Positions 1-44,497 of a DNA stretch of 44,497 nucleotides are shown here, piece after piece. The translations under genes were made by a program, and so were the position numbers. The notes below the pieces were generated by a model, which was given only the letters and a program-made list of their open reading frames with translations, did no database searches and was not told the DNA's origin. The stretch's first letter is position 1. Every line of letters starts with the position of its first letter. This DNA comes from Bacillota bacterium (GTDB taxonomy: Bacteria; Bacillota; SHA-98; UBA4971), in contig JASEJE010000005.1 of assembly GCA_030024085.1 (NCBI GenBank), forward strand, positions 72,735 to 117,231, in the 5' to 3' direction.

Positions 1-3000
1 CCGTGAGCACACCTGCCCTGGCCAGTCGGTCACGGTAGAATTCCATCGGGTGCCTCGCGGGATGAAGGCCGAGTATGTAGAACTCATGCTTGAACTTCTC
101 AGCTTCCGAAAAGTCGGGGATATCCCCGGACGACCACAGAGAACCGCCGCCCAATCGCCCCGCTCTCCGCAGATGCCCTGCGATCCTCCACAGCGCGGCC
201 CTGCGGTTGGGACATATGGAATCGAACGCACCGCATAACACCAGGTTCTCGAGGAGATCCCGGGCAACGGGCACCCGCGTGATGAAGTCCTCGATGGAGG
301 CAAACCCTAGCGGCCCCCTGGACGCCACTATCCTTGCGGCCGTCTCCTCGTTCATGCCTCGCACCCTGAGTAGCCCCACGCGTATCGCGCCGTCCTCGAC
401 AGTGAACCTCTCGGCGCTCCTGTTTACGTCGACCGGCAGGATCCGGACCCCGCGCCGCCTGGCCTCGACGCATATGGTGTTGGGCGGGTAGAACCCCATG
501 GGCTGGTTGTTCAGGATGGCCGCGTAGAATTCCGCAGGAAAGTGGCGCAAAAGATACGACGTCTTGTATGCAGTGTCGGCAAAGGCCGCAGCGTGGGCCT
601 CGCAGAACCCATAACCTGCGTAAGCAACTATGTACGAAAGCACCGTCTCGGCGACCTCCCGGGACGCGCCGTGTTCCATGGCCTTCTTCACGAACTCCTT
701 CCCTATCTCGTCCATCTCCGCCCTGGAGCGGTAGCGGGTCATCACCTTCCTCAGGCGGTCGGACTCCCCTGGAGTGAAGCCGGCCACCACGGTTGCGATC
801 TCGATGACCTGCTCCTGGTAGAGCACCACTCCGTACGTCTTCTTGAGGATCCTTTCGAGGCTGGGATGGGCGTAGGTTACGTCTTCGAGCCCCCGCCGCC
901 TTGCGACGAATGGCTCCACCATGTTCCCCTGGACGGGTCCCGGGCGGATGAGCGCCACACTCGCCACGATGTCCTCCATGGCGCTCGCCCCGAGGCGCCC
1001 CTGGAGCGCCCGCTGCGCGGGGCTTTCGAGCTGGAAGGCGCCTATGGTCTCCCCGGCGTTCAGCATCTCGTATGTGGCCTCATCGTCGAGGGGAATGCGC
1101 TGGTACTCGACGCCGCTGGAGCGCACGGAGTCCTGCACCGCTGCGAGCATTCGCAGCGACAGCAAGTCGAGCTTGATGAGGCCGACCTCCTCCACATCGT
1201 CCTTGTCGAACTGGGTGATGACCACGCCGCGCGCCGCCATCTGCAAGGGGGTCACCCTCACGAGAGGCACCCGGCTTGCCACCACCCCGCCCAGATGAGT
1301 ACCGATGTGGCGCGGCACGCCCGCCAGGGCCTGGCACATATCGAAGAGGCGCGAGTATTTCTCCACGGGGATGCCGCTCTCGCGAAGCTCGGGGTACCTC
1401 TCGAAGGCCGCCCTGATCTCGTCCGCGCACATGTGCGGAAGGCGCTTCGCAAGCCGGTCGATGTCTTCTGGGGGCACCCCCATGGCCTTGCCCACGTCGC
1501 GCACGGCTGACCTCGCCTGAAACGTGTTGAAAGTGCACACCGTGGCCACACGCTCCGGGCCGTACTTGCGCTGTAGGTAGTCCCGCACCTCATCCCGCCT
1601 GCGGGCATCGAAGTCGATGTCGATGTCGGGCTTCTGCGCCCGCTCGAGGCTGAGGAATCGCTCGAAGAGAAGGCCGCGGGCGATCGGGTCCACGCTGGTT
1701 ATGAAGAGGCAATACGCCACGGCGGAGTCCGCCGCGGATCCCCTTCCCGCGAACCTGATACCCTTTCGCCTGGCAAAGCCTGCCACGTCCCATACCATGA
1801 GGAAGTAGTCCTCATATCCGAGGGTACATATGACGTCGAGCTCGTGGTCGAGGCGCGCCTTTATCGCCGGAGTGACAGTCCCATAGCGCGATGCGGCGCC
1901 TTCGTACACAAGGCTCCGAAGGTACTCGGCGGACGTTCCCTTCGGTGGAACGAAAGTCGGGAAAAGCGTCTGGTCGAGCAGAAGCCCGGGAGAGCACCGG
2001 TCGGCGATCTCGCCGGCGGCCGCAATCGCCCCGGGGTAGCGGCGGAAGAGGTATGCCATCTCCTCGACGGGCTTCAGGTAGTTCTCGGCGTTGAGCCTTC
2101 GCTCGGGATGCACGTCGTCGAGCCGTGTCAGCGTGCGGATGCAGGAGAGGACGTCGTGTATGGCGAAGTCCGATTTCCTGCAATAGTGGACATCGTTGGT
2201 GACGACGACGCCCACGCCGACCTCCTGTGCCAGCTCGACGAGGCTGGAGACAAGACGGTCGCCCCCCGGGAGGGCGAGGTTCTGAAGCTCGATGTAGAAG
2301 CTACCCCGCCCGAAGATGTCCGCAAGCCGCCTGGCATGCTCCAGGGCCTGCCTGTGCCTACCCGCGCGGACGAGTGCCGGGATGGCGCCGCGCACAACGC
2401 ACCCGGAGAGCGCTATGACCCCCATGTGGTGCTCCTCGAGCGAGGACACGGACACCCTCGGTGCCAGGCGGCGCCTTGCAAACTCCTCTACGGTCCCGCT
2501 CCTCGCCCCCGGGAGTACTCGCCCTGGCAGCGTCGGCCCCGCGTCGCGCGCCACCTCGCCGGGAATGCTGTGGCCGCCCCGGCCGACAGGACCTTCATGA
2601 CCATCTGGCCCGTCGGGACTGTCTGGACGAGCCGGGCTGCGCAGGTTGCATACCCTTCCAGGATCTCCGAACCTCCCAAGATCGCAGGATCCTCGCGGGA
2701 AGAGCTCTTCAGTGCCATCACTGCCAGGAGATAGCGCTCCTTCGTCGCCGGTAAGGGCTTTTCCCCAGCCTCTCGACATGTAAGCCTCGGTAAGGATCGC
2801 GCAGATGTTGGCATAGCCCTCAGGCCCTTCCGCCAGAAGCACCAGGTGGCTCTCATCTTCGAGCGTGACCTCGGCGCCGTGGACGGGCTTTATCCCGTGC
2901 TGCCGGGCAGCCCGGGCAAGCCTCGCCGCCGCGCAGAGGTTGTCGTGGTCCGTGACGGCGATGGCCTCCATGCCAAGCTCTACCGCGCCTCTCACAAGGG

Positions 3001-3070
3001 CCTCGACGCTCGACGCCCCGTCGAGGAACGAGAAATGCGAGTGCACGTGGAGATGCGCGAACTTCCCCAT
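1..3070 (-). CDS. dnaE2: Error-prone DNA polymerase III alpha subunit, DnaE2-like (3' end outside window)
   Basis: Replicative-type C-family polymerase; in SOS mutasomes DnaE2 does translesion synthesis together with ImuB. The reading frame is open from ATG 3070, preceded by GAGGTGA about 10 bases upstream, to the left edge, giving about 1,023 residues. The N-terminus is a PHP domain (HLHVHS, residues 6-11; TDHDN near residue 40). The palm motif PDIDIDF lies near residue 481, and the GYGFCEAHA and LGLHPAGHPMEFYR segments are typical of DnaE proteins. The usual DnaE2 length is about 1,000-1,100 residues, so only the last part, probably the OB-fold region, is missing. Residues about 100-200 form a hydrophilic, Gly/Pro/Asp-rich insertion between PHP subregions. 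It is third in a minus-strand cassette behind imuB-like and DUF6504 genes and a LexA-box promoter, which favours DnaE2 over the housekeeping DnaE1. The assignment to DnaE2 rests on this context plus general similarity. Confidence 0.85.
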   Translation of the reverse strand, partial: MGKFAHLHVHSHFSFLDGASSVEALVRGAVELGMEAIAVTDHDNLCAAARLARAARQHGIKPVHGAEVTLEDESHLVLLAEGPEGYANICAILTEAYMSRGWGKALTGDEGALSPGSDGTEELFPRGSCDLGRFGDPGRVCNLRSPARPDSPDGPDGHEGPVGRGGHSIPGEVARDAGPTLPGRVLPGARSGTVEEFARRRLAPRVSVSSLEEHHMGVIALSGCVVRGAIPALVRAGRHRQALEHARRLADIFGRGSFYIELQNLALPGGDRLVSSLVELAQEVGVGVVVTNDVHYCRKSDFAIHDVLSCIRTLTRLDDVHPERRLNAENYLKPVEEMAYLFRRYPGAIAAAGEIADRCSPGLLLDQTLFPTFVPPKGTSAEYLRSLVYEGAASRYGTVTPAIKARLDHELDVICTLGYEDYFLMVWDVAGFARRKGIRFAGRGSAADSAVAYCLFITSVDPIARGLLFERFLSLERAQKPDIDIDFDARRRDEVRDYLQRKYGPERVATVCTFNTFQARSAVRDVGKAMGVPPEDIDRLAKRLPHMCADEIRAAFERYPELRESGIPVEKYSRLFDMCQALAGVPRHIGTHLGGVVASRVPLVRVTPLQMAARGVVITQFDKDDVEEVGLIKLDLLSLRMLAAVQDSVRSSGVEYQRIPLDDEATYEMLNAGETIGAFQLESPAQRALQGRLGASAMEDIVASVALIRPGPVQGNMVEPFVARRRGLEDVTYAHPSLERILKKTYGVVLYQEQVIEIATVVAGFTPGESDRLRKVMTRYRSRAEMDEIGKEFVKKAMEHGASREVAETVLSYIVAYAGYGFCEAHAAAFADTAYKTSYLLRHFPAEFYAAILNNQPMGFYPPNTICVEARRRGVRILPVDVNRSAERFTVEDGAIRVGLLRVRGMNEETAARIVASRGPLGFASIEDFITRVPVARDLLENLVLCGAFDSICPNRRAALWRIAGHLRRAGRLGGGSLWSSGDIPDFSEAEKFKHEFYILGLHPARHPMEFYRDRLARAGVLT

Positions 3071-3222
3071 GGCGCTTCTCACCTCAACCGCCCGCCAACT
3101 GGCTGATAGGACGGTTCACTGGAAGAACTACCCCCATCGCCTTCGCTTTCGCTTTCGAAAACTCGGCGAGTTGGTTCACCCGGGAACACATTCTGCGTGA
3201 AGATGGCCTCCTGAATGCCACC

Positions 3223-3465
3223 TTAGTCGAAGATCTTCGTAAGGCGCCAGGCGTTGTGCTCGTCGCAACAGAGCTCGTATATCCCTCCGTTATCCGCAAG
3301 CACGGCAAAAATGCGCTCTTCTCCTTCCCCCTCCCACCACTCGCCGACCTCGCGCCACTCGTCAACAATGGAAAGCACCTGAAGCCATTTCTGTTTCCAG
3401 TAGAACCTCTCCGGGCGCCGGTCTCCTCGCATCACAACCTGAAGCGACCTGTTTACACGCCTCAT
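3223..3465 (-). CDS. Small DUF6504-like protein in the mutasome cassette
   Basis: 80 residues, rich in Trp, Glu and Arg, with the core RPERFYWKQKW followed by DEWREVGEWWEGEGEE and an ending resembling YELCCDEHNAWRLTKIFD. This resembles the short DUF6504 proteins I recall beside Y-family/DnaE2 genes in Actinobacteria and some Bacillota; no molecular function is known to me. The ATG at 3465 has GGGAGG about 12 bases upstream. A later ATG at 3432 would still keep the conserved core. The gene overlaps the 3' end of the ImuB-like gene by about 100 bases in another frame, so translational coupling is likely. The next gene, dnaE2, starts about 150 bases downstream. Confidence 0.7.
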   Translation of the reverse strand: MRRVNRSLQVVMRGDRRPERFYWKQKWLQVLSIVDEWREVGEWWEGEGEERIFAVLADNGGIYELCCDEHNAWRLTKIFD

Positions 3466-4909
3466 AGCCCACGCAAGCCTCCCAGGCTAGCAGAAGTTTG
3501 TCTCTTCTGTCGCATTCAAGCAGGCTCGCCGGAAAAAGGCCCTTCGCGCCGAACTTCTCCCTTACCCGGCTCACGACCGCATCGACGGCCCGGGTCGAGT
3601 CAACGGCTACATGCGGGTCGAACATATCCAGCTTCAATGCCGCTACCCTTGGCACGAGATCAGCTGCTACAAGGGATATCGCTCCCACAGGACAGGACAG
3701 CCCGTGGGTCGCCGGCCCGCGCCTCGCCGTCTGCCGCCCCGGACCCCGCGCCGACCCAGACAACCCAGGCGACTCAGATGGCTCAGGCGACCCGGGCGAC
3801 TCAGGCAACTCAGGTGGTGATGGCGTTGCCCCGCCAGGCGTCGACAGCGCCTCTCTCAGTAGGCTTCTATATATTGCCGGGACGCCGCCATAGAGCTCCG
3901 GCGGCTTCGAAAGGCGTCGCTCGCGCACCACCCGGCCCGCGCCGCAGTTGCCGGCAAGCTCGAGCACGATCCCCCACCTGCGGGCCGTCATAGCACAGGC
4001 CCTCAGCCTCTGTTCGATGAATGCGGCGCCGCCTTCCACTATTCGGGCCAGGACAAGCCCATCGGAAACCTCGTCGTCGAAGACCTTTCGAAACGTTATA
4101 GCCTTTTTCGGGTAGACAGGCATCACCCTGGATCTATCCGTGCCGAGGCTGAACTCGTAGACAACGTGCCCTACCTCTCCCAGCACATCGACGAGAGCCG
4201 ATCTCCCCATCGCCTGCACGTCGCCGACCCGTTGCACTCCGAGGCGCAGGAGGCGCTCGATCACATCTCTATCGATGGTCCAGAGCACGCCCACGGGCAA
4301 CGGGGCGAGAAACTCTTTCTCCTTCCCGGTAACAATCAGGGCGTTCCCAGCCTCGCGCGCCGGGCTGACCGGCAGATGCCTCCCCTGCCCTTCTCCTTCG
4401 GGACGCGACCCCGCCCGGCGGCACGAGGCTCCAGGTGCTTTGCCCCGCAGGACCTCCCTTGTCTCCTCGAGCACTCCTGAAGCCACCCGCGCCACCAGCT
4501 TGCAGCCGGCCACTCCGAACACGGGGCGGCTTCCAATGATGCTCTCCACACCCTGAGATACTCTTTCGAGCACGCCCGGCACATCGGCGCATCCCGAAAG
4601 GTCGATGAAGGCCTCGTGCTGGGCCAGGGGCTCAACCGCCGGACTATGCTGCGCGCATGCCTCCCACAGGCTGTCGGCAAACCCGTCGTACCGCTCAGGA
4701 GCATAGCTCACCTGGACGATCTCCGGGCACATGAGGCGCGCCGCGGATAGCGATATCCCCAGCCCTATGCCCCTTTTCCTCGCGCCCGGCGACGCATCCA
4801 TCACATGCCTGCCCCTTGTAACCACAATAGGCGCCTCTTCAGGCTGCTGGCGCAACACAACCTCAGCCCTCGCGTAAAAGCCAGGCAACCAGATATGAGC
4901 CATCACCAT
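3362..4909 (-). CDS. imuB: ImuB-like Y-family polymerase homologue, catalytically degenerate
   Basis: About 515 residues with a Y-family fold. The start at ATG 4909 is chosen because AAGGTGG lies about 10 bases upstream and the Y-family N-terminus begins there; the longer open frame to 5065 crosses the promoter and LexA box. In the first catalytic motif, residues 5-13 read HIWLPGFYA, so Trp7 replaces the metal-binding Asp (Dpo4 numbering) and Pro9 replaces the following Asp. In the second motif, residues 96-101 read AQHEAF, so His98 replaces Asp while Glu99 is kept. This pattern matches ImuB, a non-catalytic adaptor that links DnaE2 to the sliding clamp. Two Pro/Ser/Gly-rich linkers occur, one of them near 3700-3840. 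No ImuA/SulA-like gene is present on the right side; the left side is unseen. Confidence 0.82.
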   Translation of the reverse strand: MVMAHIWLPGFYARAEVVLRQQPEEAPIVVTRGRHVMDASPGARKRGIGLGISLSAARLMCPEIVQVSYAPERYDGFADSLWEACAQHSPAVEPLAQHEAFIDLSGCADVPGVLERVSQGVESIIGSRPVFGVAGCKLVARVASGVLEETREVLRGKAPGASCRRAGSRPEGEGQGRHLPVSPAREAGNALIVTGKEKEFLAPLPVGVLWTIDRDVIERLLRLGVQRVGDVQAMGRSALVDVLGEVGHVVYEFSLGTDRSRVMPVYPKKAITFRKVFDDEVSDGLVLARIVEGGAAFIEQRLRACAMTARRWGIVLELAGNCGAGRVVRERRLSKPPELYGGVPAIYRSLLREALSTPGGATPSPPELPESPGSPEPSESPGLSGSARGPGRQTARRGPATHGLSCPVGAISLVAADLVPRVAALKLDMFDPHVAVDSTRAVDAVVSRVREKFGAKGLFPASLLECDRRDKLLLAWEACVGYEACKQVASGCDARRPAPGEVLLETEMASGAFHC

Positions 4910-4954
4910 GGACACGGAAACCACCTTCGTGGAGATAGACGGTAAAAATACTCT

Positions 4955-4968
4955 CGAACATCTGTTCG
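4955..4968 (-). promoter_or_regulatory. LexA (DinR) SOS box
   Basis: The minus strand reads CGAACAGATGTTCG. The CGAAC and GTTCG arms are perfect inverted repeats and match the Bacillus LexA consensus CGAACATATGTTCG at all arm positions. It sits just downstream of the -10 hexamer at 4976-4981, over the expected transcription start, 46 bases before the imuB-like ATG. LexA bound here would block initiation. Confidence 0.9.
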
Positions 4969-4975
4969 CATCCAT

Positions 4976-5005
4976 AGTATATGAGGTCCCCATCTTCCCT
5001 GTCAA
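4976..5005 (-). promoter_or_regulatory. Sigma-A promoter of the SOS cassette
   Basis: Minus strand: TTGACA (5005-5000), 18-base spacer, TATACT (4981-4976). The start point would fall in the adjacent LexA box. Drives imuB-like, DUF6504 and dnaE2. Confidence 0.85.
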
Positions 5006-5239
5006 GACAAATACTGCCATACAGACCCCTTCACGGAAGGAATTTGTACCGATATGTCCAAACAACTAAGTGGCAGCGCTGCTGCCCGCACAACACAACC
5101 ACAACCCCACACAACCAAGAGGTCATCCGAAAGGAGGCACCGTCCTTGCCAATGCACCATCCGGGCGGCTAGGATTCGCCGCCGGCAGCTCTCACTTGAA
5201 GCTCCCCTGTCGAACCCTCAAGACAAGGAGGATATGACG

Positions 5240-6331
5240 ATGAACCTGTTTGATGCGATGAGAAAACACGACTACGAGCAGGTCCTTTTCTGCAGCGACA
5301 CCTCCACGGGCTTGCGGGCGATAATCGTCGTCCACGATACCACCCTCGGCCCCGCTCTCGGCGGAACGCGTATGTGGCCGTACAAGACCGAGGATGAGGC
5401 GCTTACCGACGCCCTGCGCCTCGCCCGCGGCATGACCTACAAGAACGCCGCGGCGGGCCTGAATTTCGGCGGCGGGAAGGCCGTCATCATCGGTGACTCG
5501 CGCAAAGACAAGTCCGAGGAGCTCTTCAGGGCGTTCGGACGGTTCGTGGACACTCTCGGCGGCAGGTTTATCACAGGCGAGGACGTCGGCATCACAGTGG
5601 ACGATGTGGAGACCATCAGGTGCGAGACCAGATGGGTCGGGGGATCATCCAGCGCCTCGGGAGGCAGCGGCGACCCAGGCCCGGTGACCGCGTATGGTGT
5701 CTGGCGCGGCCTTGCGGCCTGCTCCAGGGCGGTTTTCGGCAGCGACTCGCTGAAAGGGCGCACCGTGGCCATTCAGGGCGTCGGCAGCGTCGGCTACCAC
5801 CTGGGCAAGCACCTCCGCGATGAGGGCGCGAAGCTCATCGTTACAGACATCTTCCCTGACAAGGTCGAAAGGGCCGTGCGCGACCTCGGGGCCCAGGCGG
5901 TGGATCCCGACGCCATATACGGCGTCGAGTGCGACATCTTCGCCCCATGCGCCCTCGGTGCCATCCTCGACGATGACACCATCCCGAGACTCAAGTGCAA
6001 GATCGTGGGAGGCTCCGCCAATAACCAGCTCAAGGAGGACCGCCACGGCGACGTGCTGCAGGACATGGGCATCCTTTACGCGCCCGACTACATCATCAAC
6101 GCAGGCGGCGTCATCAACGTCGCGGACGGGCTCTTCGGTTACAACCGCGAAAGAGCCCTCCGGAAGGCGGCGGGCATCTATGATACGATACTCAAGGTGG
6201 TCGAGATATCGAAGCGGGACAGCATCCCAACTTACAAGGCTGCCGACCGCCTCGCCGAGGAACGTATCGCCACCGTGGGCAAGATCACGCGGCGGATCCG
6301 TTCAGGCCGCACCTGGGAGATGGTGGAGTAG
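5240..6331 (+). CDS. bcd: Leucine (branched-chain amino acid) dehydrogenase
   Basis: NAD-dependent oxidative deamination of leucine, valine and isoleucine to 2-oxo acids; cytoplasmic. The 363-residue product has the Glu/Leu/Phe/Val dehydrogenase signature: [12 protein letters not shown], the catalytic-lysine segment [24 protein letters not shown] with the catalytic Asp, and a Rossmann motif [13 protein letters not shown]. Length agrees with Bacillus leucine dehydrogenase (about 364). AAGGAGG at 5225-5231 sits 8 bases before ATG 5240 but only 2 before ATG 5234, so 5240 is preferred. The gene stands alone, divergent from the SOS cassette. Phenylalanine or valine preference cannot be excluded. 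In spore formers such enzymes supply branched-chain acyl precursors. Confidence 0.9.
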
Positions 6332-6375
6332 CACTCAGCACTGGTTCTCGTCCCGGCTGTGCGTGCAACGGGTAA

Positions 6376-6405
6376 GCAGCCACGCCTTCGGGAAGGCATG
6401 GCTGC
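6376..6405 (+). terminator. Hairpin after leucine dehydrogenase
   Basis: GCAGCCACGCCTT pairs with AAGGCATGGCTGC across a CGGG loop (13 positions, one mismatch), 45 bases after the stop codon. No clear T-run follows, so intrinsic termination is only probable. Confidence 0.45.
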
Positions 6406-6449
6406 CCCGGGGCTGCGACCCGGGACCCCGGATGCGCAACAAATGAGGA

Positions 6450-6490
6450 GGGTCTACCGGCAACTGCGACCCCGGTCCGCCGGTAGACCC
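6450..6490 (-). terminator. Hairpin between convergent genes
   Basis: GGGTCTACCGGC (6450-6461) and GCCGGTAGACCC (6479-6490) form a perfect 12-bp stem. On the minus strand, downstream of the ECF S-component gene, it is followed by TCCTCATTT. It could act in both directions. Confidence 0.5.
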
Positions 6491-6557
6491 CGCCTCTCGG
6501 CACAAACCAGCCTGTTGTGTCCGCCCGTTGCTCCCACGCTTTTCAATCTGAATCCGG

Positions 6558-7109
6558 TCACGCCTCCTGCCTTCCTGCCGAGCTTGCGGACCTTGCCTTG
6601 AGGGTCCTCTCCGCCAGGTACACCACGGTAGGAACGAAGACGAGCTGCAGGATGATGCCGGGCAGGCTCCCCACGATCCCGCCAGTCAACGGGTAGAGCA
6701 CCGGCACCCGGTTCAACCCGAACAGCGGCAAAAGGTACGCCGCGAGCACGCCGTACACCAGGCGACCCCCGATCATCGCGGCCACGAGCGACACCACCAC
6801 GTTCTGCCTCAGCGCCTTATACAGGAGCCCGCTCAGGAGGCCGTACACCGCGAGCTCTGCCATCATGGCCTGAGCCATGGGCGGCATCATGGGGGGCATC
6901 CCCGTCAAAAGCGCGGAGAGGATCGGCGTGAGGAAGCCAACGGCCGCCCCTATAACAGGGCCCGTGAAGAAGCCTGCCAGAAGGACCGGTATATGCATGG
7001 GAAGGAACACCTTGCCAGCCCCCACGGCGTGAAAGAATACCGGAAAGACTATCCCGAGCGCGATGAAGATCGCCCCATAGGTAATCCCTCGAACCACGTT
7101 GCTCCGCAC
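6558..7109 (-). CDS. ECF transporter S component (substrate-binding membrane subunit)
   Basis: 183 residues, very hydrophobic, with about five to six membrane spans. It has features of S components of energy-coupling-factor vitamin/metal importers: an N-terminal ITYGAIFIALGIVF helix, FLPMHIPVLLAGFFTGP, a Met/Pro-rich GMPPMMPPMAQAMMAE loop and GGIVGSLPGIILQLVFVP at the C-terminus. S components capture the substrate and dock on a shared EcfT-EcfA-EcfA' module, not present in this window. Two in-frame GTG codons are possible; 7109 has AAGGGAG at 9 bases, better than 7115. The substrate is not deducible. The gene upstream is nikR, but a repeat copy separates them and a nickel role is only a guess. 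Confidence 0.78.
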   Translation of the reverse strand: MRSNVVRGITYGAIFIALGIVFPVFFHAVGAGKVFLPMHIPVLLAGFFTGPVIGAAVGFLTPILSALLTGMPPMMPPMAQAMMAELAVYGLLSGLLYKALRQNVVVSLVAAMIGGRLVYGVLAAYLLPLFGLNRVPVLYPLTGGIVGSLPGIILQLVFVPTVVYLAERTLKARSASSAGRQEA

Positions 7110-7115
7110 TGCCAC

Positions 7116-7272
7116 CTGCTCCCTTCATGTGGTATCGTCCGCCGCGCCGGCGGGTGAAGCGTCACGAACCACCAGCGTCTTGCCAAAGCTCGGCTTGCTC
7201 GCGGTCGCCGATGCCAACATTTCACCGCCCCGTCGCGCAGCTGGCGGCAACCTCAGGGGCCGCACCGACACC
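7116..7272. other. Intergenic stretch upstream of the ECF S component
   Basis: About 157 bases between the S-component gene and repeat copy A. I see no recognisable riboswitch and no clear promoter. Confidence 0.3.
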
Positions 7273-7477
7273 AAGTATGGCGGCACAAGCTTGCGCCGCT
7301 TCTCCCGACGGTGCTGGGGTTGCCGGTGCTTGCTAGGGCGGGGCGCCTGGAATTCGGCCGGCCCGTGCGCCAAATTCGAACGCATCTCACCGAACGCGCC
7401 GTCCCCGGAGTGCAACATCGGCAACCCTGGACAGGGCCTGCGCGCTGAAAAGTAGCGCGAGTCTGTGGCGATCTACT
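7273..7477 (-). repeat. Palindromic MITE-like repeat, copy A
   Basis: Complete copy; on the plus strand it starts with the AGTATGGCG end and finishes with the GGCGATCTACT end. Both flanking TA dinucleotides look decayed (CA on the left, GA on the right), but the surrounding bases rebuild C-TA-G. It starts a few bases after the nikR stop codon. Internal arms carry the family's GGGTTGCCGGTGCTTGC and GCCAAATTCGAACGC segments. Confidence 0.85.
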
Positions 7478-7480
7478 GAG

Positions 7481-7930
7481 TCAGCGGAGGCCCCTCCCCG
7501 TTGACGTGATGGTAAGCCTCCCGTGCTTGACCCCCTTCACACTGATGAGGCTATCCGCCAGCCTCCTGAGGACCGCGCTCCTCCCGCGCACCACCAGGAC
7601 CTCGAGGCAGTTGTCGTGGTCGAGATGGACGTGGAGCGTGGAGATGACGAGCGCCTGGTGGTCGTGCTGGATATCGGTGAGGTGCTCACCGAGACCCCTC
7701 CCGTGGTGGTCGTACACAAGCGTTATCGTGCCTACGACCTCCTGGTCACCGCCGTCCCACTCGCGCTCCACCAGGTGCGCTCTGATGAGGTCGCGGATGG
7801 CCTCGGACCGGTTCGCGTAGCCCTGCTCCTGGATAGCCCTGTCGAAGTCCGAAAGCACCTTTCCGTTCACAGCCACTCCGAACCGCACAAGGCCCGCGGA
7901 GCATCCGCACCCGTCCCTCACCGCCCCCAT
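7481..7930 (-). CDS. nikR: Nickel-responsive regulator NikR
   Basis: 149 residues. An N-terminal ribbon-helix-helix DNA-binding domain ([19 protein letters not shown], then [14 protein letters not shown]) is followed by the ACT-like nickel-binding domain. The nickel ligands of NikR are present: the His in DIQHDHQ, His-X-His in TLHVHLDH and Cys in HDNCLEV. It represses nickel uptake genes when nickel is bound. ATG 7930 has GGAGG only 2 bases upstream; an in-frame GTG 9 bases further in (7921) would have better spacing. No nik/cbi/ECF-nickel transporter genes are visible, so its targets are probably elsewhere. A 21-bp-phased direct repeat lies just upstream. Confidence 0.92.
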
Positions 7931-7951
7931 CGCCTCCGATACAGTACCTGT

Positions 7952-7981
7952 GTAGCACGTTATGCATATTTCGTAGCACGT
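7952..7981 (-). promoter_or_regulatory. Direct repeat upstream of nikR, possible operator
   Basis: GTAGCACGT occurs at 7952-7960 and again at 7973-7981, exactly 21 bp apart (two helical turns), with ATGCAT between them. It lies 22-51 bases upstream of the nikR ATG, a good place for autoregulation. It is not the inverted repeat GTATGA-N16-TCATAC of enteric NikR, so the binding protein is unknown. Confidence 0.4.
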
Positions 7982-7984
7982 CGT

Positions 7985-8292
7985 TCTAGAAGATTCTCCT
8001 TTGGTTGTGCAAATCCTTCTGCTCGACGTAGGAATTTCTCAAAGCAGCCCGGGTTGCAGACAACTCCCGGTCTACCCTGGGCCAACTCCGCCGCATGGTG
8101 GACTCGTGCCTCGAAAGAGGCAGCCTTCCTGCTGAGTTGGGGTTCGAAAGACATCCATCTGCCGGTACAATCGAAGACAAGGGGAGGAGGAGTCGATGTC
8201 GGATCCGGAAGGCGCAGGACACCTCTGCGGCGGACGTGTTCGGCGGTACAAATCCACCGGCAAGTCAGAATCGTATAGGTGTCGACGAGGCC
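7985..8292. other. Intergenic region between nikR and rnpB
   Basis: About 300 bases with only short overlapping open frames that show no recognisable protein features. The minus strand carries GAGCAGAAGGATTTGC near 8010-8020. I see no supported gene here. Confidence 0.3.
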
Positions 8293-8293
8293 G

Positions 8294-8325
8294 GAGGGTC
8301 CGCGCGGCGAGCGCGGCGGACCCTC
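8294..8325 (-). terminator. Second hairpin after rnpB
   Basis: GAGGGTCCGCGC pairs with the GCGG-CGGACCCTC side, a GC-rich stem just beyond the rnpB terminator. Backup terminator or a processing structure. Confidence 0.4.
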
Positions 8326-8330
8326 GAACA

Positions 8331-8366
8331 ACAGAAAGCGGGCGCCATTTCTAAATGAGCGCCCGC
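8331..8366 (-). terminator. Intrinsic terminator of rnpB
   Basis: On the minus strand GCGGGCGC and GCGCCCGC form an 8-bp stem closed by a TCATTTAGAAATG loop that can pair further. TTTCTGTTG follows. It is immediately downstream of the RNase P RNA. Confidence 0.75.
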
Positions 8367-8376
8367 CTGAAGCCGA

Positions 8377-8760
<384 letters not shown>

Positions 8761-8868
8761 TCGAAAACTACCTTCATATTGTACCACCGCCTGCCCAGCC
8801 TGTCAAACCCAGAAGCTACCATATCCCGCGGTTACCATGTCCAGCACTTGCCATAGCACCCCGCCGGC

Positions 8869-9102
8869 TCATCGTCGCAGATCCGCATGCCGTCCCATGC
8901 CGTTCGTGTTGCCGCGAGGACGCCCGTTGACTGCATCGATGAACGTGACGAAATCGACCCACCCTCTCTTCAGTATCCCGTAAACCACGGCCGGGTCTAC
9001 CCGCGCATATTCGTGGACGCGAACCGATACGGCCACGGTAAACAGATGCCGGGTCTTGAACCCAGGCCCCGCCCGTGGGACGACCTCGCAGCTTGCCAGC
9101 AC
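8869..9102 (-). CDS. Small hypothetical protein, doubtful
   Basis: 77 codons between RNase HI and rnpB, same strand. The predicted product contains a reasonable-looking stretch (HLFTVAVSVRVHEYARVDPA, then GILKRGWVDFVTFIDAVNG). No family is recognised, and a GAGGAG sits 15 bases upstream of the ATG. It may be a small gene, the remnant of one, or chance coding in high-GC DNA. Confidence 0.3.
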   Translation of the reverse strand: MLASCEVVPRAGPGFKTRHLFTVAVSVRVHEYARVDPAVVYGILKRGWVDFVTFIDAVNGRPRGNTNGMGRHADLRR

Positions 9103-9138
9103 ATGGCGGGACAGACGGCTCCTCGTTCAGGCTCGATG

Positions 9139-9573
9139 TCAAGTGTCTGCGGCGTCGATACCCATGTTGGCAAGCTCGTCGGCCCGGGCGTTCATGCCCC
9201 GCTGCACATGCGTCACGCGGCACGACTCGAAGCTGCGTCTCAGCTTCTGCACCCTCGCCACCAAGGGACGCAGCCGGTCCGACTTCACGGCATATTGCCC
9301 TGAGATCTGCCTCGCCACGAGCTCGCTGTCCACGTACACCCGCACCCTGCGCGCCCCGAGCCCTTTCGCCCGCTCGAGCGCCTTCGCGAGCGCCATGTAC
9401 TCGGCCTCGTTGTTCGTGGCCGTGCCGATCCCCTCGCTTATCTCCGCGACCACGTTCCCGTTCTCGTCAAGGAGCACCGCGCCGATCCCCGCAGGGCCTG
9501 GATTGCCCCTCGAGGCGCCATCACTGTATATGATTAGCTCGCAACCTGTACCAACTTGCAAGTAGTCGTCCAC
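9139..9573 (-). CDS. rnhA: Ribonuclease HI family protein
   Basis: Cleaves the RNA strand of RNA-DNA hybrids. The catalytic set is visible: Asp in YSDGASRGNPG, Glu in TNNEAEYMAL, Asp in VYVDSELV and Asp in NARADELAN. The start is uncertain: GTG 9573 has AAAGGA at 5 bases, GTG 9576 is next to it, and a longer start at 9597 lacks a ribosome site. The product of about 144 residues is the compact bacterial/archaeal type without a basic hybrid-binding domain. It follows the zinc-ribbon gene and precedes rnpB. Confidence 0.9.
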   Translation of the reverse strand: MDDYLQVGTGCELIIYSDGASRGNPGPAGIGAVLLDENGNVVAEISEGIGTATNNEAEYMALAKALERAKGLGARRVRVYVDSELVARQISGQYAVKSDRLRPLVARVQKLRRSFESCRVTHVQRGMNARADELANMGIDAADT

Positions 9574-9760
9574 CACGTTCCTTTCAGCATCTCCCACGGC
9601 TCAAGAACAGCACCACAGAGAATGCGGTAGGAGACTCGAGCCTTCAGGCAACAATAGCTGACATCCCGGCCTCTCCCACAATATCGCGCAACCGACAGAG
9701 AGCATGCCGGCCGCCAGGCTCAGACTGGCACACCTCCGGCCGCTCGCCCGAGTAGCTCGA

Positions 9761-10474
9761 TCACCCGACCCAGCAGAGAATCCTGCCACAGCTCTCGCAC
9801 CTGACCACCTGGTCGTTGGGCCTTGCTCGGGACGCGAGCGACGCTGGCAGGACCACGTGGCACCCGCCGCATATCCCGCCCTGGACGGGGGCCACCGCGA
9901 CGCCCCCCTTGTCCTTTACGAGTTGCTCATACTTCAAGAGCAACGCCCCGGAGACCTTCGCTGCGAGCGCCTCGCGTCGTTCCGTGATGCCCGATATCTC
10001 GGACTCTATCTCCGACACCCTGGTGTCACGAGCGCTCTTCAGCCTCTCGAGGTTCGATGCACCCTGGTCTATCTCCTCACCCGTCGACTTCGCCTGGGCC
10101 TCCAGAGCCTCGCTCTCCTCCATGTAGGCGATGATCCGATCCTCGAGCTTGGCCTTGCCTGCCTCCAGCATCTTGAGTTTTCCCCGCATGCCCTCGATCT
10201 CCCTCGGATTGGTGACCACGCCCCCGTACAGTTTCCTGGAAATGGCCTCGATCGCTGCCGCCGTTTCCTTCAGGCTCCATTCCACTTCCTTCTGCTCTTT
10301 ACGACAGCGCGCAAGCCTTGCATTTGCATCTGCAAGGCTCGCGCGCAGCGCCCTCAGAGTGGCCTCGAGGTCTTCGATCTCCTTCCGGACAGGCAGTCCT
10401 GCAAGCGTCTTTGCCAACTCCCGTATCTGCATGTCCATCCCCTGGAGTTCGAGGAGCAACTGTATCTCCGTCAT
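9761..10474 (-). CDS. Coiled-coil protein with C-terminal C4 zinc ribbon
   Basis: About 237 residues. Residues 1-170 are charged helical heptads typical of a long antiparallel coiled coil, with the family loop LYGGVVTNPREIEGM near residue 85. The C-terminus has two CxxC knuckles (GGICGGCHV and CESCGRILC) forming a zinc ribbon. This is the family often annotated 'C4-type zinc ribbon domain protein' and commonly found near RNase HI; its function is not established, with nucleic-acid binding inferred. ATG 10474 is preferred, since AAGGGA lies 9 bases before it and only 3 before ATG 10480. Confidence 0.85.
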   Translation of the reverse strand: MTEIQLLLELQGMDMQIRELAKTLAGLPVRKEIEDLEATLRALRASLADANARLARCRKEQKEVEWSLKETAAAIEAISRKLYGGVVTNPREIEGMRGKLKMLEAGKAKLEDRIIAYMEESEALEAQAKSTGEEIDQGASNLERLKSARDTRVSEIESEISGITERREALAAKVSGALLLKYEQLVKDKGGVAVAPVQGGICGGCHVVLPASLASRARPNDQVVRCESCGRILCWVG

Positions 10475-10548
10475 AGGCATTATTCCCTTCGCGCTATTGT
10501 GTAAGCCTCGAGGGAGTGACCGCGTGCATCGTCACGTTCTATGCTACT

Positions 10549-10731
10549 CTAGCTTCTTGTCGCCCCCAGGAGATCCTTGTAGGTTTCGATGTCCATGCCC
10601 ACCTCGGTGCGCTTGGCCTGCACATCTGTACCGTTTTTCTTTGCACAGTCAACGCATCGTTTCGTGGTCGGCAGAATCTCGAGCCTCGCCTTGGGGATGA
10701 CCTTGCCACATATCTCGCACTTTACGACCAT
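10549..10731 (-). CDS. Mini DksA/TraR-type zinc-finger protein
   Basis: 60 residues consisting almost entirely of a four-cysteine finger: CEICGKVIPKARLEILPTT then RCVDCAKK, the signature of the TraR/DksA C-terminal zinc finger. It lacks the coiled-coil tip that in DksA reaches the RNA polymerase secondary channel, so it is only the finger module. ATG 10731 has GGAGAAAGG upstream; the longer frame to 10812 adds unconserved basic residues. First gene of the minus-strand group running to rnpB. Confidence 0.8.
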   Translation of the reverse strand: MVVKCEICGKVIPKARLEILPTTKRCVDCAKKNGTDVQAKRTEVGMDIETYKDLLGATRS

Positions 10732-10812
10732 CCTTCTGGGCCCCTTTCTCCTCCGGTCTGCCGTTCCCGCTGGCCTCAAGATCCCGATGCCGGAGCATCC
10801 CTGCTGTCGCAT

Positions 10813-11068
10813 CAGGCCCCGGCAGGCACGGGCCGCCTTCTCCGTTACTATAGTTATTTCTACACCGCGTTTTCAGTTCCTGCACGGTTCCCGCACCCGT
10901 CCGGCTGACCCGAAAGGCCCCGAATGTCAAAGCCGCTGCTGCAAGAACACCAGGAACCCGGGGCGTGGTTCCCCGCCAGCGCGGGGCCGGCGCAAGGATC
11001 TTCAATGGAACCACAGGATGGCGCAAGCAATCGCACGGGTGGCCCGCACACAACGCAGACAACAAGTA
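10813..11068. other. Intergenic region between mini-DksA gene and tRNAs
   Basis: About 255 bases. On the minus strand a TTGACA occurs near 10930 but no matching -10 is evident at the right spacing. Nothing else recognised. Confidence 0.3.
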
Positions 11069-11091
11069 GAGCGGGCGTATCCCGCCCGCTC
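11069..11091 (-). terminator. Terminator of the tRNA pair
   Basis: Minus strand GAGCGGGCG and CGCCCGCTC form a 9-bp stem around a 5-base loop, followed by TACTTGTTGT, 8 bases after the CCA end of the second tRNA. Confidence 0.7.
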
Positions 11092-11099
11092 CGAAAACA

Positions 11100-11174
11100 T
11101 GGTGGGCCCACCTGGGATCGAACCAGGGACCGACCGGTTATGAGCCGGTTGCTCTACCGCTGAGCTATAGGCCC
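11100..11174 (-). tRNA. tRNA with CAU anticodon (tRNA-Ile2 or elongator tRNA-Met)
   Basis: 75 nt with encoded CCA. Acceptor stem GGGCCTA pairs with TGGGCCC, discriminator A. Anticodon loop CTCATAA, T-arm GGTTCGATCC. It is not the initiator, because position 1 pairs with 72 and the anticodon stem lacks three consecutive G-C pairs of initiator type. A CTCATAA loop occurs in both tRNA-Ile2 (where TilS makes lysidine at C34) and elongator Met; the sequence alone does not decide. Confidence 0.9.
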
Positions 11175-11180
11175 GAAAAA

Positions 11181-11255
11181 TGGCTCCCCGGGCAGGACTC
11201 GAACCTGCAACCTACCGGTTAACAGCCGGCCGCTCTACCATTGAGCTACCAGGGA
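11181..11255 (-). tRNA. tRNA-Asn (GTT)
   Basis: 75 nt with encoded CCA. Acceptor stem TCCCTGG pairs with CCGGGGA (one T-G wobble), discriminator G. D-arm GTAGCTCAATGGTAGAGC, anticodon loop CTGTTAA, T-arm GGTTCGAGTCC. First of a two-tRNA unit; 6 bases separate it from the CAU tRNA. Confidence 0.95.
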
Positions 11256-11278
11256 ACAAAACCTGATTCACATTAGCT

Positions 11279-11307
11279 ATTATACATGCGTACCGCCACC
11301 CGGTCAA
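11279..11307 (-). promoter_or_regulatory. Sigma-A promoter of the tRNA pair
   Basis: Minus strand TTGACC (11307-11302), 17-base spacer, TATAAT (11284-11279), 24 bases before tRNA-Asn. Confidence 0.85.
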
Positions 11308-11358
11308 GAGGCAGACGCCGCGAAAATCCGCGCGCCGCCCCCGCCCGGTTCCTGGGGC

Positions 11359-12495
11359 TCACTCCAGGTAGTCCTTGAGTTTCTTGCTCCGGCTCGGATG
11401 CCGCAACTTCCGGAGAGCCTTCGCTTCGATCTGACGGATCCTCTCGCGGGTGACCCCGAACACCTGCCCTACCTCCTCGAGGGTGCGAGACCGGCCGTCG
11501 TCAAGGCCGAACCGCAGGCGCAACACTTTCTCTTCCCTGGGAGTGAGCGTGTCGAGGACGTCCTCGAGTTGCTCCTTGAGCAGATGGAACGACACTGCGT
11601 CAGCAGGGGCCAGCACGTCCTCGTCTTCGATGAAATCCCCAAGATGGCTGTCCTCTTCCTCGCCGATAGGCGTTTCGAGAGAAACGGGCTCCTGCGCCAC
11701 CTTCATGATCTCCCGGACCTTATCCTCGCTCATATCCATGGCCTTCGCCGTCTCTTCTATCGTAGGTTCTCGGCCATACTCCTGCACGAGCTGCCTTTGT
11801 ACCCGGACGAGCTTATTGATTGTCTCAACCATGTGGACGGGAATCCGTATGGTCCTCGCCTGATCGGCGATGGCGCGGGTAATCGCCTGCCGGATCCACC
11901 AGGTTGCGTACGTACTGAACTTGTATCCCTTCCGGTAGTCAAACTTCTCGACCGCCTTCAGGAGACCAAGGTTGCCTTCCTGGATAAGGTCGAGGAAGAG
12001 CATACCGCGACCGACGTAACGCTTGGCGATGCTCACCACGAGCCGGAGGTTTGCCTCGGCGAGCCTGCGCTTGGCCTGCTCGTCGCCCCTTTCGATCCTT
12101 TTCGCAAGCTCGATCTCCTCCTCAGCGGTAAGAAGCGGGACCCTCCCGATCTCCTTGAGATACATCCTGACCGGGTCGTCCACGCTTATGCCTTCGGGGA
12201 CGGAGAGATCTATCTCCACGTCTTCGTGAACTATCGCATCCCCGTCCGGACCATCGGGCCCTTCAGATTCTACGGCCTCCTCAGGCGCATCGTCGGCTTC
12301 CCCGTCTCCCGGCTCGGGCACAACATCTATGCCCATTTGCCCGAAGGCCTCGTAGATGTCATCTATTTGCTCGGGAGAGAGCTCCACGTTCTGGAGGGCG
12401 TCCATTATCTCTCTATAGGTAAGCGTGCCCTTCTTTCTACCAAGCTCGATGAGCTCCCTCAACTCGGGTACGTCAGGCTGCCCAGGCTTCGTCAT
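11359..12495 (-). CDS. rpoD: RNA polymerase primary sigma factor (RpoD/SigA)
   Basis: 378 residues, the short Bacillota type without the long non-conserved insert. Region 1.1 is at the N-terminus, followed by an acidic linker ([17 protein letters not shown]), region 1.2 ([16 protein letters not shown]), regions 2.1-2.4 ([34 protein letters not shown]), region 3 ([13 protein letters not shown]) and region 4 with the -35 helix ([20 protein letters not shown]). ATG 12495 is chosen because GGAGGG lies 7 bases before it; the ATG at 12501 is directly against the ribosome site. It follows dnaG by 114 bases, the usual macromolecular synthesis arrangement. Confidence 0.97.
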
Positions 12496-12609
12496 CCTCA
12501 TCCCTCCTTTCCGACGCCATCCGCCGGGTGCGACTCCGGCCATGGCAGCTCAATCTCGCGGCCCCGCGCTCGCTGTTGCGTGCGTCTTGAGCCGTCAGGC
12601 TCGCGGTGC

Positions 12610-14556
12610 TCACCCGATTCCAGAAAACGGCTGAAACTCCTTCGAGAGCCTCGCCCGGAGGCTCCCAAGCTCCGCCAACAATGCTCTTGATCTCTCCATC
12701 TCTCCTGTGCCACCGAGGGACGCAAGCTCCCGTTCGACCTCGCGTATCCTGTCCCTCAGGCTGTGTTCCCGCAGGACACTCAGGCAATCCTGGGCCATCC
12801 TCGACGGATCGCCCTGCCCCTCGCCGGCCTGTCCGAGGAATATCCCGGCGGCGTACCGGCGAGTCTCCTCGTTATCGAGCGCGGCCATAACCCTTGTCGG
12901 TTCCACCGCGTCGCCACCGGCCCCGCCTTCGGCTTCAGCGCGGGTTCCAGACCCGGACCTGGACATGGTACCCTCCGCAACTATCGCCCTGGCTATCTCC
13001 CGGTGTCCTGGATCACGGAAGCCGTCGGCCCCGACCTGCTCGAGGACGATCCTCCGGACCTCGCCGCTCTCCGCCATGAGCCTGAGAAGCATCTTCTCGG
13101 CTTCCAGAACTTTCATCATCTCGCCTGATCTGGCAATATCATCCTCTGACTTAGTATGCCTGCTCGCGGCGTTTCTATCCCCAGACGCCCCGGACTCCTC
13201 CGGACGCACCGCGACTCGGGGCCGCCCGCCCCACCCCGGCCGTCCCGGGCGGGCACCTCCCGCACGAACGAGCGCCTCGACATCCTTGCCCAGGGCATTC
13301 GGGTCTATCTCCAGCTCGGTCGCGGCTCTACGAGTGTATTCGCTGCGCTCGACGGCGCTCTTTATGGTCGCGAGAACCATGGCCGCTTCGCGCGCCGCGC
13401 TCACCCTTCCCTCAACCGTGCCGCGGTCGCATCTCGAGATCGCCAGGTGCAGCTTGTAGTCGATGAGAGGCCTGGCATCCGTCAGCACCCGCGCGAGGGC
13501 CTCCGCGCCGCCTTTCCTGACGGTGGAGTCCGGGTCCTCCCCGGCGGGCAGGCTCGCCACCCGCACATCGAGCCTCGCTCCTGCCAGGATCTCCATGCCG
13601 CGCACCGTCGCAGCCGCCCCTGCTGCGTCGGCGTCGTAAGCGATCACAACCCGGGACGCATAGCGGCGAATGATTCGCGCTTGGTCCTCGGTGAGCGCCG
13701 TGCCCAGCGATGCGACAACGTGGTCGAACCCGTGCTGGTGGGATGCGATGGCGTCCATATAACCCTCTACGATGACAGCCGTCGACTCCTTGCGAATGGC
13801 GTCTTTTGCCAGGTGCAGCCCGTAAAGGTTCCTGCCCTTCTTGAACAGCGCGGTCTCGGGCGAGTTCAGGTATTTCGGAACGGAGTCATCCAGCACCCGC
13901 CCCCCGAACCCCAGCACCTTGCCTTGCGCATCGCATATCGGGAACATGAGCCTTGCTCTAAACCTATCGTAGTAACCACCGGCGTCTTTGCCCGGGGCAA
14001 CGAGCCCGGCATCGAGAAGCGCTTCCCTTGGAATCTTGCTTGCCGTGAGGGCCTTCAGGAGGGCGTCCCACGATGGGAGGGCATACCCAAGCCTGAACTT
14101 CCTGACGATCTCATCGCGGACACCGCGCCGCCTCACATACTCCCGAGCCGCCCCGGCCTCGGGGCTTTCCATGAGCACGCGCTGGAAATACTCGCACGCC
14201 GCCTCGTTCACCTCGTACAGGGCCCTCAGCCTTTCCCGCTCCTCCCGCGCCTCCTCTGAGTCTTCGCGGATAATTATGCCGGCCCTGTCCGCGAGGATCT
14301 TCACAGCCTCGGCAAAGCCCACGTTTTCCGTCTTCATGATGAAGCTGAACACATCGCCTCCGGCGCCACAGCCAAAACAGTGGAAGAGCTGCTTCTCAGG
14401 GGACACCACGAACGACGGCGTCTTCTCCGTGTGAAACGGGCACAGGCCCTTGTAGGTCTTGCCGGTCTGCTTCAACGCAACGTAACCGGATATCACCTCG
14501 ACGATATCGCTCTTTGCGCGGACATCGCCCAGCACGTCTTCACTATAGCCGCGCAT
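12610..14556 (-). CDS. dnaG: DNA primase
   Basis: Makes RNA primers at the replication fork; partner of the DnaB helicase. 648 residues. The N-terminal CHC2-type zinc finger has Cys39, His42, Cys60 and Cys63 (CPFH, CFGC). The Toprim core shows VEGYMDAIASHQHG and AYDADAAG. The C-terminal part (about 430-648) holds a low-complexity linker followed by the DnaB-interacting helical domain. ATG 14556 has AGGAG about 10 bases upstream. Downstream lies rpoD. Confidence 0.97.
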   Translation of the reverse strand: MRGYSEDVLGDVRAKSDIVEVISGYVALKQTGKTYKGLCPFHTEKTPSFVVSPEKQLFHCFGCGAGGDVFSFIMKTENVGFAEAVKILADRAGIIIREDSEEAREERERLRALYEVNEAACEYFQRVLMESPEAGAAREYVRRRGVRDEIVRKFRLGYALPSWDALLKALTASKIPREALLDAGLVAPGKDAGGYYDRFRARLMFPICDAQGKVLGFGGRVLDDSVPKYLNSPETALFKKGRNLYGLHLAKDAIRKESTAVIVEGYMDAIASHQHGFDHVVASLGTALTEDQARIIRRYASRVVIAYDADAAGAAATVRGMEILAGARLDVRVASLPAGEDPDSTVRKGGAEALARVLTDARPLIDYKLHLAISRCDRGTVEGRVSAAREAAMVLATIKSAVERSEYTRRAATELEIDPNALGKDVEALVRAGGARPGRPGWGGRPRVAVRPEESGASGDRNAASRHTKSEDDIARSGEMMKVLEAEKMLLRLMAESGEVRRIVLEQVGADGFRDPGHREIARAIVAEGTMSRSGSGTRAEAEGGAGGDAVEPTRVMAALDNEETRRYAAGIFLGQAGEGQGDPSRMAQDCLSVLREHSLRDRIREVERELASLGGTGEMERSRALLAELGSLRARLSKEFQPFSGIG

Positions 14557-14589
14557 TGCGCCAGTTCTCCTCGCCACACCCCAAGTCAA

Positions 14590-14695
14590 CGAGACGCGTT
14601 CGTTGTAGTTCCTCTTTCGCCACTACGGGCGTTTTTCCTCTTTTGCCAGACGCGCCCGCCCAAAGAAAGCCGCCGTCCCGAGACTGCGCGTGTCC
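14590..14695. other. Upstream region of dnaG
   Basis: About 100 bases up to repeat copy B. A TTGACT is present on the minus strand near 14585-14590, but I cannot pair it with a convincing -10. Confidence 0.3.
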
Positions 14696-14904
14696 AAGTA
14701 GATCGCCACAAGTTCGCGCTACTTCTCAGTGGGTGAGTCCTGTCCATGGTTGCCGGTGTTGCCCTCCGGGGACGGCGCGCTTGCGGCGCGCCTTGTTCGA
14801 ATTTGGCGCCTACAGCTAGCCAAATTCCAGGCGCCCCGCCCTAGCAAGCACCGGCAACCCCAACACCGTCAGGGAAGATGGCGCAAACTTATGGCGCCAT
14901 ACTT
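14696..14904 (+). repeat. Palindromic MITE-like repeat, copy B
   Basis: Complete copy between ppdK and dnaG, beginning AGTAGATCGCCAC and ending GGCGCCATACTTA. The right flank keeps TA followed by G; on the left the TA has become CA, preceded by C. Central palindrome GAATTTGGC...GCCAAATTC is intact. Orientation defined with the AGTAGATCG end first. Confidence 0.88.
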
Positions 14905-15246
14905 AGTGGATCGCCCCTCCCGCACGGTCCCGGACTGCAGGAAAACCGGCATACACGGTTCGACGGACTCCGCCAAAATCCTGCCTCGTACTGAAGATTT
15001 CGCATGAGGGTTACGGCCTACCGGATCACGTGTTCGCATATACGATAGTATAACATAGTTAGACTAGTATATGCCCGAAAATTCAATCGGGTGCGACAAA
15101 CAGGCTGATAGACAGCGTGCGGTCCCGCGTTCAAGACCGTTCCTCCGCACCGTTCCCCCGCATCGTTCCCGGCACGGCTCGCCGGCGGGGTTCCCCTGCA
15201 CGGCTCCCCTGCGCCTTCGGGTCCGGTCGCCCGCCCACGGCAAGCA
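14905..15246. other. Intergenic region between repeat B and ppdK
   Basis: About 340 bases. An AT-rich patch at 15030-15075 (ATACGATAGTATAACATAG) is unusual for this GC-rich DNA and could hold promoter elements; no hexamer pair is convincing. No gene is seen. Confidence 0.3.
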
Positions 15247-15282
15247 GGCGCCCCCGCACGCCTCAAGCGTCGCGGGGGCGCC
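15247..15282 (-). terminator. Strong hairpin after ppdK
   Basis: GGCGCCCCCGC (15247-15257) and GCGGGGGCGCC (15272-15282) form a perfect 11-bp stem, 50 bases beyond the ppdK stop codon. No T-run follows, so the terminator label is an inference. Confidence 0.5.
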
Positions 15283-15333
15283 ATCGACTGCCACCTCATT
15301 GCACAGGGTGCCGCTGGCGGGAGCTTCCGTTTC

Positions 15334-18036
15334 CTACGCTGTGGTGTATTCCTCCACGCGACCGGCCTTCCCCTTCCCTTTCCTCGGGTTCCTGATCTCG
15401 GCCTGCGCAGCGGCAAGCCTTGCGATCGGCACGCGGAAGGGCGAGCAGCTCACATAATCGAGGCCAGCATCGTGGCAGAATTCAACAGACGAGGGGTCGC
15501 CGCCGTGCTCGCCGCATATACCCACCTCGAGCTCGGGCCTCGTGCGCCTGCCGCGTTCCACGGCGATCTTGACGAGTTCGCCGACGCCCTTCCGATCCAG
15601 CACCTCGAATGGGTTGTGCTCCAGGATGTTGTGTTCGAGGTAGTAGGGCAGGAACTTGCCCTCCGCATCGTCACGCGAGAAGCCGAAGGTGGTCTGCGTG
15701 AGATCGTTGGTGCCGAAGGAGAAGAACTGGGCCTCCCTCGCGATCTCGTCGGCCGTGAGGGCCGCCCTGGGAAGCTCGATCATGGTGCCGACCATGTACT
15801 CGAGCTTTACGCCGTATTTCTCCATGGTCTCCTTCGCGACCCGCTCCACCACCTCGCGCGCTATCTCGATCTCCCTGACGTGCCCGACCACCGGGATCAT
15901 GACCTCCGGGAAGACCTTGTATCCTTCCTCCGTCAACTGGCAGGCGGCTTCGAAAATGGCCCTTGCCTGCATTTCGTTGATCTCCGGGTAGGTTATGCCG
16001 AGGCGGCATCCCCTGTGCCCGAGCATGGGGTTGAGCTCGCGGAGCTTGTCAACGCGCGCAAGGAGCGCCTGCTTCTTCTTGAGTTCCTCCGGATCCGCCC
16101 CCTGGATCTTCATCTTCGTGACCTCGACGAGAAGCTCCTCGTGGCTCGGAAGGAACTCGTGGAGCGGCGGGTCGAGGAGCCTGATGATGACCGGATAGCC
16201 GGCCATGGCCTTGAGGATCCCGCGGAAGTCCTCGACCTGGAAGGGAAGCAGCCTGTCGAGGGCCGCCCGCCGCGCCTCGGTGGTTTCGGCCAGGATCATC
16301 TCCTGCACCACGGGCACCCGCTCCTCCCCGAAGAACATGTGCTCCGTGCGGCAGAGCCCGATGCCCTTCGCCCCGAACTTGAGCGCCGTCTCGGCGTCAT
16401 GCGGCGTGTCGGCATTCGCCCTGACCCCGAGGGCCTTGACCTCGTCGGCCCACTCCATGAGCGTGGCGAAGTCGCCGCCGATTGTCGGGTCGACGAGGGG
16501 CGCCTGGCCCAGGATGACCCGACCCTGCGTCCCATCCAGGGTTATGACGTCGCCTTCCTTCACGACCACGTCGCCCACGCGGAAGATCCTTGACGCCTCG
16601 TCCACGGTGATGGCCTCACAGCCCGTGACAGCAGGCGTGCCCATGCCCCGCGCCACGACCGCGGCGTGGCTGGTCTTGCCGCCCCTGCTCGTGAGGATGC
16701 CCTGGGATGCAGCCATCCCGTGGATGTCGTCGGGCGAGGTCTCCTTCCTCACGAGGACAACCTTTTCGCCCGCCGCGCCCCGCTCCGCCGCGTCATCCGC
16801 GGTGAACACTACGGCGCCGACCGCTGCGCCCGGAGACGCCGCAACGCCCGTTGCGATGACCTGCACCTTGGCCTTGGGATCGATCATCTTGTGGAGGAGC
16901 ATGTCGAGCTGAGCAGGCTCCACACGCATGATCGCCTCTTCCTTCTTTATGAGGCCCTCTTTTACCATGTCCACGGCGACCTTTACAGCGGCCGCTGCGG
17001 TGCGCTTTCCGGCCCGGGTCTGCAGCATGAAGAGCTTGCCTTCCTGAATTGTGAACTCGACGTCCTGCATGTCTCGATAGTGCTGCTCGAGCTTGTCGAA
17101 GATGCCCGTGAGCTGCTTGTAGACCTCCGGCATATCCTGCTCCAGCTCGGCGATGGGCTTGGGGGTCCTGATACCGGCCACCACGTCCTCGCCCTGGGCG
17201 TTCTTGAGGTAGTCGCCATAGTATTTCTTCTCGCCGGTGCTGGGGTCACGAGTGAACGCAACTCCGGTGCCGGAGTTCTCGCCCATGTTCCCGAACACCA
17301 TCGCCTGCACGTTGACGGCGGTTCCCCAGTCGCCGGGTATGTTGTGGATCTTGCGGTAGGTTATGGCACGCGGGTTGTTCCACGACCCGAAGACGGCGTC
17401 GCGTGCCATCTCCAGCTGCTTCATGGGATCCTCGGGGAAGTCGATCCCCTTCTTCTCGCGGATGCGCGCCTTGAAGGCCTTTACGATGTCCTTGAGCGCC
17501 GCCGCGTCGAGTTCGGTGTCCAGGTGCACCCCAAGCGCCTTCTTCTTCGCTTCGAGGATCTCCTCGAAGTCGTCGTGGGACACGCCCAGCACCACGTTGC
17601 CGAACATCTGGACGAACCTGCGGTAGGCATCGTATGCGAACCGTTCGTTGCCGGTAAGCCGGATGAGGCCCTGAACAGTCCTGTCGTTGAGGCCCAGGTT
17701 GAGCACGGTGTCCATCATGCCGGGCATGGACACCCTCGCGCCCGACCTCACGGACACGAGCAGGGGCCGCTCTGCGTCGCCAAGCCTGAGGCCCATCGCT
17801 TTCTCGAGTTTCTCGAGGTTCTCCTTGATCTGCTCGTCAAGCTCGGGCGGGTACTGCCGGTCTTTCTCGTAGTAGAAGGAGCACACCTCGGTGGTGATGG
17901 TGAACCCCGGCGGGACGGGGATCCCGAGGTTCGTCATCTCGGCTATGTTGGCGCCCTTCCCTCCGAGAAGGTTCCTCATCTCCTTGCCGCCTTCAGCCTT
18001 GCCGTTACCGAAGAAATAGACGTACTTCCTGGCCAT
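15334..18036 (-). CDS. ppdK: Pyruvate, phosphate dikinase
   Basis: Interconverts pyruvate + ATP + Pi and PEP + AMP + PPi, for gluconeogenesis or PPi-linked glycolysis. 900 residues, the normal bacterial length. The N-terminal ATP-grasp domain starts YVYFFGNGKAEGGKEMRNLLG with SVRSGARVSMPGMMDTVLN. The swivelling phosphohistidine domain has GGKTSHAAVVARGMGTPAV (catalytic His). The C-terminal PEP/pyruvate barrel has GLCRTEHMFFGEER and the Cys-containing CGEHGGDPSSVEFCH. ATG 18036 has AAGGAGG about 8-9 bases upstream. It follows glyS by 127 bases and may be partly co-transcribed with it. Confidence 0.97.
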   Translation of the reverse strand: MARKYVYFFGNGKAEGGKEMRNLLGGKGANIAEMTNLGIPVPPGFTITTEVCSFYYEKDRQYPPELDEQIKENLEKLEKAMGLRLGDAERPLLVSVRSGARVSMPGMMDTVLNLGLNDRTVQGLIRLTGNERFAYDAYRRFVQMFGNVVLGVSHDDFEEILEAKKKALGVHLDTELDAAALKDIVKAFKARIREKKGIDFPEDPMKQLEMARDAVFGSWNNPRAITYRKIHNIPGDWGTAVNVQAMVFGNMGENSGTGVAFTRDPSTGEKKYYGDYLKNAQGEDVVAGIRTPKPIAELEQDMPEVYKQLTGIFDKLEQHYRDMQDVEFTIQEGKLFMLQTRAGKRTAAAAVKVAVDMVKEGLIKKEEAIMRVEPAQLDMLLHKMIDPKAKVQVIATGVAASPGAAVGAVVFTADDAAERGAAGEKVVLVRKETSPDDIHGMAASQGILTSRGGKTSHAAVVARGMGTPAVTGCEAITVDEASRIFRVGDVVVKEGDVITLDGTQGRVILGQAPLVDPTIGGDFATLMEWADEVKALGVRANADTPHDAETALKFGAKGIGLCRTEHMFFGEERVPVVQEMILAETTEARRAALDRLLPFQVEDFRGILKAMAGYPVIIRLLDPPLHEFLPSHEELLVEVTKMKIQGADPEELKKKQALLARVDKLRELNPMLGHRGCRLGITYPEINEMQARAIFEAACQLTEEGYKVFPEVMIPVVGHVREIEIAREVVERVAKETMEKYGVKLEYMVGTMIELPRAALTADEIAREAQFFSFGTNDLTQTTFGFSRDDAEGKFLPYYLEHNILEHNPFEVLDRKGVGELVKIAVERGRRTRPELEVGICGEHGGDPSSVEFCHDAGLDYVSCSPFRVPIARLAAAQAEIRNPRKGKGKAGRVEEYTTA

Positions 18037-18163
18037 GAATGGTTCAGCCTCCTTCGTTTCTGACCTTCAGTCGTGTATTGTGGTACGAACGCCGCCTGCC
18101 CCCCTCATCCCCCGCCGAGACTTGCGAGACGGGCGGGCCCGCCGGTCACGCAATCCTGTATCC

Positions 18164-20272
18164 TCAGGTCCCCTCCGACTGCACGACCCTGGAGAGGTCG
18201 GCGATGCCCCCGGCCAACGCCGCCACGCGTGCGAGGAGCGCAAGCCTGTTGCGCCTTCGCGATTCGTCCTCGGCCATCACCAGGACATCGCGAAAGAACA
18301 CGTCGATGGGATCCGCAAGCGCAGCCATGGCCGCGAAGGCGTCCAGATAGTCCCGCCGCTCCATTGCGACCGCCACCCGCTCCCGGGCGTTCCTGTATGC
18401 GGCGAAGAGCGCGTACTCAGCAGGTTCGTCGAAAAGCGACTCGTCCACCTCGCCGCGGTCCTCCTTGCCGGCGATGCGCGATGCACGGGTGTAGCCGGTG
18501 ACGGCCCGCCGGAACTCCTCGGTGTCGCTTGCGGAGGCGAGGGCCTCGGCCCGCCGGAGCGCATCCGGGACGTCGTCGAAACCCGCAGCGAGTGCTGCGT
18601 CCACGAGGTCGTATTGTATGCCTCGGTCCACAAGGGTCGCGCGCAGGCGCTGTCGCAGGAAATCCAGTATGGCCTCGACCACCTCGTCAGGCGGGAGCTT
18701 CAGAGCGCCAGCGTCCGCAAACAGCGACGCAGACTGCGACGCAAGCAAGGAAACGGGCATGCTTACCCGACGTTCGACGAGAATGGCCACAATGCCCGCC
18801 ACCTGCCGCCTGAGGGCGTACGGGTCCTCCGAGCCTGAAGGCTGGATTCCGATCCCGAAGAACCCTGCAATCGTATCCATCTTGTCCGCAAGCGCGAGAA
18901 CGACTCCAGGCACGCTCTCCGGGACGCTGTCCCCGGCAAATCGCGGGAGGTAGTGCTCGAATATGGCCTGAGCCACATCGTCACTTTCCCCGGAAAGCCG
19001 GGCGTAATACCGGCCCATCACCCCTTGCAGCTCGGGGAACTCCCGGACCATGTGCGTCACGAGATCCGCCTTGGCCAGCTCCGCCGACCTTGCCACCACG
19101 GCGCGGGCATCACCGGAAAGCCCGAGCCGGCACGCCACGTCCGCCGCAAGCGCCTCGATTCGCCGCGTTTTGTCGAGCATGGTCCCGAGCCGCTCATGGA
19201 AGATTATGCCAGACAGATGCTCAACGTACCGCTCGAGTGGGACCTTCGTGTCCTCCTCGTAGAAGAACCTGGCATCCTCGAGCCTCGCGGCGAGCACCCG
19301 CTCGTTGCCTCTGCGCACTGCGTCGAGGTGTGAGGCAAGCCCGTCCCGGACGGCAACGAAAGCAGGCATGAGCCGGCCCGAGGTGTCCTCCACCGGGAAA
19401 TAGCGCTGGTGGTCGCGCATTGGGGTGACGATGACCTCCCTTGGCAGGCGAAGAAGGTCCGGGTCGAAGCGCCCGACGAGCGCCACCGGGTGCTCTGCAA
19501 GGAACGTCAGCTCCTCGAGGAGCCCGTCGTCCTGGACGACCCTCCCGCCGATGGCCTTCGCAGCATCCGAGGCGCCGCGGGATATGGCCATCCTCCGCTC
19601 GCGCTGATCCACCACGCAATAGGCTGCCCTGAGCACCTCGATGTAGTCCTCAGCCCTCGCCACCTCGAGCGCGCCCTTCGTGAGAAACCTGTGCCCGGAG
19701 GAGTGCCTGCCGGCCTTTATCCCATCCACCTCGAGCGGGACCACCTCGTCGCCGGAGAGCGCCAGTATCCAGCGGATGGGGCGGGCGAATCGGAAATCCC
19801 GGTCAGCCCATCTCATGGACTTCGGGAAACTCATACCCGCTACGAGCCGCAGAAACGCCGAGCCGAGGGCCTCCTTTGCAGGCCGCCCCGCCTCTCGTGT
19901 CACGGCGTACACGAACCTGCCCTTCGCCTCCTCACGCGTTACCAGGTCCTCCACGCGCACGCCGCGGGACCGGGCGAACCCCTCGGCCGCGCGGGTCGGC
20001 TTCCCGGCCGCATCGAAAGCCACGCTGTACGCAGGACCCCTGACCTCCTGCGCGAGCGCCGGCCCAACCGGTGCAACACCCTCGACATACAGCACGAGCC
20101 TCCTGGGGGTGCCGAAAGCCCTTGCGGCCCTGAAACTCACCCGCTCCTCCGTGAGGAGGCGCGCCCCCTCGCGCTCTATGTGTTCGAGGGCTCCAGGAAG
20201 GAACCTTGCCGGTATCTCCTCTGCCCCCACCTCCAGCACGGCGTCCCTGGGACCGGCGGTTCTCTCACTCAC
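18164..20272 (-). CDS. glyS: Glycyl-tRNA synthetase beta subunit
   Basis: With GlyQ forms the alpha2-beta2 enzyme that charges tRNA-Gly. About 702 residues. Family features: [15 protein letters not shown] at the start, the HD-like domain segment [18 protein letters not shown], and a C-terminal anticodon-binding domain ([18 protein letters not shown] through [22 protein letters not shown]). GTG 20272 is the start, with AAGGAGG 8 bases upstream; it overlaps the glyQ stop codon by a few bases, so translation is coupled. Confidence 0.96.
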
Positions 20273-21221
20273 TCGAACCACCTCCTTCCTCACCGTGCGT
20301 CTGCTCGGGCTCGCGTCCGCGCCCGCGCCGCTGCAGCGACCGGGCGCCAAAGGCGGCCATAAGCGGAAAGCCGAGATCCTCGCGCTTCCGAACGTACGCC
20401 TCCGCACACGCCCTCGCAAGCGCCCTCACACGCCCGACGAAGGCGGTTCGTTCGCTCACCCCGAGCGCGCCCCTGGAGTCGAGCAGGTTGAAGATGTGAG
20501 AGCACTTGAGGACGTAATCGTAGGAGGGGAGCACGACGCTAGCGGCGAGCCCCCGCTTCGCCTCGGCCTCATAAGTGTCGAAGAGGAGGTTCAGCGTGCG
20601 GACGTCCGCAAGCTCGAATCCATACTTCGAGTGCTCCACCTCGAACTGCCGCTGGATCTCACCGTAAGTGATCTCCGGGGTCCAGGCCAGGTCGAACACG
20701 TTGTCCACATCCTGAAGGTACATGCAAAGACGTTCAAGGCCGTAGGTGATCTCGGCTGACACGGGACGGGCGTCGATACCGCCGACCTGCTGGAAATAGG
20801 TGAACTGGGTGATCTCCATCCCGTCGAGCCAGACCTCCCAGCCCGTCCCCCAGGCGCCCAGGGTGGGCGCCTCCCAGTTGTCCTCCACGAACCTTATGTC
20901 GTGTTCTATGGGATCGATCCCCAGCGCCCCAGTGAGGCTGCCCAGGTATCTCTCCACCACGTCCTCAGGGGACGGTTTCAGGATGACCTGGTACTGATGG
21001 TGAAGGAACACGCGGTTCGGGTTCTCGCCATACCGTGCGTCGGCAGGCCGCCTCGATGGCTGCACGTACGCCACCTTCCACGGCTCAGGGCCGAGGGCGC
21101 GCAGGAAGGTGGCGGGCGCCATCGTACCTGCGCCGACCTCCATGTCGTAAGGTTGCTGGAGCACGCACCCCTGGGCGGACCAGTACGACTCCAGTCGCTG
21201 TATCATCTCCTGAAACGTCAC
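20265..21221 (-). CDS. glyQ: Glycyl-tRNA synthetase alpha subunit
   Basis: Catalytic (class II) subunit, about 318 residues. Recognised by [58 protein letters not shown] and the motif with [22 protein letters not shown] 21221 has GGAGGTGAAGCC directly upstream; the apparently longer frame runs into the repeat copy just upstream. The C-terminus (after about residue 295) is an Arg/Glu/Gly-rich tail. Control is expected from the T-box at 22150-22430, about 1 kb upstream and before the SpoIIM-like gene. Confidence 0.97.
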
Positions 21222-21264
21222 GGCTTCACCTCCAACCCAGCAGGGACTTGCCCTTCCGCCTGCT

Positions 21265-21480
21265 AAGTAGATCGCCACGAATTCGCGCTGCTTTTCAGCG
21301 CGCAAGTCCTCACCAGCGCTGCCGGTGTTGCACTCCCTCTTTGAGTCACCGGCAACCCCTCCCAAAACGCGGGGGCATTTCTGCACCCTCACTTAGCCGA
21401 ATTCCAGGCGCCCGCCCTGGCAGGCACCGGCAACCCCAACACCGTCAGGAGAAATGGCGCAAACTTGTGGCGCCATACTT
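21265..21480 (+). repeat. Palindromic MITE-like repeat, copy C (inside the T-box-glyQS unit)
   Basis: Complete copy with TA on both sides: ...CTGC-TA-AGTAGATCG and GCCATACT-TA-GTGCC. Removing it restores CTAG. In the gene on its right (minus strand) this CTAG is CAC-TAG, so the element has turned a TAG stop into TAA. The first arm is more diverged than in other copies near 21340-21400. Confidence 0.88.
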
Positions 21481-22123
21481 AGTGCCAGCGGAGAGCGTTT
21501 CCCATGACCCACTCCACAAGGTGCCGCGTCACCGTGACCTCGATGAGCGAGCCGAGCACGAGGAGGGGGACCACCACCGCCACCAGTACGAGCACGGTGT
21601 CGAGGATGACCGCCCGCATGCCACGCCCTTCGCGGCGGCCGCGCTGGTATCCGAGGATATTGAATCCGAGCCGTATTCCGAGCGTGCCGCCGATGACGTA
21701 ACCAGGTATCTCGAACAGCCCGTGGGGCAGTATCCCCACGAGGATGAAAGGAAAGAGACCAAACCCCTGCCGCGCCACGTCACCGGAGACCAGCCCCACG
21801 AGAAGCCCGTTGACGAAGACCATGATCATCGGCAGGATGCCGAACGCCAGCCCTCCGACGACGAGGAGCCCGGCCGCTTTGATGTTGTTCCAGAAGACCA
21901 TGCCCGCCATGCCCGCCACCTGCATGCTGGACATGGCCTCGGCCATGGGGCCGAACTTCTGGTCGAGGAGGAGGAACAGCCACGACGAGTCGACCGGGTG
22001 GCGCCGGAACGCCACGTACCCGAAGACGGCGCCCGTCGCGAAGAGAACGCTCGTGAAAACTATGTATCGCCTGCTCGCCCTGAGGACCCTGGGAACCCGC
22101 GCCAAAAGCGCCGGTATCCGCAA
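21479..22123 (-). CDS. SpoIIM-family (DUF95) integral membrane protein
   Basis: About 214 residues with four to five membrane spans: YIVFTSVLFATGAVFGYVAF, an internal NNIKAAGLLVVGGLAFGILP-type segment, LFPFILVGILPHGLFEIPGY, and VILDTVLVLVAVVVPLLVLG. The FxxILPHGxxEIPG-like motif is the family hallmark. SpoIIM itself is part of the DMP peptidoglycan hydrolase complex in engulfment, but the wider family includes non-sporulation proteins. TTG 22123 is proposed as start, with GGGAGGGG 7-8 bases upstream; the ATG at 22168 lies inside the T-box terminator stem and is rejected. The stop codon TAA straddles the edge of repeat copy C. It lies between the Gly T-box and glyQ. Confidence 0.8.
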   Translation of the reverse strand: MRIPALLARVPRVLRASRRYIVFTSVLFATGAVFGYVAFRRHPVDSSWLFLLLDQKFGPMAEAMSSMQVAGMAGMVFWNNIKAAGLLVVGGLAFGILPMIMVFVNGLLVGLVSGDVARQGFGLFPFILVGILPHGLFEIPGYVIGGTLGIRLGFNILGYQRGRREGRGMRAVILDTVLVLVAVVVPLLVLGSLIEVTVTRHLVEWVMGNALRWH

Positions 22124-22144
22124 TGCGATCCCCTCCCACAAAGA

Positions 22145-22432
22145 GACCTCTCGCCCTCGACGCAACATCCAGGGACGAGAGGTCGCTCCCGCGGTTCCAC
22201 CCTGATTGGCTCATCACACCCACAACACAAACAGCCAGCCGGCCACGCAAAGAGGCAGGATAGCAGCCAGGCGCCCTGGCGATGAGCCCACTCATCCAGA
22301 GAACACACCGGCTCGGAAGACGCCGTTCCCCGGGACGGCGGCACCGGATCCCACCCTGCCCGGCTCTCTCTTGCCGCCCGTCTTACGGGTACTCCTTCTT
22401 CATCATCGCCGGACCACGATCATTTTTCTCCC
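22145..22432 (-). promoter_or_regulatory. T-box riboswitch, probably glycine-specific
   Basis: Leader RNA that reads uncharged tRNA. The T-box AGGGTGGAACCGCG lies at 22203-22190. The terminator alternative is at 22184-22145: GACCTCTCGTCCCT pairs with AGGGCGAGAGGTC, followed by TCTTTGT. Stem I hallmarks are present: GGAGTA near 22386-22392, AGAGAG at 22369-22364 followed by a GGTGGGATCCGG-like loop, and on the 3' side GAAC-GGC (22328-22322), where GGC fits a glycine specifier. Downstream genes are the SpoIIM-like protein, glyQ and glyS, agreeing with glycine. The specifier assignment is by position in the GAAC context and has not been folded by computer. Confidence 0.85.
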
Positions 22433-22461
22433 AATATACCAGAGGTCTCCGAGCATGTCAA
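22433..22461 (-). promoter_or_regulatory. Sigma-A promoter of the T-box operon
   Basis: Minus strand TTGACA (22461-22456), 17-base spacer, TATATT (22438-22433). Transcription would begin just before the T-box Stem I. Confidence 0.88.
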
Positions 22462-22611
22462 TCCTAACCTGGGGCCCGGGTGCCCGCAGCTGACCCGGGA
22501 CCTCCCGACCTGAACCGGCTACCCTGCACCGCCCAGCCCTGGGCCGCCGAGCCATTGCGCCGCCACGCCACCTGGGCTGTGCAGACACGAGTCCACCTGT
22601 TTGCCAAATCT

Positions 22612-22816
22612 AGGTAGATCGCCACAAATTCGCGCTACTTTTCAGCGCGCAAGTCCTGTCGAGGGTTGCCGGTACTGCCCTCCGGGGACGGCGCGTGCGG
22701 TGAGATGCGTTCGAATTTGGCGCTTAGGGCTAGCCAAATTCCAGGCGCCCCGCCCTAGCAAGCACCGGCAACCCGGAAGCTTCCTCCAGACCGGCATGGA
22801 TTTCTGAACTCACACT
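22612..22816 (+). repeat. MITE-like repeat, copy D with a different right end
   Basis: Starts with TA-GGTAGATCGCCACAAATTCG and follows the family consensus to GCAAGCACCGGCAACCC at 22774. The expected CAACACCGTCAGG...CCATACT end is then replaced by GGAAGCTTCC followed by a segment ending TTTCTGAACTCACAC. The same alternative end occurs inverted at 44443-44497. GGAAGCTTCC is itself a palindrome. Confidence 0.85.
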
Positions 22817-22838
22817 CGGGCGGGCTCCTGGTGCCAGA

Positions 22839-23246
22839 TCACTCCACCTGGCCTTGCTGCTCCTCGCCGGATAGATCCCCGCTTCCGCTTTCGACAGAGA
22901 TGGAACAACCGGTTGCGAGGGCTGTCACGGCCCCCACAAGCGCAAGCTGCGGCGCTATCGCCGTTCCAATGACTCCGGCGGTGACCGGCAGCTCGACCAT
23001 GGTCCTCCCGTCGCGCTCCACCCTTACCTTCGCCTCGTTGCCCCGGCGTATGACGTCCTTGATCCTCTCCAGGATTTCCTGCCCTCTGCCTGCGAACTCG
23101 GCGCGCTCCGCGCGCCTGTCCTCCTCGACGAAGACAAGCGCCTTCACGACATCGCCGTCCGCCCTTTCGAGGTACTCCACGGCGTCGCGGTACGAAAGCC
23201 CCGCCCGTTCGCGGATGATATCAACCTTCTCGAGGTCAATCTGCAT
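22839..23246 (-). CDS. DUF4342 protein with UBA-like N-terminus
   Basis: About 135 residues. The N-terminal 45 residues (EKVDIIRERAGLSYRDAVEY then GDVVKALVFVEE) look like the UBA/TS-N-type three-helix domain. A DUF4342-like core follows (ILERIKDVIRRGNEAKVRVE), then a hydrophobic GVIGTAIAPQLALVGAVTAL segment that may associate with membrane. ATG 23246 has AGGGAGGAG about 8 bases upstream; the longer frame to 23294 has none. Function unknown. It sits 71 bases after recO. Confidence 0.75.
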   Translation of the reverse strand: MQIDLEKVDIIRERAGLSYRDAVEYLERADGDVVKALVFVEEDRRAERAEFAGRGQEILERIKDVIRRGNEAKVRVERDGRTMVELPVTAGVIGTAIAPQLALVGAVTALATGCSISVESGSGDLSGEEQQGQVE

Positions 23247-23317
23247 ACCCTGCTCCTCCCTGCTTCCGTCGTGCTCGGGCCTCCCGTTTCCCACCGGCAG
23301 GCGCCCGCCGCGCCCGT

Positions 23318-24118
23318 CTACCGGCCTCCGCCCGGCGCCGCCTTCACGGCCGCGAGGAACTCGAGCGACTGCAACTTACGGTCAAGCCTGTAGTCGAGGT
23401 GCGCCCTCATGGCCCTCTCCATCTCGGACCTCGCGCCCGGGCCCGCCCCAAGCCGCGAAATGCGCTCGAAATCCAGGTCAGAAAGCCTCTTCAGGAGCTC
23501 GACCGTGCCGCGCGAGAGCCGTACGGCGCCTGGACTGCGACCAAGACAACCTGCGCAAACGAGCCCGCCCGCCTCGGGATCGAATCCCACCTCGCCGCCG
23601 CGGTCGGCTGCGCCGCAACGCGCGCATGAATCGAGCACAGGCCTGTATCCGAGGATGGATGCAAGCTTTATCTCGAAGGCGCGCGTGGTCATCTCGGGGT
23701 CTCGCCCCCCGGACAGGGCGTGAAGGTACGAAAGCAGAAGACCGAAGACCTCCCCGCTCCCCTGCCCCCCTTCGTCCCCCTGGCCGGCCTCGCCTCCTGC
23801 GCCCTCCTCCACCATCGCATCGAGGAGTTCCACGGCGTAGCTGGCGAATGCCAGCTTCGTGAGGTCATCGTGGAGTCGGGGGAAGGACGTTTTCACCTCG
23901 ACCTGGCTTATGCTGTCAAGGGACTTGCCCGAGAACACCAGAAAGTCGGCGTGAGCGAACATCTGCGTGGCGCTCACGAACCTGCTCCGGGGTCTCCTGG
24001 CGCCGCGCGCCACCGCCCGCACCTTGCCCTTCGCAGGCGAGAAAAGCGTGACGATCCTGTCAGCCTCGCCGAGATTCCTGGTCTTGAGGACGATCCCCTC
24101 AGTCCTGTAGAGCGCCAC
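23318..24118 (-). CDS. recO: DNA repair protein RecO
   Basis: RecFOR pathway mediator that anneals ssDNA and helps load RecA. About 266 residues: N-terminal OB-fold (YRTEGIVLKTRNLGEADRIV), helical core, and a four-Cys zinc site (CARCGAA and CAGC). A Gly/Glu-rich low-complexity insert (EGAGGEAGQGDEGGQGSGE) interrupts the helical core. GTG 24118 has GGAGGTAG 7 bases upstream; the longer frame upstream is proline/arginine-rich shadow. Confidence 0.95.
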   Translation of the reverse strand: MALYRTEGIVLKTRNLGEADRIVTLFSPAKGKVRAVARGARRPRSRFVSATQMFAHADFLVFSGKSLDSISQVEVKTSFPRLHDDLTKLAFASYAVELLDAMVEEGAGGEAGQGDEGGQGSGEVFGLLLSYLHALSGGRDPEMTTRAFEIKLASILGYRPVLDSCARCGAADRGGEVGFDPEAGGLVCAGCLGRSPGAVRLSRGTVELLKRLSDLDFERISRLGAGPGARSEMERAMRAHLDYRLDRKLQSLEFLAAVKAAPGGGR

Positions 24119-24447
24119 GGCACTACCTCCAGGGAATCGCATCCCCGTCGCGTTTAGGGTTCCCGGGCCTTTCACGGTATATGCGCTGCGTCGCGCGCTC
24201 GGGCGGTCGTGGATCCTCCGGCGCGCGCCGACGGCCGCTCCCGCCCGGTTCCGCGCGGTACATCCGGCTCCGCCTGGTGCGCCCGGTGCGCCGGGTCGAT
24301 CCGGTGCGCTGCGGCGCGGTCCAGCGGTCCGGAAGGTCGGGCGCTCCGGCAGGTCCGGCAAGGTCCCTTCGGCCAGACCCGGTCTGGTCCGGCCCGGCCT
24401 TGTCAGGCCCGGCCCGGACTGGACTGGACTTGCGTGATCCGCAAGGC
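24119..24447. other. GC-rich intergenic stretch with degenerate GGTCCGG-type repeats
   Basis: About 330 bases between recO and the DUF2905 gene. From about 24290 to 24425 short degenerate units such as GGTCCGG, GGCCCGG and GGTGCGC recur, ending GGACTGGACTGGAC. No gene or promoter is recognised. Confidence 0.5.
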
Positions 24448-24672
24448 TCACCTGCGGGAGAAAAGCGCGAGGAGAAGCGTCAGCAATACGCTCAACACGA
24501 TACTTGTCGCGAGAGGGAAATAGAACGTGAAGTTTCCACGTTTTATGAGAATGTCTCCAGGCAGCCTGCCGATGCCCGGGATCTTGGCGGCAAAGGCGAG
24601 AATCGCGCCAAACACGAGCATCACGGCCCCGAGCACCATCAGCATCTTCCCGAGCGAACCGAACCCGTCCAA
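24448..24672 (-). CDS. DUF2905 small membrane protein
   Basis: 74 residues with two membrane spans (MLMVLGAVMLVFGAILAFAA and a C-terminal SIVLSVLLTLLLALF). The loop IPGIGRLPGDILIKRGNFTF is the DUF2905 signature. Start codon TTG 24672 with GGGTGA about 6 bases upstream. Function unknown; frequent beside ruv or queA/tgt genes in Bacillota, here beside recO. Confidence 0.88.
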   Translation of the reverse strand: MDGFGSLGKMLMVLGAVMLVFGAILAFAAKIPGIGRLPGDILIKRGNFTFYFPLATSIVLSVLLTLLLALFSRR

Positions 24673-24856
24673 CCCAGATCACCCCGCCGTCCGCCTGGCC
24701 GATCCTGCCCTATTATACCACACCGACGCCGGGCGGGGCGATTTGGAATGGACGCGCGGCAGACAGCGTCATGGGATGGTATCTGCGGGATTGGCGGCGG
24801 GCAGGACTGGGAAGACTTAAAGGCGGCATGAAATCCCGCCGCAGAAGGTGATGAGA

Positions 24857-25735
24857 ATGAACCCCGTAGCCCCGGGTTTTCTGGCGCTCACGCTCGTCTC
24901 CCTCGGTCCGGGCCTCCTGTGGGTGTGGTTCTTTTATCGAAAGGACCGGGCTGAGCCCGAGCCGAAGGCGCTCGTGACCAAGGCGTTCCTGTTCGGCGTC
25001 GCATCGGTCTTTCCTGCCGCCATCCTCGAGGCGCCGTTCCGCAGGGTCATAACCACGGGCCGTCGTGACCTTCTGGCCTTGCTTGTGGTCTCCGTCCTCG
25101 TGGTCGGTGTTGTCGAGGAGATCTCCAAGTTCGTGGCGGTGAAGGTGGCGGCATACGACAACGCCGAGTTCGACGAGGTGATGGACGGGATCGTATATGC
25201 CGTTGCTGCAGGGCTCGGGTTTGCGGCCACCGAGAACCTCTTTTACGCAACGACGTATGGTCTTGCGGTAGGGGTGTTCAGGGCCTTCATAACGGACCTC
25301 GCCCACGCCTCGTTCTCAGGCATAGTCGGCTACTACCTCGGAAGGGCGAAGTTCGACGCAAGGCACGCCACTGGCCTCGTGGCGAGGGGGATCGGAACCG
25401 CCATCATCCTGCACGGGGCGTACGATTTCCTCATAATCGGCAGCATAGTCCCGCCGGCCTTCGGCATCTTCATGGTGCTCGCGACTTACGCGTACCTCAG
25501 CCGCAGGATCGACCAGGCCCGGAAGCTGTCGCCGTTCCGGAGACGTCCAAGGGCGGCAAGGGAAGGCCCGGGAGTGGGTCGGTCCGTCATGGGGTCACAT
25601 GGCGGCAGCGCGTCCCCGGTCAGGGCCGCCGGGATGACGCCTTCCGGCGAGTTCGAATGCCCGCAGTCCCCTGTCCCGGCGAGCGCGCAGTCCGAGGAGG
25701 CCGTCACGGAGGCCGATCCCTCCGGCCCCGGCTGA
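24857..25735 (+). CDS. PrsW-type intramembrane metalloprotease homologue
   Basis: About 293 residues. Glutamic-type intramembrane protease family that includes B. subtilis PrsW, which cleaves the anti-sigma factor RsiW. Conserved residues are visible: VEEISKFVAVK, FAATENLFYAT, HASFSGIVGYYLG and ILHGAYDFLI, within seven or so membrane spans. After about residue 220 there is a polar Pro/Ser/Gly tail. ATG 24857 has AGAAGG upstream; 24851 is also possible. The substrate is unknown and no sigma/anti-sigma pair is nearby. Confidence 0.88.
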   Translation: MNPVAPGFLALTLVSLGPGLLWVWFFYRKDRAEPEPKALVTKAFLFGVASVFPAAILEAPFRRVITTGRRDLLALLVVSVLVVGVVEEISKFVAVKVAAYDNAEFDEVMDGIVYAVAAGLGFAATENLFYATTYGLAVGVFRAFITDLAHASFSGIVGYYLGRAKFDARHATGLVARGIGTAIILHGAYDFLIIGSIVPPAFGIFMVLATYAYLSRRIDQARKLSPFRRRPRAAREGPGVGRSVMGSHGGSASPVRAAGMTPSGEFECPQSPVPASAQSEEAVTEADPSGPG

Positions 25736-25851
25736 GTGAGACGCCGGCCGTTGGCGCTGGCAAGGACCTCTGCCGGTAGGGGCAGCGGCCAAGACCCGGT
25801 GACAAACCCCGATACCGTATGCTAAGATTGTCGTGACGGGAGGGGTGAGAT

Positions 25852-26610
25852 ATGTCTGGACATTCCAAGTGGGCTAACATCAAGCACAGGAAGGCGAGGG
25901 CCGATGCCGAAAGGGGCAGGATGTTCACCAAGGTCGCAAGGGAGGTCCTCGTGGCTGCGCGTGAAGGAGGCCCTGACCCTGAGGCCAACTTCAGGCTGAG
26001 GATAGCGATAGACCGGGCAAGGGCCGTGAACATGCCCAACGACAGTATCGCGCGGGCGATAAAGAGGGGCGCGGGCGAATCCGGGGCCGAGACGTATGAA
26101 GAGATCGTTTATGAGGGGTATGGTCCCGGAGGGGTCGCGATCATGGTCGAGGTCATGACGGATAACAGGAACCGCGCGGCCTCCGACGTGCGGCACACCT
26201 TTACCAGGCACGGCGGAAACCTCGGAGAGACCGGATGCGTGGCGTGGATGTTCCGCAAGAAAGGCCTCCTGGTGGCGGACCTCGCAGACCTGAAGATGAG
26301 TGAAGACGACCTCATGGCCCTCGTGGTCGAGGCGGGAGCCGAGGATTTCAAGTCCGACGGGTCAACCGCCGAGATCACCACGGCTCCCGAGGAATTCGAG
26401 AACGTTCAGAAGTTCCTCAAGGAGCATGGGGTCGACTTCACCGTCGCCGAGCTTACCATGGTCCCTCAGACCACGGTAAGGGTCACGGGCAAAGAGGCAA
26501 GGCAGGTCCTCAGCCTGACCGAGGCACTGGAGGAACTCGACGACGTGCAGCAGGTCCACGCGAATTTCGACATACCGGATGAGGAGATGGAAGCGGCCGC
26601 AGAGGAATGA
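25852..26610 (+). CDS. yebC: YebC/PmpR-family protein
   Basis: 252 residues beginning MSGHSKWANIKHRKARADAE, the family signature, with MPNDSIARAIKRGAGE and DNRNRAASDVRHTF. Members were described as transcription regulators; more recent work on YebC and its paralogues reports roles in translation of polyproline stretches. The start has GGGAGGGGTGAG upstream. A hairpin terminator follows at 26837. In related bacteria yebC often precedes ruvCAB or bofC; here it precedes bofC. Confidence 0.95.
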   Translation: MSGHSKWANIKHRKARADAERGRMFTKVAREVLVAAREGGPDPEANFRLRIAIDRARAVNMPNDSIARAIKRGAGESGAETYEEIVYEGYGPGGVAIMVEVMTDNRNRAASDVRHTFTRHGGNLGETGCVAWMFRKKGLLVADLADLKMSEDDLMALVVEAGAEDFKSDGSTAEITTAPEEFENVQKFLKEHGVDFTVAELTMVPQTTVRVTGKEARQVLSLTEALEELDDVQQVHANFDIPDEEMEAAAEE

Positions 26611-26836
26611 CCTCCGGCTGCTTCGCGATGTGTAGTGACACGAGGCCTGCGGCGGTTCACCGGGCGTCGAGAGGTCGTTCATGGGCTTTTCACGGCTCGT
26701 TCACGGCCGGATTCCGGTGAAGCGCGCCCCACTTGGGGCGCCGTCCACGAGTGCAACACCGCGAGCCCGGCAGCCGGTGGAAAACGGGGAGGGATTAACG
26801 AACCCTCACTCAGGCCGAGGTTGACACGGGCACAGG
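26611..26836. other. Intergenic region after yebC
   Basis: About 225 bases. A TTGACA at 26821 has no partner -10 at good spacing. Nothing else recognised. Confidence 0.3.
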
Positions 26837-26862
26837 AGAACATGGCAACGATGCCATGTTCT
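26837..26862 (+). terminator. Terminator hairpin between yebC and bofC
   Basis: AGAACATGGCA and TGCCATGTTCT form a perfect 11-bp stem with loop ACGA, followed by CTTATT. Confidence 0.6.
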
Positions 26863-26942
26863 CTTATTCGGAGGAATACTCCGCGCAATTTCGGGCATGA
26901 TAGCCAGGGGACCGGCCGATAATCCCCCGGAGGGGTGACGTC

Positions 26943-27572
26943 GTGAACCGCAAGGGCAGGCTCGTGGCCCTGTGCGCCGCCCTCACCCTGGCGTCGGCGG
27001 GGGCGACGTACGCGTATCTCAGCCTGAAAGCTGCCCAGAACATCGAGCGCGCGCGGGAAAGGCTCGAGGAAGCCCACCCCGAGCCGAACGGGTTATCCTT
27101 GCCTCCTGAGGGCCTCAATGCCGGGCTCGAGAGGATTGGCGCGCGTGCCGCCGCCAGGATATCCTCTTCCACGGAGATCGTCTATAGGGTCATGTACGAA
27201 TGCGGCCATGAGGAAGTCAACAAGATGGCCGCCCCTCCCGAGATGGTGGGCCTCACCCGCGAAGAGCTGGCACGTGAGGTCGATGACTGGACCATAACCG
27301 AATTCTCCCCCGACCGCGTCGTGATGTCCCAGAGGCGCGCAGGGATGTCCCCAGCGTGCCTTGCGACCATGCACATCGGCGAGAAGGACGGGTGGGTCAC
27401 GGTGTTCTACGGAGACCCCAAGCATCGGTGCCGGCCAAAGAGCGTGACGCGGATAAAGGTGACTGGCCTTCCGCCAAATGAGAGGGCCGACTTGCGAGCC
27501 GGCATACCCGTTTCGAGCGAAGAGGACTTACTCCGCATCCTCGAAACCCTGGCAAGCTGGGCTGACGGCTAA
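26943..27572 (+). CDS. bofC: BofC-like sporulation signalling protein
   Basis: 209 residues. An N-terminal signal anchor (LVALCAALTLASAGATYAYL) is followed by a BofC C-terminal domain: MYECGHEEVN, PPEMVGLTREELAREV, WTITEFSPDRVVMSQRRAG, CLATMHIGEKDGWVTVFYG. In Bacillus BofC is a secreted forespore factor that restrains the SpoIVB protease and so the sigma-K checkpoint. GTG 26943 has GGAGGGGTGA upstream. Its TAA stop is created at the border of repeat copy E (GGC-TAAGTATGG); the inferred pre-insertion stop was TAG. Confidence 0.85.
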   Translation: MNRKGRLVALCAALTLASAGATYAYLSLKAAQNIERARERLEEAHPEPNGLSLPPEGLNAGLERIGARAAARISSSTEIVYRVMYECGHEEVNKMAAPPEMVGLTREELAREVDDWTITEFSPDRVVMSQRRAGMSPACLATMHIGEKDGWVTVFYGDPKHRCRPKSVTRIKVTGLPPNERADLRAGIPVSSEEDLLRILETLASWADG

Positions 27573-27776
27573 GTATGGCGCCATAAGTTTGGGCCACTTC
27601 TCCTGACGGTGTTGGGGTTGCCGGTGCTTGCACTACGGGGCGCCTGGAATTTGGCTAGCCTTGAGCGCCAAATTCGAACGCATCTCACCGCACGCGCCGT
27701 CCCCGGAGGGCAACACCGGCAACCCTGGCGAGGACCTGCGCGCTGAAAAGTAGCGCGAAGCTGTGGCGATCTACTT
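27571..27776 (-). repeat. Palindromic MITE-like repeat, copy E
   Basis: Complete copy with clear TA on both sides: GACGGC-TA-AGTATGGCGCC and GGCGATCTACT-TA-GGCTG. Removing it restores CTAG, where TAG would be the bofC stop. Plus-strand order is AGTATGGCG end first. Confidence 0.92.
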
Positions 27777-27875
27777 AGGCTGTCGGGATCGGGGTGTGTC
27801 TACGCCGTGGCTCGCAAGATTGTAAAGATGCGGTCAGGCCCCCTCGGCGGTCCCGGAAATTTGCCCATCCCCCTA

Positions 27876-27905
27876 TTGACAATCCGGAATGGGGTTCTGT
27901 AATAT
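27876..27905 (+). promoter_or_regulatory. Sigma-A promoter of groES-groEL
   Basis: TTGACA (27876-27881), 18-base spacer, TAATAT (27900-27905), immediately before the CIRCE operator. Confidence 0.88.
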
Positions 27906-27917
27906 GGTATCGGATTG

Positions 27918-27944
27918 TTAGCACTCCCCCTCGGTGAGTGCTAA
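27918..27944 (+). promoter_or_regulatory. CIRCE operator (HrcA binding site)
   Basis: TTAGCACTC-N9-GAGTGCTAA, a perfect match to the CIRCE consensus. HrcA represses groES-groEL in the absence of heat shock. hrcA is not in this window. Confidence 0.97.
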
Positions 27945-27970
27945 ATTTCAGCCCAGAGGAGGTATGACGA

Positions 27971-28252
27971 GTGGTAAAGCCATTGGAAGACAGAGTGGTG
28001 GTCAAACCGAACACCGAGGAAGAGCGCACGAAGGGCGGCATCGTCCTGCCCGACACCGCAAAGGAGCGCCCACAGGAAGGTGAGGTGATCGCCGTCGGGC
28101 CCGGGAAGCTTCTCGAGAACGGCCAGAGAGCGCCGATGGACGTGAAACCCGGGGACAAGGTGATCTTCGCCAAGTACGGCGGCACCGAAGTGAAGATCGA
28201 CGGCGAGGAGTACATCATCCTCCGCCAGAGTGACATCCTGGCCATCAAGTAG
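27971..28252 (+). CDS. groES: Co-chaperonin GroES
   Basis: 93 residues, normal length: [15 protein letters not shown], mobile loop [20 protein letters not shown], and [23 protein letters not shown] 27971 with AGAGGAGG about 8-10 bases upstream. First gene of the HrcA-regulated operon, 42 bases before groEL. Confidence 0.98.
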
Positions 28253-28273
28253 CACGCCGCATTCTCACCGTAA

Positions 28274-29917
<1,644 letters not shown>

Positions 29918-29956
29918 GCGGCTGGGGACGGCACACGGAAATGCGCTGCGAGAAAA

Positions 29957-29982
29957 CGGCCCCGGGCAAGGCTCCGGGGCCG
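29957..29982 (+). terminator. Terminator hairpin after groEL
   Basis: CGGCCCCGG and CCGGGGCCG form a perfect 9-bp stem with an 8-base loop 40 bases after the groEL stop. Only a weak CCTCTAT follows. Confidence 0.6.
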
Positions 29983-29999
29983 CCTCTATGCCATAATCC

Positions 30000-30032
30000 A
30001 GGTACGGCGCCGCAAGTCTGCGCCACTTCTCT
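30000..30032 (-). repeat. Solo end of the MITE-like repeat (copy F)
   Basis: About 33 bases, GGTACGGCGCCGCAAGTCTG then CGCCACTTCTCT, match the AGTATGGCGCCATAAGTTTG-CGCCACTTCTCC terminus of the family. The rest of the element is absent. Confidence 0.65.
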
Positions 30033-30103
30033 GAAGCCAGGTGACCTGCGTGCAAGGCAGAGGCGAGCGCTCCCCGGTGCCCGAAGAGCAGGGCAGGCAC
30101 GCG

Positions 30104-30739
30104 TCAGGAGTCCCGTCCGGCCCGCATCACCCTCACGGTCTCCACTACGCCGTCTGTGACAGTCACCACTTCGATCACGGCATCGGCCATGCGGAACGTT
30201 CGCTGCGGGACTATGTCAACCCCTTGCTCCTCTGCCAGGCGCGTCACCATCCCTCCCAGGGTCCTCGCCATCCCTGTAGGCATGTGCACGTCCGCGATCT
30301 GGTTCGCGACGCCGACCGGCGTCGCGGCGCTGAGGACGTGTTCGCCTGCCTCCATCCGCGCGACGAAGAGGAACTTCCTGACCGCAAAGAGGCCGCCTAT
30401 AGCGGCGACGCCCACCAGGAACTCAACGATTGTCGTCTGGGGACCCAGCATTTTCCGCGCGGCCACGTACATGAGGACCTCGATCACGCTGCCGGGCGTG
30501 TGCCTGATGAGCATGACGCCGAGCTCGAGCCCGACCACCAGCAGAAGCACGTGGCTTATGAGGGCCTGAAACGTGCCGTACGGGTCCTGGAGCGGCGCCC
30601 CGGGTGGCTGAAAAGTTAGCGCCCCGATATACCTTACCAGTTGCACACTGCCTGCGACGACGCTCAGCAGCACGAACAACGCAAGGAGCGTCTCCCAGAT
30701 GATGATTCCGCGTTCGATGTAGCTTCGAGTGAGGACCAT
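30104..30739 (-). CDS. Membrane protein with PsiE-like N-terminus
   Basis: About 211 residues. Four membrane spans in the first 130 residues (IIIWETLLALFVLLSVVAG, FQALISHVLLLVVGLELGVM, TIVEFLVGVAAIGGLFAVR and one between) resemble the phosphate-starvation-inducible PsiE family. The C-terminal 90 residues form a soluble domain (PVGVANQIADVHMPTGMART through ADAVIEVVTVTDGVVETVRV) that I do not recognise. Start uncertain: ATG 30739 has AAAGAAG upstream, while ATG 30757 has no ribosome site. Function unknown. Confidence 0.6.
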   Translation of the reverse strand: MVLTRSYIERGIIIWETLLALFVLLSVVAGSVQLVRYIGALTFQPPGAPLQDPYGTFQALISHVLLLVVGLELGVMLIRHTPGSVIEVLMYVAARKMLGPQTTIVEFLVGVAAIGGLFAVRKFLFVARMEAGEHVLSAATPVGVANQIADVHMPTGMARTLGGMVTRLAEEQGVDIVPQRTFRMADAVIEVVTVTDGVVETVRVMRAGRDS

Positions 30740-30899
30740 GTCACGGCTTCTTTGCATCTGCGCCGAAAACCCCCCGTGTGCTCAGCCATCGGCGTGTATG
30801 AATTCTCCGCCGCCGTGCAGATTCCTTCCGGGAGGTGCAGGATCGTGCCCCGTGGGCCCTTCGGTCGAGCCTGTGCAACATCAACAGTCTCGGGACGCG

Positions 30900-31661
30900 C
30901 TACTGGCCGGGCGACGCCTGCGGCTGGAGGAGGTTCCGGAGTTCCGTGCCCTGGAGCTGAATGTAGGTTTCCGGCACGTCGCCCATGATGAGGACCTCAG
31001 TGATAGGCACCTGGACGGTCACGTCCACGGTGGAGATCACGAGCGGCACGACCAGCTTGATGTGGGCCGCGACGTCGAGGTATATCTTGTGCCTGATCTG
31101 GTTTATGCCTGCCTGCTCGAAATCGCTGAGTATCTTCGTGGCGACCGTGCCTATCGGCACCACCGAGATACGTATGCGCGGGCCCACATTGGCAAGGATC
31201 TGGCTTCCGAGCACCTGGCCGAGGGGTATCCTCACCTGTGTCTCGGTGATCTTCTTGAGGTGCTCCTGGACGCGGATGGTCACCTTGGAGGTGAGCCGGT
31301 CGATCTCTGCGGTATTGGGTTGCACGAGGACGACGCGGCCGGTGCTGTCCGGCCTGAGGGCATAGAGGTCCTCCCAACGAATATCCTCCGCGATCTCCGT
31401 GGCGACGGCCTGGGTCACGGCCTCAGTGGCGAGGACCCGCGCCTGGGCCGTAGCGATCTGGTGCAGCGTCGGCCGCACGCGCCAGTCCACGACGGCAAAA
31501 AGGAGTCCGCCGATGATCGTCAGGGCCGCCACCAGCCTGAACAGCCGCAACCACCATGGTGGGCGGCGAGAAGGCCTGGGCCACCTTCGCGCGGATCCAC
31601 GCCGGGCCCCGAAGGCGAAACCCCCAGAGTCGCGGACTGAAGCAGGAAGCCCTCCCCTCAT
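30900..31661 (-). CDS. yunB: Sporulation protein YunB
   Basis: 253 residues from ATG 31661, almost equal to Bacillus YunB; the open frame extends to 31820 with a basic low-complexity extension and neither start has a clear ribosome site. One membrane span (LFRLVAALTIIGGLLFAVVD) follows a basic N-terminus. Family blocks: YALRPDSTGRVVLVQPNTAE, IPLGQVLGSQILANVGPRI, AGINQIRHKIYLDVAAHI, and VPITEVLIMGDVPETYI. In Bacillus yunB is a mother-cell sporulation gene. It lies downstream of tyrS. Confidence 0.88.
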   Translation of the reverse strand: MRGGLPASVRDSGGFAFGARRGSARRWPRPSRRPPWWLRLFRLVAALTIIGGLLFAVVDWRVRPTLHQIATAQARVLATEAVTQAVATEIAEDIRWEDLYALRPDSTGRVVLVQPNTAEIDRLTSKVTIRVQEHLKKITETQVRIPLGQVLGSQILANVGPRIRISVVPIGTVATKILSDFEQAGINQIRHKIYLDVAAHIKLVVPLVISTVDVTVQVPITEVLIMGDVPETYIQLQGTELRNLLQPQASPGQ

Positions 31662-31926
31662 GCGCCCGCCGCGCACAGGTGCGGCGGGCCTGGACGGACG
31701 CATCACCCTCGGCCCCCGGCGCATGGGCCACCTGGGACCGAAGGCCCTCGAAAGGGCCCGGCCAAGCTCCACGCACCACGCGTGCCGTGGAAGGCCGCTC
31801 GCCCAGCGACGGCGCGCCATCTGCCCGCGTCCCCCCTCTGCCCTCCTGCGTAGATCGGGCTATCGCACGGAGTCCGCGGTAGATCATATTCGCAACGCCT
31901 CTGGAAAAGGCCTCAGGGAACGGCCG
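31662..31926. other. Region between yunB and the tyrS terminator
   Basis: About 265 GC-rich bases, partly the possible N-terminal extension of yunB. No promoter is recognised. Confidence 0.3.
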
Positions 31927-31953
31927 CAAAACCCCGGCCGGATTACCGGCCGT
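31927..31953 (-). terminator. Intrinsic terminator of tyrS
   Basis: Minus strand CGGCCGG-TAAT-CCGGCCG, extended by further G-C pairing, followed by GGGGTTTTG. 82 bases beyond the tyrS stop. Confidence 0.7.
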
Positions 31954-32034
31954 AGACGCCGGATGCCAAGCTCTCGGTTCAGCCTGGTCCCAGTCCAGGG
32001 GCCGGGGCCAGGGCCGGAGCGGCGTGGACGCCAA

Positions 32035-33255
32035 TCAGTCCACGCGTACCCTTGCGAACCTGCGCTTGCCCACCCGGATCACCATCCCCGGCCGCACCGC
32101 GACGTACGCCTGCGGGTCTGTCACGCGCTTGTCGTCGACCCTCACCGCGCCCTGGTCGATGAGGCGGCGCGCCTCACTGGTGCTGTCGGCGAGCCCCGCG
32201 GCCACGATCAGCCTCGGACACCACATCCTGCCGTCCTCGAGATCTGCACCGGAGATGGGCGCCTCGGGCACGTCCTCCGGGAGGTTGCCCTCGCGAAACA
32301 CGGCATCGAACTCCTCCTCGGCGGCCATGGCCGCCCGCGGTCCGTGGTAGAGCGCCACGATCTCGCGGGCGAGGCGCCTCTTGGCGTCCCTCGGGTGCAG
32401 GCGGCCGGAGGCAAGCCCCACGCGGACCGCCTCGATCTCGTCGTCTGGAAGCGTCGTGGCAAGCTCGTAGAAGGTCATCATGACGTCGTCGGATATCGAC
32501 ATGGTCTTGCCGTACATCTCCGAGGGTGGCTCGGCGACGCCGATGTAGTTGCCCACACTCTTGCTCATCTTCTTGGCGCCGTCAGTGCCGACGAGGATGG
32601 GCATGAGCATGGCCACCTGCGGCTGCTGGTCGTACTCCCGCTGAAGCATCCTCCCGAAGAGGATGTTGAACTTCTGGTCCGTCCCGCCGAGCTCGACGTC
32701 GGCCCGCAGCGCGACGGAGTCATACGCCTGCATGAACGGGTAGAAGAACTCATGGATGTATATGGGCCGCTCCTCGCGAAATCTCTCCGAGAACTCCTCC
32801 CGCTCGAGCATCCTCGCCACGGTGTACTTGGACGCAAGCTTGATGACGTCCTCGAACATGAGCTTGGAAAGCCACTCGCCGTTGAAAGCGATCCGGGTCT
32901 TCGCCGGATCCAGGATCTTGTGCGCCTGCTCCTGGTAGGTGCGGGCGTTCTCCACGACCTCGTCCTGCGAGAGCTGCCGCCTCGCCTCCGACTTGCCCGT
33001 GGGGTCGCCGATGCGCCCCGTGAAGTCGCCCACCACCAGGATGACCTCGTGACCCAGGTCCTGGAACTCCCGTAGCTTCCGGAGGACCACCGCATGCCCG
33101 AGGTGGATGTCGGGCGCCGATGGGTCCAGCCCCAGCTTTACGCGGAGGGGCCGGGACGCGCGCTGCGCCCGCTCCAGCTTCTCGCGCAGGTCCTCCTCGG
33201 ACACGATCTCTGCAGTCTTCTTCTTGAGAACGTTCATCTGCTCTTCAACGGTCAC
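32035..33255 (-). CDS. tyrS: Tyrosyl-tRNA synthetase
   Basis: Class I synthetase, about 406 residues. HIGH motif as HLGH in DPSAPDIHLGHAVVLRKL, KMSKS in DGAKKMSKSVGNYIG, and a C-terminal S4 RNA-binding domain (EARRLIDQGAVRVDDKRV). This is the TyrZ-like type, seen from VGDFTGRIGDPTGKSEAR. GTG 33255 is 8 bases after GGAGG; TTG 33261 would be too close. No T-box is seen upstream in the gap shared with the penicillin-binding protein gene. Confidence 0.95.
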   Translation of the reverse strand: MTVEEQMNVLKKKTAEIVSEEDLREKLERAQRASRPLRVKLGLDPSAPDIHLGHAVVLRKLREFQDLGHEVILVVGDFTGRIGDPTGKSEARRQLSQDEVVENARTYQEQAHKILDPAKTRIAFNGEWLSKLMFEDVIKLASKYTVARMLEREEFSERFREERPIYIHEFFYPFMQAYDSVALRADVELGGTDQKFNILFGRMLQREYDQQPQVAMLMPILVGTDGAKKMSKSVGNYIGVAEPPSEMYGKTMSISDDVMMTFYELATTLPDDEIEAVRVGLASGRLHPRDAKRRLAREIVALYHGPRAAMAAEEEFDAVFREGNLPEDVPEAPISGADLEDGRMWCPRLIVAAGLADSTSEARRLIDQGAVRVDDKRVTDPQAYVAVRPGMVIRVGKRRFARVRVD

Positions 33256-33412
33256 AGCCAAAACCTCCCAGCCAGCATTACGTTCAGTTTAGCACAGCCC
33301 GTTCTCCGGCGTCAATTGCCGCCGGAGGAGTCCCGCCGGAGGTGTTGTCGTCGGAGGAGTCCGCCGGAGGAGCGCATCGCCGGGGGATGGGTGGGCCGGT
33401 CAGGGGCTGAGG
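33256..33412. other. Divergent gap between tyrS and the PBP gene, left part
   Basis: Contains repeated GCCGGAGGAGTC-type units (33312-33375, CGCCGGAGGAGTCC and variants three or four times). No clear tyrS promoter. Confidence 0.4.
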
Positions 33413-33443
33413 TTGACGCGCACGACACCGGTTGTGGTATAAT
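33413..33443 (+). promoter_or_regulatory. Promoter of the PBP gene
   Basis: Extended -10 element TGGTATAAT with TATAAT at 33438-33443. A TTGACG at 33413-33418 gives a long 19-base spacer. A similar TGTGGTATAAT precedes mutS2. Confidence 0.65.
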
Positions 33444-33603
33444 TGGGCCGGGCAAGGCGCAAAGGGCCTGGTTACACCAGCGGAGCGCACCGATCCGCGA
33501 GGCCCGCGCCTCGAAGCCCGTCCCGCGGCGACATCCCGCCGGAAGGGCGGCGGGGATGGCCGCTGAGTATCGCATAAACGTCGCATGCACAGAGAGGGGC
33601 GCA

Positions 33604-35859
33604 ATGATGTCCAGGGGCATGGGGCGCATCACATCCATCCTTGTAGTCGGCTTCATCCTGGTAGTATGCGTGGCCTCCGGTGTCTTCGTGGGCGTCGTCA
33701 TGGGCGCCCTTCGGAACATGCCTGCCCTCCAGGACCTCGAATACAGGCCCAGCGAGGCTACGAGGATCTACGACATCAATAACAAGCTCGTCGCGCGGCT
33801 ATACATAGAGAACCGGGTGTGGGTCCCGCTGCGCGACATCCCGGAATCCCTGCAAAACGGCGTCATCGCCATCGAAGACCACAACTTCCGCCGCCACCAT
33901 GGCGTGAACTTCACCGCGATGTTGCGGGCGCTGCTCGTGGACCTCAGGGAAGGCAGGATCGTGCAGGGCGGGAGCACCATCACCCAGCAGCTCGCCAAGA
34001 ACGCTTTCCTGACGCACGAACGCACGTTCACCCGGAAGATCCAGGAGTTCATCTACGCAGTCCAGCTCGAGCGCGCATACACCAAGGATCAGATCCTCGA
34101 ACTCTACCTCAACGAGGTCTACTTCTACCCAGGGCAGGCCGTATACGGCGTGGAGGCCGCATCCCAGGGGTACTTCGGCAAGCACGTGCGCGACCTGAAC
34201 CTGGCGGAATCGGCGCTCCTTGCGGGGCTCATACGCAACTCCCAGCTTTACTCGCCCACCAAGAACCCCGAGGCCGCGCGTGCGAGGCGGGCGACGGTGC
34301 TCGCACGGATGGAGGAACTCGGCTATATCTCGCATGAGGAGGCCCAGGCGGCGGCAAAGGCGCCCCTGGGAGTCATCGAGAAGAGGTCCTCGAAGGAGGT
34401 CGCTCCGTATTTCGTGGACTACGTCCGCTCCCAGCTCCTCGAGAGATATGGGCAGGAGACGGTGTACAAGGGCGGGCTGAAGGTCTACACCACCCTCGAC
34501 CTCCGGCTCCAGGAACTTGCCGAGAAAGCGCTCATCTCCAACCTCCCCCAGGGCAAGCCCGACGCCAAGGGCCTCATGCAGCCGCAGGGCGCCGTGGTGG
34601 TGCTGGACGCGCACGACGGGTACATAAGGGCGATGGTCGGCGGGCGCGGCAATGACGAGTTCAACAGGGCGGTCCAGTCATATAGGCAGCCCGGGTCTGC
34701 CTTCAAGCCGTTCGTCTATACCGCGGCCATACAGGCCGGCTACACACCATCCACCCTCCTCGACGACTCGCCGGTCGAGTACACCATTCCGGGCCAGAAA
34801 GAACCGTGGGCACCGGTGAACAACGACAACAAGTTCCGGGGACCGGTGTCGCTCCGACAGGCCCTGGAGAACTCCATCAACGTGGCTTCGGTGAAGCTGC
34901 TCGACCAGATAGGCATCGCGAACGCCATAAAGACCGCCAAGGCAATGGGGATAACGAGCCTGGTGGAGTCGGGCCGACGCAACGACGTGACCCTCTCGCT
35001 CGTGCTGGGCGGTCTTACGAAAGGTGTCACGCCCCTCGAGATGGCCGCGGCGTACGCCGTATTCCCGAACCAGGGGATAAGAGCGGAGCCTATCGCCATC
35101 CTGCGGGTCGAGGATCCAGACGGCAACATGCTCGAGCGCAACGTGCCCGAGAAGAAAGTGGTGCTCGACGAGCAGACCGCCTACATCATGACCGACATGC
35201 TGCGCGGCGTCGTCACCCGCGGAACCGGCAAGTCGGCGAACATCGGACGCCCCGCGGCGGGCAAGACCGGCACCACGTCAGACTACACGAACGCATGGTT
35301 CGTCGGGTTCGTGCCGGATCTCGTGGCCTGCGTGTGGATCGGCAACGACGAACAGCAGAAACCCATGGTGTACGGGGGCGTTCGAATCGGATCTGCGCGG
35401 GCGGCCATGATATGGGGCGCATTCATGAAGGAAGCCCTGCGCAACACGCAGCCCGCAGAATTCCCGGTGCCAAGCGGCGTGGTGTTCACGAAGATCTGCC
35501 CGGAGTCGGGCATGCTCGCGACGGCTTCGTGCCCAAAGGTCGCCACTGAGGTCTTCATCCCCGGCACCGAACCCAAGGACTTCTGCACGCTGCATAGTGG
35601 GATAGTGGAGGCGTCGGTCTGCACCGACTCGGGGTGCCTCGCGACTGACGCGTGCCCGCCGGACAGGGTCGAGGTCCGAAGGTACCTCGCTTCCAGCGGC
35701 CTCCGGGTGCTCGGCGACGGCACCATCGTTGCGGGGGAGTCGATGCCCAGGACCTACTGCCCGCTTCACGGATGGCACAGCGAGTCGCCTTCGGACGTCC
35801 CCGCCCAGCAGGATACGCAGGATACGCCGCCGAAGCCTTACGATTCGAACCCGAACTAA
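33604..35859 (+). CDS. Class A penicillin-binding protein (PBP1A-like)
   Basis: Bifunctional peptidoglycan glycosyltransferase/transpeptidase, about 751 residues. One N-terminal membrane anchor (ITSILVVGFILVVCVASGVF). The GT51 domain has EDHNFRRHHGVNF, GGSTITQQLAKNAF and LYLNEVYFYPGQAVYGVEAA. The transpeptidase has SxxK in PGSAFKPF, SxN in NSINVAS and KTGTT. After about residue 625 a cysteine-rich tail follows: ICPESGMLATASCP, DFCTLHSG, CTDSGCLATDACP and TYCPLHGWH. ATG 33604 with GAGGGG close upstream, or 33607. Its TAA stop is formed at the border of repeat copy G; the inferred original stop is TAG. Confidence 0.94.
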   Translation: MMSRGMGRITSILVVGFILVVCVASGVFVGVVMGALRNMPALQDLEYRPSEATRIYDINNKLVARLYIENRVWVPLRDIPESLQNGVIAIEDHNFRRHHGVNFTAMLRALLVDLREGRIVQGGSTITQQLAKNAFLTHERTFTRKIQEFIYAVQLERAYTKDQILELYLNEVYFYPGQAVYGVEAASQGYFGKHVRDLNLAESALLAGLIRNSQLYSPTKNPEAARARRATVLARMEELGYISHEEAQAAAKAPLGVIEKRSSKEVAPYFVDYVRSQLLERYGQETVYKGGLKVYTTLDLRLQELAEKALISNLPQGKPDAKGLMQPQGAVVVLDAHDGYIRAMVGGRGNDEFNRAVQSYRQPGSAFKPFVYTAAIQAGYTPSTLLDDSPVEYTIPGQKEPWAPVNNDNKFRGPVSLRQALENSINVASVKLLDQIGIANAIKTAKAMGITSLVESGRRNDVTLSLVLGGLTKGVTPLEMAAAYAVFPNQGIRAEPIAILRVEDPDGNMLERNVPEKKVVLDEQTAYIMTDMLRGVVTRGTGKSANIGRPAAGKTGTTSDYTNAWFVGFVPDLVACVWIGNDEQQKPMVYGGVRIGSARAAMIWGAFMKEALRNTQPAEFPVPSGVVFTKICPESGMLATASCPKVATEVFIPGTEPKDFCTLHSGIVEASVCTDSGCLATDACPPDRVEVRRYLASSGLRVLGDGTIVAGESMPRTYCPLHGWHSESPSDVPAQQDTQDTPPKPYDSNPN

Positions 35860-36064
35860 GTAGACCGCCACAAATCCGCGCTACTTTTCAGCGCGCAAGT
35901 CCTGTCGAGGGTTGCCGGTACTGCCCTCCGGGGACGGCGCGTGCGGTGAGATGCGTTCGAATTTGGCGCTCAAGGCTAGCCAAATTCCAGGGGCCCCGCC
36001 CTGGCAAGCACCGGCAACCCCAACGCCGTCAGAGGAAGTGGCGCAGACTTATGGCGTCATACGT
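35858..36064 (+). repeat. Palindromic MITE-like repeat, copy G
   Basis: Complete copy with TA on both sides: CCGAAC-TA-AGTAGACCGCC and GGCGTCATACG-TA-GACCG. Removing it restores CTAG, TAG being the stop of the PBP gene. Close in sequence to copy D in the left arm (identical over long stretches), suggesting recent spread. Confidence 0.92.
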
Positions 36065-36087
36065 AGACCGCCGGCGCGCCGGGCGTG

Positions 36088-38478
36088 CTAGTCCGCGCGA
36101 ATGGCGACGACGGTGACGCCGTCCCCACCCTCGGCGGGTCCCCCTGGCTCGAAGCCCCTGACGTGCGGATGGCTCCGGACGAACTCACGAACGGCCTGCC
36201 TGAGCGCGCCTGTCCCCTTTCCGTGGATGATCCTGGCCCTGGGTAGCCCCGCAAGGCATGCATCGTCGAGGTATTTGTCCACCTCCGCGAGGGCCTCTTC
36301 GACGGTCAGCCCGCGCAGGTCCAGCTCGCTCGACACAGTGGTTGCCTTCTCGCGGGCAACCGGTGCGATGAACACGCCGCCGAAAGGCGACTCGGCCGAA
36401 GGACGCTCCTCTTCGATGACGGCAAGGTCTTTCGGAGACACGAAGAGCCTCATGGCGCCCACCTGCACCTCCACGTCCTCCCCATCCCGCGGCGGGCTCA
36501 CCACGCGTCCGGGCCTGCCCAGCCTCGAAACGTACACGGTTGCCCCAGTCGCAACATCGCCAGAGCCAACGGGCCTTGTGCGTGGCGCGGGCGCCTCCTC
36601 CAGCACCTCGATCCCGACGCCGGAGGTCTCCTCGGCTACCTGCTTCAGCGCCTCCCTCGCCCTGCGCGCCGCATCGTCCACGGCGCTCCTGTCGAACGAG
36701 CCCTGTTTCAGTTCGTCAATGATCCTTGCCACGTCCTGCCTTGCGCGGGACACAATGCGGGACGCTTCGTCCCGGGCCTTCCGGAGGATGTCCGAGCGTG
36801 CCTCGCGAAGCCGGCGGGCCTCCTCGTCACGCTCGCGAACAAGCCTCTCCATCGTCTGCCTCGCCCCACGCGCCCGCTCCCTGTCCTCCTCGAGCTCCCT
36901 GCGGCTTCGCTCCATCCCGGCGATCATGTCCTCCACCCGAACCCGGTCCTCTCCGAGCCGGGCGCGGGCGGCATCCACGATCTGCCGAGGCAAGCCGAGA
37001 CGTGATGCAACCTCAAACGCACAGGAACTTCCCGGGACGCCCACGATGAGGCGGTAGGTCGGCCGAAGTGTCGCCACGTCGAATTCACATGACGCGTTCT
37101 CAACGCCGTCGTGCTCGTAGGCAAACGTCTTGAGCTCGCTGTAGTGGGTGGTCGCCACCGTGCGTGACCCGCGCGCGTGCAGGTGTTCGAGAATGGCTAT
37201 CCCGAGGGAAGCCCCTTCGGCGGGGTCGGTGCCCGCGCCGAGTTCGTCGAGAAGCACGAGCGACTCCGGCCCGGTCTCTTCCAGAATCCGCACGATGTGC
37301 GTCATGTGCGATGAGAAAGTCGACAGGCTCTGCTCAATGCTCTGCTCGTCACCGATGTCCGCGAATACCTGCTGGAAAACTGCAAACCTCGTGCCGCTCG
37401 CCGCAGGGAGGTGCAGCCCCGCCAGGGTCATGAGGGCGAAGATGCCAATCGTCTTGAGAGAAACCGTCTTGCCGCCCGTGTTGGGCCCGGTCACCACCAG
37501 CGTGCGAAACTCGCCGCCAAGCTCGACGTCTATCGGGACGACGCGCCCCGACAGAAGCGGGTGCCTCCCCTGCCGGATCTCGAGGTAGCCGGAGGTGTTG
37601 AGATCAGGCTCCACGGCGTCCATGTCCAGGCTGAGCCTGCCCTTGGCGAAGGCGAAGTCCAGGGCGGCGAGGGCCTCGACTGTTCCCTGGATCTCCGGGT
37701 GTGCCGCCCGCACGAGCCCGGAGAGGTGACGGAGGATCCTCTCCACCTCCTCGCGCTCCTTCGCCTCGAGAGACGCAAGCTCGTTGTTGAGTTCGACCAC
37801 GGCCATCGGCTCGACGAAGAGAGTGAGGCCGCTGGACGACTGGTCGTGGACTATCCCCGGCACCGCAGCGCGGTGCTCCTGCTTCACGGGCACCACGAAC
37901 CGGCCGCCGCGCAGGGTGACCACGGGGTCTTGCAGATAGCGCGAGGCCTCCGGGGATCGGATGAGCGAGTCCAGCCTGTCGCGGATGCGACCGTTCACAG
38001 CGCGGATGTCCGACCTCAGCCTGGCGAGGACCGGGCTCGCCTCGTCCATCACGTTGCCCTGGTCGTCGAGGCACCGGGCGATCTCCCTCACAAGGGCAGG
38101 CTGCGGCGCGATCCTGGAGGCATGCGCGCGGATGGTGCCGAAGCCCTCGCCCAGCCCGAAGACGAACTTGCGAAGGCGCGCGGATGCGTCCATCGTCCAC
38201 GAGACATCGAGGAGGTCCTGGGGCGCCAGAGTGGCTCCCACCCTCGCCTGGGCCACAGCGCGGCGGATATCGCGGATCCCGCCGAGCGGCACCGACGGAC
38301 AGTTCTCGAGTATCGCCCTGGCCTCCGTGGTCTCGCGCTGCCTCGCGCGGACCTCGTCAGGGTCGGTGACGACGTCGAGGGCAAGCGCAAGCTCCCGGCC
38401 CAGGCTGTTCGTGGTCGCCGCCGCCAGGCGCTCCTTAATCTTATGGAATTCCAGGACACGCAGGGTCCTCTCGTCCAA
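36088..38478 (-). CDS. mutS2: Endonuclease/ATPase MutS2 with Smr domain
   Basis: 796 residues, usual length. Walker A in VVTGPNTGGKTVSLKTIG, Walker B LVLLDELGAGTDPAEGASLG, coiled-coil about residues 510-620, KOW-like region, and a C-terminal Smr domain (ELDLRGLTVEEALAEVDKYL and ARIIHGKGTGALRQAVREF). MutS2 is linked to suppression of recombination and, in B. subtilis, to rescue of collided ribosomes. TTG start 38478 with GGAGGGATGGCAG directly before it. Confidence 0.96.
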   Translation of the reverse strand: MDERTLRVLEFHKIKERLAAATTNSLGRELALALDVVTDPDEVRARQRETTEARAILENCPSVPLGGIRDIRRAVAQARVGATLAPQDLLDVSWTMDASARLRKFVFGLGEGFGTIRAHASRIAPQPALVREIARCLDDQGNVMDEASPVLARLRSDIRAVNGRIRDRLDSLIRSPEASRYLQDPVVTLRGGRFVVPVKQEHRAAVPGIVHDQSSSGLTLFVEPMAVVELNNELASLEAKEREEVERILRHLSGLVRAAHPEIQGTVEALAALDFAFAKGRLSLDMDAVEPDLNTSGYLEIRQGRHPLLSGRVVPIDVELGGEFRTLVVTGPNTGGKTVSLKTIGIFALMTLAGLHLPAASGTRFAVFQQVFADIGDEQSIEQSLSTFSSHMTHIVRILEETGPESLVLLDELGAGTDPAEGASLGIAILEHLHARGSRTVATTHYSELKTFAYEHDGVENASCEFDVATLRPTYRLIVGVPGSSCAFEVASRLGLPRQIVDAARARLGEDRVRVEDMIAGMERSRRELEEDRERARGARQTMERLVRERDEEARRLREARSDILRKARDEASRIVSRARQDVARIIDELKQGSFDRSAVDDAARRAREALKQVAEETSGVGIEVLEEAPAPRTRPVGSGDVATGATVYVSRLGRPGRVVSPPRDGEDVEVQVGAMRLFVSPKDLAVIEEERPSAESPFGGVFIAPVAREKATTVSSELDLRGLTVEEALAEVDKYLDDACLAGLPRARIIHGKGTGALRQAVREFVRSHPHVRGFEPGGPAEGGDGVTVVAIRAD

Positions 38479-38540
38479 CTGCCATCCCTCCGGCGGATCG
38501 GAGGCGCCTTGCGGCTTTGGCCTCCGGGCCGCCAGCCACC

Positions 38541-38546
38541 ATTATA
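38541..38546 (-). promoter_or_regulatory. Extended -10 promoter of mutS2
   Basis: Minus strand TGTGGTATAAT, TATAAT at 38546-38541, 62 bases before the mutS2 start. The -35 is weak (GCGTGA region). Confidence 0.55.
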
Positions 38547-38559
38547 CCACATGCCGGTA

Positions 38560-38786
38560 TGGATCACGCCTCCGCCGGGGCATGAATGTGTGAGGCTGAT
38601 GTACGTCGTGTCATGCATGCAAGGGAAAGGATGACGCGCGTCACTCGTCAGGCTCTTCCGGTTCCGTACATCACGGGTTTCCTGGGAACTGCACGGTCGA
38701 GAGCCACCGGGGCCGGGAGTCGTCCCACCAGACACTCCCGCCAGGCCCGGCAAACCGGATGACATCCCGTATCTGACAAAGTGGTA
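38560..38786. other. Intergenic region between mutS2 and the Rad52-like gene
   Basis: About 225 bases with no recognised gene or structure. Confidence 0.3.
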
Positions 38787-39386
38787 TTAGTGTGCAGGTG
38801 GCCGCTCGACAGGCTCGGGCGCACCCTCGGGCCCGCCGCCGATCCCCCCGGCATCAGCCCGTCCCAGGATGTCGCGGGCGGCCTTTCGCACGGCCTCGTC
38901 GCGTGCGTTCTCGGCAAGCCATCCCACGTAGGCCGGATCCTGCCGGACCACGGTTCCCAGGGGCTTCCTCGCATACTTGCCGAACGTGAGGACGAGGTCA
39001 TCGGGGTTCTCGGGCCCCGGGACCTCATCCAGCGGCAGCACGTCACCCAGCTCCTCGAGGGCCACGAGATCGATGCCCACCGCGTCCCTCATGGCCCGCG
39101 CCTTGGCGCGCGTCGCGGCCATCCGGAGGATGTGCGGCTGGATCGCCCTGTTCACGCTCTCCGGCGAGGCGTCGCCGACCTCCTTGAATAGCCCGTTCTC
39201 GATCTCGATCTCGGCTTCGACCACAGCGTACATGCCATTGTCAGGCGACGGGATCTGGACTATGTTCGTGGTGATACGCTTGAGCCCGTGCTGACGGGCG
39301 AGTTGAAGGAGGCCGCCATACAGAACGTAGTCCTTGCCCTGAAGCGTCTTGACGAATCTCTCCCGGAACTCCCTTGGAAGATCCAT
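38787..39386 (-). CDS. Rad52/DdrA-like domain fused to ExoX-like C-terminal domain
   Basis: 199 residues. The N-terminal part resembles Rad52-superfamily single-strand annealing or DdrA-type proteins: GKDYVLYGGLLQLARQHG, then a strand pair with VVEAEIEIENGLFKEVGDAS, and HILRMAATRAKARAMRDAVG, a helix typical of that superfamily. After about residue 135, LTFGKYARKPLGTVVRQDPA and YVGWLAENA match the small domain found at the C-terminus of exonuclease X and in other nucleases. ATG 39386 has AGGTGGGG 8-9 bases upstream. No phage genes are near, so it appears to be a chromosomal repair gene. Assignment is by motif recall and needs a profile search. Confidence 0.6.
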   Translation of the reverse strand: MDLPREFRERFVKTLQGKDYVLYGGLLQLARQHGLKRITTNIVQIPSPDNGMYAVVEAEIEIENGLFKEVGDASPESVNRAIQPHILRMAATRAKARAMRDAVGIDLVALEELGDVLPLDEVPGPENPDDLVLTFGKYARKPLGTVVRQDPAYVGWLAENARDEAVRKAARDILGRADAGGIGGGPEGAPEPVERPPAH

Positions 39387-39443
39387 GGAACCATCCCCAC
39401 CTACTTGCCAGATTCGGATCTGTCGGACGCCTTGCGAGATGCC

Positions 39444-40181
39444 TCATCGCTCATCGGACGTCTGGTCAGATTCGTGCCGCACCTTCGATTGAAGATCTCG
39501 CACCTCCGCGCTCTCTTTCTTTGCAACGTACAGCTCGCCCGCGGTATCGAGTGTCGCCAGGAGTGCGTCAGACGGGTCCTTCACGCCTTTCTTCTCAAGC
39601 TCCTCCTTGAGCCACGCAACGGTCAGGCCAAGCTGATCCAGGTGGTGGTAGTGGACCCTGCCGTCGGTGATGAGCGGGTAAGGTAACCCCTCGTACGCGG
39701 TGGTGATCCCGAGATCCCGCGGGGTCACCGGCCGGGCCTGGGACTTCATGATGACGCTGAGGCGCCCTGATCCCTCAAGGATCGCAAACTCCACGTCCTG
39801 GATGTTCGACACGTTCTTTTCGCGCAGACCTGCCAGGAGGTCATCCAGGTTGTAGCGGAGTTCGCGCAGATTGCCCTCGAGGATATGGCCGTCGCGGATG
39901 ACGATGGTGGACTGCCCGCTGATGACGGCCCTTGCTTTGTCGCTCCTGAGCGTTATGTATGCGAAGAGCACCTCCGTCGCGGCCAGCACGATGATAGGGA
40001 CGACCGCATCGTGTATGTGAATGCGTTTCTCTTCGAGAGGCATTGCAGCAAGGTCCGCTATCATGATGGCCACAACCAGGTCGAACGGTGAGAGCTGGCC
40101 GATCTCCCGCTTACCCATGAGTCGCGTGATGAAGAGGACGAAAACATACATGAATGCGGTCTTGCCGATGGTGGAAAGCAC
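39444..40181 (-). CDS. YetF-like DUF421 membrane protein
   Basis: About 245 residues. Three membrane spans (GKTAFMYVFVLFITRLMG, LVVAIMIADLAAMPL, AVVPIIVLAATEVLFAYITL) are followed by two small cytoplasmic domains with the DUF421 features KRIHIHDAVVPI, SGQSTIVIRDGHILEGNLRE, RYNLDDLLAGLREKNVSNIQ and VEFAILEGSGRLSVI. GTG 40181 is proposed from the alignment; no strong ribosome site is visible. Family members are spore or membrane proteins of unclear function. Downstream, 57 bases away, lies the Rad52-like gene. Confidence 0.88.
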   Translation of the reverse strand: MLSTIGKTAFMYVFVLFITRLMGKREIGQLSPFDLVVAIMIADLAAMPLEEKRIHIHDAVVPIIVLAATEVLFAYITLRSDKARAVISGQSTIVIRDGHILEGNLRELRYNLDDLLAGLREKNVSNIQDVEFAILEGSGRLSVIMKSQARPVTPRDLGITTAYEGLPYPLITDGRVHYHHLDQLGLTVAWLKEELEKKGVKDPSDALLATLDTAGELYVAKKESAEVRDLQSKVRHESDQTSDER

Positions 40182-40492
40182 TCGAGGACCAGCCCTTTCT
40201 CGTGCGTCAACCCATGAACCCGGAAACGCTGCCGTCTCCGGGGTTCGCGCGGCGCTGCCCCGCGGTTGCGGCATGGGACGAAACGTCGATGAGACAACCC
40301 CAGCCAGAGATGTAGTATGGTCCCGGCCGGGCAACGCTATTCCAGCCAGCGTGGCCTGGCCGGTATACAGCCGGAGCGCCGTGTCCACACTATGTACCGC
40401 TTGCCAGGTGGCCATGGGCGAAGCCCCGAGCACGAGGCCCGCGCCAGGGCGCGCTGGACAAGGCGAAAACATGGGACCAGGGAGATGATAGC
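40182..40492. other. Divergent intergenic region
   Basis: About 310 bases between the YetF-like and polyprenyl synthase genes. Contains TAGTATGG near 40314 but no hexamer pair I can defend. Confidence 0.3.
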
Positions 40493-41500
40493 GTGAGAGG
40501 AGTCCTGGACCTTCCACCGCAACTCGAGGACCGAATCCGGGCGGTGGACCGCATCATCGAGGCGGCTCTCGCCTCAGAGAGCAAATACGTCGCCCGTCCA
40601 AGGGACCACATCCTGGCGACGAGAGGCAAAGGCCTCCGACCGGCCCTCGTCGTTCTGTGGGCGTCGGTAGGGCCAGGCAAGGAGGCATGCCCTCACGTGA
40701 GGCCGGAAGCGGTGGACGACAGGGCCACGATCGAGGTCGCTGCGGCTGCGGAGCTCATCCACATGGCTTCGCTGGTCCACGACGACGTGATCGACGGTTC
40801 GACCACCCGCAGGGGCCTGGAAACCCTGAACGCGCTCTTCGGGGCGCGCCCGTCTGTCCTTCTCGGAGACTTCCTTTTCGCTAAGGCCTTTGGGCTTCTT
40901 GCCCGTCATAGGGACCTGGGCGTCGTCGAACTCATGACGGACGCCATCTCGGCCATGTGCGAGGGCGAGCTGGAGCAGGCAGCGTGCGCGTTCTCGTGCG
41001 ATGAAACGGAAGACGGGTACCTTCGGAGGATCACGCTCAAGACCGCAAGGCTCATATCAGCGTGTTGCCGGGCGGGTGCCGTCATCGCCGGGGCGTCCGC
41101 CGAGGATGTGGCGGACGCCAGCGAGTACGGTCTCGAACTCGGCATCGCGTTCCAGCTCACCGACGATGCCCTCGACTTCGTGGCAGACGAGCGGGAGCTG
41201 GGCAAGCCAACGTGCCAGGACCTGGTGTGCGGCGTCCTCACGCTTCCGGTGCTGAGGCTGCTCACCCATGAGTCCCTTGGCCCCAGAGCACGGGATCTCA
41301 TCGCGTCGAGGCGGTTCGACCCGGAGTCGGTGATGTGGGTGCGCAGCGCCGTGGTGGAGTGCGGAGGGGTGGACCTGACTTACGAGCGTGCGCAGCAGTG
41401 TATCGAACACGCGTCGGCCTGCGCTTCGAGGCTTCCCGCGGGGCCTGCCCGCGACGCCCTTACTGCGCTGACACGACAGGTCATCATCAGGCGACGCTAA
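40493..41500 (+). CDS. Trans-polyprenyl diphosphate synthase (HepT-like)
   Basis: Condenses isopentenyl diphosphate onto an allylic diphosphate to give a C30-C40 chain. 335 residues. First Asp-rich motif HDDVIDGSTTRRG, second TDDALDFVAD; also GKGLRPALVVL and LGDFLFAKAF. GTG 40493 with GGGAG 8 bases before. The Bacillus heptaprenyl synthase works as HepS + HepT; no HepS-like gene is in view. The gene ends 8 bases before the convergent ytpB, whose enzyme uses heptaprenyl diphosphate, so a C35 product is inferred. Chain length cannot be read from sequence with certainty. Confidence 0.88.
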   Translation: MRGVLDLPPQLEDRIRAVDRIIEAALASESKYVARPRDHILATRGKGLRPALVVLWASVGPGKEACPHVRPEAVDDRATIEVAAAAELIHMASLVHDDVIDGSTTRRGLETLNALFGARPSVLLGDFLFAKAFGLLARHRDLGVVELMTDAISAMCEGELEQAACAFSCDETEDGYLRRITLKTARLISACCRAGAVIAGASAEDVADASEYGLELGIAFQLTDDALDFVADERELGKPTCQDLVCGVLTLPVLRLLTHESLGPRARDLIASRRFDPESVMWVRSAVVECGGVDLTYERAQQCIEHASACASRLPAGPARDALTALTRQVIIRRR

Positions 41501-41508
41501 GCCCAGCC

Positions 41509-42609
41509 CTACAGTCTCCCCGTCCGCCGGAGGAGCCGGCACGCCCGCCACATGCTGATCGCATCGGGGCCGGCCCTGTCCAGGAGGAATGCGGCCACAT
41601 CGTCGAGCCCGGCTGCCTGAACCTTCGGGTCAGAAAGGTAAAGGGCGGCGATCCCCTTCACGACTCCCTGGTGGAACGATCGGCCCGGAAGGGCGGACGT
41701 GCTCTCGAGCGCTCTCGTCAGGAAATACCCCAGCCGCTCGCGACATTCCCGGGAGTCCCTGTAGAAGCTGACGAAGTTGAGGTCGCCCTCGCGGGCGTCC
41801 TCTTCCTGGTCTATGAAATAGTCCATGAGGATGTGGAGGCCGCACACCCACGGGAAGTACGCGCGTGATACCGTCCCAGCCGCCTCGGGACTGCGGTCCC
41901 CCTGCGCGGCAAGGTTCAGAAGCGAGAAGATCCCGAGGGTGGAACCGCAGGCAGCTGCGAACTCCCACCAGGCGAGGTCGGCGCGCCAGCCGGCGCCCTC
42001 GCGAGCAAACCAGTCCGCGAGAAGCGGCACCCTCTCTTCCCTGCGGACGTGCTTGTAGACCTGAAGGTCGCGGTACAGTCCCGCGAGTCGAAGCACCTCG
42101 CCCTCTATAGCCGCATGATACGCGGGAAGGCGTGCCACCCGATGTCTACACTCGTGCACCAGCGACCGGAGGTAACCGCCATCAGCCCTGTGGGGATATA
42201 GCGCGTAGTAGTCCCGTCCGCCGGCGTCACCGAGCGGAGTGGCTAGCGAGGTCACGGCATCGAGCATGGCCTGGTGCAGCCTGCAAAAGGCAGCGCCATC
42301 CTCGACCCCGGCGCGATCGCAGAGGTTATCCAGGTAGTCGCTGATGGTCTGGTAGGCAACTATGAGGGAAACCAGGTTGCCGGAAGGGCGCGGGTCGAGA
42401 CCGAATACCGACCCGCCCACGGCATGGAAACCCTTGTGTCGTATGCTGGAGATCCCCTGCCTGCGAAGCTCCGGATCCGGGCACTTGCGAAGCGCAGCCT
42501 GCCACCTCGCGAGTTCCCGACCCACCCTCGGCGCCACCCACAGGGACATTCCGCCGACAAGCCGTGCGGCGGTCCAGCGGACGCCGTCCTCGTTGTCTTT
42601 GCGCACCAT
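41509..42609 (-). CDS. ytpB: Tetraprenyl-beta-curcumene synthase family protein (YtpB)
   Basis: About 366 residues, DUF2600. In Bacillus YtpB cyclises heptaprenyl diphosphate to tetraprenyl-beta-curcumene, the first step to C35 sesquarterpenes (baciterpenols). Family blocks: SIRHKGFHAVGGSVFGL, VAYQTISDYLDNLCDR with the Asp-rich motif, SLVHECRHRVARLPAY, DLQVYKHVRREERVPLL, CGLHILMDYFIDQEEDAREG and DLNFVSFY. Start uncertain: ATG 42609 or GTG 42618. Convergent with the polyprenyl synthase gene; polX starts upstream on the same strand direction. No squalene-hopene-cyclase homologue is in the window. Confidence 0.9.
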   Translation of the reverse strand: MVRKDNEDGVRWTAARLVGGMSLWVAPRVGRELARWQAALRKCPDPELRRQGISSIRHKGFHAVGGSVFGLDPRPSGNLVSLIVAYQTISDYLDNLCDRAGVEDGAAFCRLHQAMLDAVTSLATPLGDAGGRDYYALYPHRADGGYLRSLVHECRHRVARLPAYHAAIEGEVLRLAGLYRDLQVYKHVRREERVPLLADWFAREGAGWRADLAWWEFAAACGSTLGIFSLLNLAAQGDRSPEAAGTVSRAYFPWVCGLHILMDYFIDQEEDAREGDLNFVSFYRDSRECRERLGYFLTRALESTSALPGRSFHQGVVKGIAALYLSDPKVQAAGLDDVAAFLLDRAGPDAISMWRACRLLRRTGRL

Positions 42610-42652
42610 CGGCCTCACCCGGCCGTAGTGTTGCCACGCTCACGCCTTGCCA

Positions 42653-44383
42653 TTACGTCCGATTACGGCTTCGGGCAAGCCACTTCCGCAGCCGCTCCAG
42701 AGACCATGCGTTTATCACGTGGGACCGCTCGAGCCAGCCACGCCTGGCCACGCCGACGCCGAAGACCATGTAGCCGAGCTGGTCGGAGCTGTGGGAGTCT
42801 GTGTTCACGGCGAGCACCGCGCCTGCATCCTTTGCCTTTCGCGCCCAGCCCGAGTCGAGGTCGAGCCGTTCGGGGTATGCGTTGATCTCCAGCGCAACCT
42901 GGCAGCGCGCGGCCTCTTCGATGACTTTCTGCATGTCCACGTCATAGCCGCTGCGCCTCCCGAGGACCCTCCCCGTAGGATGGCCTATGATATCCACGTT
43001 CCCGTTTCTTATGGCGCGGACGATCCTTTCGGTCATCACATCCCGAGGTTGTCTGAACGACGAGTGCACGGAGGCGACCACCACGTCGAGTCTGGAGAGA
43101 ACCTCATCCGGAAGGTCCAGCGTGCCATCCTTCTTGATGTCAACCTCCGTGCCCGTAAGCACCGTGATGCCATCGAGGTGACGGTTGAGGTCGGCGATGA
43201 ACTCCACCTCCCTCAGGACCTCGTCACCAGTGAGGCCTCCGGCGATGCCGAGCGACTTCGAGTGGTCGCAGATGGCGATGTACTCATACCCATGAGCCTT
43301 CGCCGCGTCCGCCATGGCCTTGATCGAGGACAGGCCGTCGCTGAAGTCGCTGTGTACATGGAGATCGCCGAGGATGTCCCTCTCCTCGACGAGAGCGGGA
43401 AGCCTGCCGTCCATGGCCGCCTCGATCTCGCCCGAATCCTCTCTGATCTCAGGCGGAACGTACTGAAGCCCCAGCGCGGCGTATATATCCTCCTCGGCGT
43501 CCACCGGCAGCTGCGCGCCCGTCCTGCTGAACACGCCGTGCTCGTTTATCTTGAGGCCGCTCTCGCGGGCAATGCCCCGAAGCCTGACATTGTGGGCCTT
43601 CGAGCCTGTGGCATGGTGGAGTGCAGCCACGAACTCCGCAGGGGGGACCACCCAGACATCGACGTTCATCCCGCTGCGAAGGGCGAAGGACGCCCGTTCG
43701 TCACCGATGGTCAGGACCTCGCCGACCTCGTGCCACCCGCTCATGGCCTCCATCACAAGGCCGCCGTTCCGAGTCCCCACCACAATGTCCAGGTCGCCAC
43801 ATGTCTCCTTCCATCTCCGCACGCTTCCCGCTGCGGCTGCCTCGCAGACCTCCTCCACCTGGGCTATCCGGTCGAGGACGGAGCGAGCCCTCATCACTGC
43901 GACCCCCAGCGGGACGCGGGTCCAGTGCTCATCTTGCATCCTCTCTATGGCATGGATGACGTTCTCCTCGGTTTTCGCTCCCATCCCCGGGACGTCTTTG
44001 AGCCTGCCGGCGCGGGCCGCCCTCTCGAGTTCCTCCACGCTGGCAACGCCAAGGTGGCGGAAGACCGCTGCCGCCGTGCGCGGGCCTACCCCAGGGATCC
44101 TCAACATGTCGCGAAGGCCCGGGGGAACCTCCTGCTTCAGTTCCTCGAGAAGCCTGAGCTTTCCGGTGGTCGCGATCTCCACCGTTTTCTTCTCGATGGC
44201 CTCGCCTATCCCCTCGATGTGCTTGAGCCTTCCCTCGGCGGCAAGAGTTGCCGCATCCCCGGGAAGGCTCTCAATCGTGTCTGCCGCGCGCCTGTAGGCG
44301 CGAATCTTGAAGGGGTTCTCGCCCTTCAACTCCAGAAGGTCCGCAAGCTCGCGGAATATGGAGGCTGTCTCCGTGTTGTCCAT
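42653..44383 (-). CDS. polX: DNA polymerase X with PHP exonuclease domain
   Basis: 576 residues. N-terminal HhH regions (FKIRAYRRAADTIESLPGD, HIEGIGEAIEKKTVEIA, IPGVGPRTAAAVFRHLG, DVPGMGAKTEENVI) precede the nucleotidyltransferase palm (GSVRRWKETCGDLDIVVG with two catalytic Asp, and a third in MNVDVWVV). The C-terminal PHP domain, 3'-5' exonuclease, has GDLHVHSDFSDG, ICDHSKSLGIAGG and VVASVHSSF. ATG 44383 with GGAGG 8 bases upstream; the longer frame to 44410 has none. Roles in base excision repair and DNA end processing are known in Bacillus and Thermus. Confidence 0.96.
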   Translation of the reverse strand: MDNTETASIFRELADLLELKGENPFKIRAYRRAADTIESLPGDAATLAAEGRLKHIEGIGEAIEKKTVEIATTGKLRLLEELKQEVPPGLRDMLRIPGVGPRTAAAVFRHLGVASVEELERAARAGRLKDVPGMGAKTEENVIHAIERMQDEHWTRVPLGVAVMRARSVLDRIAQVEEVCEAAAAGSVRRWKETCGDLDIVVGTRNGGLVMEAMSGWHEVGEVLTIGDERASFALRSGMNVDVWVVPPAEFVAALHHATGSKAHNVRLRGIARESGLKINEHGVFSRTGAQLPVDAEEDIYAALGLQYVPPEIREDSGEIEAAMDGRLPALVEERDILGDLHVHSDFSDGLSSIKAMADAAKAHGYEYIAICDHSKSLGIAGGLTGDEVLREVEFIADLNRHLDGITVLTGTEVDIKKDGTLDLPDEVLSRLDVVVASVHSSFRQPRDVMTERIVRAIRNGNVDIIGHPTGRVLGRRSGYDVDMQKVIEEAARCQVALEINAYPERLDLDSGWARKAKDAGAVLAVNTDSHSSDQLGYMVFGVGVARRGWLERSHVINAWSLERLRKWLARSRNRT

Positions 44384-44442
44384 GGCCACACCTCCGCCCC
44401 CGCTCCCCACTTCCCGCCTGGCGCTGCCAGGTCCGCACGCCT

Positions 44443-44497
44443 AGTGTGAGTTCAGAAATCCATGCCGGTTTGGGAGAAGATTCCGGGTTGCCGGTGC
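44443..44497 (-). repeat. MITE-like repeat, copy H with the alternative end (cut by window edge)
   Basis: From CCTA-GTGTGAGTTCAGAAATCCATGC through GGGTTGCCGGTGC to the right edge. It is the reverse complement of the alternative right end of copy D (22760-22816), with TTGGGAGAAGATTCC in place of the D version. The junction reads CTAG, as for normal copies. Confidence 0.8.

Follow-up and report, generated by a model that had tools for sequence, protein, structure and literature searches.

The gene at positions 38787-39386 of the window (the whole stretch of 44,497 nucleotides that was analysed) probably encodes a protein of the single-strand-annealing type from the Rad52/Redβ/Sak superfamily, now a resident repair gene of a spore-forming group of Bacillota; we give this reading, which leans on structure prediction, a probability of roughly 0.68. 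The features concerned are the following:

38787-39386, minus strand: gene of the Rad52-like protein with ExoX_C tail (ORF with ATG start, 199 amino acids; the stop codon is within the coordinates)
39057-39386, minus strand: N-terminal putative annealing-type core, residues 1-110 (AlphaFold2 model; structural matches to RAD52, Sak, Mgm101 and Redβ)
38907-38990, minus strand: ExoX-like_C domain (PF20600), residues 133-160 (Pfam match)
36088-38478, minus strand: MutS2, the next gene downstream (Pfam MutS_V, Smr, MSSS)
39444-40517, minus strand: DUF421 (YetF-like) protein, the next gene upstream (PF04239; ORF start uncertain)
42653-44410, minus strand: PolX, a PHP-domain polymerase of the X family, 3.3 kb from the gene (Pfam thumb, HHH_8, HHH_5, PHP)

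The open reading frame is a genuine protein-coding gene. It is present as a single copy in the window genome, and all 17 genomes sampled from its class have a homologue, those of the 16 other genomes being 66-89% identical across 175-199 residues. Differences to six relatives at codon positions 1/2/3 ranged from 11/14/65 to 49/27/104, and such third-position-biased change is what a protein under selection would show. A promoter and terminator scan of positions 38300-39600 found none on the minus strand, the strand of the gene.

The preliminary description had placed the gene between mutS2 and a DUF421 gene and outside any phage context, and at this locus it was right: both neighbours were confirmed by Pfam, and the six neighbouring genes scanned include no phage genes and no defence genes. 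Beyond DUF421 follow a polyprenyl synthetase (plus strand), a DUF2600 protein (minus strand) and PolX (minus strand); the first two, at 40493-42618, overlap the start region of the DUF421 ORF and are possibly a terpenoid pair. The recO gene is on the minus strand at 23351-24106, about 15 kb from the gene. DUF421 adjoins 23 of the 28 chromosomal copies and the short flank holds PolX and/or MutS2 at 22 of the 28, with PolX being nearer to the gene in many relatives than in the window. None of the three genes was found within about 13 kb of two copies from family f3, nor in the short flank of the copy of genome G027, and one of the 28 copies sits at a contig end.

An AlphaFold2 model of the protein was built from 60 aligned sequences: residues 1-110 have a mean pLDDT above 90 in every ten-residue block, while the confidence for the C-terminal tail is low to moderate. 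The predicted core consists, in this order, of two short strands that form a beta-hairpin, a helix, three long strands that form a sheet, and a long helix. Comparison of this fold with Rad52 and Redβ had been proposed as a check and came out in favour: the best match among solved structures (VIA-align) is human RAD52 (Z 8.2, 100 residues, 3.5 Å), and Sak (Z 7.2), Mgm101 (Z 6.7) and Redβ (Z 6.3) also match, with alignments that run from residue 1 to 108, 120 and 106, respectively. Identity to these four proteins is 9-16% among the matches listed. The modelled core is consistent with the core fold of the Rad52/Redβ annealase superfamily at Z values that are middling, 8.2 at best, and a Z near 8 to RAD52 may reflect merely a common arrangement. 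Among predicted viral structures, 53 match the core at E 0.001 or better; the named recombination proteins among these include RecT, Erf, Sak3, Bet and Rad52/59/22, and many of the 53 are unnamed or uncharacterised. G25, D72, R88, T92, R93 and R97 are unchanged in all 60 aligned sequences; the last four sit in the long helix, and RAD52 presumably carries DNA-contacting basic residues in the corresponding helix.

Sequence comparison gave a different picture. A Pfam scan of the protein (to E 10) returned no Rad52_Rad22 (PF04098) match and no significant Rad52, Erf or RecT match. Membership in the Rad52_Rad22/DdrA sequence family was rejected for the entire window genome, with zero matches to PF04098 and positive controls in Thermus and Deinobacterium; the family was found in one of 299 phylum genomes, which is not the window genome. 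Within the 60 aligned members PF04098 matches a single one, a distant phage relative (1.8e-4) that is absent from the ten relatives rescanned in Pfam, and an Erf-like PHROG also matches one of the 60 (5.5e-5). A search for solved structures by sequence gave nothing convincing, and the profile of the 60 members matched none. The N-terminus, previously called Rad52/DdrA-like, is thus Rad52-type by predicted fold (residues 1-110) but does not belong to the DdrA/Rad52 sequence family. With RAD52, phage 80a Sak, yeast Mgm101 and lambda Redβ it has the predicted core topology in common (residues 1-106/120), but there is no significant sequence match and their C-termini are unlike that of the window protein. 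Deinococcus DdrA is likewise a bacterial chromosomal Rad52-type protein, but the window gene differs from it in the missing PF04098 match, the ExoX_C tail and the host group.

ExoX-like_C (PF20600, residues 133-160) is the sole Pfam domain of the protein. The ExoX-type C-terminal domain noticed earlier was confirmed: scanned singly, the protein scores 23.5 bits (E 3.6e-5), under the curated cut-off of 26.5, but the whole-genome scan gave 26.6 bits at the same place, and orthologues reach up to 42.5 bits. The domain is the likeness to exonuclease X; unlike exonuclease X, the window protein has no DnaQ-type exonuclease domain that Pfam detects. The NCBIfam ExoX model gives 17.2 bits versus a cut-off of 202 and matches residues 132-170 only, with positions 173-213 of its 220, and with the DnaQ domain missing too, an identity as exonuclease X was rejected. 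E. coli ExoX truncated to residues 1-167 is reported to remain active (PMC3753628) and the matched region corresponds to model positions 173-213, so that the tail is unlikely to be catalytic. By PHROGs, the protein divides in a similar way: phrog_22961 (function unknown) matches residues 9-115 and phrog_10048 residues 125-174.

To judge from sequence matches, the wider family of the window protein is largely one of phages. Seven records of annotated phages match, two over the N-terminal domain and the other five over the tail region only. A single-sequence scan of viral contigs found zero relatives; alignment scans found 20 loci and then 98 (80 kept), some of them in both. As phrog_22961 moreover matches 54 of the 60 aligned members, the window protein included, the non-phage context holds for the window locus but not for the wider family, which consists mainly of phage proteins. 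From the viral loci of both alignment scans a set of 55 rows (A4) was assembled, leaving out fragments, near-duplicates, rows with a broken frame or with no ATG close to the match, and some of the weaker relatives. An SSB-like acidic tip was considered as a common ending of the phage members and rejected, being present in only three of these 55; L070, L126 and L137 have such a C-terminal tip, ending in PF.

Relatives are found in phage recombination modules, as is a feature of the superfamily: API480_49 of a Paenibacillus phage is flanked by a gene for a Gam-like inhibitor, annotated 'host-nuclease inhibitor protein', and by an SSB gene. Gp34 of the Rossellomorea phage phiT1 is annotated 'DNA repair and recombination protein'. 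Of 213 ORFs that neighbour relatives, 142 were scanned, with a few examples each of UvrD-type helicases, DnaB helicases, DnaD-like loaders and Gam-like proteins among them. Annealing is the usual function of such proteins in phage replication and recombination modules. These phrog_22961 phage proteins, phiT1 gp34 and API480_49 among them, resemble the window protein in its N-terminal domain, but the viral and plasmid copies examined have no ExoX_C, unlike the chromosomal copies: Pfam finds ExoX_C in five of the 60 aligned members, in agreement with its FGK motif, which in that alignment is confined to the five chromosomal rows. Plasmids gave four matching records; on a plasmid of Rubrobacter marinus, a tail-less relative (L246:4001-4672) lies one gene from ruvC.

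The protein could instead be an end-protection factor, one that caps single-stranded ends against nucleases in a DdrA-like manner and does no annealing itself. The Rad52-related DdrA was characterised within an end-protection system (PMC515370), and a tail common to an exonuclease would fit binding at ends. However, the window protein stands outside the DdrA sequence family and its phage relatives sit in replication and recombination modules, and we regard this explanation as unlikely.

Chromosomal copies of the gene are present in 27 of 398 phylum genomes, belonging to eight families; the phylum scan gave 28 matches, but the one in G204 is a phrog_10048 protein, and this genome was accordingly placed among the non-carriers. 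In the class of G092, eight of 12 genomes have the gene, and it is missing from three genomes that belong to family f38 and from one that is 72% complete. When a tree was constructed from the N-terminal domains (119 columns; 57 viral rows, 6 extra copies and 23 of the 28 chromosomal rows), 22 of the 23 chromosomal copies formed one clade (SH-aLRT 93), which is joined by the six extra copies of G001, G004 and G014 (SH-aLRT 97). The copy of G042 (48% identical) falls outside the clade of the 22 others in a placement without support; it has ExoX_C, adjoins PolX and may be a separate acquisition. The extra copies (L037, L038 and L039 in G001, L041 in G014, L040 in G004) have a cysteine-rich tail instead of ExoX_C. 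In G001 they lie in a repeated cassette that also encodes RadC, a UvrD-type helicase, an ArdC-like anti-restriction protein and several products that Pfam does not match; the cassette resembles a mobile element, possibly a multi-copy one. The extra copy of G004 has a phage-type integrase at a distance of about 8 kb.

Such cassettes, and the largely viral wider family, would suit a domesticated phage protein that serves anti-phage defence or gene exchange, as decoy, competitor or DNA-uptake partner, rather than chromosome repair. The class-wide presence, the stable site by repair genes in many carriers and the absence of defence genes among the six scanned neighbours argue against such a use, which we consider very unlikely for the window gene.

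Double-stranded RNA-binding domains are the other group of structures that match the core: they reach up to Z 7.7 in VIA-align, mostly about residues 20-105, and in Foldseek, which by itself is weak, one of them takes rank 1 (2.4e-3) and RAD52 rank 2 (4.6e-3). The helix-three-strands-helix core could therefore be a dsRNA-binding fold, of a protein that works with MutS2 at ribosomes; MutS2 has a role at the ribosome and adjoins the gene. However, the matches to RAD52, Sak, Mgm101 and Redβ are longer (94-104 aligned residues, covering 1-106/120, versus mostly 63-82) and the phage relatives lie beside SSB and Gam-like genes, so that an RNA-binding protein is highly improbable. That the gene is a functionless, decaying prophage remnant is barely credible even with a largely viral wider family, being contradicted by its conservation in 17 of 17 class genomes with third-position bias, by the single clade of 22 of 23 chromosomal copies and by the absence of phage neighbours by Pfam.

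Ku was found in none of the 27 carriers but in 235 of the 371 non-carriers (398 phylum genomes) and, in a smaller set of 45 genomes, in none of 27 carriers versus 16 of 18 others; G010 carries the gene and is absent from the Ku sample. At the family level, Ku genomes occur in 86 of 140 families sampled and in none of the eight carrier families. By raw count, with relatives treated as independent, the chance of zero overlap between the gene and Ku comes to 8.6e-12 when genomes are counted and to 3.5e-4 when families are. On a UvrB tree of 59 out of 62 genomes (left out were G056 and G057, with weak matches only, and G031, which has Ku and a short fragment), carriers need five changes, and independent pairs gave on average 0 contrasts in the same direction, 1.8 in the opposite direction and 2.2 without difference (median p 0.5, with few contrasts). 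Ku is missing also in 136 of the 371 non-carriers and its absence does thus not require the gene. The lack of Ku in all carrier genomes tested is a new and suggestive observation, for which correction for descent leaves too few independent contrasts to reach a decision.

Other profiles were less informative. The proposed profile with recO failed to give any contrast, RecO being found in 44 of 45 genomes; the only miss is the carrier G011, a draft of about 310 contigs. AddA (TIGR02785) has matches in 45 of 45 genomes, above cut-off in 25, and the profile was dropped: the weak matches resemble other helicases of the superfamily. The attribution to spore formers agrees with Spo0A, which is above cut-off in 42 of the 45 genomes.

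Fold and phage setting point to RecA-independent single-strand binding and pairing; an annealing activity of the window protein and a replacement of Ku by it are inferences. The core would assemble on resected single strands and, independently of RecA, pair complementary stretches or tether ends; the ExoX_C tail may be a non-catalytic docking module that brings the protein to DNA ends or to a partner, and PolX, encoded nearby in many carriers, would fill the remaining gaps. The main use might be the repair of breaks without a sister chromosome, for example in the germinating spore. In B. subtilis, Ku and LigD serve stationary phase and spore germination (PMC3656841); by analogy, an annealing protein near PolX in Ku-lacking spore formers could meet the same need. 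A more specific version is doubtful: a Ku-independent end joining of endospore formers, in which a captured phage-type annealing protein with an ExoX_C docking tail has replaced Ku and pairs short homologies for fill-in by PolX, and in which ExoX_C recurs as a tag on annealing proteins of both hosts and phages. Because spore formers that lack Ku have a chromosomal form that is inherited vertically and has a tail of its own, it becomes testable how double-strand breaks are repaired in Ku-less spores with a single chromosome copy.

For DdrA, a distant but specific relation to Rad52 has been described and acquisition from a phage was thought possible (PMC515370). A structural survey of annealases distinguishes five families (Rad52, Redβ, RecT, Erf and Sak3), with 90% of the superfamily members being bacterial or phage proteins, counted together; DdrA is not named in it (PMC11783212). 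A survey of Firmicutes annealing proteins mentions neither DdrA nor ExoX (PMC8093625). In the open-access literature, by title or start of abstract, we found no description of a Rad52-like protein of this kind that is ExoX-like, MutS2/PolX-linked or sporulation-linked.

ExoX_C occurs at 25 places in 299 phylum genomes, of which 22 are the Rad52-like gene and three are other proteins: two of phrog_10048 and one, L185, of a different kind. L185:1150-2217 encodes 356 amino acids with ExoX_C, and its N-terminus resembles hypothetical proteins in three phage records, of which two are from Campylobacter phages. The phrog_10048 proteins (function unknown; L165:946-1788, L184:727-1941 and L247-L253) have ExoX_C in most cases. 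A model of a phage phrog_10048 protein, built from six sequences with moderate confidence (mean pLDDT 64), has its best match in RAD52 (Z 9.1, 87 residues, 2.4 Å), with dsRNA-binding domains reaching Z 8.1. These proteins share with the window protein ExoX_C and a RAD52-like predicted core but differ in N-terminal sequence, and they are candidates for a second annealing-protein family. As the models of both families are RAD52-like, ExoX_C would be present on at least two families with RAD52-like predicted cores, and a domain reported to be dispensable for ExoX activity (PMC3753628) gains new settings in which to study its role. In Geobacillus virus E2 and Parageobacillus phage NIIg3.2, the phrog_10048 gene comes after a Gp157-like gene and before replication genes. 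An SSB-like acidic tip with PF at its end is present in four phrog_10048 members (L247, L249, L251 and L252).
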